Source: Ephemerocybe angulata | Lineage: Eukaryota; Basidiomycota; Agaricomycetes; Agaricales; Psathyrellaceae | Assembly (NCBI GenBank): GCA_013368325.1 | Contig: JAACJK010000001.1 | Location: forward strand, 744,001 to 808,000 | Direction: 5' to 3' | Length of the DNA stretch: 64,000 nucleotides | In this document: positions 1 through 64,000 of the stretch, one piece after another | Position numbering within the stretch: position 1 is the stretch's first letter | Layout: each line of letters starts with the position of its first letter | Translations under genes and position numbers: made by a program | Notes under the pieces: model-generated | Databases searched by the model: none | What the model saw: only the letters and a program-made list of their open reading frames with translations | Told to the model about the DNA's origin: nothing

Positions 1-952
1 GATCTCCGCTTTGAAGTCCGAGCGCGTCGCACACTGTGCACGCCAGCAGCTGAGCCCGCAGGGGAACGAACATATGCCATATGGAAGAATCCAGAGCCAA
101 TACTTGCTCACTTCATGTATTTATCGTGTGAGCTTGAGTTAGCGCACTGACAGATATTTGGACATGCAATTATCCGCTGAGTGTCTGAATTCACATCCAA
201 TAAGGTGCGCGCGGTGTCCGTGATGAACGTAGACGGTATGTATTGGCACTACTGTAGTCTGTGGTTATAATGTGACTACTCCCCAGGATTGATATATTGT
301 GACTGTCCTGGGCTTATAGACTTCATGCTAATATAGTACGTATGGCTGGTGCATCGATGGTATCAGTGTACAAATGATGGCTGTGTGTGCTGTAGTCGCG
401 GACAGTCATTGGCGTATATCTTTGCTTGTAGGATTTTGGCAGGCACCATAAAGCATTCAGTAGATAGGAAATAAGCATAAGAGCCCTTTGAAAGCTTTTT
501 GTCCACTCATAAATTTCTAGGGGAAGGTCTATTCAAGGTCTACGCCAACCACAACTTCTATCGGGCTCCCGAATAAATCCGCTACACAGGCTCCCAGAAA
601 GGCCTACGCTGCCTCGCACAACTCCACCGTCTTGTGGCATATGCCCAGTGGCAGCGCATGCATGTACTCGCAATGTACTCGTCCCTGTTATCAAAACCCA
701 AATCCTTGCCGCACTTCCCCACGATGTCGACGACAGCAACACAGTGACCAACAGGCCAGTCCAGCTAACGTGTTACGTCGCAGGTATGATGGCCCGAATT
801 GGCGCTGAACCAATCCACAATGTGCAATATGGCCCCTCTCAAAACGTAAGATAGATACTGTAGAATATATATTATAGATTTTATACCAAGATTACGAAGT
901 CGAACAGAAGATACAAGAAGTAAATTGAGGTGAAATAAACCAAAGGGCAGCA
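1..952. other. No gene recognised (left edge)
   Basis: AT-rich sequence with only short open frames lacking recognisable motifs. It lies downstream of the leftward gene that ends at 953 and may hold part of its 3' region. Confidence 0.5.
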
Positions 953-2115
953 TTACATAGCCCGTCCCTTTCCCTTCAAAAGTCGCTGGTACTCGATACG
1001 AGTCAGGTTGACCATATCATTGAAGTTATGCAAGTTCTCGACACCCCTCTTTCGGATTAAAATCGGGTAGCCTGAACCCTCGATTGGGCCGATTGGCATC
1101 TCTAGGGGAAATGGCTCCCAAGCTTCAAACTCGAAGATGTAGCGCTCTACTTTATGAAGAAGTTCAATTTCCACTTCGCCAAGTTGGATCCGGTTGGCAG
1201 ACAAACGGATGAAGCCGCTATCATCGGGTTGTAAGTTGGCTTGGACGCAAGAATCGCGCTATGGGAAATAGAGAGAAAGAAGGTGAGCAAACTGAAAGTG
1301 GAGATAGAGATAGATGGGTACACACCTCGTCCCAATAGAAGACGTTGCCGGACGGTTTGTATAATGAAGTAGTGCGCAGTGTTGGCTCTTCTACACGTTT
1401 TGCAAAGTCATTCATCATTGGGTGGGGTTGAGCGGATGGACGAGTCTCTGGAGAGGAAACAGAGGCCCGTGTAACGGCAGGTGTCGATGCCACCAATGTC
1501 GTATCGTCCGAGTCAATGTCCGTATCTTGAGGCTTGGCTTTGAGTAAGAGCTCACGATATGGTTCAAGTCGGACTAAGTTTTCGTTATGGCGAGCAATCT
1601 CCTTTGACTTCTGAGCAGAAGGTATGCCCCGGGGAGTGGGAAACAACTCTTCCCGAATCAAAAATAGCCGCACAATCTCATCGTTTTCCCAGATTGTGGA
1701 CCTCTCAGGACTGGCTGTGAGGAACTTGGGAGTATTACAATTCTCCTTACACTGGAATGGACATCAGTACGTGTTTGGGCTATATGTACCCTTGACTCAC
1801 CACTTGATACCAACGTCCAAAGTTGTCCAGATTATTCGCATAATAGACCATCGGGGGTGTCACAGGGTGTCCTAGATGATGTGGGCGTAGGCCATCCACT
1901 GGTCTTGGTGCTGCGACACGCAGTGCCGCCTCTTTCAAAAGAGTATTGACAGCCATACGTGCAGCATCCTTGGTAGCTATGGTCTTGAGTACAGGGTGCC
2001 CGTCTGAGTGAGGGCCAAATGATTTGGCGCGGTGGGGAGTACTGGGTTTATTTACGCGCTTCGTACCTTGGCGTGAAGCGGATGAGGTACGGCCTGATAC
2101 ACGCTGAATGGGCAT
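953..2115 (-). CDS. Hypothetical protein, three exons read (5' end uncertain)
   Basis: No family recognised. Three exons join in one frame: 2115-1801, 1751-1326 and 1258-953, with GTGAGT/CAG and GTGTGT/TAG introns of 49 and 67 nt. From the ATG at 2115 the product is about 348 residues. The N-terminal part is Ser/Arg/Lys-rich; the middle holds a Thr/Ser/Pro-rich linker; the C-terminal 100 residues are acidic and look folded (motifs such as YIFEFEAWEPF and GYPILIRKRG). The frame stays open upstream of 2115, so an earlier exon is possible. It is divergent from the gene starting at 2731, and a tandem repeat lies between them. Phase agreement over both introns is the main reason to believe it. Confidence 0.55.
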
Positions 2116-2422
2116 TTCGGATGAGCCTATTAGGCTTGGAGTGATTGAAGAAGGAGGTTGTGAGCGATGCTGGATCTTCTCAAATATTGCTGTAATTTAT
2201 ACTCGTCAGGAAATTCAGCCAAAGCACATTGAGTAGTCGTGTTTGGGGTGTACTGTCCCTTCACACCCAGCTAATGCTACCATCAAAGAACAATCGCCAT
2301 TGTGAAGCCGCAAGCGCACTATCAAAGCGGCAGAGCGTATCCATAAGATGCCTGTACCCAACACGCACACAATGCAAAATGAGGGGTACACAGGCATGGT
2401 TGTGACCTTTGTTGCGGCGGCA

Positions 2423-2582
2423 CAGCGTGCGAGTGGCAAGTCGTTGATAACATAGGTTTATCAAAGCCCGGCCATTCAAGTTAGAGGCTCATTATGGCTT
2501 TCTGCAGCGTGCGAGTGGCGAGTCGTTGATAACATAGGTTTATCAAAGCCCGGCCATTGTTAGAGGCTCATTATCGCTTTCA
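2423..2582. repeat. Tandem 82-bp repeat, two copies, between divergent genes
   Basis: Copy 1 starts at 2423 and copy 2 at 2505. Both contain GCGTGCGAGTGGC, GTCGTTGATAACATAGG and GCTCATTAT. Copy 2 lacks four bases (CAAG) after GGCCATT. The repeat sits just upstream of the TATA-like element of the rightward gene. Confidence 0.9.
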
Positions 2583-2624
2583 GCGCACGGTGGCTCACGC
2601 TGCGGGCTTTGTCTCTTCAGTAGG

Positions 2625-2636
2625 GTATATATATAG
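2625..2636 (+). promoter_or_regulatory. TATA-like element
   Basis: GTATATATATAG lies about 95 bp before the ATG at 2731. It supports 2731 as the start rather than the in-frame ATG at 2557, which lies upstream of the element. Confidence 0.5.
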
Positions 2637-4240
2637 CAAGGATATCCTCGAATCAACACCCACTAAAGACTTCGCCGCTTTCCTCTTCACACATACCTCT
2701 CAGCTCTCGCCGTTCAGACTCGTTTCCAAGATGGTTAGAGGTCGCAAAAGTAAAGTATTCTCCGATGATCAGAGCAAGGTTCTCTGGAAGGAAGCGGACG
2801 TTATGTACACTTGGCTTGACAGCCAAGACCGTACAAAGAAGAGTTTTGCAAAGGTGTTCACGCAGTGGAAGCAGAATCAAGCGGACGACATACTAAGTCG
2901 TGGACTTACCGAGTTTGCGAGTATTATCCCACCAAAGCCTTCTGACCCAGGGGACGAAAATGCCCATGACAGTTACCAGAAGGCCCTCGGGACATACTCA
3001 CCTGTAAGTCACACTGTATATCTAACCTCGTACCCTGAGAGCTGACTGAAATTGGTTTATCTAGCATATTGTTTCATTCTTCACAAACCGATTCAATCAG
3101 AACTACAAATCGAAGGTCGATCCTTCCCAGCCCGCGCAGCCAGCAAGCTCCAAGTCATCATCAATTCCAGGATATTCAGATAGCCAGGAAGAATGGGTTC
3201 TTCAGGCAATCCGAAGGGCATTTGTAATTCTGAAAGGGGCATACAGTGCGCGCGAGCTTTGGATTGATGAATGCGACCTGGAGATCAAGGATGAAGAAAC
3301 TCGGATACGGAATACACAGAGTCTTGACAACGCACTCTCAGGTGGTGCACTCCGAAATGTGGCCATCGCTAACCTTTGGAAGGGAATGGATGATAATCGG
3401 AGGCGCGAATGGGAGGCGAAAGCGCAGAAGATGGCGCATGATGTGACCGAGTGAGCTCAATCTCAATACTAACACTTACTTATCACTCTGTCTGAAACAT
3501 GTTTTCGATTGTAGAAACCAAGAGTACTTCCCTTATATCATGACGGAAGCACTCGGTTCGATGATTATGCGCAAGCAACTTGGGTCCGTGGTTCTCAAGT
3601 TTGCGTATGCGCTGCGCAGAAATGATGGGATTTTGGACTCTGGAATGTAAGCGAGTTATTCTTAACTATCTACAACAGCACTGACTAGTTGGCCTAAGCT
3701 CGTATGTGGGGTATGATGCCTCAAAGGACACCGAAATTGAAGTCCAGCTTGAGGACGACGAGGAAGAGAAGGCAGACTGGTGCGCGCTAGCCGATGGGCT
3801 TCTACCAAGTAAGCATTGTTATTCGTCGGGTTGCGGTGACCGTATGACTGACTTGACTACGAATGCAGAGGTGTTGAAGGAAGAAATTCCCTCAATTTCA
3901 TGCAAATTCCCGAAGAACAAGGATGGTGAGATCCTCTTCCCGCCTGTCGATCTCGACATGGTCACGGCTCAGCAGTTGCAAGAGCTATTAGACATGTATT
4001 TTCGCCGGCTTTGGGGTAAGTCTCTCACCTAATGTATGGAAACTATCTTAACAGCCTTACTTCTTTCTAGAAGAAGCATCAAAGGGCTGTACTACGGTGC
4101 CCCGAGCGAATATAATCGCAGAACCCGATCGCTATATTGACATCGCGAGGTTTCCAAGGCTACCTAAGTCCCTCATATTTCCCACATCGCGCGGGGAGGT
4201 ATTGAGTCTGGCGGAGTACTTGATTGAATTGACGGATGCG

Positions 4241-4262
4241 GGTCAGCCTTTGGTCAGCCTTT
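4241..4262 (+). repeat. 11-bp tandem duplication causing frameshift
   Basis: GGTCAGCCTTT occurs twice in direct succession. The exon frame before it and the frame after it differ by exactly the shift that 11 bases produce. Confidence 0.85.
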
Positions 4263-4635
4263 CCAATTTCGTATGACAGCAGAGTCAACTCTGGAGACGG
4301 TCAAGCCCGAGATGGACACCGAGGAGCTAGAAGCACCACTACGATTGATCACAAGTGATGATGATCTTCAAGCGTTACGGGCTATCGGCGCACAACAGGG
4401 CGTGGCGACATCTAGCCTGGGCTCTGTACACACAGAGAAAGAACATAGCCCTGCACCAGCTTCACCAAGGTCCCCGAGCCTGCGTCTTGGTCTTTCAGAC
4501 GACCAGCCCATTAGCTCACCATGCCACACTCCACCGCCAGCTGAAAGCAGCCCAACGGACACTGGCTCCGGAGGAAAAAGAAAACGTGCATCCGAAATAC
4601 CACCACCCGAGTCTCCAAGGTCGAAGGGTAGCTCA

Positions 4636-4767
4636 CCTGGACGAGAACCGTCCCCGACAAACGACTTACCTGGACCAGAACCGTCCCCAACAAACGACTT
4701 ACCTGGACGAGAACCGTCCCCAACAAACAACTTACCTGGACGAGAACCGTCTCTGACACATGACTTA
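4636..4767 (+). repeat. 33-bp coding minisatellite, four units
   Basis: Four 33-nt units (starts 4636, 4669, 4702, 4735) encode variants of PGREPSPTNDL. The first three are nearly identical; the fourth has diverged to SLTHDLA. The length is a multiple of three, so unit number can vary without breaking the frame. Confidence 0.9.
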
Positions 4768-4960
4768 GCCGGGGCAACAACGAGACTGGCAAAGCGGCGG
4801 AAAACAGCAAAGTGGTATGGGTACGTGGGGAAGAATGGTGAGATACTGGATGAGCCACCATCAGCCGATAATGTAGAGGATGTCGAGACCCCCGAAACAA
4901 AGCCGAGTCCCGAGAAAGGGCGAGGGAGACGCAAGAGGACGGAAGTGAAATCGTATCGTG

Positions 4961-5133
4961 TTTAAATAGACCCTATTTAATTACTGCTCCTTAGAACTTT
5001 CTCGTTGGTTGAAATATTACGGTCCTAATAATGCTATTTAAATATGAGAGCACAGTCTTGGTATTTAAATACCGCCAAACCCATGTCCAGCGATGCGAGC
5101 ATTCGCCCGAGTATTTAAATAGACCTATTTAAA
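4961..5133. repeat. Cluster of TATTTAAATA palindromes
   Basis: TTTAAATAGACCCTATTTAA at 4961 recurs almost exactly at 5113-5132. Between them are CTATTTAAATA (near 5035) and the perfect palindrome GGTATTTAAATACC (5060-5073). The cluster begins at the stop of the preceding gene and ends just before the F-box gene fragment. Confidence 0.75.
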
Positions 5134-5246
5134 CAGTGCGTGTATGGCATTCGTCAGGTGCGGCTGTTTATATCAATTACAATTAAATGCCATTAAGTCT
5201 ACCGATGGGGGGCCATTTAATCAAGGCTCATTCGGTTTTATACCCG

Positions 5247-5842
5247 CATCTGACAGTCCGCTTCCAGGACCGCCACTACGACGCCGACCGTACCTTCCTC
5301 GCCTCCGTCCACAACCATTTCGACTTCACCATGCTTACCGCGCTCTACTTCGGCGGTTTCCACAGGCTGGCCAACACCCGCTTTCTCCAGAGAACATTCG
5401 CCCGCCTACCGCATTTGCGGCTCATATCTTTCGATCAATGCGGGATGTATGACTTTTTCCATATTCTGGACAACGACCCCGCCTGCAGCGCCAGTCCCGA
5501 CACCTCTGAACCTTCGACGGGGGCCGTGCTGCCAGCGACAGTGGTTCCCTTCTTCCCAGCCCTCAGAGTTATAGAAATGTACGATCAGACTTTCAAGAAG
5601 AAGGAGATCGACAATATTATCAGTGTGCTGAACAAACGGCCAGCCGGCCACCGGTTGCGAATGCTTCGGATGCACGATTGCGTCAACCTTGACAAACCAG
5701 AAATTGCTCGAATCGAGGAAGGTGTTCTGGGGATTCACGTGGATTGGGATGAGGTGGTGGTGAGAAGGTAAGGTTATCCATTTTCACGAGTCTTCTTCTG
5801 AGTCGGACTCGGAGTGACGGATCGGAATTGGACTTCTTACGA
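5247..5842 (+). pseudogene. 3' fragment of an F-box/LRR-type gene (fragment E)
   Basis: About 175 codons match the C-terminal third of F-box gene B (38707-40560). Shared landmarks in order are PHLTV, HFDFT, TFARLP, ISFDQCGM, FHILDNDPAC, PAL.VIEM, VLNKRP.GHRL, DC.NLD and the final DWDEVV. There is no F-box, coiled coil or start. The frame ends at 5771, whereas the family's last residues (here DGSELDF, near 5815) resume in another frame. It is therefore a 5'-truncated, frameshifted copy, most like gene B, which also has the Pro-rich insert after DNDPAC. Confidence 0.85.
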
Positions 5843-8067
5843 TAGCGGGCTTGAAACTATCACTTGCATTATGGGCATGCTAGCATGCCATTTACGAGTC
5901 CGTTTCCACACCGCAGCATTAGACCCATTGTTGTGGTTGCCTTATGTCCAAAGAAAAAGATCCGTAAGTCCTGACAATAGCACAAACCAAGCTTGAGAGT
6001 ATGCACGCAAATTAGGGAGGCTTCGTGACCAGTTGGCCTTCCGCACTGTTTGGCGCACAAATTTCCAGAGAGAAGTAGGCACCTGCAGGCTGAGATTCGA
6101 AAGTAGGGTTGTGGTGGCGCCTAGTGCCAGTGGTGCACAGCCATTGGCCCAGGTATGTTTTCGATGAGCATGACTATAGCAAGAAAATCTACAGAAGAGA
6201 TGCGAGAAATTCATGGGCAATTCATGGAGAACAAGTTTTCTCAATGGAATGGATCTGTACAGTGAGATCTGACACTCAATGAAGGGATCCCGCAATGGCG
6301 CGGGATATCCATTCACGAAAGGAAGAGAATTGAAGCTCCATTGGCCTTGCACTGTGATGACACTATCTAACATCCTTGAGTCTTCCAACAGTCTTCGTGC
6401 TCTGGCGCAGGTTGGAACAGCATGGAGGCAGGAGGATGGTAGTGAAGGCTTATTGACGAAGGACAGGTAATCATCTCATGCTTTCTCATGATTGGAGCAG
6501 GGCGGGTAGGTCGACGAGTTCAAGGAGTCGGATCAGCTTCTGGTACAAGGTAAGATCGTCGCTGTTGTACCAACGAGTGTAGCCCACTGACTTTGGAGGA
6601 TATTCAACGACCCCCAATCACAGGAGACAGAGGATCAACAGAGGATCTGGACAAGGATGGCGCAGTGGACCCCATGGCATGGTTTATCGAGGAGGTCGAG
6701 CGATTCCGGCTCAAGCGCAACATCATTCTCCTCCGAAACCGAGCAGGATAGTATTAGTGACTGCAACTTGCTAGACGACGACGAAAAAAATGAGCAGGAC
6801 AAGACCTCGGAGGACGCGCAGCAGGACTCTGCCAATGCCTCGAAGGCTGCGCTGAAGGGCATCAAGCGCAAGTCAGCGCCCTTGCGGCCGATCTCGCCCA
6901 TAGCGTTCTTTGAGTAATCGGGGACGGACCTGCCGGGGGAGGTCCAGCCCCAGTCGCGAAGATTATCGTTGGATTACCGAGGGCGGGGGCTGGTGATTGA
7001 ATCGTCGGCATCTGTTCTGAAACAATGCTGCAGTAATTGCAGATCCGGAATGCCTTGACCGTAGTCTCCCATAGTCAGACTAACAAATAACTCATGTCGA
7101 ACTTGCACTCCCTTCAGTCATGGCATTTTGGGGCAGCCTGCGACAAGCGTCCTGCCGCGACCAGCAGCTTCACCCGTTCGCATAGCCCAGATTTCGTCGT
7201 CCTGAGTGCGGGGTTGGACTTTCAATTCAATTAGCGTCGCCCATAAGTCGCATGGGCAACTCACTCACCTGAAATCCGTGCGATCGGAGGAGATGCAAAA
7301 AATCCTAAGGTTGGCCATGTATCCCGGCGACGCGCACGCTTACTTCAGACTTCTGCTGCGACGAGCGCCCGCGACGACGACGTAAGCTTTTAGACGCTTC
7401 AGCACTTCTGGAACGGTTTCGCAGCCCAAATACGCTGGAATATCCCGCTCACCTGAATCTGGATGTGCCCACCAAGGCCAAATGAAGGTGTCGAGTTGGC
7501 CAACCGGCATCTGGCGATGCGTCACTGAGTGAGGTCAGGAAAGACACTCCCGCGTCTGGACAGGTGCGAGGATGATACGAGGACGATACGAAACGGGCCA
7601 ACTCTGCATACGAACGCGATTTACCAGGCGGGATTCACGCGGGACGCATCCATCTGGACGCAGCGCAAGTGCGCCAGCATGGGGGCTACAAACAGCAGCA
7701 AGTCAAAGTCCAGACTTAGCACACAGAACCCGGCGACACCGGCGAGGGATCCCAATACCTGGTCATGCGGTCCGAAGGTCAGTGCTTGTGTCCAACCGAA
7801 CAGAGTTAGATCACACTCACACCTTCATTGCCAACTCTTCTACCCTCGATCTTCTTCGACGCGCCGGTCGCATTGACATTCGAGCCCTCGTTATTAAGCG
7901 TTGATGTTGGCATGAATGAAATTCATCATATACATCGACGAATCCCCGCCTACAGTCGAATGCACTGCACCCAATTTGCCCTTCGGATGGTGGCTATCTG
8001 CGGGGTAGCCTATCGCCTGGCACGTCCGTAGGATCTCTTCAATGAGCTTTTTGCATATTGTGGGGGC
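5843..8067. other. Gene-poor stretch, nothing recognised
   Basis: Only short frames. The frame at 6657-6917 (86 codons, acidic and Ser-rich) has no upstream exon or recognisable domain. A direct repeat copy lies at 7748-7838. Confidence 0.4.
7748..7838 (+). repeat. Direct repeat, left copy
   Basis: Shares ATCCCAATACCTGGTC, AAGGTCAGTG, CCGAACAGAGTTAGATC and CTCACACCTTC with the copy at 9294-9391. The two copies flank the UBX-domain remnant. Confidence 0.85.
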
Positions 8068-9180
8068 TCAACACCTCAGCGACGACCTGGCCCCCAGCTT
8101 CCAACACCTTACACCCCCAAGCCCTACACCTTCTCCCACGGGATCTCGACGCGCGGCAACGAGGATGCAATGGTGAAGCCCCAGTACGCGCTCGGGCTTT
8201 GAGCTGACATGAGATGCGTTTTGAGGAGGGATTTCGGGATAGAAGACACGGACGGGGAAGTCGTGGAGGGTGAAGGGGTCCTCGTCAATGTAGGCGTAGA
8301 GGTCTGTTAGGTCCGCACCGGCTGCGAAGGCGTGCACGAGCCTCTGGCCCGTCGGAAGGCGGATCGCGAGTCTCAATGCCTTTCCAGCATCGGCGTCGGC
8401 TTGGGGGAAAGACCACCTCATCCACCGCCTCCACGCCATCGGCTCCTTCACCCTGCGCACCTCCTCCTCCTCTTCCCGATGACGCTGTCGCTCCGCCTCC
8501 TCCCGCGCCTCGGCTTCCTGATGTTGTTGTAGGTGCGCGGTTTCGGCGTCCTGAGCTTTTTGGGCCAGGCTCGCGGACGCGCTGCGTGCCTAGGGTGAAG
8601 GCGCGGTCTTGCTCCTCGTGCATGGCGCGCTCGAGTGCGCGCGTGCTTGTTGGTGGATGGTCTGGAGGAAGGGCTTTATGCAGGGCACGAGGGTGGTCGT
8701 GAGGTGCGCGGTGAAGGTGTGGTGGAGGTGAACCACTGGTGGGAGTGGAGGGCCCGGCGTGGCGGAAGAGGACTGTTAGTTGTGGTGGAGAGGAGGGGAA
8801 GTGGTTGGAGTGCGCAGTGCGAGGAAGTTGGAGGGCGAGGAAGGCGACGCTAGGGGAAGCTTGTTGCGTGGAGTTTCGGGGCGGCTCTGTGCGCTTCTGA
8901 GAGGAGACGTCACCGCCGTCACCGCCCCGGGCGACGATGTTGTTGGTCTGTAGTATGCGGAAGAGGGTGGAGGACGTTAGCTTTGCGCTGTGGATTCCAA
9001 ATGTTAGTCTTAGTATGATTATTAGAGACGGGAGGAGAGAGAGGGCACGTACCGTTTGAACTTGGCGATGTCGTTGTGTTCTTTTCACGCTGGGCAGCGT
9101 AAAGCCTCGTCGTACTCGCACAGCGCCAAGTCGGGAAACATCCGTCGTCCTTCTTCAACTCCAAATTCCATCCCACCATC
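8068..9180 (-). pseudogene. Decayed UBX/UAS-domain gene (FAF2/UBXD8, fission-yeast Ucp10 type)
   Basis: Pieces of one protein appear in the right order on the minus strand but in several frames. They are EYDEALRC and AKFKR ending at a GTACGT donor (near 9053); then TLFRILQTNNIVARGGDG after a CACAG acceptor; then SVAFLALQ and PPQLTVLF (UAS thioredoxin-like fold); HLTTTL in another frame; a charged coiled coil (ALERAMHEEQDRAF, EEAERQRHREEEEE); and LRLAIRLPTGQRLVHAF with DLYAYIDED, the hallmark of the UBX beta-grasp fold. Intact relatives recruit Cdc48/p97 to ER or lipid-droplet substrates. Frame changes occur near 8730, 8620 and 8500, so this cannot encode the full protein. Confidence 0.75.
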
Positions 9181-9293
9181 TACTGCATTCCCAGCCCTGT
9201 TCGTCAGGCCTGAGCCTCCTGCACCGTCGACGGAAATCGACGACCTCTGCAGAGTGGATGAAGATCCGAGCCGGCCCTACCGAGGCACACAGA

Positions 9294-9391
9294 AATCCCA
9301 ATACCTGGTCGTGCGGTCCCAAGGTCAGTGCGTCAGTGCTTGTGTCAAACCGAACAGAGTTAGATCCTACTCACACCTTCGTTGCCAACTC
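9294..9391 (+). repeat. Direct repeat, right copy
   Basis: Second copy of the repeat at 7748-7838, with a small internal duplication (GTCAGTGCGTCAGTGC). Spacing between copies is about 1.55 kb. Confidence 0.85.
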
Positions 9392-10079
9392 TAGCAACTG
9401 CCCTCGCTCGACTTGCCGGAACGGCTCTGATTGGCACAGAATGGAGGTTGGAATGCGAGTCGTGATGAGGGCTATCGAGGTCAGTGTTTAATCCTGAGGT
9501 AACACAGATTGAAAGTGCTCACATCGATGTAGCGAGCATCACAAGTCACACGACCTCGTCAATATTCTGGCCCCTTCGCTCCACCACGCAGCGCCACGGA
9601 TCATGGACGTGCCGCACTCCCAACGAACCCAGCGCCAGCATCGAGAGGCTCCGTCGCTCCGATGAGACCGAGTTTGGGCAGTCGTCCTATCCTCGGTGCT
9701 GGTGCTGGTTGTAGGTGAGTTTCTGGCTGTCAAAATCAACGGGACTCACTCACGATTGTAGAGCGCATGATCTACGGGCGCATTTTGTTCAGCGCAATCT
9801 CAACGAAGGGCGAGCGACGTCGGGAGGCGGCGATGATCTGGTCGACGATTGCACGGTCAGTAAGCTGTTTTGAAAATACTATGTATGACTCCGCGCCCTT
9901 ACAATTGAATACAGTCCAGTCTTGGCCCAATCACCCATAGCTTCGCTGAGGGAGAGGCCACGAGCATGGCTGGTGGCGCACACGCCATGCGACCGACACC
10001 AGGGAGTACGGCGCTTGGTCGTTCGAGTTGCGATTGTTCTGTCGGGTCGGGTCAGTACTCGATTTCGTGCTGCTCCGGT

Positions 10080-10236
10080 GGCACTCCCACAAGTCAATAC
10101 AGCTCTGTCGCCACGTCGTCTGCACGTCCCCCAGTACCACTCGAAGGAGGGTGAGCGGGCGCGCGAGGAAGCCGAAGGAGAAGGGTAGCGAGACGGAGTA
10201 GACGGGCGGGATGAAGGTGATGGAGAAGCGGCGCAG
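10080..10236 (-). pseudogene. Hydrophobic hairpin-like fragment, possibly the UBX gene's N-terminal part
   Basis: One minus frame reads a hydrophobic stretch with a mid-segment proline pair: FSITFIPPVYSVSL, then PFSFGFLARPLTLL. FAF2/UBXD8 proteins place a membrane hairpin before the UAS domain, and this piece lies upstream of the UAS remnant on the same strand. The assignment rests on order and composition only. Confidence 0.3.
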
Positions 10237-10678
10237 GCGTGGGTTGGCAGGAGTCCGGATGTGCTCTGCGTGACTAGAATCTGTTGATTATTCACGTAGA
10301 GTAAATAAGGTGTTTGTAACTCACCGATTTCAGACCTTTGCCGGCCCTGCTTCGTTTCCCCACCTCGCAGATATCCCTGCTCTTGGTCCATACTCCAGGG
10401 TGCTTGGGCCCATTGTCGCTTCGCGAGCCATTCACGCAGCAGTAGCTTCACTGCCCTCGGCTTGTCCGCGCTACCGTCCTCGTCGATGGCGTCCTAGTGC
10501 AATAGGTAAGTACAATTACACTCAGTAGCGAAGACATTTACTCACCTATACTCTTCAGCCTCTATTGACCCGCGGTTCGGATTGCCGCGCAGACTGCGTG
10601 CGTGCACTGGCTGCCCTTGCAACCTCGGGATACAGCCTTACTGTAGGACTTGTATCGCAGCTGTCTGATCTGCTTACG

Positions 10679-10905
10679 GTCGTTGTCCCATTCGTGGTAG
10701 CGCAGGTCGATGGCTTTGTACACCGACGAGAAGGTCCCTATGGCGAGTCTGTCGATGAGCTTTAGTCGTCGCCGAGCATGGGTACGGTGTTCTTGAAGTC
10801 TTGGATTTCGTGTTGGATCTCAAGCTGCTCGTCAATGGGTGTGAGCTTGAGCGTTGCCTCCTCCTCAGACTCCAACTTGTGGGTAGTAGACCGTCGCTGC
10901 GCGCG
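10679..10905 (-). pseudogene. Fragment of a Cdc7-like kinase (kinase subdomain I)
   Basis: The minus strand reads LEIQHEIQDF then VPMLGDD, a stop, and after a one-base shift KLIDRLAIGTFSSVYKAIDL and YHEWDND, ending at a possible GTAAG donor. A glycine loop of the form GTFSSVYKAIDL followed by YHEWDN is characteristic of fungal Cdc7/Hsk1, the catalytic subunit of the Dbf4-dependent kinase that fires replication origins. Nothing after the first kinase subdomain was found nearby. The frame breaks at the Tyr codon expected after GDD (one base missing). It is an isolated exon-sized remnant. Confidence 0.6.
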
Positions 10906-10922
10906 GCGGGATCCTTGGCCAT

Positions 10923-13900
10923 TTATTTATTTTTCCCTCCTAAGGCCTAACTTTGCCTTTGCTTTCATCAATGTCCCTCAGAGGCCGAGGACTGCCCCAC
11001 AATGTCCAACAGTATGCATTTTAAATTTACCCTTACTACAAACCAACTACAAACAAGCACATAGGTTCTTCATTTTGCCAGAGCCCGTTGCCCTTATCAG
11101 TTGTGGCCGGTGTGTGCTGAGTTCGCGAGTTGCCTATGGGTTCTAACTCCTGGCAGAGCTTGAGAGGGATTGGTGCTCGGAACATCCTCGTCGACTGTCT
11201 CGCGCCCCTTCTCTCATGGAAAATATGCCTGCAGCTTTCTTGCCTTCCGTCCTGTCGCACCCCTCGATCGCGGCACACTGGCCTATCATGGTTTCGGTGA
11301 ATGGTATGTCTCAGTCCTCTCCCTGACTCTCAGAGTCGTTTCTAATGCTTACTGCACAGGCTGTGGGCTCCCTCCGGTATTGACGCGAACTCCAGCACCA
11401 AATGTGGTGAAAAACATTCAAATACAGTAGCCTGTCATAGAGCCACCGTATGTGGGAGATCTTGTACTCGCGTCTACCACCGCACGCTCTCGTCGTCCCC
11501 CCACATCATTTCACTGAATTCAAATACATCGTTGTTCTTTTGATGCCTGTGGACTCTGGGTGTTGGGGTGATGGTGCGGTAGAGGTCAAGGTCAGTGGGG
11601 TGCCGTTAAGCTCAAATATTCATCTTGCGCTTCCAAATGTGCTCGTACGGACTATCCTACAGGTAAGTAGGCACGTCGGACGGTGTTGGACGGGCGGTGG
11701 CAGATGGCCTAGGAGGCGGAGGAAAGGCCGCCAACAGTTGAGAATGGCACTTGCAAAGACAAGGGAGGGCGCTATCTAGGCTCTGCAGACGTGCCTAGGA
11801 TAGAAACCAACAGCCCGTCGCCGCCGTCCAGCTACCTCGCGAATCCGCCACCACCCCGCTGTGAACAGCAACGAGCACCTATTCCAACCGATCCAGGGCC
11901 ACGAAAGAGGGTACGTCAGCTCCAACGTGAACTCGACGTGCGACTCACTTACCTTGGCGCCCTGCGTGCTGAGCTTGACGGCGGTGACACCGAGAGACGG
12001 CTAGATTATCATAAGGTCAGTTCCCCAGCTTTGCTTCATGTATTCTAGCTTACCTTCGTTGAGATTGCGGCCCATCGAGCACTACGACAATGCTAGATGA
12101 CAATAAGGTGAGCACCGAACTAGTAGGATAGCCACGGCGACGGCGACGAACGCACCTCGATCTTGTCGCCTCCCGCAGAATACATGGCCTGCAGTCGGGG
12201 TGCCCCAAACACGGCGAGAACATTGAAACTGGGCGCGTGCTGCCGGTACAGATATAAGTTTAGAGCTGTATGTATTGTGGTCCAAGGGAAACCCGTTTCC
12301 GGCTGAGGGTACGACGGACGGGGTGGGCGGGGCGGTAGGACTGGCCGTTCCATGTGTTGGGTTGGCGCATACCGGTGCCGGTGCTTGCACAATGCGTTAA
12401 GCCGTTGAAGTCTGGGGTGGACCAGTCGGGTCATGCGATAGTGAGTATGAAGTACAAAATGCACACCGAGAAATTCACGTACCGCTCACCATCGTTTTCC
12501 CGCTCAATTCGCCGACCCACCAAAGCGCATCGCAGCTCCCTTGCTGCTGCGCATCCTGCCGTCTTCTCAACGGTATCGTAATGGTCGCGAACGACCTGCG
12601 ACCTTGCCTAGCGGTATAGGCGAAGGCGAGACGGGAAGAGACTGAAGTGCTTCCCGGCGAGCTTGACGAGCTCTGCGTGGCAGATCGGTAACAGTGTGGG
12701 GATGCCAGGGTGGGTTGTGGAGACGTGGTTGATATGGTGGGATATCGCGATGGCGCTGGAATTGACGTCGAAGGTCAGTTCTGTGGCCTCGACAACATCG
12801 TAATGAATACCCACCTTTTCTTGCGCACACTTGTTACCTGCCAGCCATGGGATCGGCGTCAGAGATTTCCCCCATTGATCCCCCGTCGTCGCATCTGACC
12901 CGTAAGTCCTTTCTTCCTCCGGTGTCTGGGATCCGCCCTGTGCATTCTGCGAGATATCTTCGTGGCGCAAACAATGTCGAGGATATCGAGCTGCCGCGGA
13001 CGTGTGTACCGTTCGTCTGGTGCTAACGCATTTACCACAACCTCCACATCCACCGGTGAGTCCGCCCCGTCCCCCCTATCGATTCTCGCATGTTGACGGT
13101 GTTGTAATGGCCTTGTCGTGCGCCTCAATGTGGTCGTCGTTTATCGGCGTGGATGGCGAGGACATGGCTAGAATGTGGTGCTTCACCTAACGCTCCAGGA
13201 CGCCGGGACGAATGGCGGGGGTCGGGGGTTGTGTCAGACAGGGAGAACCTGGCCTGTGAACCACGGTAAGCTTGGTTATTTTGTCCCTGCGATGACAAGC
13301 GACAGACCATCGACACCCTTGCCTTTGGCATCGACGAACTTGTCAACCTGTCGCCAACTACCACCCCGCTTTCTTCGTCTCCTCCGCCGTCGTGTTCCCA
13401 GCTTCGGGATTTCGTACGGGACTGATCTTGGGTGAGTGTGGGCAAGCTAGGATCACGAAGGTAAGCAATTCTCCGGATCGCCTGCGGTTGCTCGGGTTAG
13501 TCTAGCGAATTAGCTTGTAGTGGACGGTGTACGAATGTAATAAAATTATCGCTTCTGTATTTCTGTTTGAGGGGGTCAGCGTCTGAGAAGAGGTACGGTA
13601 ACGGCGTTTGCGATCAGCTGACCGTACTCCCACGGTCACGATGCCTGAATCTGAAAAAAACCTTGGCAGTGAAACCGCCGCGGAAAAGTACCCTTGCCAT
13701 AAATGGCCAAGGAATCAGACTCGTCGACGTCCCGTGGGCGTCAAGATCGTCATGCACTTCTTTGTTTTCCTGTTCGTCTTCGTCTTCGTCATCGTACTGC
13801 TCCTGCTCTTTGTCCTCGAAACCTCCCCAGCCCTCCATATCCTCGTGAGTCGTCAATGTCCTGGCCTGGCCCTGGCCCTCATGCTCCTCAACTTCCTCCA

Positions 13901-14430
13901 TCTCTTCCCCGCCGTCCTCTCATCCTCCAGCACGTAACGCATCACCCGCATCGTCCTCGCCGCTCTCGGTGTGTCGTGTCCTCAGTACTGTGTTGCATGC
14001 ACTCGCGTTTGCCGGATCGAGGTTTATCTAGGCAGTCCAGGTAAGTATAGACCTTGTTCGAGCTCAGAATCACCTTGTCACTCACCGGTCTATCTCGTCA
14101 CCTGGACCCAAGGTCATCTCTGCGTCACTCCACGGTGCCATCTGCGGTAGCCTGGTATAGGCCCATCGGACGTTGCGTTGTGGGCAATCGCTTCGGTCGG
14201 ATCTCGGGAGGGCGGCGGTAGGCAGTGGAGAACCGACTCAGAGAACTCGCGTGCGGCGTCCTTGGGCGCGAAAGAAGGTGGCGATGGTAGTGGAGGGCAA
14301 ACCGAGCTTGCCAGGTGGTGTAGTCGGAAGTGAGTAGGGAATAGTGGGTAAGTAGGTACTAGGAGCCTGAGAGCCGAAAGCTCGCGAATGAATAGCCGCG
14401 CGGTGCTCTTGTCCAATGACGCCGAGCACT
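10923..14430. other. Mosaic of short decayed coding fragments
   Basis: No intact gene. Splice-like signals (GTGAGT, GTAAGT, CACAG) are common on both strands. The best fragment is on the minus strand at 12608-12970 (120 codons; VGIHYDVVEATELTFDV, then LLPICHAELVKLAGKHF), which looks like real protein but was not recognised. An acidic low-complexity frame (DDEDEDEQEN) is at 13614-13901, minus. Together with the UBX and kinase pieces this reads as a gene-fragment graveyard. Confidence 0.4.
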
Positions 14431-14565
14431 GGCATTTAGTAGTATCTCCTAAAGTACATAATATAAGTATGAAGCTCTAAGCACCCGGCCATATACGTAC
14501 ATACTTGAAACCTGAAGCTGGGCGGACGACAGTGAGCTGGAAGGCAGAAAGACAGAGGACCAAAT

Positions 14566-14692
14566 AACGACCAAACATCAATTTCGGTAGGCGTCACTCC
14601 AGCGGAGAGGGTGGCTAAAAATACGATCAAAGCGGACATCACGCGCGGAACGACCAAACAACAACCAAACATCAAAAACGATAGGCGTCACG
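14566..14692 (+). repeat. Short direct repeat
   Basis: ACGACCAAACATCAA then GGTAGGCGTCAC (14568-14597) recurs as ACAACCAAACATCAA then GATAGGCGTCAC (14661-14690). No gene overlaps. Confidence 0.7.
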
Positions 14693-14810
14693 CAAAAACC
14701 GGTCCTACAATAACGATTCCGTAAACGGACTCGTAATAGGAAGGGCTGCGAGATTTTACTATGTATTACATTTCATATTTAGTCCTATGTACATATTTGA
14801 CGGCAATGGT

Positions 14811-14850
14811 GCTCAAGCCCAGTGAGATCGCACCAGGACGCCAGAAATCC
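14811..14850 (+). repeat. Inverted-repeat arm, left
   Basis: CAGTGAGATCGCACCAGGAC with flanks GCTCAAGCC and CAGAAATC is repeated in inverted orientation at 16466-16505. It could be a dispersed repeat or a terminal arm of an unrecognised element. Confidence 0.75.
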
Positions 14851-15930
14851 CTGGCAAACCGGAGCAGCCCAAATCGGTGGGCCACATTTCCACAGCTGCC
14901 CAGAGCTGCAGAACCGTTGATGTCGATCATTTCTCTTTCAACTACATACCTCCAGCAGCCCACACTCTTCCACAACAACTGTACGACTTATTCCCTGATT
15001 AAAGTCCGCAAATACATTCTTTTACTTCTAAACTTTTTTTTTCTCAAAGTCCCTTGTGCCCGCTACCATCCCACCGACATCGGAAAGATGCCTCGAGACT
15101 CAACTATAGAGCGATAGAACTTGGGATCCCACACCATTCTGGGTACCGAAAGAAGGAAAAGACATACTGGGGTTGTCATTGGGCGTCCTTGTTTAACTGG
15201 GTTGTCACTGGTGGGCTCCCTAGAGCCTCTGGAATTCTGAATCGCCAAGTCCGTTCAGGCGGAGCTCCAAATTGGTGCGAATACATCGCGAGCGGCGCGT
15301 CAGTTACTTGTTCCCTTCCCTTCGCCCTACCTTCCAGCCTCTTCTTCCTCATCTCGAACCCGCCAAACGCAAATTTGGACGGGACCGCCTCACTTTCGCC
15401 TTAGCTCCCTCATTACGACAATACCGCCAAGGGCAGGCTCCTGCATCCCAAAGCCATCGTCTCCCCCACCTCCTTTCTCCAACTCGACTGACGGCGACGC
15501 GTACGACAGCGATAACGATCCTATCGACCATGTTAATGCCTCGCCGCTGAAGCTCACCCAACGACATCGAATGACCCCCATGACGAGGACAACGTGAGGC
15601 GCTCGCCGCTTCGCCCAGCTACAGCACCGAAAAGTGTGATACCCTGAAGCCGACGTGCAGAAGGTACGCACCATTCCGTCACCACTACCGCAACCATACT
15701 GACTCTGGGTAGCTCACGGCGTCCATGGCTGCTACCGGCAGTGGCCAGTGAACGAACATCAAGCGACATCACTCGTGCGGCGGCCCCTCCTTCAACAACT
15801 AATGCTCGCCGCCTTCGTCACCTTGCTCGGAGTCTTCTCTGAGCTCTCTTATCGCTTTCGTCGTCCCCATCTCGCACGCTTTCGATGCACACTCTAATAT
15901 CTCCATGCTCTATACCCTGGCTCGCTCATG

Positions 15931-16312
15931 GTACGTGCCCCCTCCCTCGTCGCACTTCTGTCTCTGACAACTTGTGCGCGTTTCTAGCATTTCTGTCCTC
16001 ACACCACGCCATACCTTCGCTCGCTCATGGTACATGCCCCATCCCTCGTCGTACTTCTGTTTCTGACGACTCGTGCCCGCTTCGTAGCATCTCTGCCCTC
16101 ACGCTACGCCAAGACCACGCGATACCCCCACTCGTTCACAGTAAGTCCCCCGTCCCTTGTTGTACTTCTGTTTCTGACGACTGGTGCGTGTTTCGTAGCA
16201 TCTCTGTCCTTACACCACGCTTTACCCGCGCTCGTTCACGGTAAGTTCCCCATCCCTCGTCGTACTTCTGTTTCTGGCGACTTGTGCGCATTTCGTAGCA
16301 TTTCTGCCCAGT
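15931..16312 (+). repeat. Tandem array of four intron-like modules
   Basis: Four units of about 100 bp begin at 15931, 16030, 16141 and 16241. Each starts with a donor-like GTAAGT, GTACGT or GTACAT, runs through CCCTCGTCGTACTTCTG and a branch-like CTGAC (CTGGC in the last), and ends in TTCGTAG or TTTCTAG after 57-58 nt. A spacer of about 42 nt (CATCTCTGTCCTCACACCACG) follows; in unit 2 it has about 11 extra bases. The array looks like a repeated intron+exon cassette, but no open frame spans the spacers. Confidence 0.85.
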
Positions 16313-16465
16313 ATTGTGTATACGTAGTATAATACAAATTATATATATTTTCTATGCAGTTTCTACAGGCAGTTCCGTGCGTGAAAAGTGAGCCAATTTG
16401 AGGTCTGTGGCATTCTGTGGCATTCTGTGGCTGCTCATCGAAATGTGCGGCTGTAGATTGCTGTA

Positions 16466-16505
16466 GATTTCTGTCGTCCTGGTGCGATCTCACTGGGGCT
16501 CAAGC
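16466..16505 (-). repeat. Inverted-repeat arm, right
   Basis: Reverse complement of the arm at 14811-14850, about 90% alike. The arms bracket about 1.6 kb that contains the intron-like array. Confidence 0.75.
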
Positions 16506-16539
16506 CTGTAATCCCCGTAGTTCTCGAATCACTTCTTTT

Positions 16540-17224
16540 CAGCACTGGGACTTTCCACCTCCCCGAAATCCTGTACTGTGGCAACTTCGCGCAGCCGGTT
16601 CTCGATTTTGTCAATGGCGTTTTCGGCCGCATCAGTCGATGTCAAGTCGTACTTCGGGAACTCTTTGAGTAGCTCGAGGAGAATGTCAGACACGCGTAGC
16701 CCGTCGGAGCTGGTGCTGGTCTTGGGGGCGATGATTGAGACCCATTCTGTTCCTAATTTACGATTACAACCTCTTCCGAGCTACTGGGCAATGGTCATAG
16801 AAAACACGCACGACTGCCCTGAGAACCAGAATGCACTGTTTTCTTGGCTGCGGTAGAGTTGAGTGCAAAGCTTGAAGGAGAGGAAGCTCAAGAGATCTCG
16901 TCATATTAAATTGAGCCGCGTTGGCTCACCCAAAACTTGGATTTTCCGCAACGAACGAGTCCAGGTTGAACTTGCCATCGAGCTTCATGTGGAAAACAGC
17001 TTTATCTGGCCCGAGGTCATCGTACTGGAGGGGCTCCGAAGTCAGTTATACATGCGGCCCACAAGCCCCACTAAGTCGTTATTCACCTGGATTCCTCGGG
17101 AAAAGTTCTTTGGGTCGGGCGTGATAATCACAGCCCAGGCGCCATTGGAGGATGGGGACTTGAGGGGTTGCAGTACACGACGAAGGGTATTCATTAAGCG
17201 ATATAGAGGTAGATGCGTGAGCAC
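16540..17224 (-). pseudogene. Possible multi-exon gene fragment, unrecognised
   Basis: Minus-strand coding-like pieces: an exon ending at 17087 (AWAVIITPDPKNFSRGIQ), a 47-nt or longer intron with donor GTGAAT and acceptor AG at 17035-17034, an exon 17033-16930 in phase (LQYDDLGPDKAVFHMKLDG, then LDSFVAENPSFG), and a last piece near 16750-16560 (EWVSIIAPKTSTSSDGLRV, LLELLKEFPKYDLTSTDA). I could not join the last piece without a frame conflict. No family recognised. Confidence 0.35.
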
Positions 17225-17567
17225 TCGAAAAGATCGGGGCCGTGATTTCGCAAGGGGACCCGCGTTTAAGTACCTCAGGCTCAGGCGCCGAACGTGACTA
17301 CACTGTCACTGTGGGTCCCGTCACATACCTAGAGACGGGATACAATATGTCTCTCACTGACCATTGGAGCATCCAGGCTAGAGGAGCTCCACATGAACAT
17401 ATTACTGATCTTGGAATGATAGATCCAAGGCATATACGCTCGATGAAAACAGGCATACGGGCGCTTAAATTGTCATTCGCTAAACTCTGGAGATGTGCGG
17501 CATGTGCCAGATCCGGCTTATGCCGCGAACTCTCAACGCGCTTCTTGATTCAAACCTTCATGGCCAG

Positions 17568-17573
17568 ACGCGT
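17568..17573 (+). promoter_or_regulatory. ACGCGT element upstream of F-box gene A
   Basis: ACGCGT lies 105 bp before the ATG at 17678, inside a leader segment conserved with the other F-box paralogues. The same hexamer lies 104 bp before gene B; gene D has ACGCGA at the matching place. ACGCGT is the core of the MBF/MCB box known from yeasts; function here is inferred. Confidence 0.4.
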
Positions 17574-17677
17574 CGGGCGCGACTGAACTACGATAGTCCA
17601 AGCTCATATAACTAAGGTAAGCCCCGGCTTACACTTCTGAGTCCTTGAGCTGAGCTGATGCAGGGTGGTCATAGACG

Positions 17678-19450
17678 ATGGCTGAAAACGCGTTCAAAAC
17701 GGTCAGCGAAGCCTTAGCACCAACCCCCTTCACCGCCCCCGCAACACGCGCTCTAGTCGAGCAATACGGCACCCCCTCCGTTGTCGAGTACGAAAACCAA
17801 ATCGCCTTGCGAATCCTCGAGCTGGAACACGACATTCGTGTGCTCAAGACATGCCGAAATTCCAATCGCCCCGTCAACCGCCTCCCCGTCGAAGTCCTAT
17901 CGCACATCTTCCTCGTTCTCTACCGGACAGTGCAGACAGAAGTTGAAGAAGGCCAAAAAGGCTTCTGGATCTACGCGACACATGTCTGTAGGCACTGGAG
18001 GGCCGTGGCGCTGGGCTGCGCGGCTCTGTGGTGCGATTTCGCGTTCGACATGAACGGGGAGCTAATGCGGACGATCCTTGCCCGCTCAAAGCACCTCCCG
18101 ATCTCTGTCTGCCTGAAGTGCGACTGGGGAACGGACACGAAAGCGCTCGGCGAGGTCTTATCGCATACAATGCGCATCCGCCATCTCGATCTCTCGAGTT
18201 GGACTCGGTGGTACACCCCTTATCATTTCGTGCTGGCGCGCATGGGCCCATGCGCGCCTTTGCTCACGACACTCAGGCTGTCTATTTCCTATCCAACACC
18301 CATGATCGAAAGAAGCCTACCTGAAAAATTTCTGAGGGATGGCGCGCCTATTCTCAAGCACCTTACTTTGAAGAACTTTGACTTCCATTGGGCGAGGATC
18401 CCTTTCCCGCCTACATTGACAACTTTGCATCTCGAACAGAACTTACTAGTAAACAAATCATTGGGCCTTCCGAATTTCGCCAAAATGCTCGAAACCTTTA
18501 GAGGTCTGCCGCTCCTTGAAGCCCTGACTCTGGATGAGATCTTCCCGGAGGACAGGTTCCAGCCAGGCATGATGCCAGTGACCTTCTCCAATCTCGAGGA
18601 CTTGACTCTTACAGGCCGCGGCCGTACTATTGGGAACTTCCTTCTTGGAATCCGTGTACCGAAGTCAACGTTCATCGACATCACGTTCAATGACAAGGAC
18701 GAATGGATCTCAGAAGTTGACGCCTGTGTCGCTAGCATCCGAGAGCTATGGAGAGACGATCCATTAGAGTGCCAGTGGGCGAAGGACAGCCTCGAATTTC
18801 TCGACTTCACTGCATCCGCCAACTCCCACCGGAATTTCGCCTTCGGCTTCCATGACAAAGAGCTCTATTGGGAGCACGACGACCCGAATCATCTGAACGT
18901 CAATTTTCTATCCTCCTCGCCTGGCAACCTTGATCTTGTTTTCTTGACCTTCTTCAAGGAACAATTCAACTTCGACGGCCTTACGACGCTAGATCTCACG
19001 GGCAACTCTCAGCTCGCGTGCCGCCCAGCGCTTGAAGGCGTTTTTGCCCACCTACCGAAGTTGGATTCGATCTCGTTCTGGGGATGCGACGTGGTAGACT
19101 TCCTTCACATTCTTGACGGCGACCCTGCCTGTGCCGAGCGTTTCGACTCAGAAGAGATCTCCACTGCTGATCCAACTTTCCCTGCCCTTCACTCTCTGGA
19201 GATTGGAGCCCAACGCTTCAGAGGGAAGAGAATCGACACCATCATCCGGGTTCTGGGAAAGCGACCAAGGGGACATCGGATCGGCTGCCTCACCATTGAA
19301 GACTGCATTAACATTGACAAGACGGACGCTGAAAAAATCAGGGACGCTCTCCCGGACCTCCACACCTTCGTCTGGGATGGACCGGTCATTATGGACAATC
19401 CCGACTGCCTCAAAATGCTTAATGATGTCCTGGGTGAACTGGAATTTTGA
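17678..19450 (+). CDS. F-box protein A (intact paralogue)
   Basis: Single exon, 590 residues. Residues about 43-60 form a heptad helix (ILELEHDIRVLKTC); 66-115 are an F-box-like domain (NRLPVEVLSHIFLVL, then THVCRHWRAVALGCAALW); the rest is a leucine-rich-repeat-like body ending in FVWDGP...LGELEF. F-box proteins bind Skp1 and present substrates to the SCF ubiquitin ligase; the variable LRR body selects the target. It is closest to gene D and also resembles B, C and fragment E. No lesion was seen. The start MAEN..K.VSEALAPTPF is shared with D, which fixes the ATG. The shared leader contains an ACGCGT element and a GGTAAG site that could be a 5'-UTR intron donor. Confidence 0.85.
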   Translation: MAENAFKTVSEALAPTPFTAPATRALVEQYGTPSVVEYENQIALRILELEHDIRVLKTCRNSNRPVNRLPVEVLSHIFLVLYRTVQTEVEEGQKGFWIYATHVCRHWRAVALGCAALWCDFAFDMNGELMRTILARSKHLPISVCLKCDWGTDTKALGEVLSHTMRIRHLDLSSWTRWYTPYHFVLARMGPCAPLLTTLRLSISYPTPMIERSLPEKFLRDGAPILKHLTLKNFDFHWARIPFPPTLTTLHLEQNLLVNKSLGLPNFAKMLETFRGLPLLEALTLDEIFPEDRFQPGMMPVTFSNLEDLTLTGRGRTIGNFLLGIRVPKSTFIDITFNDKDEWISEVDACVASIRELWRDDPLECQWAKDSLEFLDFTASANSHRNFAFGFHDKELYWEHDDPNHLNVNFLSSSPGNLDLVFLTFFKEQFNFDGLTTLDLTGNSQLACRPALEGVFAHLPKLDSISFWGCDVVDFLHILDGDPACAERFDSEEISTADPTFPALHSLEIGAQRFRGKRIDTIIRVLGKRPRGHRIGCLTIEDCINIDKTDAEKIRDALPDLHTFVWDGPVIMDNPDCLKMLNDVLGELEF

Positions 19451-20689
19451 CCGGGCTGTTTTTTTTTCGAAGATAGTAAACGTGTACATTATATCGAACT
19501 TCATTGAAGGGGAATCAAGTTGTCTCCGTGTTCGAACTGGGGATCAGAACGAGTATCTGATACAGTTTCGCAGACATATGGGCACAGCGAAAGGAGCCTG
19601 TGGTTGATACTGTTGAATTTAACAAGTGGGCGCAGGGGAGACTGTTCACAAAGTCTATTTCGCCCGCAGCTGTAAGCCAATTTCAGCAGAGCAAAAGGAG
19701 CCAGAGGAAGATACAAGCGCACGTTATTTGGTCCAGGATTATAAGGCACTTGCCCTAGAACTCAATCATTAATGGGCAGGAGAAACACAATTCGACGACT
19801 GTGAACTCGGAAGGGTGCAGTGTGACGGAGGAAGGAAGGATGTTTATATTCATACGCCAGAGCTGAGGGTGAGTGACTCCATTATAGGCCAATTTGCGCT
19901 GCAATGAGGAAGACAACGTTCAAAGTTAAAATAAAACACCCAATGGGAGTTAAACACGATGTACCTACCCCAGCTCTGGACTACAGGGACTTCTCTCCAA
20001 TGAATACCTCGGACCATTTGTGGACGCCTGCTGTGCTCACGATAGCCAGTAATCGGTGAAGGATGATAGGTTCGCGAGTGGCAAGTTGCGGGAGGCTATT
20101 GCCCATACCACGAAGATGAGGATGCGTGATTCCATTTAGGTCAGTTTCCGCTACGGGAAAGGAAGAGCGTCAGATTCTAGTGCGATATTAATCTGGTGCA
20201 GCAGAAGGAGAGACGTACCCTGGCAGCTCCGTGGCATGGGAACCACCGACAAAGCCATGTCAGTGGAGAAGGTAATAGATCATGGTGGATGACTTTGAAG
20301 GAGGTGACGGCGGCTCCGGGAAGCTGACTCGCGCGTGTGGGCAGGAACGACAACATTGAGGGGGGAACCGCGGGGAATCGAGCTACGTACCTCAAGGAGC
20401 GAGGCGCTGAACAGCATGACTGGTGTCCGTTGATACCGAGATTAGAGCTAGGGGACCTCGAAGGAAGGGAAAATGAGCCTAAGCCCGGACCTCCCAGGTA
20501 CCCCAAACTGTCGACCGCGGCATTCTCCCCGCTCCACCCTCCAAACGGGTGAAGTGCAAAGAAGGCCGCCCCAACAAGGTTTTGGTACCTGCGTATCCGT
20601 CGGGAGTTCGGTACTGTTTCTAGAGTCATTCAGACCGGTTCTGGAGACCTGAGTATCCGCCAGGAAATCAATGTTATGGCACTGGGTTG
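19451..20689. other. Intergenic, no gene recognised
   Basis: Short frames only. Segments near 19865 and 20115 share a faint motif (GTGAGTGACTCCATT..AGG.CA.TTT against GCGTGATTCCATTTAGGTCAGTTT), hinting at old duplication. Confidence 0.4.
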
Positions 20690-20945
20690 GAGTCTTCATT
20701 TGAAATTGAAAAATAAGTATGGTCATCCGATGGGAATACAATATACCTAACTCATTCTAAATAGATCCCACCGCGCCCTCCTTTGAACGCCAATCGAGCG
20801 ATCCAGTGAGCCTACAGTGCATGGCCTACCCTCCCAGGTAAAACAGTCTCCCACAATCCGGGCAATCTGCACTCTATGCCCTTCAGACTTGAAGGGCGTA
20901 GGGAATAGACAGCCCCCACCGCTGACATACCTTACCTGAGTAAGC
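20690..20945 (+). repeat. Dispersed promoter repeat, copy 1 (partial)
   Basis: Shares GATGGGAATACA, AACGCCAATCGAGCGA, GGGCAATCTGCACTCTATG and GGGCGTAGGGAATAGAC with the segment at 21180-21395 and, in inverse orientation, with 37560-37740. Confidence 0.75.
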
Positions 20946-21089
20946 CGGGGGTTAATAGGTATAACGACTGCTTTACCGCGTTGACTGCGTTTTTGAAGAT
21001 AGTGTTAAGTCCATGGTCGATCGGAGCTTTGGCACGTACTTACCTAGGTAGGTCCTGTTGGTGAGGGAGCCTGAGCATCGAGAGTCTGG

Positions 21090-21800
21090 CGTTCACTGCT
21101 GTATGGATCCAGGCTCCTGCTGATTTGCAATACGTCGCGGGGGTATCAGAACGCTGGAGTCGGAATTGTCGGATAAGATTGTAGAACAAGCATCGCAGTC
21201 CGAGGGGAATACACTTACCTTATTACGAATCCCACCTCCGAACGCATGGGCGGCCTCCCTACAACGGCGTTCGAGCGACACAGCGAGCCTCCAGTCTACC
21301 CTCCCAGATTGAAATGTCCCCGAGCTATGGCAATCTGCATTCTATGACCTTCGGGCAAGGGCGTAGAGTATAGACTGCCATTTGCTACGGCGGCCATTTC
21401 TACCTGAATAGAATAGGCGGAGGTCTATGTATAGCAGCTGGCGTACCCTGTAGCCTGTGTAAATGAGTAGGGGTTAAGCCCACTGGGTTGTACCTTACGC
21501 ATATGGGGGGAGGACCGTCGGAGCTCGATGCAGTCGGATCCATTGAGATCGGAGCGCGTGCGAATGATACTCTACCCTGGTGTGTCCCTGGAATGCACAC
21601 TCGAAGGTCTTGTTGTCTTATTGAGGCGGCTGGGAGGATGGAGACAGGATAGTCCCGTCCGAACATGAGCGCAAGAGGGAAGAGCTGCGGCACAGCTGGC
21701 CTGGGAAGGCCATCGTCTCGTGCGAACGCCTTACATACGCCTGGATGTCGGCCCGAGCCCCTATTTAAATTAGCGCCCGTGTGTCGCGTGCTCGCGGAGG
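21090..21800 (+). repeat. Dispersed promoter repeat, copy 2 (upstream of the 21.9-kb gene)
   Basis: The longest copy. Its right part (21470-21800) is repeated inverted at about 37170-37480, its left part at 37560-37740, and the left part again directly at 20690-20945. It is the 5' flank of the secreted-protein gene. Confidence 0.8.
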
Positions 21801-21938
21801 CAATAGGGGCCTCCATATCGCAAACTGAACGCCCACAAATAGCGTGCCTGACTCAAGTATAACGAGATGCGCCGATATCACAGGCGGCACAGGGTGCTTA
21901 AGAACGACGACCACCACCACCGGAGGGCGCAAAGCACG

Positions 21939-23869
21939 ATGCGGGTGCCCCTCCTCCTTGGAGCGCTCACCCTCTCCTCGGCCCACCAAACGCCCTTCCT
22001 GACTCCGACTGCACCAAACCCACTCCTCACCCCACCCAGCCCAAACTCTACGCATGCCCTTGTCTTCAACACGCTCTCCTCCCTCCTGAGCTTCTGGCCC
22101 AACACGCGCTATCGCAACGGGCACACCATCGTCCCGGGCACCATCCCCGCAGGCACCTTCCTCTACCACGGCACCTCCACGCACGCCGTCCCCAGCACAC
22201 CCGAATGGACCGCGCTTGACGCGGAGTTCAGCTATATCTTCTGCCATGCACAGCGCCCGGGCCCTCCAAGCGACAACGGCGGGTGCTGGCACCTCACCCT
22301 TCTGGCTGTGCGCGAGCTGAAGGTGTTGTATTTCGATGGTGCGAGTGCGGATAAGGTGTTTGGGGCGCTGGATGCGCAGGATTTGATTGTGTATGGGGAG
22401 GAGTATGGGTGGGATGGGAGTGATAGAGATACGGTGGAGAGGGTGTGGGATGAACCAGAGAGATTGAGGAGGTTGTGTGAGTGGGGTGAAAAGTACTCTT
22501 TGGACGGGTTCGTGCGGATGCAGAGCTCCTTGTGCGTACCCACTCTCATTTCCATCCACTCTAAACTGATAAGCAAAACAGCGAAGTAATGCTCTGCAAC
22601 TTCACCTCCCCCTCCCTCACCCCCATCTCCTTCCTCAACCTCGTCTCAGGCCTGCAATCCCCCACATCCCACAACGCCTCCCTCTCCCAACCCGATGCCC
22701 CAGACCAAACCACGCTCATCCACCTTCACCGCGGACTCGAAGCCGGCACTATCCACGGCTCCCCGCGCACAGGCCGCACGCCCGAAACGCGGGTGCACCT
22801 CGACTGGACGCGCTTGCTTTCCTTCTACGACACGTCCCTCTTCCCCTCCCTCGTCGCTGGCCGCGCACGCGCCGAGGCCAAGGCTTCGACCCAGCATGCC
22901 ACGGATGGCAGCCTCACGAGCGTCCTGCACGCCTGGCAGCACACGCACCGGGGCACGCACCGCGTCGGCGTCCTGGGCGGGATATCGCGCACGGATCGCG
23001 AGACTCTCCTTACGCAGCTCGACGCGCTACTCTCGCCGCCGCACGCACCTGGAAGCGGCGTACCCTGGCCCGCGCTCTACGCGTCCTTGGTCGACCGCTA
23101 CGCCGAGCGTCTCGAGCTGCTCTGGAACTTACTCGTCCACCCGCCGTTGCACTCCTCACCTACTGAGGACACGCTGTCGACACTCCGCAACACGCACGCG
23201 TACGTCGACGGCATGCTCACGCCATACCTCCTCTACACCCTCCACCGGCCTCCGCCCTCCAACATCCCATCTGCCCTGAAGAGCGAACATATCTGGGCCC
23301 TGCCAATCCTTCACACATGCTCCTCCCACACTGCGCCATCACACCCCGCGCTAGAGAAGACCTATACCCCCTCCGAATGGCTTATTTCGCAAGCCTTGAA
23401 CGCGACGGGGCACGAGATCTGCCGCACGCTCGTACTGCTCTGGGCAATCGGCGTCGAAGTAGGGCTCGCGTCCCCTCCCTCGAACGAGACACCCACCGAT
23501 GCCGACCTCACAACCCTTCACGAAGCATACAAAACCACGCTGGCGGCCCTCCTCACACACCTCGACTGGTCCCTCCGCTGGTTCAAATGCACCTCGCCCT
23601 CCCCTACTTCAAATGAGCCCGAAAGCGATCCTAACCCGGGCGACGGCTGCCCATACTCCGAAACGTGCTACCTCCCCACCTGGCCTCTCTTCCACAACCT
23701 CTACCCGGGCCTACCGGGTATTCCGAGCAGGAAGTGGCCGCCGCCTAATAATGGCAGCCCGTCTGTGTTCTTTGACAACGATGAGGATGAGGAGCACCCG
23801 GACTTCTCGGAATGGGAATATCCTGCGCCGCGGTGCATTAGGCGGATCCTTCCTTTTGACCTTCCATAG
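21939..23869 (+). CDS. Secreted protein of unknown function
   Basis: Two exons, 21939-22531 and 22582-23869, with a 50-nt GTGCGT..ACAG intron; 626 residues. The start at 21939 is preferred over the in-frame ATG at 21867 because MRVPLLLGALTLSSA is a good signal peptide. The N-terminal part has NGHTIVPGTIPAGTFLYHG and PEWTALDAEFSYIFC; after the intron FEVMLCNF. Later Cys residues (CPYSETCYLPTW) suggest disulfides. I recognise the general look from fungal secreted hypothetical proteins but cannot name a function. The LYHGTS motif resembles the HG(T/S) strand of ADP-ribosyltransferase folds, a weak similarity only. A partial inverted copy of its first exon and promoter lies at 36920-37740. Confidence 0.75.
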
Positions 23870-24456
23870 ACGCGCTTTGGACTATACGATATACGATGGG
23901 TACGATGAGCTTTGGGTAGAGAAAAAGAGCAGAGGGTGCGAGGTGCGGCAGACCACGGTCTTCTCAGAGCACCATCCATCATGGGATTCGTGGCGCTAGA
24001 ATCTTGACTAGATATTATCACCAATGCAAGAAGCTCCATTAGCTGTGTTGAAATGTAGAAATATTTGGTGTACTTACCCTCCGGAATATACAGACATTCC
24101 TCCTGTGAGAGAAGTTTGGCTCTAGTCGGTCCATGAGGGTAAGGACCATCGCTCGCAATGGCGCCTAAGCTGAGACGATCGGTCTCTGGGAATTTGGACC
24201 GCTCAATGCCGAACATTTTAAGCTGCGTGTGCCACAGTGGCTCTTGCCTCCTCTATACGTATGCTTACAATGTCTGTACTAACTGTATTGGGAAACTATT
24301 CAAACTTCAAAAGTCAGCGACACCTCTTATTTAATTCGACCATAGTACAGAACACAGCATCATATAGTGCACATGCGCAACCTAACACTGAAGATGAAAG
24401 CATATACAGAACGCAGGACGTCACAAACCATTCAAGATACTAGCTGCACCCGCCAA
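23870..24456. other. Intergenic between convergent genes
   Basis: 3' flanks of the rightward secreted-protein gene and the leftward methyltransferase-GT8 gene. No gene seen. Confidence 0.5.
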
Positions 24457-26265
24457 TTACTCACCCAGAGCACGAGCGATAGCCGCATCAAACTTCTCCC
24501 CAGCTTCAACCACCATCCTCTCCCTCGCCCCATCACACACCTCTCTCCACTCGCCCTCAAAATACCCCAAATACGCAGTCCTTCGAAGTAAACCAAACCA
24601 CTCCTCCGCAAACGGATGGCCAGGGGCACCCGCATACCCCCACGGCTTCGCAGTATAAGGCTGCACCCACGGATTCAACACAATATTCAAAGCCGGATGC
24701 ACAGGCCCTGTAAAATGGACAATCCCCGGGTCTACAAGAGCCCCCTTGTCCACCCAATGTCTCCCGGCACCGTCCGACTGAGCGTACGTGCCCAACCCCT
24801 GCGCATTCCACTTCAGATTGATCTCCTTCCATTCGCCAGCGAAATGCACATTCAGCGCGTCCTGGTCTGCATACCCAGATCCCATCATCTCTCTACACCT
24901 ATCTTTCAAGCTGTCCATCCCCCCACCCAAGCGCATCTTCGCAAGGTCCATGAGCAGGACCCCGGCATTGAAGTACTTCCCTCCATTCGCTGGGATTCCA
25001 GAATGTCCAAGGGGATGTCCGACATCAAGCGCAGCGCCAACCGCACAGCCCTCAAGGTCGGTATTCCACAGCGGGCGCACGTCTCTCCGAACGAGGGTGT
25101 CAGCGTCGAGGTATAGCATGCGCTCGAGAGGCGCGAGACACGCCAGGTCGATCTTCGCCCACACCGGTCCTCCGAGCTCCGTCGTCAGACTCCCGGCAGC
25201 ATCAAGGGGGATTATGTTGAGAGTGACTGTGTCCGCGCGGTGGGACACGGTGAGGTGTAGGCGTTCCCTGTCGAGCGCTGTGAGACCGCAGTCTAGGAGG
25301 TATATGCTTATCCTCCCAGGCGTGTGGTCTAACAAGCTCGTCAGGAGAACGGAGAGGGGCATGGCGAAGGCGGAGTCGGCTGTGACTCCAACGTTCACGC
25401 CATACTCAAAGGCACCAGGAAGGCCCTCCCGGCGAGGAAGGGAAGGAACTGAGGCTGAAGCCGCCGTGGCAGAGACAGGAAGCAGGTACCCCAAACACAT
25501 GTCGACGGTCTTCCTCAACACCACCTGGTACTCCCTCCCTTCCCCCTCGACTCCTTTCTTCGCACTCAGCCTTTCATACTCTCCAAAATGCAGCGCCAGG
25601 AACGCGTCGATCCCCCGCTTCGGGTGGAGGATCGATGTCTGGGGCTCAACCTCCCACAGATAGTCGTCGAAAATAACCAGCCCGCCCTTCCTCGTCAACC
25701 TCCATGCCATCTCGCCATCCAAGAACGTGTCGTCGGAGCGGTGGCTTCCGTCCACGTATACCCAGTCGAATCCCTGCTCCATAACCTCCGACCCAACGGC
25801 GGCAAGACCGTCCGCAGCAACCGCCTCGTCCAGCAGCTTCGTCAGAGCGGTAAAGCTGAACTCAGGGATGATCCGGAAAGTCTCGCCCGTGAGCTCAAGG
25901 TTATGCCTCAACCGCTCATACCTCTCCCTCCCCTCCTTAGTCCCGAACAAATCAAAGTGGTCCACACATACAATCTCCCCCTTGTTGCCACGTTCAATCA
26001 AGTTGTTGGGGCTACCCGTAGAATTAGCGCCGTCGACCTCGGCGACGTTGCGGCGGCGGGAAAGATTGAGGAGCTCGGTGCAGAGGAAGACCGCTGAGCG
26101 GCCTTCCCATGACCCGATCTCTAGGACCCGCGCGCCGTTTCCAGCTGTGAAGGAGGACGTGGTTACGTTGGAGAAGAGCGAGCGCCAGTGGCCGACATTG
26201 TGCGAGAACCAGTCCTGGCTCTCCGTAAACCTGTATCCCTCGGCAGCATTGGAGGAGGTGTCCAT
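24457..26265 (-). CDS. Methyltransferase-glycosyltransferase 8 fusion protein
   Basis: Single exon, 602 residues. Residues about 35-240 are a class I SAM-dependent methyltransferase: motif I VLEIGSWEGRSAVF, then FDWVYVDGSHRSDDTF and GGLVIFDDYLW (Methyltransf_24 type). Residues about 290-560 are a GT8 (glycogenin/LgtC-like) domain: NVGVTADSAFAMPL, AKIDLACLAPLERMLYLDAD (DxD metal site), YFNAGVLLMDL, DQDALN and IVHFTGPVHP, the variant of the family's HxxGxxKPW end motif. No signal peptide or membrane segment is seen. It probably transfers a sugar from a UDP-sugar and methylates a glycan or linked acceptor; acceptors are unknown. It lacks introns and faces the epimerase/GT2 fusion 645 bp away, suggesting a shared promoter and pathway. 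Confidence 0.85.
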   Translation of the reverse strand: MDTSSNAAEGYRFTESQDWFSHNVGHWRSLFSNVTTSSFTAGNGARVLEIGSWEGRSAVFLCTELLNLSRRRNVAEVDGANSTGSPNNLIERGNKGEIVCVDHFDLFGTKEGRERYERLRHNLELTGETFRIIPEFSFTALTKLLDEAVAADGLAAVGSEVMEQGFDWVYVDGSHRSDDTFLDGEMAWRLTRKGGLVIFDDYLWEVEPQTSILHPKRGIDAFLALHFGEYERLSAKKGVEGEGREYQVVLRKTVDMCLGYLLPVSATAASASVPSLPRREGLPGAFEYGVNVGVTADSAFAMPLSVLLTSLLDHTPGRISIYLLDCGLTALDRERLHLTVSHRADTVTLNIIPLDAAGSLTTELGGPVWAKIDLACLAPLERMLYLDADTLVRRDVRPLWNTDLEGCAVGAALDVGHPLGHSGIPANGGKYFNAGVLLMDLAKMRLGGGMDSLKDRCREMMGSGYADQDALNVHFAGEWKEINLKWNAQGLGTYAQSDGAGRHWVDKGALVDPGIVHFTGPVHPALNIVLNPWVQPYTAKPWGYAGAPGHPFAEEWFGLLRRTAYLGYFEGEWREVCDGARERMVVEAGEKFDAAIARALGE

Positions 26266-26823
26266 CGTAGTGAGCTGTAGATGTGTGGTAGTTGCAAATG
26301 GTATGCCAGTGATGGGTGCTTGAATGTAGGGGGCCGATTGCTATTCAAGTTGATGTGGACTCATGAGGGTCGCTCGAACTGACGACGCGATAACGGAGAT
26401 ACAGCAGTATACAGCATGACGACATCCTTCCGCCCACTTCGCAGAATTCAAGGCTTCTATTAGGGTCCCCTACCCAATTCCTGAGCAGAAATCAGCGAAT
26501 AGGGCCCATCTGACCTCGGGCGCTTAAAGATTAGCTTCACGTTACCCACAGCGTGCTGCGGCATTCCCCCTTTCATTCACATCTAACGCGATAAGGACGT
26601 CTCCTCGTGTGAAGGCTCCGCAGCAGAAGAGCAGAATTGGGGTCCTCGAGTTTAAGTTGGAGATATTTAGGCCTAAGAACGTGCCTCGCGATAGAGAAGT
26701 ACACACCTCGGGTGTCTATTTCTTTCTTCTCACCGATCGTCCGACATCATGTCTAGATAGCAGCGGATCCCATATCTGATTATATTTGGTGTTACGCTGC
26801 CTTTCGCGGAGTGCAGGCTTTCA

Positions 26824-26829
26824 TATATA
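26824..26829 (+). promoter_or_regulatory. TATA-like element
   Basis: TCATATATACA lies about 80 bp before the ATG at 26910 of the epimerase/glycosyltransferase gene. Confidence 0.4.
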
Positions 26830-26909
26830 CAGGGCCGAGCGAGTATGCCTCATTTGCACTCATCAGCTTTCTTTGAGCATCGCACCCCCCAACTCGTATC
26901 GAAGACTTA

Positions 26910-29900
26910 ATGCCACCTCTGTATAAACGTGTTCTCATTACAGGCGGTCATGGATTTTTAGTACGTACCAGCTCCTAGTACAGACGTGAGGCATCTTATC
27001 AGATCTAACTCCGCCACAGGGATCCTATGTCGCAAACGCACTCCATCGGTCTGGTGAATATGACCTTGTGCGCATAGTCGATAAGAGCCCCAAGCCGACC
27101 TTCTTCGAGTCGGTGGAGATCTCCCACGAAGCCATCGTGGGGGACCTTCACGACCCCTTCGTGCTCCAATCCTCCCTTGCTGACATCGAACTCGTGTTGC
27201 ACTTTGCTGCCAACATGGGAGGAATGGGCACCATCCACCCCCAGAACGACTTTGACATATACACTGACAACCACATGCTGACCCTCGCTCTGCTCCGTGC
27301 CTGTATTGCTGCAGGTGTCAAGGGATTCTTCTACGCGTCGAGCGCGTGCGTCTACCCCGAGCACCTGCAGCAGTCCACGTACAATTCGGATTCGGATTCG
27401 GATGTATCGCTCAAGGAGGAAGACGCTTTCGCCTGTCCTCAGGCGAACGCGCCTCCTCAGCCTCAGGGTCTCTATGGCCTCGAGAAGCTCAACACAGAGC
27501 TGCTCTTAGCCCAGTTCAAGTCGCCCCTCGACATTCGTATTGCCCGATTCCACAACGTCTACGGCCCCGGGGGAACTTACATGGGCGGCCGCGAGAAGGC
27601 CCCCGCTGCTCTCCTCAGGAAGGCTGCAGCCCTCACCCTCCTGTCCCCATCCGACCGCTCTGTCCATCCCGACCTTATGCACATGGAGCTCTGGGGAGAC
27701 GGATCTCAGCGACGGAGCTTCCTTTACATCGACGACGCCGTCGACGGCATACTCCGACTCCTCCGCAGTGATTACACCTGTCCACTCAACATCGGGTCAG
27801 ACACCTCCATCTCCATCCACGACCTGTGTACCCGCGCTCTGGAATGCGCGAGCATCGACCCGAGCGCCGTTGAGATCAAGACCATAGTCGACCGGCCTGT
27901 GGGAGTTGGCTGCCGCAACTCCGCCAATACGCTCGTGAAGGCGACTCTGCACTGGGCGCCTACAGTCTCCATCGAGGAAGGCATGCGAAGGACGTACACC
28001 TGGATCCACTCCGAGATCCGCCAGCGACTTGAGGCACTGCCCGAAGGTGCCGCGCCCCGAGTCTCCTTCGTCCAGCAGCTTCAATCGAGCGAAGTCATCG
28101 ACCTCTCATCTAACACCGTCTCCTTCGCCATCCTCCTACCCATCACGTCCAGAAGCAAGACGGCCGAGCCTCACCAGTGCCTCGAAAATCTGAAGAAGTT
28201 CGCCAAGTCTCTCATCCGCACCACTCGGGACGACCTCGTACTCGGCGAGCCCTTCAACGGAGGGACGACGAGGTTTGAGATCAGGATTTACCTCGCCGTC
28301 GACCACGACGATGACTACCTCCTCCGGAACAAGCCTGATGACCTCCTTCGTTGACTCGGCCTCACAAACGTCAAGACCCAGATCTGTAACCACCCGAAGG
28401 GTCATGTCTGTGCGCTCTGGAGAGACTGTGCTCGTTCTGCATGGGCGGACAGATGTGACTACTATGTTCTCCTTGGTGACGACGTTGAGATGTTGGATGA
28501 CAGATGGATGCGTCGGGTACACGAAGAGTTTCTCTCCCTCGCGCATGGGCGCCAGGTTCCCATAGGCGTTGGGTGCATTGCCTTCACGGATACCTCCTTC
28601 CCTGGGATGCCCACCTTCCCCGTCGTCCACCGTCGGCATATGGACACCTTCAATGGCGAAGTCGTCCCCGACATATTCATCAACCAAGATGGCGACCCGT
28701 TCCTCTTCCAGCTGTACCGAAGGTGGAACTGCTCGAAGATGATTGATTGCAGGGTTTCGAATGCGATTGGAGGGAGCGTCGAGGCACGGTACGAGAAGAG
28801 CCACGCCAAAGGATGGACATTCGAGACCCTCGATAATGCAGTCGCCCGTCTCGCTGAGACTCTGTATATAGCCAGTCCTCCGACCATCACCCTTGACATC
28901 GTCGTCCCATGCTACCGAGTCGATCTCACCCTCCTCACGCGCATCCTCGAGCTTGAAGCCCGCCGACCCTCTCCGTCATGTTTATTATCATCGTCGATGA
29001 TCCCAACTCCCCTAACATCATCCACCTCGAACGACTCTTCAGTCACCGCGTCGACGTCCGTATCCGGGTGAACAAGTCGAACCTTGGAGCTTCAGCGTCC
29101 CGCAACTGCGGTATGCTGGAGGAGTCCGCTGCGGACTGGGTCCACTTCCTCGACGACGATATCGTCCCAGACCCCAACCTTCTCTTCGAGGTCGAGAAGG
29201 TCATTCGCGCCGATCCCACCGCAGCAGGCTTCGTGGGCAACTGCCAGTTCCCCGTCGCGCGCACGATGTTCCAAGCTGCTGCCCATCTCGCTGGAGTCAC
29301 GTACTTCTGGGATATAGCGACGAAGATGGATACGGATCTCCCATGGGGCGTTACGGCCAACCTCATTTTCAGGAGGAAGAACGACGGGGTGGAGTTCGAC
29401 TTGCGGTACCCGAAGACGGGAGGAGGGGAAGATATAGACTTTTGCATGCTGAAGCGCGAGGCATCGATGAAGAGCGGCGGAGGGAAGCTCGAACCTGCGC
29501 CGAAGGTCATCGTCACTCATCCATGGTGGAGCGAGGGGAAGAGGTCGTACTGGAGGTTTTATATGTGGTCCATTGGTGACGGAGCGTTGGTGATAAGGTT
29601 CCCGGAGGCGACCTATTGGGCTCCGAACACCCTGGAGGCAGCGGTGGTCATCATTCCCATCTTCCTGGCGTGCTTCCTCCAGAACCTGACCGTTAGAACC
29701 CTCGTGGATACTGTGATGCGACTGGGGATCGCATTGCTTGCACTCCTGGTGGCGAACGTCATCCACGACCTTTACCGCTACTTGGTGCGACACCCAGAGA
29801 GGATGCGAGAGTTGAAGCTTGATTTGAAGTTCCGGGGTGGACCTTGGCTGTGGGCAGCTCTAGTGGAAGGCACTTTCATTCGGATTTTCAGTGAATGTGG

Positions 29901-30069
29901 TCGATTGCGTGGAGTGGTTGCCAGGAAGGAGTGGGATGCATTCGGAAGAAGGTTTGATTGGTTTGCTGGGAGGTGGGGTAAAGGTCCTAGGAATGAAGAA
30001 AGAAGGAACAATGTTGAACGGGTTGCGCTTTGGCTTTTCGTGTGGGGAACCGTGAACATGAGCTGGTAA
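26910..30069 (+). pseudogene. GDP-mannose 3,5-epimerase-like / double glycosyltransferase fusion with a stop and a frameshift
   Basis: Exon 1 is 26910-26960; a 59-nt GTACGT..CACAG intron (26961-27019) splits the Rossmann motif GGHGFLGS. Residues 1 to about 345 are an extended SDR with the GDP-mannose 3',5'-epimerase signatures NMGGMGTI, SSACVYPE, YGLEK and GGREKAPAA. A first GT-A-like domain follows (IYLAVDHDDDYLL, then YYVLLGDDVEMLDDRWM), then a GT2 domain (TLDIVVPCY, NLGASASRNCG, FLDDDIVPD, GGGEDIDFCM) and two C-terminal membrane helices (29630-29780). TGA at 28352-28354 interrupts the first GT domain in frame; both sides are conserved. Near 28960 a one-base loss moves the frame from LELEA to SVMFIIIVDDP. 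Without these lesions it would be about 1030 residues. It is decayed, polymorphic or misread; introns removing the lesions were not found. Confidence 0.75.
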
Positions 30070-30707
30070 GTCCTGGACATGTACAAGAGTTTATGGTTTC
30101 TGTACGGGTACGGTTCGATACTATGATGTTACAATATATTCAATTTGCGCAACTGAGATTCAGATACTACGCACCATTAAGAGCCCAACTATGCATCGAT
30201 GCCTATTATGAAGTCCCACTGAACCCGATCCCGGTGTGGCAGTGGTGAGGAGGTATGGAGGAGCATGATGACGAGCAATCTGCCGTGACAACTGATCGCG
30301 AGCTATTTCACTGAGAGAGTTATTATGGCATTTGGTGGGCTTCACAAAGAAGAAAAAAGAATTACATGGTGGTGGTCGACGACGAAGAGGTGCCAGTGGT
30401 CGCTGATGGTGATCATCAAGCTTGAATCAAAGGTCTCACGCCCCTATCTTCCTCCCGCGGGCGTCCAGGCTTTGGCGTCTATTTCGGCGCTTTGTTGGAC
30501 TTTGCTCAGGGGTAGAATCCAAGACCTGATCTGCACATGCATATTTGCGTGTTAAATGAGGTAAGCTTATTGCTTGTTGAATTTGACCCCTCGCATCCCC
30601 ATTTCGCATGCATAGCAAGTCGTCTTTTGTGCTTTGTGCTGGGCACGCCACCATGCTTTGAATCGCGAGGCTTTGCCCATTGATAATACGTGGGTGCAGC
30701 CTCAGTG

Positions 30708-30715
30708 TATATAAG
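30708..30715 (+). promoter_or_regulatory. TATA box
   Basis: TATATAAG lies 51 bp before the TTG-free leader's ATG at 30766. Confidence 0.55.
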
Positions 30716-30765
30716 AGGAGAGACCTCCAGCTTTACTTCTATATTTCTCGACCACGAAGACGACC

Positions 30766-32454
30766 ATGTCCTCGATTCCTCTCGACATCGCAACTGTCTA
30801 TCCAGCCACCATGCCTTTGTCAATAGTCCCCACCGATACTACAGACACTCCACACTCGACCACAAATGAGGCAGCACCAATTAATAGACTCCCTCCCGAG
30901 CTCCTCCTAGAAATATTTCAACACGCTTCGGGGAAGAGTCAAAGTACCCACCAGACAGAAGCCTGGGTCACCTTCAGCCACACCTGCCAATACTGGCGCA
31001 GCATTGCCATCGGTTTTCCGCGCGCCTGGTCAAACATCTCCTTCAATCACGGTCCTGATTTTGCAGACATGCTTCTCTCCCGGTCTATTGACAGTGCCTT
31101 GCCACTGACCGTCCACCTGACCCCGACGCCGGCCTCTCAGGCTGATGATATGACCTGGGGCAAGGCAACAGAGGAAGTGCTCATGCGAGCCATATCGGAG
31201 TCAGCCCGTCTGCAGTCTGTCCGCATTCACACACCGCTAAAGAAGCACGCGCTTCGCCGCGTCTTACGTAGCTGGAAAAAAGCGGACCAGCCTCTACTTG
31301 TGCTTGCGCATCTCGATATCCGAGGTAGAGAGGGAAAGCTCACAGATGCCCGCGAGCTATTAGACCATAAAGTCATGAATAGAGGTGTCCCCGCCCTCCG
31401 TTCTATTGACCTCCGGGACGCTTATATCGGCACCAAGCTGCGGTTCCAAGCCGAACTAGGCGCACATATACACTGCCTGTCCCTCTGGAGAGTCTATGTC
31501 AGTGATTCACCTGACATGGCAACCGCCGCTCGACTTATCTCAGTCACTGAGCTCCTAACATGCCTGAAGGGCCTCCCACATCTCGACGACCTCTCAGTTT
31601 CCCGCCTCCTCGACATCCATCCAGACGCCTCTATCCTCCCACTCACTCTAAAAAACCTCAAAAAACTCGAGATCACCGAACCTACAACACTCACAGCCTC
31701 GATGCTGCTCAACCTCCTCCGAATCCCAAACGTTCATACGGTCCACATCGCCCTCTTGAAGCCGCTCCGCGGCCCCCGCTACCTAGCTTCACTCCTACGC
31801 AGCTTAAATACTGCCTGGGGACCAACACTCGACGACGGCTTCAGCGATAGTATCCAGTACACCTCCACCCCCAGCGAGCCTACACTTAATGCTTCCACCC
31901 TGGACGTCTTCGAATTCCAGTCCAAACCCAACTCGTGTCCCGTGCACAAGCACCCCGCTCAGATTCTAACAGTAACCGTGCCTGAGAACCCAAATCTCTC
32001 CTTCATCTCCCTTCTCCACACCTTCAGGGAAGGTCTAAACCTATACCCCGCTCAAACCATATCCCTCTGCCCACCCCCGGGCTACCCAGGCCTCCTCGGC
32101 AGTCCCGACCCTAACAGGCACTGGTACTACGCCCTCTGGCATTTCCCAGCGCTAGAGTGCTTGATACTTCAAGGGGAAGCCGTGTCTCCCAATATACTCA
32201 CCATAGCCACTGCATTGCACCTTTTCTTATCACTGGAAAGGGTCGTCATACGCAGAACTGCGTTCCCCCTTGGGCTCAGAGGGTCGTCTGTAGCCCCATT
32301 TCTGGCTGACTTCATCAAGCAATTGTGGAATCGTACACCCAAACTTCGCTCTCTCGAGTTTGTGGAATGCCCCGGGGTCACGGAAGCTGACTGCCTCTGG
32401 CTTAGTGCGCAGGTCAGACAGAGTGTCGAGATCATATGGGACCGCCATGCTTAG
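30766..32454 (+). CDS. F-box protein, divergent family member
   Basis: Single exon, 562 residues. After a Thr-rich N terminus, residues about 42-88 are an F-box (INRLPPELLLEIFQHASG, then FSHTCQYWRSIAIGFPRAW). The remainder is leucine-rich-repeat-like, with regular hydrophobic spacing (LPHLDDLSVSRLLDI, LKNLKKLEI). The final segment around LWNRTPKLRSLEFVECPGV matches the usual end of fungal F-box proteins. It lacks the LELEHDI coiled coil and the C-terminal signature of genes A-D, so it belongs to another branch. Likely SCF substrate receptor; substrate unknown. TATA box close upstream. Confidence 0.8.
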   Translation: MSSIPLDIATVYPATMPLSIVPTDTTDTPHSTTNEAAPINRLPPELLLEIFQHASGKSQSTHQTEAWVTFSHTCQYWRSIAIGFPRAWSNISFNHGPDFADMLLSRSIDSALPLTVHLTPTPASQADDMTWGKATEEVLMRAISESARLQSVRIHTPLKKHALRRVLRSWKKADQPLLVLAHLDIRGREGKLTDARELLDHKVMNRGVPALRSIDLRDAYIGTKLRFQAELGAHIHCLSLWRVYVSDSPDMATAARLISVTELLTCLKGLPHLDDLSVSRLLDIHPDASILPLTLKNLKKLEITEPTTLTASMLLNLLRIPNVHTVHIALLKPLRGPRYLASLLRSLNTAWGPTLDDGFSDSIQYTSTPSEPTLNASTLDVFEFQSKPNSCPVHKHPAQILTVTVPENPNLSFISLLHTFREGLNLYPAQTISLCPPPGYPGLLGSPDPNRHWYYALWHFPALECLILQGEAVSPNILTIATALHLFLSLERVVIRRTAFPLGLRGSSVAPFLADFIKQLWNRTPKLRSLEFVECPGVTEADCLWLSAQVRQSVEIIWDRHA

Positions 32455-33041
32455 CCTCACCATATGTAACTACATCTCTTCTAATACTACATACATGCAC
32501 AACCTTTTTAATCCTGTTGTAATATCTTCACCGCCCGGTCCTCACTGTACCATCATAGAACTCAAAACGATCGATATATTGACACACTGTATAATGCAAA
32601 CCGAGCAATGCGGCTAAGAGTCCAAAATGCAACGAAGCAATGCAGGCGGTACGTAGCTATGTAGGGGATCAGAGGCGGGTAGAGGGGTAGTAAGGGTGCA
32701 GGGGGAGGGGAGGGAAGGAGAGTAGGGCGCCGCAGAGGTGTAGAGAGAGAGAGAGGTCGTTAGGTATCGCAGAAGGTCATGTCAGTAGTCGTAACGTAAG
32801 TATAAACACAACGAGACTCGATAAAAAAGCAGCCAAGAAACAAAGAGGAAAAAATACAGCAAAAACGAAATAAGAGAGATCCAATCCGACGTGAGTGGTC
32901 ATAACGACATTATCAACCGAAACTTTTAAACATCCAGCGCTGGCGCATCAGCGAATAATAGCGCACGCTTTCAAGGTCCATCTTCAACGGGCGAAACGAA
33001 ACGAAACGAAACACGAGTCACAAGCCAAGAACTGCCCAAGC
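32455..33041. other. Intergenic between convergent genes
   Basis: Contains a purine-rich tract (about 32665-32760, ending in GAGAGAGAGAGAGG) and an A-rich stretch (32820-32880). No gene seen. Confidence 0.5.
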
Positions 33042-36000
33042 CTACGCCCACGCACTCCCCAGCCGTCCTCCCGCATTCCGGTCATTCAACAGCCCCAAAT
33101 CCCCCTCCTCCGCACTCTCCACCGGACTCGCCCCAGCCACCCCAACCCCACTCGTCCCCTGCCTCACACTCCCGAACGTAACCGCACTAATCGTCCTCGC
33201 CCTCGCCCCCGCCGGAACAGTGGCAGTATACGTACTCCCACTATTCACACTCCTAATCGTGCTCTTCCCAGGACTGAAATGCACGCCCTGCGGCCCATCG
33301 ATAGTCGGCATCTCCCCATCCCGGAACACACCTTCACCGAGGAGCGCCCCGCCTCCTGACGAGGACGAGACGCTCAGCGCGCTAGACGCCGCCGTGCGCG
33401 GCGGGGTGAGGAAGCCGCCCGAGCCGAACGCCGAGAGTGGGGGGAGCTGTGGGGGAGGCGTGCCAGAACCTGACGAGGCTTGGATGCGTGGATCGAACCG
33501 CCGCCTGCCGTCCGTGATGATGCTTCCGCTCCTGACGAGCGAATGCGCGAGCGAGCTGGAGGCGCTGGCGATGGAGCGGTGGCCGGAGGACGTGGAGCTG
33601 AGAGAGCCAGAGTGCAGGGAGGACGAGCCGGCGGAACGGCCGCCACGGATCGAGACGGAGGCAGGAGCTGAACCGGTAGAACGAATGGAGGGAGGGTTGA
33701 GATGGGAACGCATCGAATGCAGAGAACCTTGCTCAGACGCGATGAAACCGGGATGGATGTATTGAGGCTACAAACCATATCAGCACACTTGAAGTAGGAG
33801 GAACATCAGCTGAGACCACTCACCAAACCAAAGGTCGTCCTCCTCCCAAGTTCACTAATCCCACCGGTTGCCATGTTCCTCCACCCACCCTGTGCATCGG
33901 GCGGCTCCTCCTCCAAGATATCAACAACAGCATTGTCCCGCTGTGCCTCAACATCAGAACCATGTCCATGCGTAACGTTATGCCACAGAGGAGACGAAGC
34001 GGCACTCGCAGCGCTCAGACTCCCTTCCGGAGTCCACATATGAGGCTTCTTCGGCTCGTAGTCCAGACCAGGAGGGAAAGGATTCCTCGACAAGCCGATG
34101 CTGCTGACCGTAGTGGAATCCCTCATCGACGACGAACTCGTAAAGTGCGTAAGGGCGGTCGGGGCAGGCAGATCCAAGATGTCGTCCAAATTGCCGTGTT
34201 CAGTGGTTGTGGTAGTCGAAGTGGGCATCTGAACATGTCCAGGGGCAACGTCGCGAGGCGGGGAAGTGTCAACGAAGGGATCGTCCGAATAGGGAGGGGG
34301 CGAATGCAGAGGGGGAGGAACAACCGGATGCCCGCCAGGAAGCCAAGCATGCTCAGGGAACGCGGGTTCAACAGCAGCAGGGGTGCCCATGCGGGAGGGA
34401 ACACTCAAGTCCGGGAACCCAGGTGTGCCAGGTGACGTCCGTGCATCATGCCAAATAGTCGCACCGCTCGCCGACGTCCCACTCTTTGCGCTCACATTCG
34501 AGACAGGCCGAAGCCCATCCGTGCCCACACCCAGTCCAACAGCACGAACACGTCCAAAGCTATCAATATCCGGAGTCACCTGGGGCTGAGGCTGCAAAAG
34601 CCCTCTCGCGCTCTCCACGTCTTGGTCCGACAATGGTAGAGGAGAGAACCCGGTGGGTGACTGCCGTCGTGACGTGCGCTTCGGCTCTGGTGTGAACGTG
34701 GGCGAGTACCGGCCTGAATGGCGCTGCGAGTCTCCCGACCCTCCCGTGTTGAACCAGCTCAGCCGTCCGAGGCCGGTAAGCCCAGTAAGACCAATGGCGT
34801 CCAAAAAACTGCTGCGCGTTTGACTGGGACTGCCGTTGTTCGATCCAGCGGGAGGCAAGTCTCCCACTTTCACCCTTCGGGCGGTGAGGAGAGCAGCATC
34901 TTCAGCATCAGCGGCAGAAGCAGCGGACTGTGCGGAGAACCGGTGGTTAGGAAGGAATGGTAACTGAGGAGGCCGGGGGATGTCGGTGTGCGCAAATGCA
35001 TTATCGGGATCGACAAGGCGGGGTGGTACGAGCTCAGGGTCTTGGCTGTAGGCATAAGCGCCAGAGTAACGATTCGCGTCGTCCGGAGGCAGCACCGACT
35101 CGCGTTCGATCTCCCTCATCTCGTCTTCCGACAGGCGATAGCCGCTATCGAATGGGTTCTCCCCCTCCTCGACCGTAGGCGGAAGAATTCCCAGCGTGGG
35201 GCGCTCGAGAAGCACACCATAGCCGGAATTATTGGATGAAGAACCCGAGGATGACATACTGTTGGTCACTGGCGGCGGCACGCGCGGAACGCCAGGCCGG
35301 GTCCCCAACTCAGTGGCGGTTTCTTGCATCCCACCACTCGGGGCACCGCTGCGCTGGAGGAATGGATCTGCTTCCTCGCCACTATGACGTGGGGAGCCTT
35401 CGCCCGGTGTGCGCGCCTCTTCGCCAACGATGAAGTAGTCGTCGTCCAGTGGTGTGATCGTGGAGAATTGCGCTGACCGGCGGTTCCTTCGGCCCTTGCA
35501 CCAGAGCCAGAACGCCAGAAGAAAGACGAAAAGGAAAATGAGACCGAGGATGCTGGCAACAATTACGCCGACCAATTGCCCCCTTGACAGGGCGCCCACA
35601 GAGGACCCGGATGTAGAAGTTGGCTCGGAAGTGGGAGTCGTGACCGATGTTGTGGGAAATGAAGTTGGGGAAGATGAGCCCGTGGGTAGGGAAGAAGTCG
35701 ATGTGGTCCCAGATGATGTGGTGGGTGCGGGGGTCGACGAACTTGAAGATGTGGTAGAGGAAGTGGTGGAAGGAGACGTCGTTGAGGCCGTTGAAGAGGA
35801 AGGTGATGATGATGATGATGTAGAAGTCGTAGAAACTGTGGTTGATGTCGTCGATGATACGGTCGTGGATGTAGGAGGTGTCGCAGGAGTAGTCGTTGTA
35901 GAAGTAGATGTAGTCGTGGGTGGCGGCGGAGGTGGGGCCGTTGTCGATATCGTCTCCCCTGGGAGCACAAGTGTTGGAGGATACGTCGAGCCACCGTACG

Positions 36001-36216
36001 TGTACAACGAGTTCAGCGGGATCTAAAGCCAAAGGTTAGAGCTCCTATGGTTCGAATGCACATGCATGCAGGTAGCCAGCCACTCACGCTGGGCCCGAGA
36101 TACGTGATTGGCAAATATACGACGGTGGTGGAGGTGACGACCTCTCCAGCAGCATTGGTGCTGGTGACCGCAGAGGGCGACAGCCACGGTGGGTACTCCT
36201 GTGTCGGAGCAGCCAT
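33042..36216 (-). CDS. Mucin-like single-pass membrane protein with long cytoplasmic tail
   Basis: Three exons in phase: 36216-36088, 36022-33824 and 33767-33042 (introns 65 and 56 nt); 1017 residues. Residues about 60-200 are almost only Ser/Thr/Pro, an O-mannosylated stalk. Next come GALSRGQLVGVIVASILGL and a hydrophobic helix ending LLAFWLW, then KGRRNRR, the stop-transfer signal. The remaining 780 residues are low-complexity and Ser/Pro-rich. There is no cleavable signal peptide, so N-out insertion by the helix is likely. The architecture resembles Mid2/Wsc-like wall-stress sensors or other fungal stalked membrane proteins, without a WSC domain. The plus strand of exon 2 has long open frames, which are compositional shadows. 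Confidence 0.75.
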
Positions 36217-36919
36217 TGGTCTACAACGGGCTGTTTTAAATTCTAAGTCTCTGTAAAAAAAATACAATCGTTAGTAGAGAGCGTGGGGGGTCTTCCTATC
36301 TGCGAGACCGTAAGTCGATGACTTTTTTTTTCAAGAATAATATATTTGCGTACGAAGGTCAGGGGTTCCGGAGAACAGATTTCGCGAAAGGGAGGAGGGA
36401 GGGAAACGGGGATGCGGGGTGGGAGGAAGGGGATGAAGAGTGGCCAGGCACGCGCCGCGCTCACCCAAGTCGAACCAACATCACGTGTCACTTCAATGGA
36501 GATATCCTTTTGGGGGTACGACGGGCGCCTGTCGACTTCAACGCGTTCGTCGACAGCATCCTCGAGGACACCGGGTGTCAGAGTTCGAAGGATATGAAGG
36601 TTAAATGGACACTATTAACCTAGACAACAAATTTGACAAAGGGCGATCAGCGTAATAAAGAGCAATGTTTATCCGAACAGTGGTGGCGTTTGAGAGCGCC
36701 AATTGGATGGGCACGCGAGCACCGAAGCGTAGTATTGTGCAGCCGTTTCATTCTAGGCAGGGGTAGTGAGGGGAGACCATGAGGGAGCAAAAGAAAGGAA
36801 TAGAAATCGCGGCCTACCCGAAGCACGACATATTTATTTGTCGCCAAACCTGAGACAATTCGATTGGCCCTTATTTGCTTGCCTCAACCTCTCCGGCTCA
36901 TCCGACGTCGCCCATTGCG
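36217..36919. other. Promoter-side intergenic, no gene recognised
   Basis: Upstream region of the mucin-like gene. GA-rich around 36380-36440. No supported gene. Confidence 0.5.
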
Positions 36920-37082
36920 GTAGCGGGTATTGGGCAAGCAGCTCAGGAGGAGAGTGTGTTGAAGATGAGGGCGTGCGTGGAGCTTAGATGGGGTGGGGTA
37001 AGGAGTGGGCATGGTGTAGTCGGAGTCAGGAAGGCTGTTCGGTGAGGGTGAGCGCTGTCAGGAGGAGGATGGGCGCCCGCAT
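36920..37082 (-). pseudogene. Truncated inverted copy of the 21.9-kb secreted-protein gene (first about 55 codons)
   Basis: The minus strand starts ATGCGGGCGCCC at 37082 and follows the first exon of the gene at 21939: LLLTALTL, then PFLTPT, PLLTPP, STHAL and FNTLSS recur. A short deletion after the signal peptide shifts the frame to a stop within 20 codons, and homology ends near 36920. The promoter is duplicated with it (37083-37740). Confidence 0.8.
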
Positions 37083-37740
37083 TCCTTGTTCACTCACCCT
37101 AGTATCGATGGCCGCTCTGAAAAATTCTGTGATATCGGCGCACTCGTTATCCTTGAGCCAAGCCCCTGCGTGTTGCTCCCGCGAGCACGCGACGCGCGGG
37201 CGCTAATTGCAAACAGGAGCTCGGGCCGACAATGGCGTATGTAAGGTGTTCGCACGACGGCAATGGCCTTCCCAGGCCAGCGGTGCTCGGTCCTCTTCCG
37301 TCCTGCGCTCATGTGCGAACAGAACTATCCTACCTTCGTCCTTCCAACCAGCTCAATCTGACGAGAGGCCCTTTGGCTACGCATGCCCCACTCCGATCTC
37401 TATAGATCCAACTCCATGATGCTCATACGGTCTGCCCCCACATGCGCAACTCATAACCCAGTGGGCTTACCCATTTCAAACGCAGGCGACGAAGTACGAA
37501 GGTTGAAATGCACAGACCTCGACCAAATCCATCCAGATGAAAATGTGCGACCGCACAATGTCTGTCTATATTCTACGCCCTTGTGCGAAGGTCATAGGGT
37601 GCAGATTGCCATTGCTCGGGGACACTTCACCTGGTAGGGAAGACTGGAGGCTAGCCATTCTGCTCGATTGGCGTTGGAGGAGGCCTTACATGCGTCCGGC
37701 GGTAGGATCCGTGCTGAAGTAAGTATGTCCCATCGGGCAG
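37083..37740 (-). repeat. Dispersed promoter repeat, copy 3 (inverted)
   Basis: Reverse complement of much of 21180-21926. Shared blocks include GAGCACGCGAC, GCTCGGGCCGACA, GGCCTTCCCAGGCCAGC, AACCCAGTGGGCTTA and GGCAATCTGCA..CTATGACC. It continues without a gap into the truncated gene copy, so one event moved promoter and 5' coding part together. Confidence 0.8.
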
Positions 37741-38030
37741 CGATAGTTGTTCTTCAATTTCACCCCACACTTCTGTTTAAATTCAGCCACCAAAAATACC
37801 ATTGGGATCGAGAAACGGCTGACAGTGCGCGAAGTTAGTACAATAAGGGGGCTCGGGGAGGTGAAAAATACCGCCAAAAGAAACAAGGCGGCCCAGAAGA
37901 ACTAACTGTCCAAGATATCCTACATATGATACGATCTTGAGATTTCACCTGTCCTACATTGATGGCGGAATATAGGCGCCTTGATTATCTCCAAGTCAGT
38001 CCCGTTCTACCATACTTCACAATTCTCATT

Positions 38031-38700
38031 ATGGACCCTTCAGATATTTCGGAACCCAGTTTTACAGCCGATGAAGTTCTCGCGAATCTTCAGAAGTCTT
38101 CAGAGATCCCTAAAGACGAGTTGACGGCCTTGGCGGATTACTTCGTCCCGGATTCCTCAAACCAAGCAAAGGCCTACCTCGCATTGTCTTTGCTGTGTCA
38201 AAATACTCGAAAAGGGACACATTGAGTCCAAGCGGAATCCTCGACAGCTACGGAGAAGCTTGTGCGCACCCTGGAACCAGTCATCCTCGAAGACTTAGGC
38301 GAAACAGACGATACCTCCCTTATTCGTGGCATCTCTTTCCTCAAGGCGATCTTCCATGTTGACGCCGAGGTAGCAACCACGATTTTGACGAAGGACAGGA
38401 CACTGGAAGACATCATGGATACCGCCGACATCTCGAAATCTCCTGCACTGGCGCTCGCTGTTGCGCATCTACTCGCTGAAGCTAGCGGGCACAAGAAATG
38501 CCGCGCGATACTCTCTCCGGCAGCACGTCAATGGCTTGATATACAATCGAGACAATCCAAGGATAGCAAGCTGGCAGCATCGTGTGGCGTTGCGCGCGTC
38601 AAGCTCTGGCAAGGGACGTTCGTCGATGCGACAGATGGAGAGGAGATTGAAAGCCCACCCCATGCAACTTTGGCTTCAAGTCCGCCGCAAAAAGAATGGT
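38031..38700 (+). pseudogene. N-terminal fragment of an UNC-45/Cro1/She4 myosin chaperone
   Basis: From the ATG at 38031 the reading is MDPSDISEPSFTADEVLANL, then DELTALADYFVPDSS and LALSLLCQNTRKG. After a TGA at 38223-38225 it continues in the same frame with STATEKLVRTLEPVILEDL, GISFLKAIFHVD, SPALALAVAHLLAEASGHK and SCGVARVKLWQG. This matches the armadillo-like N-terminal region of fungal UNC-45-type proteins (Cro1/She4), which fold myosin heads for cytokinesis and polar growth. Similarity fades near 38650 and the downstream neighbour is the 3' end of F-box gene B. About two thirds of the usual length is missing, so this is a dead partial duplicate. Confidence 0.7.
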
Positions 38701-38706
38701 ATACCG

Positions 38707-40560
38707 TTAAAAGTCTAAGTCTGCCCCGTTACGATTTGAAAGCTCGTCGAACATATTAACCTCCTTTTTAGTCACCACGTCATCCCAGTTGATCCAAATC
38801 CCCGGGACGCCTTCCATAATTCTAGCAACATCTGTCTCGTCAAGATTAATGCAGTCGTATATCTGCAGCGTTCCTAAACGATGACCGGATGGCCGTTTGT
38901 TCAGCACACGGATGATGTCGTCTATCTGCTTCTTATTGAAAGTCTTGCGGGACATTTCTATCACCTCGAGTGCTGGGAAGCACGGAACCACCGCCGCTGG
39001 TGGTACGGCCCCTGGCGAAGGTGCAGAGGGCTCGGCCACGACATTGCAGGCCGGGTCGTTGTCCATAATGTGCCAAAAGCCCCACATATCGCATCCGGCA
39101 AAGGAGATGACCTCAATATTCGGAAGGCGGGCGAAGGTGTTTTCGAAAAGGGGGTAATGAGTCAGCTTGCTGTCTCCAATGAAGTAAAGTGTGGTGAGCG
39201 CGGTGAAGTCGAAGTACGTTTGAACGTGAGTGAGGAAGGCCAGGTTGGGGCTGCCGTACGGGAAGCGGGCGAAGCTGACTGTTAGGTGTGGGTGGCCTTC
39301 GTCCGGGTCCAGCTGGTATCTCCAGTCCAGTGTCTCCGGTACTCCGCCGAATTTGAATTCGAAATGGTTACGTTCGTCTTGGCGTGATACTTGGAGAGAG
39401 TAGATGTCGTCCTTCGTCCAGTCCAGTGGGTCGTCTACCCACAGCTCCTTGATCCTTTTGACGCACGAGTCATCAGGTTGGGCCCACTCCTCCGCGCCAG
39501 TAAACTGGATGTCGATGAAAGTTGTCTTTGGGACCCGGATTCCCAAGAGGAAATTGCCAATTGCAGGTCCCGAATCCTTAAGAGAGAGATACTCGAGTTT
39601 CTTGAACGCGACTGGTCTCATGCCTGGAAACGAGTCAAGTATAAGATGATTAAGATCTGGGAGTATTGTTCGGAGAGTGAGGCGCTCAAGGCGCGGCAGT
39701 CCTCGCAAGGTCTCGAGCATGGCGGGAAATTCGGGACACACAGTGAGGGCTCCTCCGAGATGCAGCGTCTCCAGCGTGCTGGAGAAAGGGATCCCCGACC
39801 AATGCAGGTCAAAGTTGTCCAACTTGAGGTGCTTGAGAGCGGGCGCGCCTACTTCGAGGAAGCCTTCAGGAAGATACTCGTCTTCCTTGAACTTTGTGTA
39901 GGACACGGACAGCGTCGTCAATAAGGGCGCACTCGGGCCCATGCTCTCCAATGCAGCGGTGAGCGACACTGGTCCGTAGCGCTTATTTGACTCAGGAATG
40001 AGGAACCACGTGGCAGATTGGGTCGGCTTTGGGTGGATGCGGGGTGAGAGCTCAACGCACCGCAGGCGCGTTGTCTGGGATAAGACTGCCTCAAGAGCCT
40101 CTACATCCGTTGCGCCATCGCATTTCAGGGTTACTGAGAGCGGGAGATTCTTCGAGCGCGGGAGGATCGTACGCATGAGCTCCCCGTGCATATCGAACGC
40201 GAAATTTGTCCAGAGAGCTGCACATCCTAGAGCGACGGCACGCCAGTGCCGGCAGACGTGCGTGGAGCGGATCCAGAGGACTTTGTGGTCCTCTCTGTAT
40301 TCGCGCTCCATCGTCCAGAACAGGAAGAGGAAGATATTTGAAAGAACCTCTGGGGGAAGACGGTTGACACTGGGTGTGGAGTTTTGGCATGTCTTGAGGA
40401 TGCGGATGTCGTGTTCCAGTTCGAGGATTCGTGAGGTGAGTTTCTCTTTGTACTCGGGAATGGAGGGGGTGCCGTATTGCTCTACTAAAGCGCGTGTTGC
40501 GGGGCCGGTGAAGCTGGTTGCCAGAACTTCGCTGACTGTTGCGAATGGTTTTTCAGCCAT
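38707..40560 (-). CDS. F-box protein B (intact paralogue)
   Basis: Single exon, 617 residues. Same layout as gene A: MAEKPFATVSEVLA, heptad helix ILELEHDIRILKTCQN, F-box VNRLPPEVLSNIFLFLFW with THVCRHWRAVALGCAALW, then a long LRR-like body. The C-terminal half has SFAGCDMWGFWHIMDNDPAC, a Pro-rich insert, VLNKRPSGHRLGTLQIYDC and the end NGADLDF, all shared with fragment E. Predicted SCF substrate receptor. It is divergent from pseudogene C (370 bp apart) and convergent with the UNC-45 fragment, which its stop codon nearly abuts. No lesion seen. Confidence 0.85.
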   Translation of the reverse strand: MAEKPFATVSEVLATSFTGPATRALVEQYGTPSIPEYKEKLTSRILELEHDIRILKTCQNSTPSVNRLPPEVLSNIFLFLFWTMEREYREDHKVLWIRSTHVCRHWRAVALGCAALWTNFAFDMHGELMRTILPRSKNLPLSVTLKCDGATDVEALEAVLSQTTRLRCVELSPRIHPKPTQSATWFLIPESNKRYGPVSLTAALESMGPSAPLLTTLSVSYTKFKEDEYLPEGFLEVGAPALKHLKLDNFDLHWSGIPFSSTLETLHLGGALTVCPEFPAMLETLRGLPRLERLTLRTILPDLNHLILDSFPGMRPVAFKKLEYLSLKDSGPAIGNFLLGIRVPKTTFIDIQFTGAEEWAQPDDSCVKRIKELWVDDPLDWTKDDIYSLQVSRQDERNHFEFKFGGVPETLDWRYQLDPDEGHPHLTVSFARFPYGSPNLAFLTHVQTYFDFTALTTLYFIGDSKLTHYPLFENTFARLPNIEVISFAGCDMWGFWHIMDNDPACNVVAEPSAPSPGAVPPAAVVPCFPALEVIEMSRKTFNKKQIDDIIRVLNKRPSGHRLGTLQIYDCINLDETDVARIMEGVPGIWINWDDVVTKKEVNMFDELSNRNGADLDF

Positions 40561-40663
40561 GGTCTATAATGATTGCCGTTAACTCAGCTAAATGGGTCCT
40601 GAGATGACTGGGGCTCACCTAGTGTAGTTCTTTGGATCGTATGTGGTGATCGAAGGGCACTAG

Positions 40664-40669
40664 ACGCGT
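40664..40669 (-). promoter_or_regulatory. ACGCGT element upstream of F-box gene B
   Basis: ACGCGT lies 104 bp before the ATG at 40560, the same distance and context (CTTCATG..AGACGCGTC) as upstream of gene A. Regulatory role inferred. Confidence 0.4.
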
Positions 40670-40930
40670 CTTGTCATGAAGGTAAGAAGTACAAAATGTT
40701 CCCCGGCTTGTGTTCGCACTCCGCCGGCAAATTCGGCCGGGATCCTGCGGCAGCTTAGGCGCCGGCGATCTGTGGGAATGTTCATGAACTCGTGGGAGGA
40801 GTCTCAATAGTCCCATTCATCGTCTTTTGCTGCTCAACCACAACCTTCCGTTGCTTTACGAGTACCCGCAACGTAAGTACTACCTTTACCACCCACATAA
40901 CATGTATACTTATCTTTTTAGGGGTAAATA

Positions 40931-42614
40931 ATGACGACTACCGGAGGTAGAGAGGAGGGGACGAAGTGGTCGCCATATTCCCTCGCCACGAAAGCCTTGC
41001 TGGATGGAATCGGTGAAGCTACCAATCCGCGCTACGCTGAGCAGCTCAAGCAACGTGTCCGCGCTTTGGAGCGCGAGATAATTGCGCTGAAAAATGGCCA
41101 GAACATGTTCTCGTCCATCAACCATCTTCCCCCCGAGATCCTGGGGATGATCTTTGAACTATGCATTAACTCGGGTGGGGGGTACGTAAAGGGTGGTAAG
41201 AATGTGTGGCTTAGCGCGTGGATACCAGTTCGGAAGTCCATTACGACTATTTGCCGCCATTGGCGGGAGGTGGCCATTAACCACTCTCCGCTGTGGTCTA
41301 GGCTTTCGTTCTGCACTCCCAACTACGCAGCAATGATGTTGGTGCGCTCGAAGGGGGCGCCCTTATATGTGGAATAGAACGACATGCGGGACGGGCATTT
41401 CACCAAAGTGCTCTGTAGGGCGTTGGATCACCCCCGTCGTCTCCGGGTCCTCAGTCTATCTAGAAGCGACGAGAAGAAGACACGAAGACTAAAGGCACCG
41501 CCGCTCGTTCCCAATTCAATCCTCGGTGCGGCTCTGTCCAAACTTTCTGAGCCTCTCCCTCTGCTCGAGACCCTGAAGATTGTGGGTATCACCCGCCCGA
41601 GGGATAGATCAGGGCTTATTGACTGGGTGCCAACTGGGCTTGATGACCGCGAGAAACTGCCAGTCGACTTCCTCACAGGGGGTGCACCCAAGCTCAGGCG
41701 GCTTACACTCAAAGGATGCCTCTTCCACTGGAGCAACGCCCCGCCGAGCTCAAGATTGACGCACCTCCGGCTCAGCGTTTCACCTGCCGCTGAGTACGAA
41801 CGCCCTGCAGCAGACGACTTCTTCCGCTCGCTCGCGCAAATGCCCCTTCTTGAAGACGTGTGCCTCGCAGGTGTTCTCCCTCTCCCCCACGAGCCCTCCA
41901 CACCGGCGCATTCCCCCGTGGAACTCAGCAACATTGTGTATCTGCACTTGGACGACTCGGTGGCGTCAGCCATGGGTTTCTTTGGTGGTGTACGCGTTCA
42001 AAAGCGTCCGAATATCAAGCTTGACTGTGGGATGTGCCTAACGATGAAGAGATGGAACGACTTCTCAGGGAACTTTTCCCCGGCTTTGGACGATCAATAT
42101 TTCCTTAGGGCTCGACGGAAGGGAGATCGTCGGAGATCATATCAATGCCTTCACAGAATCCTTGCCGACACACTTCGACCTCGCGCATCTCAGGTCCCTC
42201 CGAGTTGAGTCCGACCGTGGCTACTCTCGCTCCCTGTTCCAGAGTGCCTTTGCGCACCTAACGAGCCTGGCCACTATCACGTTTATGCGGGGCAGTCCTC
42301 GCACACACGTTTTTGGCCTGCTCCCAGTTCATACAACCGACCAACAGCCTATTCCTTCGCATTCAGCCACCCTGTTTCCCGCGCTGGACTCCCTTGTTCT
42401 CGAGACGGTTGGGTTTGGGAAGGGGACGCACTGCGAGATTGGCTTTTTGATTCGGATGCTGCAACAGCGCTTGGAGGTGGGGCCTTTGCGCGAGCTGGAG
42501 ATTAATCTGTGTTGTCATATTGGGGCGAAGGACGTGGCCAGAATCAAAGCTGCGTTGCCAGGTGTTACGGTGGAGTGGGATTATATACACGAGTCAGACT
42601 CTGAGTACCTATGA
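40931..42614 (+). pseudogene. F-box paralogue C, broken by a stop and a frameshift
   Basis: Starts MTTTGGREEGTKWSPYSLAT; a coiled coil (RVRALEREIIALKNGQN) and F-box (INHLPPEILGMIFELCINS, then TTICRHWREVAINHSPLWSRL) follow. At 41375-41377 an in-frame TAG falls inside the stretch that aligns gap-free with LPLSVTLKC of gene B (here APLYVE, stop, NDMRDG). The frame then stays open, with LETLKIVGITRPR and KLRRLTLKGCLFHW, to about 42070. There the family match moves to the next frame: NISLGLDGREIVGDHI, FDLAHLRSL, FAHLTSLATI, and a C terminus ending ESDSEYL (stop 42612). Two independent lesions make loss of function likely. Confidence 0.8.
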
Positions 42615-42743
42615 ACTGTTTCGAAGTATAGTGCTGCATCCATCTTGTAGCCATTGTAAGAGGTTCGCACAATGTTGATTTTGAACTATATTTGTCCTTC
42701 AGCCTAATGTACATTCCCTCTAAATTTTAAGGGACCAACCAGC

Positions 42744-45058
42744 TCAGAATTCCGGCTCGCCCATTACATTGCACAATAGTTCGAGCTCCGACGGGGGTTT
42801 GTCCTTCGTGACTTTTCTATCCCAGATGAAAGAGTCGAGGTCCGGGAGAGCCTCATTAGGGTGTTTCACGTTGCGGTTTTTGAGCTGTTTTTCGTCGTGT
42901 TTTTGACGGCGTTTTTGAAGCGGTTCCGGGGTCCTAGAAGCGTGTTTTCGAAAAGCGACTGCGTTTTTCGGCTGTTTGCAAGAGCAGCTCATACCCTGCT
43001 TTTGCATCCACTGCTTGTTTTTCGGGTCTGTTTTCCGCCTGTTTTTTGTTCTGTTTTTCTCGTAGAAGGGCAGCGGTGGCAATAGCTGAGCTTCCATAGC
43101 GCCAAAATACTGCCATGCTCATGGTTTGAACATACGACCTCCCCTTTCCACCCAATGCTCGAAAACACATCGAAGGGTACTGGCTCGCGGGTTTCACGTT
43201 AGCACTGGTTTTTGACTTGTTTTCCTCACCTCTGCGGAAAAACCAATTAGAAAAACGCGTCGAAAAACAACCTCTAAAACGACCCAAAAACCGCAACGTG
43301 AAACACCCTATTGATTTTTTCAGCATCCTTCTCGTCGATGTTGTTGCAGTTTTCAATTCTGAGAAAGCTGATCCGATGTCCCTTGGGTCGCTTTTTGAGG
43401 ACTCGGATGATAGTATCGATCCTCTTGCCCTTGAAGTGTTGACCGTCAATTTCCAGGTTCCTGAGGGCGGGGAAGCTTGGTTCCGCGACACTTGGATTTG
43501 CAGTGCGCTCCGAGTTAGAAAGGTCGTCGCAGGCGGGGTCAATATCGAGAATCCACAAAAAGTCCCTCATGTCGCATTTCGAGAACCGAATCGTTTCCAA
43601 GATCGGCAGGTGGACAAAGGTATCCACCAGGACCGCGTGACGTGCCAATCGGCTCATACCCGTGAAACAGAGTGTCGAAAGGGTGGTAAGATTGAAGTGC
43701 TGTCTGAAGGAGGCCAAAAACGCGAGTTCCGGGTCGCCAAGCGAAGCAGGGGAAAGGGAGAAGTGAACCGATAGATGTGGCTTGAACATATCGCAGTGTT
43801 CTTGGGTGAGCGGCTCGGGCGCATCATCGAACCTGAACGCGATAGTTAGGTGGGAGTCCTCCACTGCGATGAAGTTGATGGATTCAATGCTGTCCTTCAC
43901 CCACTCCGATGGATCATCTCTCCATAGGCCCCCAATTGACTCGACACACGGATCAACCTGTGGGGTCCAGTCTGCGTCACCCTGGGCAAGACCAGTGAAC
44001 GTAAGGTCCACGAAAGCTGTCTTTGGCACCCGTATTCCAAGGAGGAAATTCCCAATCATAGGCCCCCAGTCCCAGAGGGTGAGGTACTTGAGCTTCGATA
44101 ATGTTACTGGCTCCATCCCTGGGATCGGCTGATATTTGTCCTCTGGAAGCATCTCGAAAAGCGTGAGGTCTTCAAGGAGCGGCAGGCCTCTAAACGATTC
44201 TAGCATCTCGGCGAATTTTGGGTAGGCTGATACGCTCCGGCCTAGATGCAAAGTCGTTAATGCCGGTGAAAAGGGAATCCTCGCCCAATGCAAGTCGAAG
44301 TTTTTCAGTTTGAGGTACTTGAGTGCAGGTGCGCCGTCCTTCAAGAAGTGTTTGGGCAGACATTCGTCATCCGTAAGGGTTGCATAAGACACAGACAGGG
44401 TCTGGAGCAAAGGCGCACTCGGGCCCATGCTCTGCAGTGCGAATTCGTAAGACAGCGGATTATACTTTCGATTCGCATCGCGGTCGAGGAGTCGGAGATA
44501 AAAGCTGGATTGCCATGACAGTTGAGGGTGAACGCGGGGAGAGAGATTGAGATGGCGGATGCGCGTCGTATGTGACAAGACCTCGCCAAGAGCCTCCGTA
44601 TCCGTCGCATCATCGCACTTCAAACTGACCGAGATGGGGAGGTTCTTCGAGCGGGGAAGGATCGTCCGCATCAGCGCCCCGCGGATGTCGAACGCGAAAT
44701 CGCACCACAGAGCCGCACAGCCCAGCGCTACGGCTCTCCAGTGCCGACAGACGTGCGTCGCGTGTATCCAGAAGACCTTCTGGTCCTCTGGTGCTTCAGC
44801 CTGCATCGTCCAGAAAAGGACAAGGAATACGTGGGATAGGACTTCGGCAGGGAGGCGGTTGACGGGGCGATTGGAGTTTCGGCATGTCTTGAGAATAAGA
44901 ATGTCGTGTTCGAGCTCGAGAATTCGCGAAGCGAGCTGGCTTTCGTATTCTAGAACGGAGGGAGTACCGTATTGCTCGACTAGAGCGCGTGTCGCGGGGG
45001 CGGTGAAGGGGGTTGGCGCCAAAGCTTCGCTGACGGGTTTGAATGGTTTTTCAGCCAT
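42744..45058 (-). pseudogene. F-box paralogue D, split by a MITE near its 3' end
   Basis: Starts MAEKPFKPVSEALAPTPF like gene A, with coiled coil LELEHDILILKTCRN, F-box VNRLPAEVLSHVFLVLFW and LRR-like body. The frame reads DEKDAEKIN at 43311 and then enters a 450-bp insertion, stopping at 43274. The expected ending (ALPDLDSFIWD through GEPEF) appears at 42856-42744 beyond the insertion. Before the insertion the reading frame was continuous across the TA target. The split product would have 594 residues with about 36 family residues replaced by RVFHVAVFGSF, so it might still fold; I call it a disrupted gene. Confidence 0.85.
42859..43308. mobile_element. 450-bp MITE with TA target duplication (Tc1/mariner-like)
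   Basis: Both ends begin GGGTGTTTCACGTTGCGGTT(TTTG), a 24-bp perfect terminal inverted repeat that continues imperfectly for about 50 bp (runs of GTTTTTCG). It is flanked by TA at 42857-42858 and 43309-43310. Removing the element and one TA restores a conserved coding frame in gene D, which proves an insertion. There is no transposase frame, so it is non-autonomous; the TA duplication points to a Tc1/mariner-type mobiliser. Confidence 0.9.
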
Positions 45059-45399
45059 CTACAACCACCCCGCCGGCATCAGCTCAAGATATACGACTCA
45101 GAAGTGTATGGTCTCACCTCGGCTATATGATAGATTGGATTATCGCAGTTCAGACCCGCCCGACGCGAAGATTAGACTAAGAATTGACTGGGCTCTAGCA
45201 AATAAACAAGCGTATGGTAAGAAAGCGCTGAGCTACAGAGTCATTGAAGCCACTTGGCACAATGTGGCGTCGAATAGGGAGACCATACGCAGCGACCTAG
45301 TCGCGACGGAGGTTTTAGTGGGTAGTGCGAGACCGCGACGCCCGCGGGGGAGGAACAGGTGATGATAAGCGCGCGTCAAGCGCCTTAAAGTCATTGGTT

Positions 45400-45635
45400 C
45401 CGAACTGGCGAGCGGCAAGGTCGAAGTGCGAGTCCCACACTCCCGTGCTCTTGGAAGCACGGCGTGCGTAATGCATTTCCTCCGTGTGGAAACGGTTTAC
45501 TCCCTGTAGGGCAACCTACACATTATCTATTATGCCTAGGAATGCACGAGCGCCATGCGCGCTCACAGACGATAGTTGTTTGCGGTGCGTTACCGAAGCT
45601 AGATCCCACCAAAAAAAAAAAAAAAAAAAAAAAAA
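45400..45635 (+). repeat. A25 homopolymer, possible end of a SINE-like retroposon
   Basis: An uninterrupted run of 25 A ends the segment (45611-45635). About 180 bp upstream GTGCGAGTCCC (45427-45437) resembles a Pol III B box (GTTCGANTCC). No convincing A box or target duplication could be fixed, so the SINE reading is tentative; the A-run itself is certain. Confidence 0.4.
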
Positions 45636-46413
45636 GATTTGGGTCGAGAATGAAAAGCGCGTTGGGAGTCCTCGGCATACGCCGACGTGATCGCGTCCAG
45701 CACACGTGACATCTGCACAGGTTGAAACCAGCGATCAAGGGGGGACCGGACTTTAAATTACCGACCGGTACCTACCTAGTTAGTCCAGCCCTCGGGCTGG
45801 AAAAAAAAAATCAGACCCCCTATAGAAATACCCTAAAATAGCGCAAATTTGAGGATATACGGGCTCATCTTGGTCTGGAAAAGCATCTTATGGCCTCAGG
45901 CAGCTGTAGCTGACATCACAGTCCCAAAACAGGTGCATGCTGACGTCGTGCCGCCTCTGCAATCAATATGAGCCCAATATAGGCATGCCCCTAACTACCA
46001 TTTTCAGAAAGCCAAGGTGTCGCGACATACGGCGGCGGACCACTACTACCTTGCACCTTCAATCACTCCCTCAGAAAACACTCACCACGGTCAAGAAGAA
46101 TAAAAACAGGTGGTCGGGCAAATAAGTGCCCAAGGCTATGACATATTATTACTATATTTGGAAATGCCCCTGATTACGTACTTAGTTAGTCCACCTTGCG
46201 TTTGGCCTAGTCAAAATTCCGACCCTAGGTTTTTTTTCTGAAGTCCGGCCCCCCCTTGCCAGCGATTCAACTTTTAAGCGCCCACACTTTTGTTGAGTAC
46301 TTACCACCTGTTCCAACCGGTGCCAGTCACCAGATATACAAATCGTTAAGTTTAATACATAGGCAAGGTCAAATAAACACGGTCGAAGAAAGGAAAGGTT
46401 TAACAGTCTAGCT
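45636..46413. other. Intergenic, no gene recognised
   Basis: Short A- and T-runs (45800-45810, 46231-46238) and 3' flank of the lectin gene. No supported gene. Confidence 0.5.
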
Positions 46414-48165
46414 TCATGAATCATTCTGAGAACCCATTGGCAGAGGCGCGGGAGTAGCGTCAGGGAATCTCGGAAAGGGGTATCTTCTTTCAAGAGGTTC
46501 TGGCAGACCAGCCCGATCCACAGGCTCCGCAGCCCTGCGCCTCAAAGGGCTGACCCCGATCGTCGGAATGGTCGTGCAGCTGCTCGATGCAGGTGCCGGG
46601 TGAGCTGTTGTGGGTGCTACCCCCTGGAACCAGGTGGAAGTGCCGTAGACACCCATTGGGATCGCCGCGTCTCCGGCGCACTCTTCGAAGACCCCTCCAC
46701 CGTAGTTCGCTGGTATGTTCTGTTTCCCGGAGAAATTAAACTCAAAGCCAGATGAAATAGTATATATGATGAATTCACGTACCCAATAGCAACCCATAAC
46801 ATCGTAGATATGGTTGCATAACTCCTTCGATCTGGGGCCAATGCAGGCGCGGATGCAGAATTCATTCTCAGAGATGAATTCCGTCCATTCGTGGTACTGC
46901 AGGTTGAGGCCGAAGGTACTTCCGTAGAGCAGGCCACCGACTTAAACGGTCTCGTCAGTCGTTCGATACATACATTGACACAATATAATATACCCACTAG
47001 GGTTTCCTTTGCCTAGTAGAATGGTTCACCTGTCAGTCGAGGACTTCGACGACTTGAACAACAATTTAGACACATACCATCCGCGCCTCTGTTATCCAGC
47101 TCCCCTCCGCCATCTCCGCTCGGAATGTTCAGCTTCGTAAAGTCACCAACGCCAGTAATTTGTACGTATTCAGGCGTCCGTACGAAGTGCACCCCTCGTA
47201 ATGTCCCGTTGGGAATCGTGCGTGAACCTCTTCCTGATTTCGTACACCATGCGACCGCCTCCCGCTCGGTATCTCCGACAGCGCCAGGGTGGGGTGGTGC
47301 CCAAAGGCAAAAGTCAGTCGCGGAGCTACGTACGAGTCATACGAGTCAAATAAGAAGGAGCTGGAGAGGACTCGGATGGAAAACCTACTTGATCCAAGAG
47401 GTCTGGCAGTTCGCAGCCTGGTCGGTACCCGTTCCGCAGTTGTTGGTGCCAAATTGCCCGTCTTGCGACTTGATAGGTAGAGCATTGATAAGATACCCTG
47501 CGCTCCAGATTTGGTTGGGTAGTCGGTTGTAGCAGGCCCATATTTGTATCTAAAGGAGGGGAAAGTTAGTGTATGAGCGCCTGTCCTTCCTCTCAGTCTC
47601 CGTCGCGTTCTCCGACAACTCACCAACGTTCCATCCGCCTGATTTCCACCATCCACGTCGACGCATTTCCCCGTACCCGTCCACCCAAGGGTATTATCCC
47701 ACTTGCTGTAGTACCACTGCTGGTTCGCGTTGTTCGCAATGCATGTCCAGACTTGAAGCTTCGTCCCGTCCTGGTTCAGGCCCTTTTTCACGTCGAGGCA
47801 CTTGTTTCCGAAAACAACGACATTCCCGTCTCTAAACACCCACTTCTGGTTCGGGGAGCCCGTGCATGTTTGGAGAACCACAGGACTGCCGTCGCTGTTT
47901 GCCTGGGCGGTGAGGCATTTCTCTATCATTTCGACGTCAGTGGGAACGCTGCGGCTGACATTCAAGGACGAGGACACACGGTTGTTGATCTGCGGTTGGA
48001 GCAGGAGTTCCCCTATGAACCTGGAGAGCGATACGGGGTGAGATGTAAGTGGTGGTGGTCCTGGAAAGAGAGACGATTGATGTCAACGCACTCCGGTGTC
48101 TGACCCCTAACTTTGATCGTTATGGCAAGCACACCAAGCGCACGCAGGATACCCCGCATCGTCAT
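46414..48165 (-). CDS. Secreted ricin-B lectin domain protein, seven exons
   Basis: Exons 48165-48092, 48020-47624, 47549-47389, 47325-47078, 47012-46998 (only 15 nt), 46940-46783 and 46719-46414 join in phase; 452 residues. The start MTMRGILRALGVLAITIKV is a signal peptide. Residues about 50-175 form a ricin-B beta-trefoil with the three QxW repeats NQKW, NQQW and NQIW. A second conserved part follows: DFCLWAPP, VQITGVGDFTKLNIPSGDG, YHEWTEF, NEFCIRAC, IYDVMGC and NIPANYGGGVFEECAGD, ending in an Ala/Pro/Ser-rich tail. This two-part architecture is common in wood- and litter-decay mushrooms; the second part has no named activity that I know. A carbohydrate-binding secreted protein is the safe call. 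There is no sign of a ricin A-type toxic chain. Confidence 0.85.
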
Positions 48166-48796
48166 CGATTGGAAATAGGGGCAACTTGGGCGCTAAGTTG
48201 AATTGGATATGATGCTGGATGCTCTTGCGCGCGCAATGCGTATCTGTCAGGTTGAACTGTCGAGAACAAAGCCGTGTGAGACACAGGAGGGGATCCGAAG
48301 GCTGCCTATGGCAGTGGAGCCTGGGATTATAAGCAAATTCAAGCCTCAAGGCATGCCGAGCCCGTCGTTCTATGAACCAAGAATCGGAGGGAACGAGGTA
48401 TGCATGGCTGTAATCGTCATCATTGCGTACATAGCCAAGCAAATCTGAGCAAACCTATACTTATAGCACAACTTCGTGCAACATGCTTCGCAGTTCAGTT
48501 CTAGGTCGAGATGCTTCGAAGGTCCGGACTCTGAAGCAGGAGAAGCGTCAGAGCAGAAAGCAGTGTGTACTAGGCAGGGGTTGTCGGCAATACTCAAGCA
48601 ATACTGGGCACTGAAGCGTGGATGAGAGGAAGAGGTACAAAAGTTATCATAGCCTCAATGGGTAGTACTATACTACAAGTCTAAAGGTAAGTGTTGCAAC
48701 CCAGGGGTAATAAACAGTCCACAAGACAGAAAGGAGGATCGTTAGAGAAAGGAATCATCATTCTCCCCAGTCAAACTCAGATAGTGTCATATTCCT

Positions 48797-49141
48797 TTAG
48801 GTGGACAGGAACATAGCGGGCAGGGCCAGAGGACGGCTCGAGTTCCTCTTGGCATAAATGAGGACCGCGACGGCCAGGATAGCAATGCCGACGACCATGT
48901 CAATGTTGGCCCCAAGCAAGCCAAGGGCGGTGACTGCATACTTCTTGAGAGCGTCAGTCGCCGTCTTGTCCGATGTAGCAGCAAGAGACGAGACGCCTTC
49001 ATCATCGTCGAGGTCGGCTATGTTCGCTGAAGGCTTTTTGGAAGACGAACCGTCGCCATAGTACTTGCCTTCGGATTTGAGCGACGGAAGTCATTCGGTG
49101 GTGGTGGTCTTAGAAGAAGCGGCAGTTGATGGCGGATTCAT
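48797..49141 (-). pseudogene. Small membrane-tail fragment with a nonsense codon
   Basis: From the ATG at 49141 the frame reads MNPPSTAASSKTTTTE, a TGA at 49093-49091, then LPSLKSEGKYYGDG and an acidic linker. A helix follows (KKYAVTALGLLGANIDMVVG, IAILAVAVLIYAKR) and the end LPAMFLST. Ser/Thr-rich linker plus one membrane segment recalls the C-terminal tail of membrane-anchored basidiomycete aspartic proteases, but no catalytic part is present. It is likely a 3' gene fragment or a small gene with one stop codon. Confidence 0.4.
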
Positions 49142-49548
49142 GGTCAAACATCAGTTAGCGGTTGACCAGTGAAGATGGACGGGCGATACCTGCCACCCAG
49201 CGGCACCCTTAATGCGTGTAAATCAAGACAAATCGAAACCTTGGTCAGGATCTTGAGTATATGTTGGAAAAGGTTAGGACAATCTTAGGGAGGCAGTCCC
49301 ATTGCTACCTCTATCAAACCTCCCGAGCGCTAGCCCTAGCGCCACTGTAAGCGCGCGGCGGACAACGGGGAACTTAGAAGTCCCATGCCTCCAGAGTCCA
49401 TACAGACTTCGACGTTCGCAGATATACGCGGAATGTAATTGATGTTATCCATTCTACAAACTATACAGGTATCAGCAAGCCAAATCTATTTAGAAGAAGG
49501 TGTAGTCAACGATTCACGGAAGCCTCAGCGTCGTCGTACTAATACAGC

Positions 49549-49783
49549 CTACTTGCGGGGAGCCTTGGCCTTGGCAGAAGCACCACCAGAAGCAGGGGTG
49601 CCGCCGATAGATGGGCCAGACGCAGCAGCGTTATTTGAGTTGGCTGCAGGCGACTTCGCGGCCTTGGGGGTCTTGGTCTGACGACGTTGTAAGTCTATAT
49701 TAGGATGAGGACTTATAGATGCGTACCTGGGTGCCAGCGGGGGCGCGGGTGGCGGCGGGGGGTGCGGTCTTCCTGGGAGGCAT
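49549..49783 (-). CDS. Small basic Ala/Pro/Lys-rich protein
   Basis: Exons 49783-49727 and 49677-49549 with a 49-nt GTACGC..TCAG intron give a 61-residue protein starting MPPRKTAPPAATRAPAG and ending KAKAPRK. Lys/Ala/Pro composition suggests nucleic-acid or chromatin association, but no domain is recognised. The clean intron and high coding bias (GCC, AAG, CCC) support expression. Function unknown. Confidence 0.55.
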
Positions 49784-50536
49784 AGTGATTGAAGTGAGAC
49801 TGTGGGGGACGACGGCATTCAGTGGCTGCATGAAATGGTAGTGAGCGAGGGCTTACTAGTTGTGAGTGGGTTGGGAGCGTTCTGAGGTCTACAGCTCAGC
49901 GAGAAGGACATTTATACCTTTCAGAACTCGCTGGAGAGCTTGTAAGGACTCGATATTGCGTACAACGACTGCAGCGAGCGATATCGGCCATTAGACCAAC
50001 AAAGCATCAGTATGTCATTTCCGACGAACAACCTCTGCGTGTTTTTCGCCACGGGTCACCCAGTGCTCGCATATCTCACTCAGGGATTGGTGCCTCCAGG
50101 GCAGTATCTACTCAGTGCGGGGCAGAGCATAGATGGCTCCAGGCTAGGCGAAACGTTACGTCTAAGTTAGGCTTTGTTGCTCTTCTCGCCGATACCCTGG
50201 TAGAAACCCGGGGATTGGGAGCCAGACCGTCCTTCTAGGTGATGATATGGGAGTAAAGAGTATAGACTTTCGAGTGTAAAAAGGAAAGTTGGTCAAGGAA
50301 CAACGTCCAAAGGCACCGAATCAGGCGCCCATCAGTACGGGCCGACATCGGGAGGCGCCGGTAAAGTGTGGGGAAGGAAGCCGGTCTATCACGTGTATGA
50401 CGCGGGCCAATCACCGGCGCGGAGTTTGATTCCGTAGGAGGACCCGATGCCCACCGTCGTCCGGTCGATTTTGTCCTCCTTCTCCACCACCACGCCCATA
50501 CCTTCGACGCCGTAGACGACGTTCCCGGCGAGCAAA

Positions 50537-51327
50537 ATGTTGTCGCACAAAGCACTTGGCCTCAGCGCCGCACTCAGGCAGGCCGCCTTCGCACCCAGAA
50601 CCTGTGCGTACGGTCGAATCCAGGCTCTTAAATGGCCTTGAAAGTTGTTTAGGAGCTTACGCGATTATTGGTTTTATAGTGCGCAGCAATGCTCTTCTGC
50701 GCAACACCATTGCCAGAAGGTGTGTAGAATAAGCTTTGTTGAGTAGACATCAAGCTGAACATTAGCGTAGATCCGTGCAGACCAAGAGCATCCCCGCCGG
50801 TCCAGCCGCCGATGCTATCCTCAACCAGCAGCGCATCAAGCGCCCAAGCAGCCCCCATTTCACCATCTACCAACCCCAGCTGACATGGATTGGCTCCATT
50901 GCCAACCGTGTTACCGGCGTTGGCCTCAGTGTTTGTGCGTACCCCGCCCTTCTCAATCTCAGGATGCATGTGTTTAATCCTGTTCCGCTCGCACAGTACT
51001 CTACGGCTTCTCCATCGCATACCTCGTCGCTCCCGGAACTTTCGACAGCACTCACGTCATTGAAGCTGTCCGTGACCTCCCCGAAGCCGTCAAGTACGCT
51101 GGAAAGTTCATCCTCGCCGCCCCCTTCTCCTTCCACGCCATTAACGGCTTGAGGCATTTGGCATGGGATACCGGACACTGTGAGCACCCTTTATACATTT
51201 GCGCCATCGCACAACTCTAATATCTCCTTCTGCCGCAGTCTTGACCGTCAAGGGTGCCTACGTGACCGGCTACCTCGTCCTTGGTGCTACTGCCGTTTCA
51301 TCCGTCGCCCTCACTCTGATCAAGTAA
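50537..51327 (+). CDS. SDH3: Succinate dehydrogenase cytochrome b subunit (complex II, SdhC)
   Basis: Five exons in phase: 50537-50603, 50680-50719, 50771-50934, 50997-51179 and 51239-51327; 180 residues. The Arg/Ala-rich start MLSHKALGLSAALRQAAF is a mitochondrial presequence. SPHFTIYQPQLTWIGSIANR is the family signature before helix 1 and lies near the quinone site; NGLRHLAWDTGH carries the conserved heme-ligand histidine. Three membrane helices follow the expected spacing. The protein anchors SDH in the inner mitochondrial membrane and passes electrons to ubiquinone. Exon 2 is only 40 nt. It is the most conserved gene of this neighbourhood and separates the small basic gene from the pheromone gene. 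Confidence 0.93.
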
Positions 51328-51895
51328 ACCTCGGAACTGCGACACTCCCAGTGGACGCCATGTCAATCCGGTCCACATATCATGCATGGCATTGCATTCT
51401 GTACAATCAACGCACTCTTTTCCCATTCTATCTTAATCTGGCGTTTGTGGTGGATTTGTCTGTTGTGAATAATATTCATTTTTAAAATGACAGCAGAAGA
51501 CGATGCCCTGTGGAACTCAAAAGAGACAGAGCCATCTCCCCACTATGATTTCATACTGGGACTTGTTTAAGCCGTTCTACTACTAACCACGACCCCATGT
51601 TTTTGTACTGCTGGTGAGAGACTATCCTTATTGACCCGACGATTCGCATGCGAACTGATTGTGATTCATTACAGGACGTTAAGCATTACTAGGCTTTATC
51701 GTCAAAGACCGTCGAATATGTGTCTACTATGCCAAAACCCAAAATCCAAAACCGAAGGGACTCAACCCGTAATAAAGAGGAATAAGAATGACCCTGAAAT
51801 CGAAAAAGCCAGGATTAAAGCCCAGCGTAAATGGTAAGTAGAACGAAGTGTGGTGCAGAAGCTTCTGAATGGCGGTGGTGGTATGCTTCGGGACT

Positions 51896-52085
51896 CTCCT
51901 CCCCTCCCTCTCTCCTCCCTTCCTCCTCCTCCCTCTCTCCTCCTCCCTCTCCCTCCTACAACTTCTCCTCCTCCTCGTACTCTCGTCATGCGTCGTGTGT
52001 CGTGAGTGGTGATGTTGGGTGTTGTACAATGCGCTTCCGGGGGACAGATACAATGGGTATGATGATGATGATGATGACAATGCTG
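51896..52085 (+). repeat. Polypyrimidine tract and ATG/GAT microsatellite
   Basis: CTCC/CTCT repeats fill 51896-51985 almost without a purine, and a GATGATGATGATGAT run lies at 52059-52078. Both sit between the SDH3 3' flank and the pheromone gene. Confidence 0.8.
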
Positions 52086-52201
52086 ATGATGCTAGTGGTG
52101 GCTAATCCTGACCGTCAGCCTCCATATATTCACCCCATCTAGGTTGAAAGACTCACAAAAATGGTGTCGCAGTGGGCCGTGTCGTTATTTGCGCCTCTTT
52201 C

Positions 52202-52327
52202 TCAGGCGATGGTGCAGTAGCCTCCGCTGCCCTGCTTGTTGGTCTCCTCGTCGCTGGGGATGCTAACGACGACATCGTCGGCAGCGGTGTTGGAGAGGAC
52301 GGAGAAGATCGAGGTGAAGGAATCCAT
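52202..52327 (-). CDS. Mating pheromone precursor (farnesylated, B-locus type)
   Basis: 41 residues starting MDSFTSIFSVLSN and ending GSGGYCTIA, a CaaX box (C-T-I-A). Basidiomycete pheromone precursors are 35-70 residues, often begin MD.F..., contain acidic/charged residues at the N-terminal cleavage site (here SDEETNKQ) and end in CaaX, so the mature peptide is a short farnesylated, carboxymethylated C-terminal piece. The in-frame upstream ATG at 52429 would give a 75-residue form, but the start at 52327 matches the family. TATATAA at 52457-52451 lies 124 bp upstream. The receptor partner would be a Ste3-type GPCR; none lies in this window. Short length limits certainty. Confidence 0.75.
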   Translation of the reverse strand: MDSFTSIFSVLSNTAADDVVVSIPSDEETNKQGSGGYCTIA

Positions 52328-52450
52328 TTGAAAGTTCGAAGATTGGGTGAGTGGGTAAGACGGGGAGTTATCGCTGGGGCGGGAACTCGAAAGAAGGAAG
52401 GGACTGGAACTGCTTAGTATCCTGACCATTCACCGTCTTTCCAAGAGTCC

Positions 52451-52457
52451 TTATATA
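52451..52457 (-). promoter_or_regulatory. TATA-like element for the pheromone gene
   Basis: TATATAA on the minus strand, 124 bp before the ATG at 52327. Confidence 0.45.
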
Positions 52458-52469
52458 CCACGCCTCGAA

Positions 52470-54109
52470 CTCGAACGATAAGGCTGCCAATCTCACTTTA
52501 TTGTTAACCGGCAATACTTACTCCTTGCTTGCTTGTTAATCTTATCGGAAGGCTGTCTGTCACGACGCATTATTGTCCCGGGGGTATCTAGGAAAGGTAT
52601 CGGGGAGACTTCTCAAGGATGGATCATACCAGGAAAGCACCGCCGTGGGGATACGGGAACGCGTATAGATGCGCCTATTGTCCTTTAGAAGTTCAGATCA
52701 CTAGACTGTCAGTTATGCATGTCAAATCTCATAGGTACGCCTTGCGCCGCCCTACCTTTTTGTCCAATGTCGCAACCAAAGTTTAAAGGCGACGGTGTAC
52801 GTAGACTACATACGTATACGGGGCTGGCGTTTACTACCTTTTTGTTGAGAAATGTGATGGTGGCTACTATATGGTTGTTAAGTACAGGCCAAGTCAGTGA
52901 AAGCGGTTAGGGACAGCTGAATAGAGGATTCAGATGATGGTGGCATCCTAAATGTCCGGCTTACAAGCCCCCAATTGTTACTCTGTTCCGACGGTGCCTC
53001 GGATTGCCTCCTTCAACGCCCGTCCGTCCGTGTAGGCAGCATGCTACGTCGCCACGAGGCGGATCGGGGTCCGCCTTTTGTTATGTCCGCATCTCGAAAA
53101 GGCATGTCTTCCTCATGATAGTCGCAGCGAAGGAAGGCTTGCTCGGCCAATGACAATAGAGCGTGGCAGCAACGTAAACGTAGGGTCAGATATTTCCAAA
53201 GGCTTGTCTGTGAGTTAAGGCACAAAAGTCTAAGGTGAGTCATCTTCCTTAGCAAGTTGAAGTGTGAACTGCCTAAAAGCTATTACCACCTATACCTAGG
53301 CCGGAGAAAATCGAAGTTCGTCAGGTTTAGTGTAGACAATAAGCGCGCGCTATCGTGATGGAAGAAGCTCTTGGCCTTCGCACCTACTTGCTCGCCCAAA
53401 TTCCATTCGGGTCACGGAAGGAAGGATGGAAGCTGGCGAACGGAACTACTGACTCGAGGTCGTAATAATTGTAATGGGCTCCATAGCTGATGCGGATCTA
53501 AGGGTGCTCGGGTCTGAAGTTGGTCTGAAGTTGGTCTGAAGAGTCTGCAGTCGACACAACAAATAGGTTTCAAAAAGGGGGAGCCTTGTGAGTGCCAGAG
53601 AAAGTGGACGCCTTTTGTCCTTTTCAGGGCGGTATGTGATGGTGAGGGCGTTAAAAACATGGTCAATTGTGCACTATGCCCTCAGTCAAGCAAAGTGTAG
53701 GCTCCTGTTGTCCTCAGAGATTGGCGCCCGCTGATCTGAATCATCCAGATCCACACGCACACTCCCCTCTTCTTCTGTTGGAGTCGACTTCAGGTTCTCG
53801 ACATCCACCCAATATCGGAATCGCATCCGGAGCCTTCCTTGTTATAGTGGATTTCGTATACCTCATTTCATCGTATTAGAGGCCACCGGTCTACACACCT
53901 CTTGGTTTGAGCTGTAAGTATTACTTTGCATCGGAGGACCTACCTCCATCCAACCCCCATCTCGAAAGCCTGTGTACTGGTCTCAGATTCGGCTGGTACC
54001 AATCTCACCGACAAAGGTGATCATCCTACAAACATACCAGAGACCGCATGGTACACCGATGCATACAGGTTATTCCAGCGCAAAGTCGAAGCTACAGTAT
54101 GTGAGAGGT
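52470..54109. other. Intergenic, no gene recognised
   Basis: Short frames only; none shows a membrane-helix pattern that would suggest a pheromone receptor. A short direct repeat (AAGTTGGTCTG, twice) lies at 53517-53538. Confidence 0.5.
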
Positions 54110-55309
54110 CTAAACGTTAACCAAGTTGGCAACCCAGCGAACAGTCTTATCAACCGCCCACTGCCCACCAGAGAACGCAAAAATATCGGTGAGCTTCTGA
54201 ACAGGCCCAAAATTCCCATTCCCGTCATTGTACGACACCCAAACCGAGTTCTCCCCAAACCCAATGATATCAGCCGAGCCGTCCCCGGTGAGGTCAGCGA
54301 GGTACCTCGGATGCTTGTCCACGCGCCACCCTTGATCAAAGCCAAAGTCCTTGAGCGCAAGGAACGTAGGCTGGAAGGTGCCATCTCCATTGTTGCGCGA
54401 CACATAGACGCCTTCGAATCCAAATCCGACAATGTCGCCACGCCCATCACGGTTGAGGTCGGCGACGAGTCGAGGATGCTGATCGACCCTCCACCCTTGC
54501 TGGAAGCCAAAGTCGCTTACGGCGAGCCTGGGGGCTCGGAAAGAGCCGTCCCCATTGTTAAGAGCGACGTGGACGCCGGCATTTCCAAACCCAATGATAT
54601 CGACGCGACCGTCACCAGTGAGATCAGCGACGGTGCGAGGGTGGTTCTCCACCCTCCACTCTCCAGAATTATAGGTGAAATTGTTAGAAACGGACTTTCC
54701 GGGCAGGAACGTCCCGTCTCCCCTGTTGACAGCGACTATGACGGATGCGTTCCCAAACCCGACGATGTCAGGAAGGCCATCTCCAGTGGTGTCAGCGAGG
54801 AAACGGAGGTGGCGCTCGAGCCTCCACTCCCCCGCGTTATACCCGAACTCTCCAAGGGCAAGGCGGGTAGCGGAATAAGTACCATTACCGTTGTTGAGCG
54901 AGACCAGGACGCCTGGATCGGCGAATCCGATTATATCAACTAGACCTTTCTTCCGAAGGTCGGCGACAAAGCGAATGTGCCTGGTGTTGGTCCACCCATT
55001 AGCCTCACCGAAGTCGTTGATGGCGAGGAACTGGGGACCGAACGTATTATTCCCGTTATTGCGCGAAATGAAGACGCCAGCACCACCAAAACCAATTATA
55101 TCAGCCCGGTTGTTTCCAGTGGTGTCGCCGACGAGGCGAACATGCTTCTCGACACGCCAACCGCCTGCATTGTAGCCAAAGTCGCTGATGACCAGTCGGA
55201 TACCAGGACGAACAGAGTTTCGCAGTATGATGACGCCGTTCTGCCCGAATCCAACGATGTCAGCAGTACCGACTCGATCGACAGGTACTAGCGATAAGAA
55301 GTTAGACAT
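54110..55309 (-). CDS. Seven-bladed beta-propeller lectin (Psathyrella velutina lectin type)
   Basis: Single exon, 399 residues, made of seven repeats of about 56 residues. Each carries a DxTGDGxxDIxGFG-like calcium loop (TTGDGLPDIVGFG, LTGDGRVDIIGFG, LNRDGRGDIVGFG), a SRNNGNGTF/ALNNGDGSF strand and a WRVEKHVR-like strand. The first repeat starts ADIVGFGQNG and the last ends FGENSVWVSYND, closely following the 401-residue PVL, which binds GlcNAc and sialylated glycans. No signal peptide, as in other cytoplasmic mushroom lectins, which are thought to serve defence against grazers. Propeller closure looks complete and no lesion is visible. Second lectin gene in 9 kb. Confidence 0.9.
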   Translation of the reverse strand: MSNFLSLVPVDRVGTADIVGFGQNGVIILRNSVRPGIRLVISDFGYNAGGWRVEKHVRLVGDTTGNNRADIIGFGGAGVFISRNNGNNTFGPQFLAINDFGEANGWTNTRHIRFVADLRKKGLVDIIGFADPGVLVSLNNGNGTYSATRLALGEFGYNAGEWRLERHLRFLADTTGDGLPDIVGFGNASVIVAVNRGDGTFLPGKSVSNNFTYNSGEWRVENHPRTVADLTGDGRVDIIGFGNAGVHVALNNGDGSFRAPRLAVSDFGFQQGWRVDQHPRLVADLNRDGRGDIVGFGFEGVYVSRNNGDGTFQPTFLALKDFGFDQGWRVDKHPRYLADLTGDGSADIIGFGENSVWVSYNDGNGNFGPVQKLTDIFAFSGGQWAVDKTVRWVANLVNV

Positions 55310-56291
55310 GTTCTACTTGAGCGACAGAACCCTCCTACCAGGCAGGGTCTGAGTGACGACAGAGTCCCTCCCCATAGTGAAGAATGGTGGGTGCGTAGGT
55401 TATCAAGAACGGATGGGGGGAGCCAGTGTGAGTGCACAGTTATGTATTCTGTGCGTTCCAAGGAAGCCAGAGAGACGGTGCCGGAGATCTTCATCTCCCA
55501 AGTTCCTGGCGCCTAGCCTACCCTTATGAGATTAAGTCAAATCAGTAGATGTGGGGGGTTAGGTGAGCCAAAACGATAGACGGCGGATGCTTCAACTCCC
55601 CTGTTTGGTAACTTGTTCGATTCAGAAGGCCACGGGCAAACATTTGACTAGCGCCGCACAAGGACCCATGATCAGGACTATCGGTGGGGAGATAGTAAGG
55701 CCGTGTGCTTTCTGCCAAGCAGGGCTTGCAATGCACGTTTGACGTATGCAGGTCTGTGTCGAAGGCATTCCGGTGTTGCCTCTCACTCGGCCGCTTCAAT
55801 CTAACTAAGCGCCCATGGAAATCATATCGTCGACCCCAGTTGTATGAGTGACACGTCTCGCCTTGGGCCAGCTCTCTAGTAAATTTACCAAAGGATACTG
55901 CCGCTAAATAAACCTGTTTCATAAGAGAAACTCGCGAAACCCATGGATGAGATTTCATGAACGCTGCATAGGCCCAGGCCCCATTCAAGTTGACACCGCC
56001 GGGAATAAGCGCCACGAGGAGGTCACCGGTCAGTTGCCACAGATGGCAAAGCTTGGGATGTAGATAACATCGATAATATTCATTCAGCGCTTCACTCATT
56101 AACACCTTCCGCGACAATGTCTCTTCGGAGTTCCGGGAACCTCAAATGAAGAGGAAGTCAAGAGGAAGTCTTCGCGTCCGATCGCGTCATCTGGCATGCC
56201 TCACCTCTTCGTACTAGCTGACCGTGAAAGCGCTTCATGCCTACGAAACCTCGACCCAGAAAGATAAGCGAATAGCTTCCATCCTCCCTTT
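55310..56291. other. Intergenic, no supported gene
   Basis: Upstream flank of the PVL-type gene and 3' flank of the hydrolase gene. A 191-codon minus frame (55542-56117) shows no motif or splice partner. Confidence 0.45.
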
Positions 56292-57193
56292 TCAGAAGTC
56301 ATACCCTCCCGACCTCCCCTTCTTAACGCTGCTCCTCTTTTCCTTCTCCAGCCTCTTCCTCGCCTTATCTGCCTTAACATGCCCCTCGACACGTTTCTTG
56401 ATTTCGGCCGGGGTAGCATTCTTCAAGTTCTCCGTCGATGCAGCAAGGATTATATTGCGAAGCTGGGAGATAGTAGATATCATTTCGTCAGTGCCCTGTC
56501 TATCAGGAGTTCTGCGGAACGGTATACCTTGGAAAGACAATCGTCGATGTTCTGTGCTTGGGATCGGGTTGTAGTCGACGTCACCAGTATAGAATGGGAG
56601 GATGCCGTGTAATGAGGCTGGAGACGATTTCAGCGACATCTGACGAGGGGTGCGTGTTAACTCACGTCTTTCACCAGGCTACTCTTCGCCCAAGCAGGAA
56701 TCCATGGAGCGTCCAGCGCACACCGCACAGTAGCTTTCGTGTTCACTTTATTCACGTTCTAGTCTTACAAGTCATCAGTCCATTACACTTGAAAACCAGT
56801 ACCACAGAAGCAATGAATCCATATGCCACACACCTGTCCGCCGGGCCCTGAACTCCTAGAGAACGACATCTCGATCCCCTTTGCCTCTCGAAGCATGCCC
56901 GCATCAAGCTGCTTGAACTTGTCAAGCCATTGACGAACTCGCTGCAAAGTTTCCGAGATCTCTGCAGCTTTGCCTTTGTCAGAACCCTCTTCTGAGTTGG
57001 GGTCCGGTAGACGCGTAATAGGCGGGGGTGTGGGCAGCGATGAGGACCAGACAACAGACGAAGTTGAGATCGGTACAGATCGAGGTAATAGAAGTTTATT
57101 CGCTGTTAAAGGCCTTGTGGTCTTGGTGCCGAGGTATTTACATGCTGGCCTTGCTGCGAGGATAAGTTGGAGCTTGCTTGAAATCGCTGACAT
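56292..57193 (-). CDS. Mitochondrial GGQ-domain peptidyl-tRNA hydrolase (Ict1/Pth4 type)
   Basis: Exons 57193-56834, 56758-56666, 56617-56528 and 56462-56292 join in phase (introns 75, 48 and 65 nt); 237 residues. The start MSAISSKLQLILAARPACKY is a mitochondrial presequence. The first intron falls inside SFSRSSGPGGQ|NVNKVNTKATVR, the GGQ loop that hydrolyses peptidyl-tRNA ester bonds. After it come SSHSILVTST and QAQNIDDCLSKL, then a Lys/Arg-rich tail (KADKARKRLEKEKRSS) used for ribosome binding. Relatives (human ICT1/mL62, yeast Pth4) rescue stalled mitoribosomes. The ATG at 57193 is preferred over 57241 because it begins the presequence. Confidence 0.88.
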
Positions 57194-57561
57194 GGGAGGA
57201 GGGAAGGAAGGCTGCTCGTTGCCGTGGCGGCGGGCACCCAATCATTGACCCGGTTTGCACTCCGTTGTGAACTCCGATACTTAAGCGCTTAAGCACCCAC
57301 CAGGTCGTGACGTCAGCGCTCGCTCTTTGGTGGTTTTAGCCTTCCAGAAATGAGCCTCTTATTTGCATCCTGACGCTCAGCAGAGCTCCTGCGATTTCGT
57401 ATATTACTAGTCTACATACAGATACAAAGCAATTAGTGGTTGTAAACAGTGTCCGAGTCAGAGGGTTTGGAAGATAGCAAGGGTTCAAACAACAGGTTCG
57501 ATGCGGGAGGGACAAGGAGGAAAGATTGAAGGAAAGTAGTGTACAGAAGTCGAAAACAAAT

Positions 57562-60500
57562 CTAAGCCATCATCCGATCGAGTTCGGCTACGTGAGCGCT
57601 GTGTTTTGCCGCGATGTCTTGGTGCACCAGAGAGGACCGAAGGTCGAGTTCCATCTACACAAACTAGCTGTAAGTTTCTCGAAAACAGGATAACAAAGAA
57701 TGAGCGAACCTGCAGAAGCTTATCAGCCTCCCACATCCTGGTCGGCAGGTTTTCCAGTGCGACGTATACCGCAGGGATAGATTGGCACCCCAACAGCTCC
57801 GACTCGTTATTCCTCAACATTGCCAGCGCAATCCTGAAGAGTACGTCGAACCCATCCACCAAGAAAACATCCCAAACCCGGAACAACGTCTCAACAGGCA
57901 GACAGTCGGTGAACAGCGACAGGAACCAGGAGAAACAGATGGCGCCAAGGTCAACCCCGAGTTCGATAAGGTGCTGATGGAGCTTCGGCAGATATTCTTG
58001 CACGTAGTCCAGTAGGGCCAATGGACATGCCCGTGAAGGAAGGAGAGATGGAGAGAAGAAGTCTTCAGGAAGCGAGCGTTCCACGATGGCAGCCAGCATC
58101 CAAAAGGCATCCTCTTCGTCCGCATGCACCAAGAGTAGTGTCGAGGTGATCAAGTTCATTCCTTGGCAGTAGCCAACTGCTGGATTCCGCCTAAAATACG
58201 TCAGCCAGAGTCACAGGATACGAATGTGAACATACCTGCTGTACGCCGTCAGGACCCTCCTCAACTTCTCGACTCCCCTCCCATCGCCCCCAAAGAATAC
58301 GTTCAACGGCATCGTCCTCCCCACGTCCTTCTCAATCTCACTGACAACGCTATCCGGCCCCTCTGCCTCCGCCAGAAGGTCCTGGAAGAGCCCAGGCTCC
58401 TTCATATCCAAAGCACCACTACACTCCATCCAGATCTTCGCCCTATAAACCAGCGGGATCCCACTTCGCAGAAGCCTATCAAACTCTTTCCTCGCGTTCG
58501 TGTTCACCCCAAGCTGCGGGAACCCAATCAGACCGTCGGTATGCGAAAGCTCATCCTGCTCGATGGCGGTCCCCAAGCCGAGGATCTTTACGGCCGCCCC
58601 GGCAGAGTAAGACGACGCTGCAGCATTGATAGTCCCCGCCACACTCGACTTCGCGACCTTTGTCTTCTCCCTCTGCCTCACAAATGCGTCCCATTCCTTC
58701 CGTTGCGAGGCCTGCTGCTGGTCATGGATCTCGGTGAGCTGGTCCAGCAGCTTACGCACAGTCTTCGCACATGCATGCCGCGGGGTGTCTGCAGTCACAG
58801 ATAGGATGGAAGACCGGGATGTAGCCAGGGACGAGGAGACAGCAGCGCTTGACAAGATAGTAGACGCCCTCTTTCCGCTTTTCGACGAGGACATTGACTT
58901 GGAGCTGATGATTGAGCGGGTATCAGGTACAGGGGAGTCGGTTTCGCCCTCCCCGAAGCCGGGCGGGCTGAGCATGGGTGCGTCCAACTCCCCATTGCAC
59001 GAGCAGACCCGGTCCTTCACAATCTCCATAGTCGGCTTCGCACTCTCATCGCTCGCATCATCGTCGTCCGGCCACGTATTATTCTCCTCCCTATCCGCAA
59101 TCTTGACCCCAGTCAAGCACGCAGGCGCCGAGTTCCCACACTCCTTCGCACGCAGGAGGAGGAGCACGTCATACTGCGACACGTCGTACATGAAACCAAA
59201 TCGGTCGGTGAGAGGGCGTTGATCCTGGTCATCGTGGTATATCGTGAACCTTGACGCAGAGTTGGGCAGGGGGATCTGGAAGCGGAAGTCCTTGGCGGTA
59301 ATCGGCGTGTAGGTCCTCGACAGGTATTGAGTTGGAGGCTTGGAAGTGGCGGGGATTATCGATTCTAGAGGCACAGATTGCTTCGGAGGACCGCCCGCTG
59401 GGACAGGAGCGTTTGCGGCGGTTTTGGAGGATCCGTCTTGGCTGCTGGGTTGCCTGTCCACGGAGCTTGAAGGCTTCCTCTGCTGCTGTCCGAGAAGGGA
59501 GGATAGGAAGGGACTATTCAGAGCAGGGGGTATGAAGGACGGCCCCTTCCGATTAGTCTTCTTCCGCTTGCTCTCCACCTCTCTTGTCAAAGTACGATTA
59601 AGCGCTGATGCGGCATCCGTGCCAGACCCTGGTGCCAGCTCAACTGTCGGGCCAGATTTGTCGACATCTGTCATTCGAGGGGGTACGGGATCCTTCCTAT
59701 CCTTCGGCCGGTCATGGAAAGTGACACCCATGTCTCTCGTATTCTTGACGAGCTCGACGGCCAATCCCGCGATAAGTGGGCTGATATCTGACCCTGTGTC
59801 GACCAGGATGCTATTGGGATCGGCCGTCATCACGCGAGCGGCGTTGGTGATCGCTCGAAGCGAGGATCCCTGGGTCCGAATTCTTGGTGGATCTTCATTG
59901 ATAGAAGCAGGGTTCGTAGATGGAATGGACAACACAGAAGAATCCTCCAGAGTGGTAGTGATCAGAGGCGCGGCTAAACTGGGAGGAATGAAAGAGGGCT
60001 GGATGGGTGATGAAACGAGTGAAGCTGCGCCGGATAAGGAGGGCACATTAGTCTGATAGGATCGAATAGATCGAACGGATGTCGTATCATCGGACGTGAT
60101 CGTGGTAGAAGGTTCTGGGGGAAGTAAAGTTTGTGTCTTGGTGTCATTCAGAGCTGGGATTGTGGGGTTCAAGATAGAGATGCCAAGGGTTCCAAACACG
60201 CTCTTGCCAGATTTGCGGTGTTGACGTGGTGGTTTGACGGTCAGTGGGTCGGTGGTGGAATCGGGAGACGAAGGCCCAGGTGAGGGAGAATCCTTGTCAA
60301 AGTCAACGGGTAGACGGCTTCTCGACTTTCCTTTACCCCACAGGGTGCCCATCCAATCGCCTATGGGGTTGCGGTTGGGATTCGGCAGTGATTTCGTGCT
60401 GAGGGAAGTCGTCGATGAAGATGGCTGGATGGAACTACTGCGAGAAGAATCCTGAACTTCTGCGATAGCCGGCGCTGATGTGGTTGCTTTCTTCGCAGAG

Positions 60501-61492
60501 AAATATCCTTCTGGAGAGACGATAGGTGTGTCCTTCGTGGAAGTGTTATCATCTTCTTCCGGCATTGGAGTCAGTGGTTCGATGTCCGTTGCTATCCTAG
60601 GTGCCGGCACTCCATCGTCAAGCGCCTCAAGTAAAGAGTCAGCCAGAGACTGGCGTTCTGGTAAGCTGAAGTGTGCGGTGCTGGAGAAAATTGAACGCAC
60701 CACAGAGCTTTGCTTCCGCTGAACGTGGTGGCCTTCCTCGTCGTCGTCTGTGAATAGCGACTGAAGGACGCGCTTCGCGATATCCCTATCCGAAGGTTGA
60801 ATCTCCTTCAGCAATTCTTCAGCCCTGGACTTCCTCGCCGTCTCCCGTTCAGCGAGAACCCTCCGCTTCTCCTCGAGTTCCAAGTGCGCGCGACATAGGT
60901 TGTGGTATGCTGAGGACATAGTCCTTAAGGCGGACTGGTAGGTCTGAATGTCGGAGCCACGGTTTTCAGACTGGGTAATATTGGATACTGCAGAAACCAT
61001 TCCTTCGTCGGAGAGATCATGCCATTTCATGGAAAGAACATTGGTATTTGTGAGAGAGGTCGTGTCGCGTTCGTCAGTAACCAAGAATTGTGGGGTAGGT
61101 ATGCCTTCTCCTCGAGGAGAGCCAAATAAGCTGTTATTCGGCGATCCGAATACTGAGAGATGAGCGGCATCGAGCGACGACGGTGCACCGAAGACGTCAC
61201 CACTGGCATCTGTCCTGTGGATACTCGGTGAGCCCAACTGACTTCCAGCGTTCTGTAGCTTGCTGTACCCGCGCACGCTCCCGTCCCAGTTCGAAGAACG
61301 CGTCGGCGGTGTCGATAACCTGCTGGAATCCTGCTCCAACTGTTCCTTCAGCGCGAAGTAATTGCCCTTCGCCTTGCCATCGCTGGACCCGATTTGGCTT
61401 CCTCTTCCACGCCTACTCCCTCTCGTTGAAGGCACTTCCTCTGGAGAAAGAGGATGAGATTGGACCGGTGTCTTCAGCTGCGTCGAGGCCAT
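57562..61492 (-). CDS. TBC-domain Rab GTPase-activating protein
   Basis: Exons 61492-58236, 58190-57710 and 57654-57562 in phase (introns 45 and 55 nt); 1276 residues. The first 700 residues are mostly disordered Ser/Thr/Pro-rich sequence with a short coiled coil (ELEEKRRVLAERETARKSR). A folded stretch around FRFQIPLP..FGFMYDVSQYDVLLLLRAKE precedes the TBC domain, which begins near IPLVYRAKIWMECSGA. Both catalytic fingers are present: IEKDVGR (IxxDxxR, Arg about 1059) and GYCQGMN (YxQ, Gln about 1095), followed by CFSWFLSLFTDCLP and VWDVFLVDG. It should stimulate GTP hydrolysis on a Rab in membrane traffic; the Rab is unknown. It is divergent from COA6 across 302 bp. Confidence 0.88.
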
Positions 61493-61794
61493 CGTTTATT
61501 GCAACGAAGCAGTGGGCCAAAGATCATCTCTCTGAGTCCAACGCCAGCCCACTGGGTCAGTTCATGAGCTTTACCATTCTGCGCTCACATATCCATCCTC
61601 TTCACTCACAGAGTAGAGTTCTGGTTTCCTTAGGCCAGAAGAATGGCAGGCGGTAGTGGTGGTGTGAGGAAACCCCGTCGCCATGAATCCCGTCACCAAA
61701 TATCAAGATTTACTGACGTAATTTCTCGGATTTTGTTCGCCGTCGCCGCCGCTCGCCGCCGTCGTCACACTTGGCCCTCACCGTCATCTTCACC

Positions 61795-62148
61795 ATGGGC
61801 TGGTTCTCGAGCTCGTCAACAAAACCGGACGAAGAAGTGGGCACCACTACTCGTCAGAATCGTCAAGTATGCTGGGAGGCGAGAGACGCGTATTTTGCGT
61901 GTTTGGACACGCAGAATGTCGTTAAAGCAGGTGAAGAGGGTTCTGCCTGCGCTGCACAGAAGAAGGAGTACGAAGGGCACTGTGCGAGGAGCTGGGTACG
62001 TCTATATCTGTATATTACTGACAGTCTCATATACTTAACTCTACAGATTGATTACTTCAACCAACGAAGAGTTATTGCTGAAGCTCAAAAGGACCGGCTG
62101 GCGCGTGCCGCCGCTCAAGCAGAAGAGGTCAAGAGCCGGGGGCGTTGA
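61795..62148 (+). CDS. COA6: Cytochrome c oxidase assembly factor 6
   Basis: Exons 61795-61995 and 62047-62148 with a 51-nt GTACGT..ACAG intron; 100 residues. A CX9C (CWEARDAYFAC) and a CX10C (CAAQKKEYEGHC) pair form the twin-cysteine helical hairpin of Coa6, which acts in the mitochondrial intermembrane space in copper delivery to Cox2. WIDYFNQRR after the second pair is also typical. The start MGWFSSSS at 61795 is preferred to the in-frame ATG at 61771 because family proteins begin with a short Ser-rich segment. Confidence 0.92.
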   Translation: MGWFSSSSTKPDEEVGTTTRQNRQVCWEARDAYFACLDTQNVVKAGEEGSACAAQKKEYEGHCARSWVRLYLYITDSLIYLTLQIDYFNQRRVIAEAQKDRLARAAAQAEEVKSRGR

Positions 62149-64000
62149 GCACTCTGTCGCGATATGAACGTATAGGGATTACACCAGACGAATCAAACAT
62201 TTACTTGTCAAAGCTGAGAGTCCAAGGACCACGAAACTTGGCACCTTGGAACTTCCGAAACACTCACCGACAGCACGCATGACGGAATGCTGGGTACACT
62301 CTTAGTGGTAATCATCTTTCTTCTTGTCCACTGCGAAGACATATGTGATGATATTCTACTCAGGTTTACGCTCTACAGCACATGCACTCGAACAACTGAA
62401 GTGATGAGTCCGTACATGTCGTCTGCATCTGCCACTGCCCCCTGATCATCACTGGGATGTACTCGAGTCTTTCCTCGCACCTTTGCTGCCCTGCCTTGGC
62501 GCATAGGTCAATGTCAATGCTGTAAGCCAGCGCTTTTCTGGGCCAGATCGCCGCGTTTCAAGACCTGAGATGTGCTTGCACCCCCGACTTCGCGAACGCC
62601 ATAGATCAGGGCTTTATTGGCGCTAACCACTGCTGGTGGGGGTAATGAGGTTCGATCTGGTTCGCGGCATGCATTAATGGATGTATTGGGATAATTTCAA
62701 GTTGCTATTTAGCCTTCAATCAGGCTACGATGACTTGGCCGTCTGACGGGTAAAACCCACTCGCTCATCCCGCTGGTTATCAACTTCCTCTGCATTCTAA
62801 CAGATCCCTTGCCGCTTTTCTCCTGCTGGAATATGATTCACACATCCGGGAAAGTCGGTAAGAAGCCTGCTCAAGTGTTTCCAAGCTATCTTGACTTCTA
62901 ATTACACCGGTTCTCAAGCAGGAAATCGTGATCGAGCCAGGGCATTCGCAGGTCAGAACCGTGTCAACACTTGGCCACTTCGACAGTTCCATCTCTCCGT
63001 TTCTCGGAGGTCTTCCCTTTCGATGGGGTGCGGATGTTTCGACCCGCTGTTCCTGATACCACTCTGATACCCCCAGGTTCCATATCTTTAGTGGGTCTTT
63101 CTCGCCCTGATAATCATCACCTGTGCAGGTGCCGAAATCATGACGTTGGGTTCAAGCGCTGGTCCACATGGTAATCAGGTTCATGCCCAATTCATATCTC
63201 ATTTTCACATCCTGATTTAGGCGTGGAGCGAGCCTATGCCCGTGTCGCCACAGTCATTGGGTGGCGATGTGATAGACAACCCTCCAGTTAAGCTCCTACA
63301 CACCCGCCTCTAACCTTATTCTCTGCATCTTATCTGCCGTTGTCCCCAGTTCCCGGAATTCGTATGATCTGGTGACCTGCGGCGAAACCTGCCCTCGTTA
63401 CCAGGCTCCTTTTGCCAAACCTTACTCCCACTTGCCCTGCTGGGCGCTATGGTCTACTTCTTTCAGCAGGTTCTAGGTCAACGTCGGTCTGTATGCTTCC
63501 CGCAACCTGACGAACGACCCCATCTTTTGTGGCGCCCAAGGAAGATTTCAAGTTATTTCAAGCAAATCTAGCCTCAAGCTACTGCAGTTGGTCAGATCAG
63601 CACTACTGCATTAGTATTCTCTCTGTTCCTGACTTCACGTACACACAGTGTGTTTGGGTATCCTACCGAGGGCAGGATCATGAGACAGCCAATCGCCGAC
63701 CGTCGCTTCTAGTAGAACTTCTAGCTGACTATTCTTCGATTCACAGCTAGTAACAACGAGCTAACCAGGTGTATCGGAATCTGACTGACTGTGTCCGCAG
63801 CTCCAATCTTCCGCGATAGGAACCGAAGGTTAACAAGGCCAAGTTCAGCCATACTACATATGGACAAGATGGGCAGGTCACTTCACAGGTACTTCGCCTC
63901 CGCATCGACCTGGGCTGCTCGAGAGAGGCCCTTCTCGCCACACGCCCATCTCGTCCTGCCGTCCAATGCCGGACTAATTGAGACAAGACTTGCCTCTTCC
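62149..64000. other. Right edge, no gene recognised
   Basis: Only short frames without motifs or phase-consistent splice partners. It may contain distal promoter or decayed repeat sequence. Confidence 0.45.

What the first reader, a model, noticed from the sequence alone, without database searches (positions are those of the whole stretch)
24457..30069. Divergent pair of fused glycan enzymes: methyltransferase-GT8 facing epimerase-GT-GT2
Two unusual fusions share a 645-bp intergenic region. One joins a SAM methyltransferase to GT8; the other joins a GDP-mannose-3,5-epimerase-like SDR to two GT-A folds and two membrane helices. Together they could make a GDP-sugar, transfer sugars at a membrane and O-methylate the product: a compact surface-glycan or glycolipid pathway. 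The epimerase type is best known from plants and bacteria, so bacterial or algal ancestry is possible.
Basis: partly seen in the sequence, partly recalled or inferred. Interest (0 to 1): 0.78.

Follow-up and report, generated by a model that had tools for sequence, protein, structure and literature searches.

The report
Paired mushroom sugar-chain enzyme genes
Two neighbouring mushroom genes, found side by side in a range of mushroom species, encode fused enzymes that probably make an unusual sugar (L-galactose) and build it into a methylated sugar chain at a membrane, although one of the two genes looks broken in this particular genome sequence.

Summary
Gene A (26265-24457, minus) is an intact 602-aa fusion of Methyltransf_24 and GT8. 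Gene B (26910-30069, plus) encodes a GDP-mannose 3,5-epimerase (GME) domain, a GT-A-fold domain without a Pfam match, and a GT2 domain followed by membrane helices. The gap between start codons is 644 bp.

Intact relatives exist. B shows no sign of long relaxed constraint, so the break is recent or an assembly error.

Both fusions occur across Agaricomycetes. In 23 of 26 named species seen in both (truncated) hit lists, A and B have contigs of identical length. Locus tags are consecutive in 7 of 8 legible cases. GME catalytic residues are conserved in 80-81 of 81 homologs; the fungal GMEs form one clade on a long stem.

Best reading: an Agaricomycete two-gene module that makes GDP-L-galactose and assembles an O-methylated, probably membrane-linked glycan from cytosolic donors. 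I saw no report of fungal GDP-L-galactose in the paper listings returned or in the passages I saw of a fungal nucleotide-sugar survey. Product and acceptor are unknown.

The parts
24457..26265 (-). Gene A: intact 602-aa fusion, N-terminal SAM methyltransferase (Methyltransf_24) + C-terminal GT8
   Evidence: aligned with 116 full-length relatives, window deviates at 3 of 125 positions that are >=95% conserved in them
25660..26121 (-). Methyltransferase motifs: SAM-binding EIGSWEGRS (26121-26095), VDHFD (25965-25951), YVDGSH (25758-25741) and FDDY (25671-25660), candidate SAM/metal/acid-base residues
   Evidence: positions; conservation; role of motifs recalled from class I O-methyltransferases
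24703..25113 (-). GT8 active-site motifs: YLDADT (DxD, 25113-25096), FNAG (24972-24961), DQDALN (24867-24850), VHFTGP (24720-24703)
   Evidence: aligned to LgtC 1g9r, E 2.7e-14; positions; conservation; roles recalled
26266..26909 (.). 644-bp intergenic region between the two divergent start codons
26910..26960 (+). Gene B exon 1 (MPPLYKRVLITGGHGFL, start of the NAD-binding GxxGxxG motif)
26961..27019 (+). Gene B intron 1, 59 bp, GT...AG
   Evidence: inferred from homolog continuity; no RNA data
27020..28030 (+). GDP-mannose 3,5-epimerase (GME) domain; catalytic motifs SSACVYPE 27338-27361, YGLEK 27473-27487, GGREKAP 27584-27604, GCRNSAN 27908-27928
   Evidence: structure match to 8sg0/2c59 in relative P0125
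28073..28963 (+). Middle GT-A-fold domain (LLGDDVE 28469-28489, FINQDGDPF 28676-28702); interrupted by the TGA at 28352-28354
28352..28354 (+). In-frame TGA stop inside gene B
28957..28972 (+). Stretch in which the coding frame of gene B changes by one base
   Evidence: relative P0124 is open across it
28901..30069 (+). C-terminal GT2 domain (VVPCYRV 28901-28921, HFLDDDIVP 29143-29169, TGGGEDIDF 29416-29442) plus C-terminal membrane helices
   Evidence: PF00535 E 1.2e-7; same domain at 648-745 of P0125; model of P0125; hydropathy

Best explanation
The pair is a two-gene glycan-assembly module kept together in Agaricomycetes. Protein B is a membrane-anchored, all-in-one enzyme. Its GME domain turns GDP-D-mannose into GDP-L-galactose (possibly also GDP-L-gulose) next to two GT-A glycosyltransferase domains. 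These put the L-sugar and a second sugar on an acceptor held at the membrane by the C-terminal helices. Protein A, with no consistent membrane segment, adds a sugar with retention from a UDP donor (GT8) and O-methylates the product with SAM. NAD, GDP-mannose, UDP-sugars and SAM are cytosolic (established knowledge), and I see no consistent N-terminal hydrophobic signal in either protein. Assembly is therefore most likely on the cytosolic face of a membrane, on a lipid-linked or lipid acceptor that is later exported. SHOWN here: domain content, catalytic residues, predicted folds, and recurrence of the pair. INFERRED: GDP-L-galactose as product, joint action on one glycan, cytosolic-face topology, methylated sugar in the product. 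In this genome B is interrupted (recent loss or assembly error), so the module may be inactive in this strain.
For: GME: E 3.1e-58 to plant GME against 3.2e-13 for the next SDR; profile of 81 homologs E 2e-98 against 8.2e-35; model of relative P0125 has TM(target) 0.87-0.89 to plant GME chains in rows 1-10. The catalytic Cys145, Tyr174, Lys178, Lys217 and Arg306 of Arabidopsis GME all align to identical residues and are conserved in 81, 81, 81, 80 and 81 of 81 homologs. Acidic motif residues of both GT-A domains are kept in 78-81 of 81. A keeps its MT and GT8 motif residues at >=95% in 116 relatives. Consecutive locus tags in Candolleomyces aberdarensis, C. efflorescens, Stygiomarasmius, Tulasnella, Pleurotus ostreatoroseus, Bondarzewia and Fibroporia (the Fibroporia neighbour is annotated as a 546-aa model that breaks off in the middle domain).
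Against: No enzyme activity, product, localisation or expression is known. Fold matches of the middle domain are tied across enzymes with very different donors, so no donor is shown. GT8 donor specificity is also open: the residue aligned to LgtC Arg86 is a conserved Lys (the role of Arg86 is recalled). Coprinellus aureogranulatus has non-consecutive tags on two short contigs; Lentinula raphanica and Rhodofomes roseus show different longest contigs; Macrolepiota fuliginosa has A and a partial B on contigs of different length. 37 of 117 A rows show one and 2 show two hydrophobic segments, and 39 of 105 B rows show segments outside the C-terminus, by a crude scan. Gene B is broken in this assembly.
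Confidence: 0.55

Rival explanations
1. A specific version: the pair belongs to the synthesis of the 3-O-methyl-galactose-containing heterogalactans of mushrooms. A would transfer alpha-D-galactose (GT8, retaining) and 3-O-methylate it; B would add the L-sugar or mannose branches.
For: 3-O-Me-alpha-D-Galp in a (1->6)-alpha-galactan of Pleurotus placentodes (PMC8829048 abstract); 3-O-Me-Gal in Inonotus obliquus and cited reports for Pleurotus and Agaricus (PMC8000984 passages). A joins a GT8 with LgtC (galactosyltransferase) as best solved match to a methyltransferase. Pleurotus ostreatoroseus has consecutive A and B genes.
Against: No experiment links these genes to galactan. A has no obvious secretion signal, whereas wall heteropolysaccharides are usually made in the Golgi or at the plasma membrane (recalled). 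Methyl-galactose in the Pleurotus paper is assigned D, which does not need a GME. GT8 donor not shown.
Confidence: 0.2
2. Cytosolic protein glycosylation: A and B build an O-glycan on a cytosolic or nuclear protein, as in the Skp1 pathway of protists, where a GT2/GT74 enzyme and a GT8 alpha-galactosyltransferase (Gat1) act in the cytoplasm.
For: No consistent N-terminal hydrophobic signal in A or B. [quoted passage not shown]
Against: B ends in hydrophobic segments in 103 of 105 homologs. No sequence relation to the Skp1 enzymes was tested. A GME is not part of the Skp1 pathway (recalled).
Confidence: 0.12
3. The genes are neighbours for other reasons (a shared promoter or slow loss of gene order) and act in unrelated pathways.
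For: Divergent genes sharing a short promoter can stay together without a common pathway (established knowledge). Co-expression was not testable.
Against: Both proteins are glycan enzymes with complementary reactions. The pair is seen in listed species from Tulasnella and Gloeophyllum to Russulales, Polyporales and Agaricales (order names recalled).
Confidence: 0.12
4. About this strain only, and not exclusive of the above: gene B is a pseudogene here and A is left over, as against assembly errors with both genes working. The confidence given is for a true loss of B.
For: One stop plus one frame change in one gene, more than expected from a clean assembly.
Against: At positions >=95% conserved in the family the window differs at 4 of 248 and the intact E. 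angulata protein at 4 of 245. Polarised lineage-only changes are 8 on the window side and 9 on the E. angulata side, with 22 unpolarised (two of the 8 sit at the frame change). So there is no sign of long decay: a loss would have to be recent. Reads were not available.
Confidence: 0.5

Closest known systems
Plant and bacterial GDP-mannose 3,5-epimerases (Arabidopsis GME 2c59; Myrciaria dubia 8sg0; Methylacidiphilum GM35E, PMC6678494 passages)
   Same: Fold, NAD motif, YxxxK, catalytic Cys/Lys and Arg
   Different: The characterised enzymes are free-standing (recalled); here the domain is the N-terminus of a ~1000-aa protein with two GT-A domains and membrane helices. The fungal domain is its own clade.
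LgtC and other GT8 enzymes (glycogenin, Gat1)
   Same: DxD, FNAG, DQD and H..GP motifs; E 2.7e-14 to LgtC
   Different: Fused to an N-terminal methyltransferase; donor and acceptor unknown
Methyltransf_24 / YrrM-like O-methyltransferases
   Same: Profile match, SAM motif and DGSH/FDDY motifs
   Different: Fused to GT8; acceptor unknown
Bacterial-type surface-polysaccharide GT2 enzymes with membrane helices
   Same: GT2 profile and C-terminal helices
   Different: Same polypeptide also carries the donor-making epimerase
Skp1 cytoplasmic glycosylation (protists)
   Same: Multi-step glycan built by GT2-type and GT8 enzymes in the cytoplasm (PMC8724618 passages)
   Different: No membrane anchor, GME or methyltransferase there (recalled)

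Membership tests
GDP-mannose 3,5-epimerase | Sequence closer to GME than to other SDR sugar epimerases | tested here: met
   E 3.1e-58 vs 3.2e-13; profile 2e-98 vs 8.2e-35
GDP-mannose 3,5-epimerase | Catalytic Cys145, Lys217, Tyr174, Lys178, Arg306 | tested here: met
   identical in the window; 80-81 of 81 homologs
GDP-mannose 3,5-epimerase | Overall fold of GME | tested here: met
   TM(target) 0.89 to 8sg0 (relative P0125, not the window's own broken protein)
GDP-mannose 3,5-epimerase | Makes GDP-L-galactose | not testable with these tools
   needs enzyme assay
GT8 | GT8 profile with DxD and H..GP motifs | tested here: met
GT8 | UDP-galactose as donor | tested here: inconclusive
   LgtC is the best solved match, but LgtC Arg86 is Lys here
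Methyltransf_24 | Profile match above cut-off and SAM motif | tested here: met
   54.7 bits vs 26.3
GT2 (C-terminal domain of B) | PF00535 match, DxD and GGxED motifs | tested here: met
   32.3 vs 23.3 bits
GT2 (middle domain of B) | PF00535 or another curated GT profile match | tested here: not met
   0 families in Pfam and NCBIfam at E<=1 for 28073-28963; in the five relatives scanned the best GT2 stretch lies in the C-terminal domain; GT-A fold by model
Fucosyltransferase WrtF type (middle domain of B) | Stands above other GT-A enzymes in fold comparison | tested here: inconclusive
Skp1-type cytoplasmic glycosylation | Soluble enzymes acting on hydroxyproline of Skp1 | not tested
   only indirect: B has hydrophobic C-terminal segments in 103 of 105 homologs

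The most novel reading that the evidence does not exclude
Mushrooms carry a conserved two-protein machine, encoded by neighbouring genes (divergent here), that makes GDP-L-galactose inside a membrane glycosyltransferase and builds an L-galactose-containing, O-methylated glycan on the cytosolic face of a membrane. This would be a fungal L-galactose pathway and an undescribed class of mushroom glycan or glycolipid, with assembly logic closer to bacterial surface glycans than to the fungal Golgi.
Probability: 0.4. Interest if true: 0.8.

Novelty: new variant of a known kind. Interest (0 to 1): 0.6.

Why it matters
If right, a large class of fungi (Agaricomycetes) makes an activated L-sugar that does not appear in the passages I saw of a phylogenomic survey of nucleotide-sugar enzymes in 491 fungal taxa (PMC8092308: passages; 'L-galactose' occurs 0 times in its main text). 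It would point to a mushroom glycan or glycolipid that ordinary composition analysis, which does not separate D- from L-galactose (recalled), would miss. It would also give candidate genes for sugar O-methylation in mushrooms; the abstract and passages I read on mushroom galactans describe them chemically and name no methyltransferase gene for them. The test is direct: express one domain, delete two genes, look for one sugar enantiomer.

Tried and rejected
Intron explanation for the interruptions in B: rejected, because relatives keep the residues on both sides of each place (P0124), leaving no room for an intron.

An intact second copy of B in this genome: not found (3 matches, two being the pieces of this locus, one at 32% identity elsewhere).

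Long-term decay of B: rejected.

The other 462 were not seen. Viral contigs: 15 pattern matches, none confirmed.

Naming the middle domain by sequence: scanned as one piece it has no Pfam or NCBIfam match; its pieces have no PHROGs match. By structure: tied matches only. No named family by these tools is not proof of a new fold; the fold is plain GT-A.

Unfused GMEs in Agaricomycetes: looked at ten short named GME proteins and two short B rows. P0185 and P0205 end at the start of GT2; most of the ten end inside the middle domain; P0249, P0253 and P0302 end with the GME domain, so unfused forms are not excluded.

Literature: I saw no paper describing either fusion, a fungal GME or fungal GDP-L-galactose in the listings returned (20 of 73; 15 of 87; 15 of 73; 8 of 8; 15 of 92; 7 of 7; 0; 10 of 10; 2 of 2) and 68 (4 of 4); listings show titles and abstract starts. 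Only the held open-licence library was searched. L-galactose in Ganoderma was looked for in PMC6269047 (passages): it appears there only as a reagent. PMC8787198 and PMC6678494 (passages) have 0 words beginning 'fung'. The passages of PMC10481521 and PMC11880470 that I saw name no GME.

Not available: DNA of other fungi (so no orientation of the pair elsewhere), RNA-seq, reads, and homolog rows below the best 120 of 377 (A), of 1300 (B) and of 7989 (GME domain).
Full report
WHAT IS THERE. The window is part of a 58.7-Mb assembly of 232 contigs. It is a fungus close to Ephemerocybe angulata: the nearest named homolog of gene B is 96% identical over 90% of the query. Gene A is an intact 602-aa frame at 26265-24457 (minus) with Methyltransf_24 and GT8 domains. 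Gene B starts 644 bp away on the plus strand: exon 1 26910-26960, a 59-bp intron, exon 2 from 27020. It encodes a GME domain, a GT-A-fold middle domain, a GT2 domain and C-terminal hydrophobic helices.

B IS INTERRUPTED HERE. A TGA stands in frame at 28352-28354, and the frame changes by one base between about 28957 and 28972. The E. angulata relative P0124 runs through both places, and the search of the own genome shows the same two pieces and no intact copy. At positions that are at least 95% conserved in 112 relatives, the window deviates at 4 of 248 and P0124 at 4 of 245; at the 149 positions conserved at 99% neither deviates. Polarised against Coprinellus, 8 changes are on the window side and 9 on the E. 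angulata side, with 22 unpolarised, over 941 compared sites; two of the 8 lie at the frame change itself. So either the loss is recent or the interruptions are assembly errors.

THE PAIR IN OTHER FUNGI. All 120 listed A rows (one is the window itself) carry both Pfam domains. Of the 120 listed B rows, 118 carry the epimerase and GT2 domains as I read the list; P0185 and P0205 are shorter models that stop at the start of GT2. I compared contig lengths of 119 A rows and 120 B rows: 28 lengths are shared, representing 23 named species and 5 unnamed sources, with shared contigs as short as 7,160 bp. Equal length of the longest contig is my stand-in for the same contig; in Gloeophyllum the B row is the short P0205. 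Three named species in both lists have different longest contigs: Lentinula raphanica and Coprinellus aureogranulatus, and Rhodofomes roseus (read by hand). Hence 23 of 26. Consecutive locus tags: EST38_g6027/6028, MD484_g8286/8287, VKT23_015706/015707, FRB94_010531/010532, EIP86_010338/010337, EW146_g8856/8857, FIBRA_06121/06122; the Taiwanofungus partner tag is cut off in the list. C. aureogranulatus (g8017/g5488, contigs of 19.6 and 24.6 kb) is the eighth legible case and is not consecutive. Macrolepiota fuliginosa has a partial B on a contig of another length than its A. For the 23 species about 0.46 shared contigs would be expected by chance if genomes are 40 Mb (size assumed). The lists are the best 120 of 377 and 1300, so absence elsewhere cannot be read from them.

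ORIGIN. In a tree of 137 GME domains (22 fusion rows, 114 of the 120 short ones, and an Arabidopsis fragment) the fungal ones fall in a clade of 40 rows, eight of them unnamed, with SH-aLRT 100 on a stem of 0.8; the Arabidopsis enzyme and the bacterial and algal rows lie in the other part (quick method, midpoint root). Viral contigs: none confirmed. On this evidence the fusion looks fungal; the donor of the GME domain, if any, is unresolved.

MECHANISM. Substrates (GDP-mannose, NAD, UDP-sugars, SAM) are cytosolic (established knowledge). A shows no consistent hydrophobic segment (0 in 78 of 117, 1 in 37, 2 in 2). B shows 1-3 C-terminal segments in 103 of 105, and further ones elsewhere in 39 of 105. 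The simplest reading is a membrane enzyme that makes its own GDP-L-galactose and transfers it on the cytosolic face, with A extending and methylating the product. The link to mushroom 3-O-methyl-galactans (PMC8829048 abstract; PMC8000984 passages) is attractive but unproven, and in the first of these papers the residue is assigned D.

NOVELTY. In the listings I saw (partial for 19, 21, 22 and 40) no paper describes these fusions or a fungal GME. The survey PMC8092308 names ten interconverting clades, and the functions listed in the passages I saw do not include GME. The parts are known kinds; the combination, its fusion order and its recurrence as a pair are new to what I could search.

Noticed in passing
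window 17678-19450, 30766-32454, 38707-40560, 43274-45058: Several F-box/LRR-like genes flank the pair; F-box-like profile found for the first two, the other two look alike by sequence only (not scanned).
   Followed up: partly
window 47132-47977 (-): Ricin-type beta-trefoil lectin domain (E 1.8e-18).
   Followed up: no
window 54113-55309 (-): FG-GAP repeat protein with four repeat stretches, a possible lectin or propeller.
   Followed up: no
window 21867-23869 (+): Two consecutive open frames (240 and 426 aa) meeting at 22589, no Pfam match; may be one gene with an intron or another frame break.
   Followed up: no
G000:C60:32859-33125: The only other Methyltransf_24 match reported in the genome; carries a TGA inside.
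   Followed up: no
P0018 and P0040 (Gymnopus androsaceus, contig of 195,760 bases): Two MT-GT8 proteins on contigs of the same length as the one that carries gene B (P0129): a likely local duplication of gene A.
   Followed up: no
P0124 (Ephemerocybe angulata): The annotated protein begins inside the GME domain, lacking the NAD-motif N-terminus, and its C-terminal tail differs; probably a gene-model error.
   Followed up: no
P0254, P0255, P0259, P0319: Short metagenome GMEs grouped together inside the fungal clade; their source is unknown and could show the unfused ancestor.
   Followed up: no
P0249, P0253, P0302: Agaricomycete GME proteins of 306-325 aa that end with the GME domain: truncated models or truly unfused copies.
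   Followed up: partly
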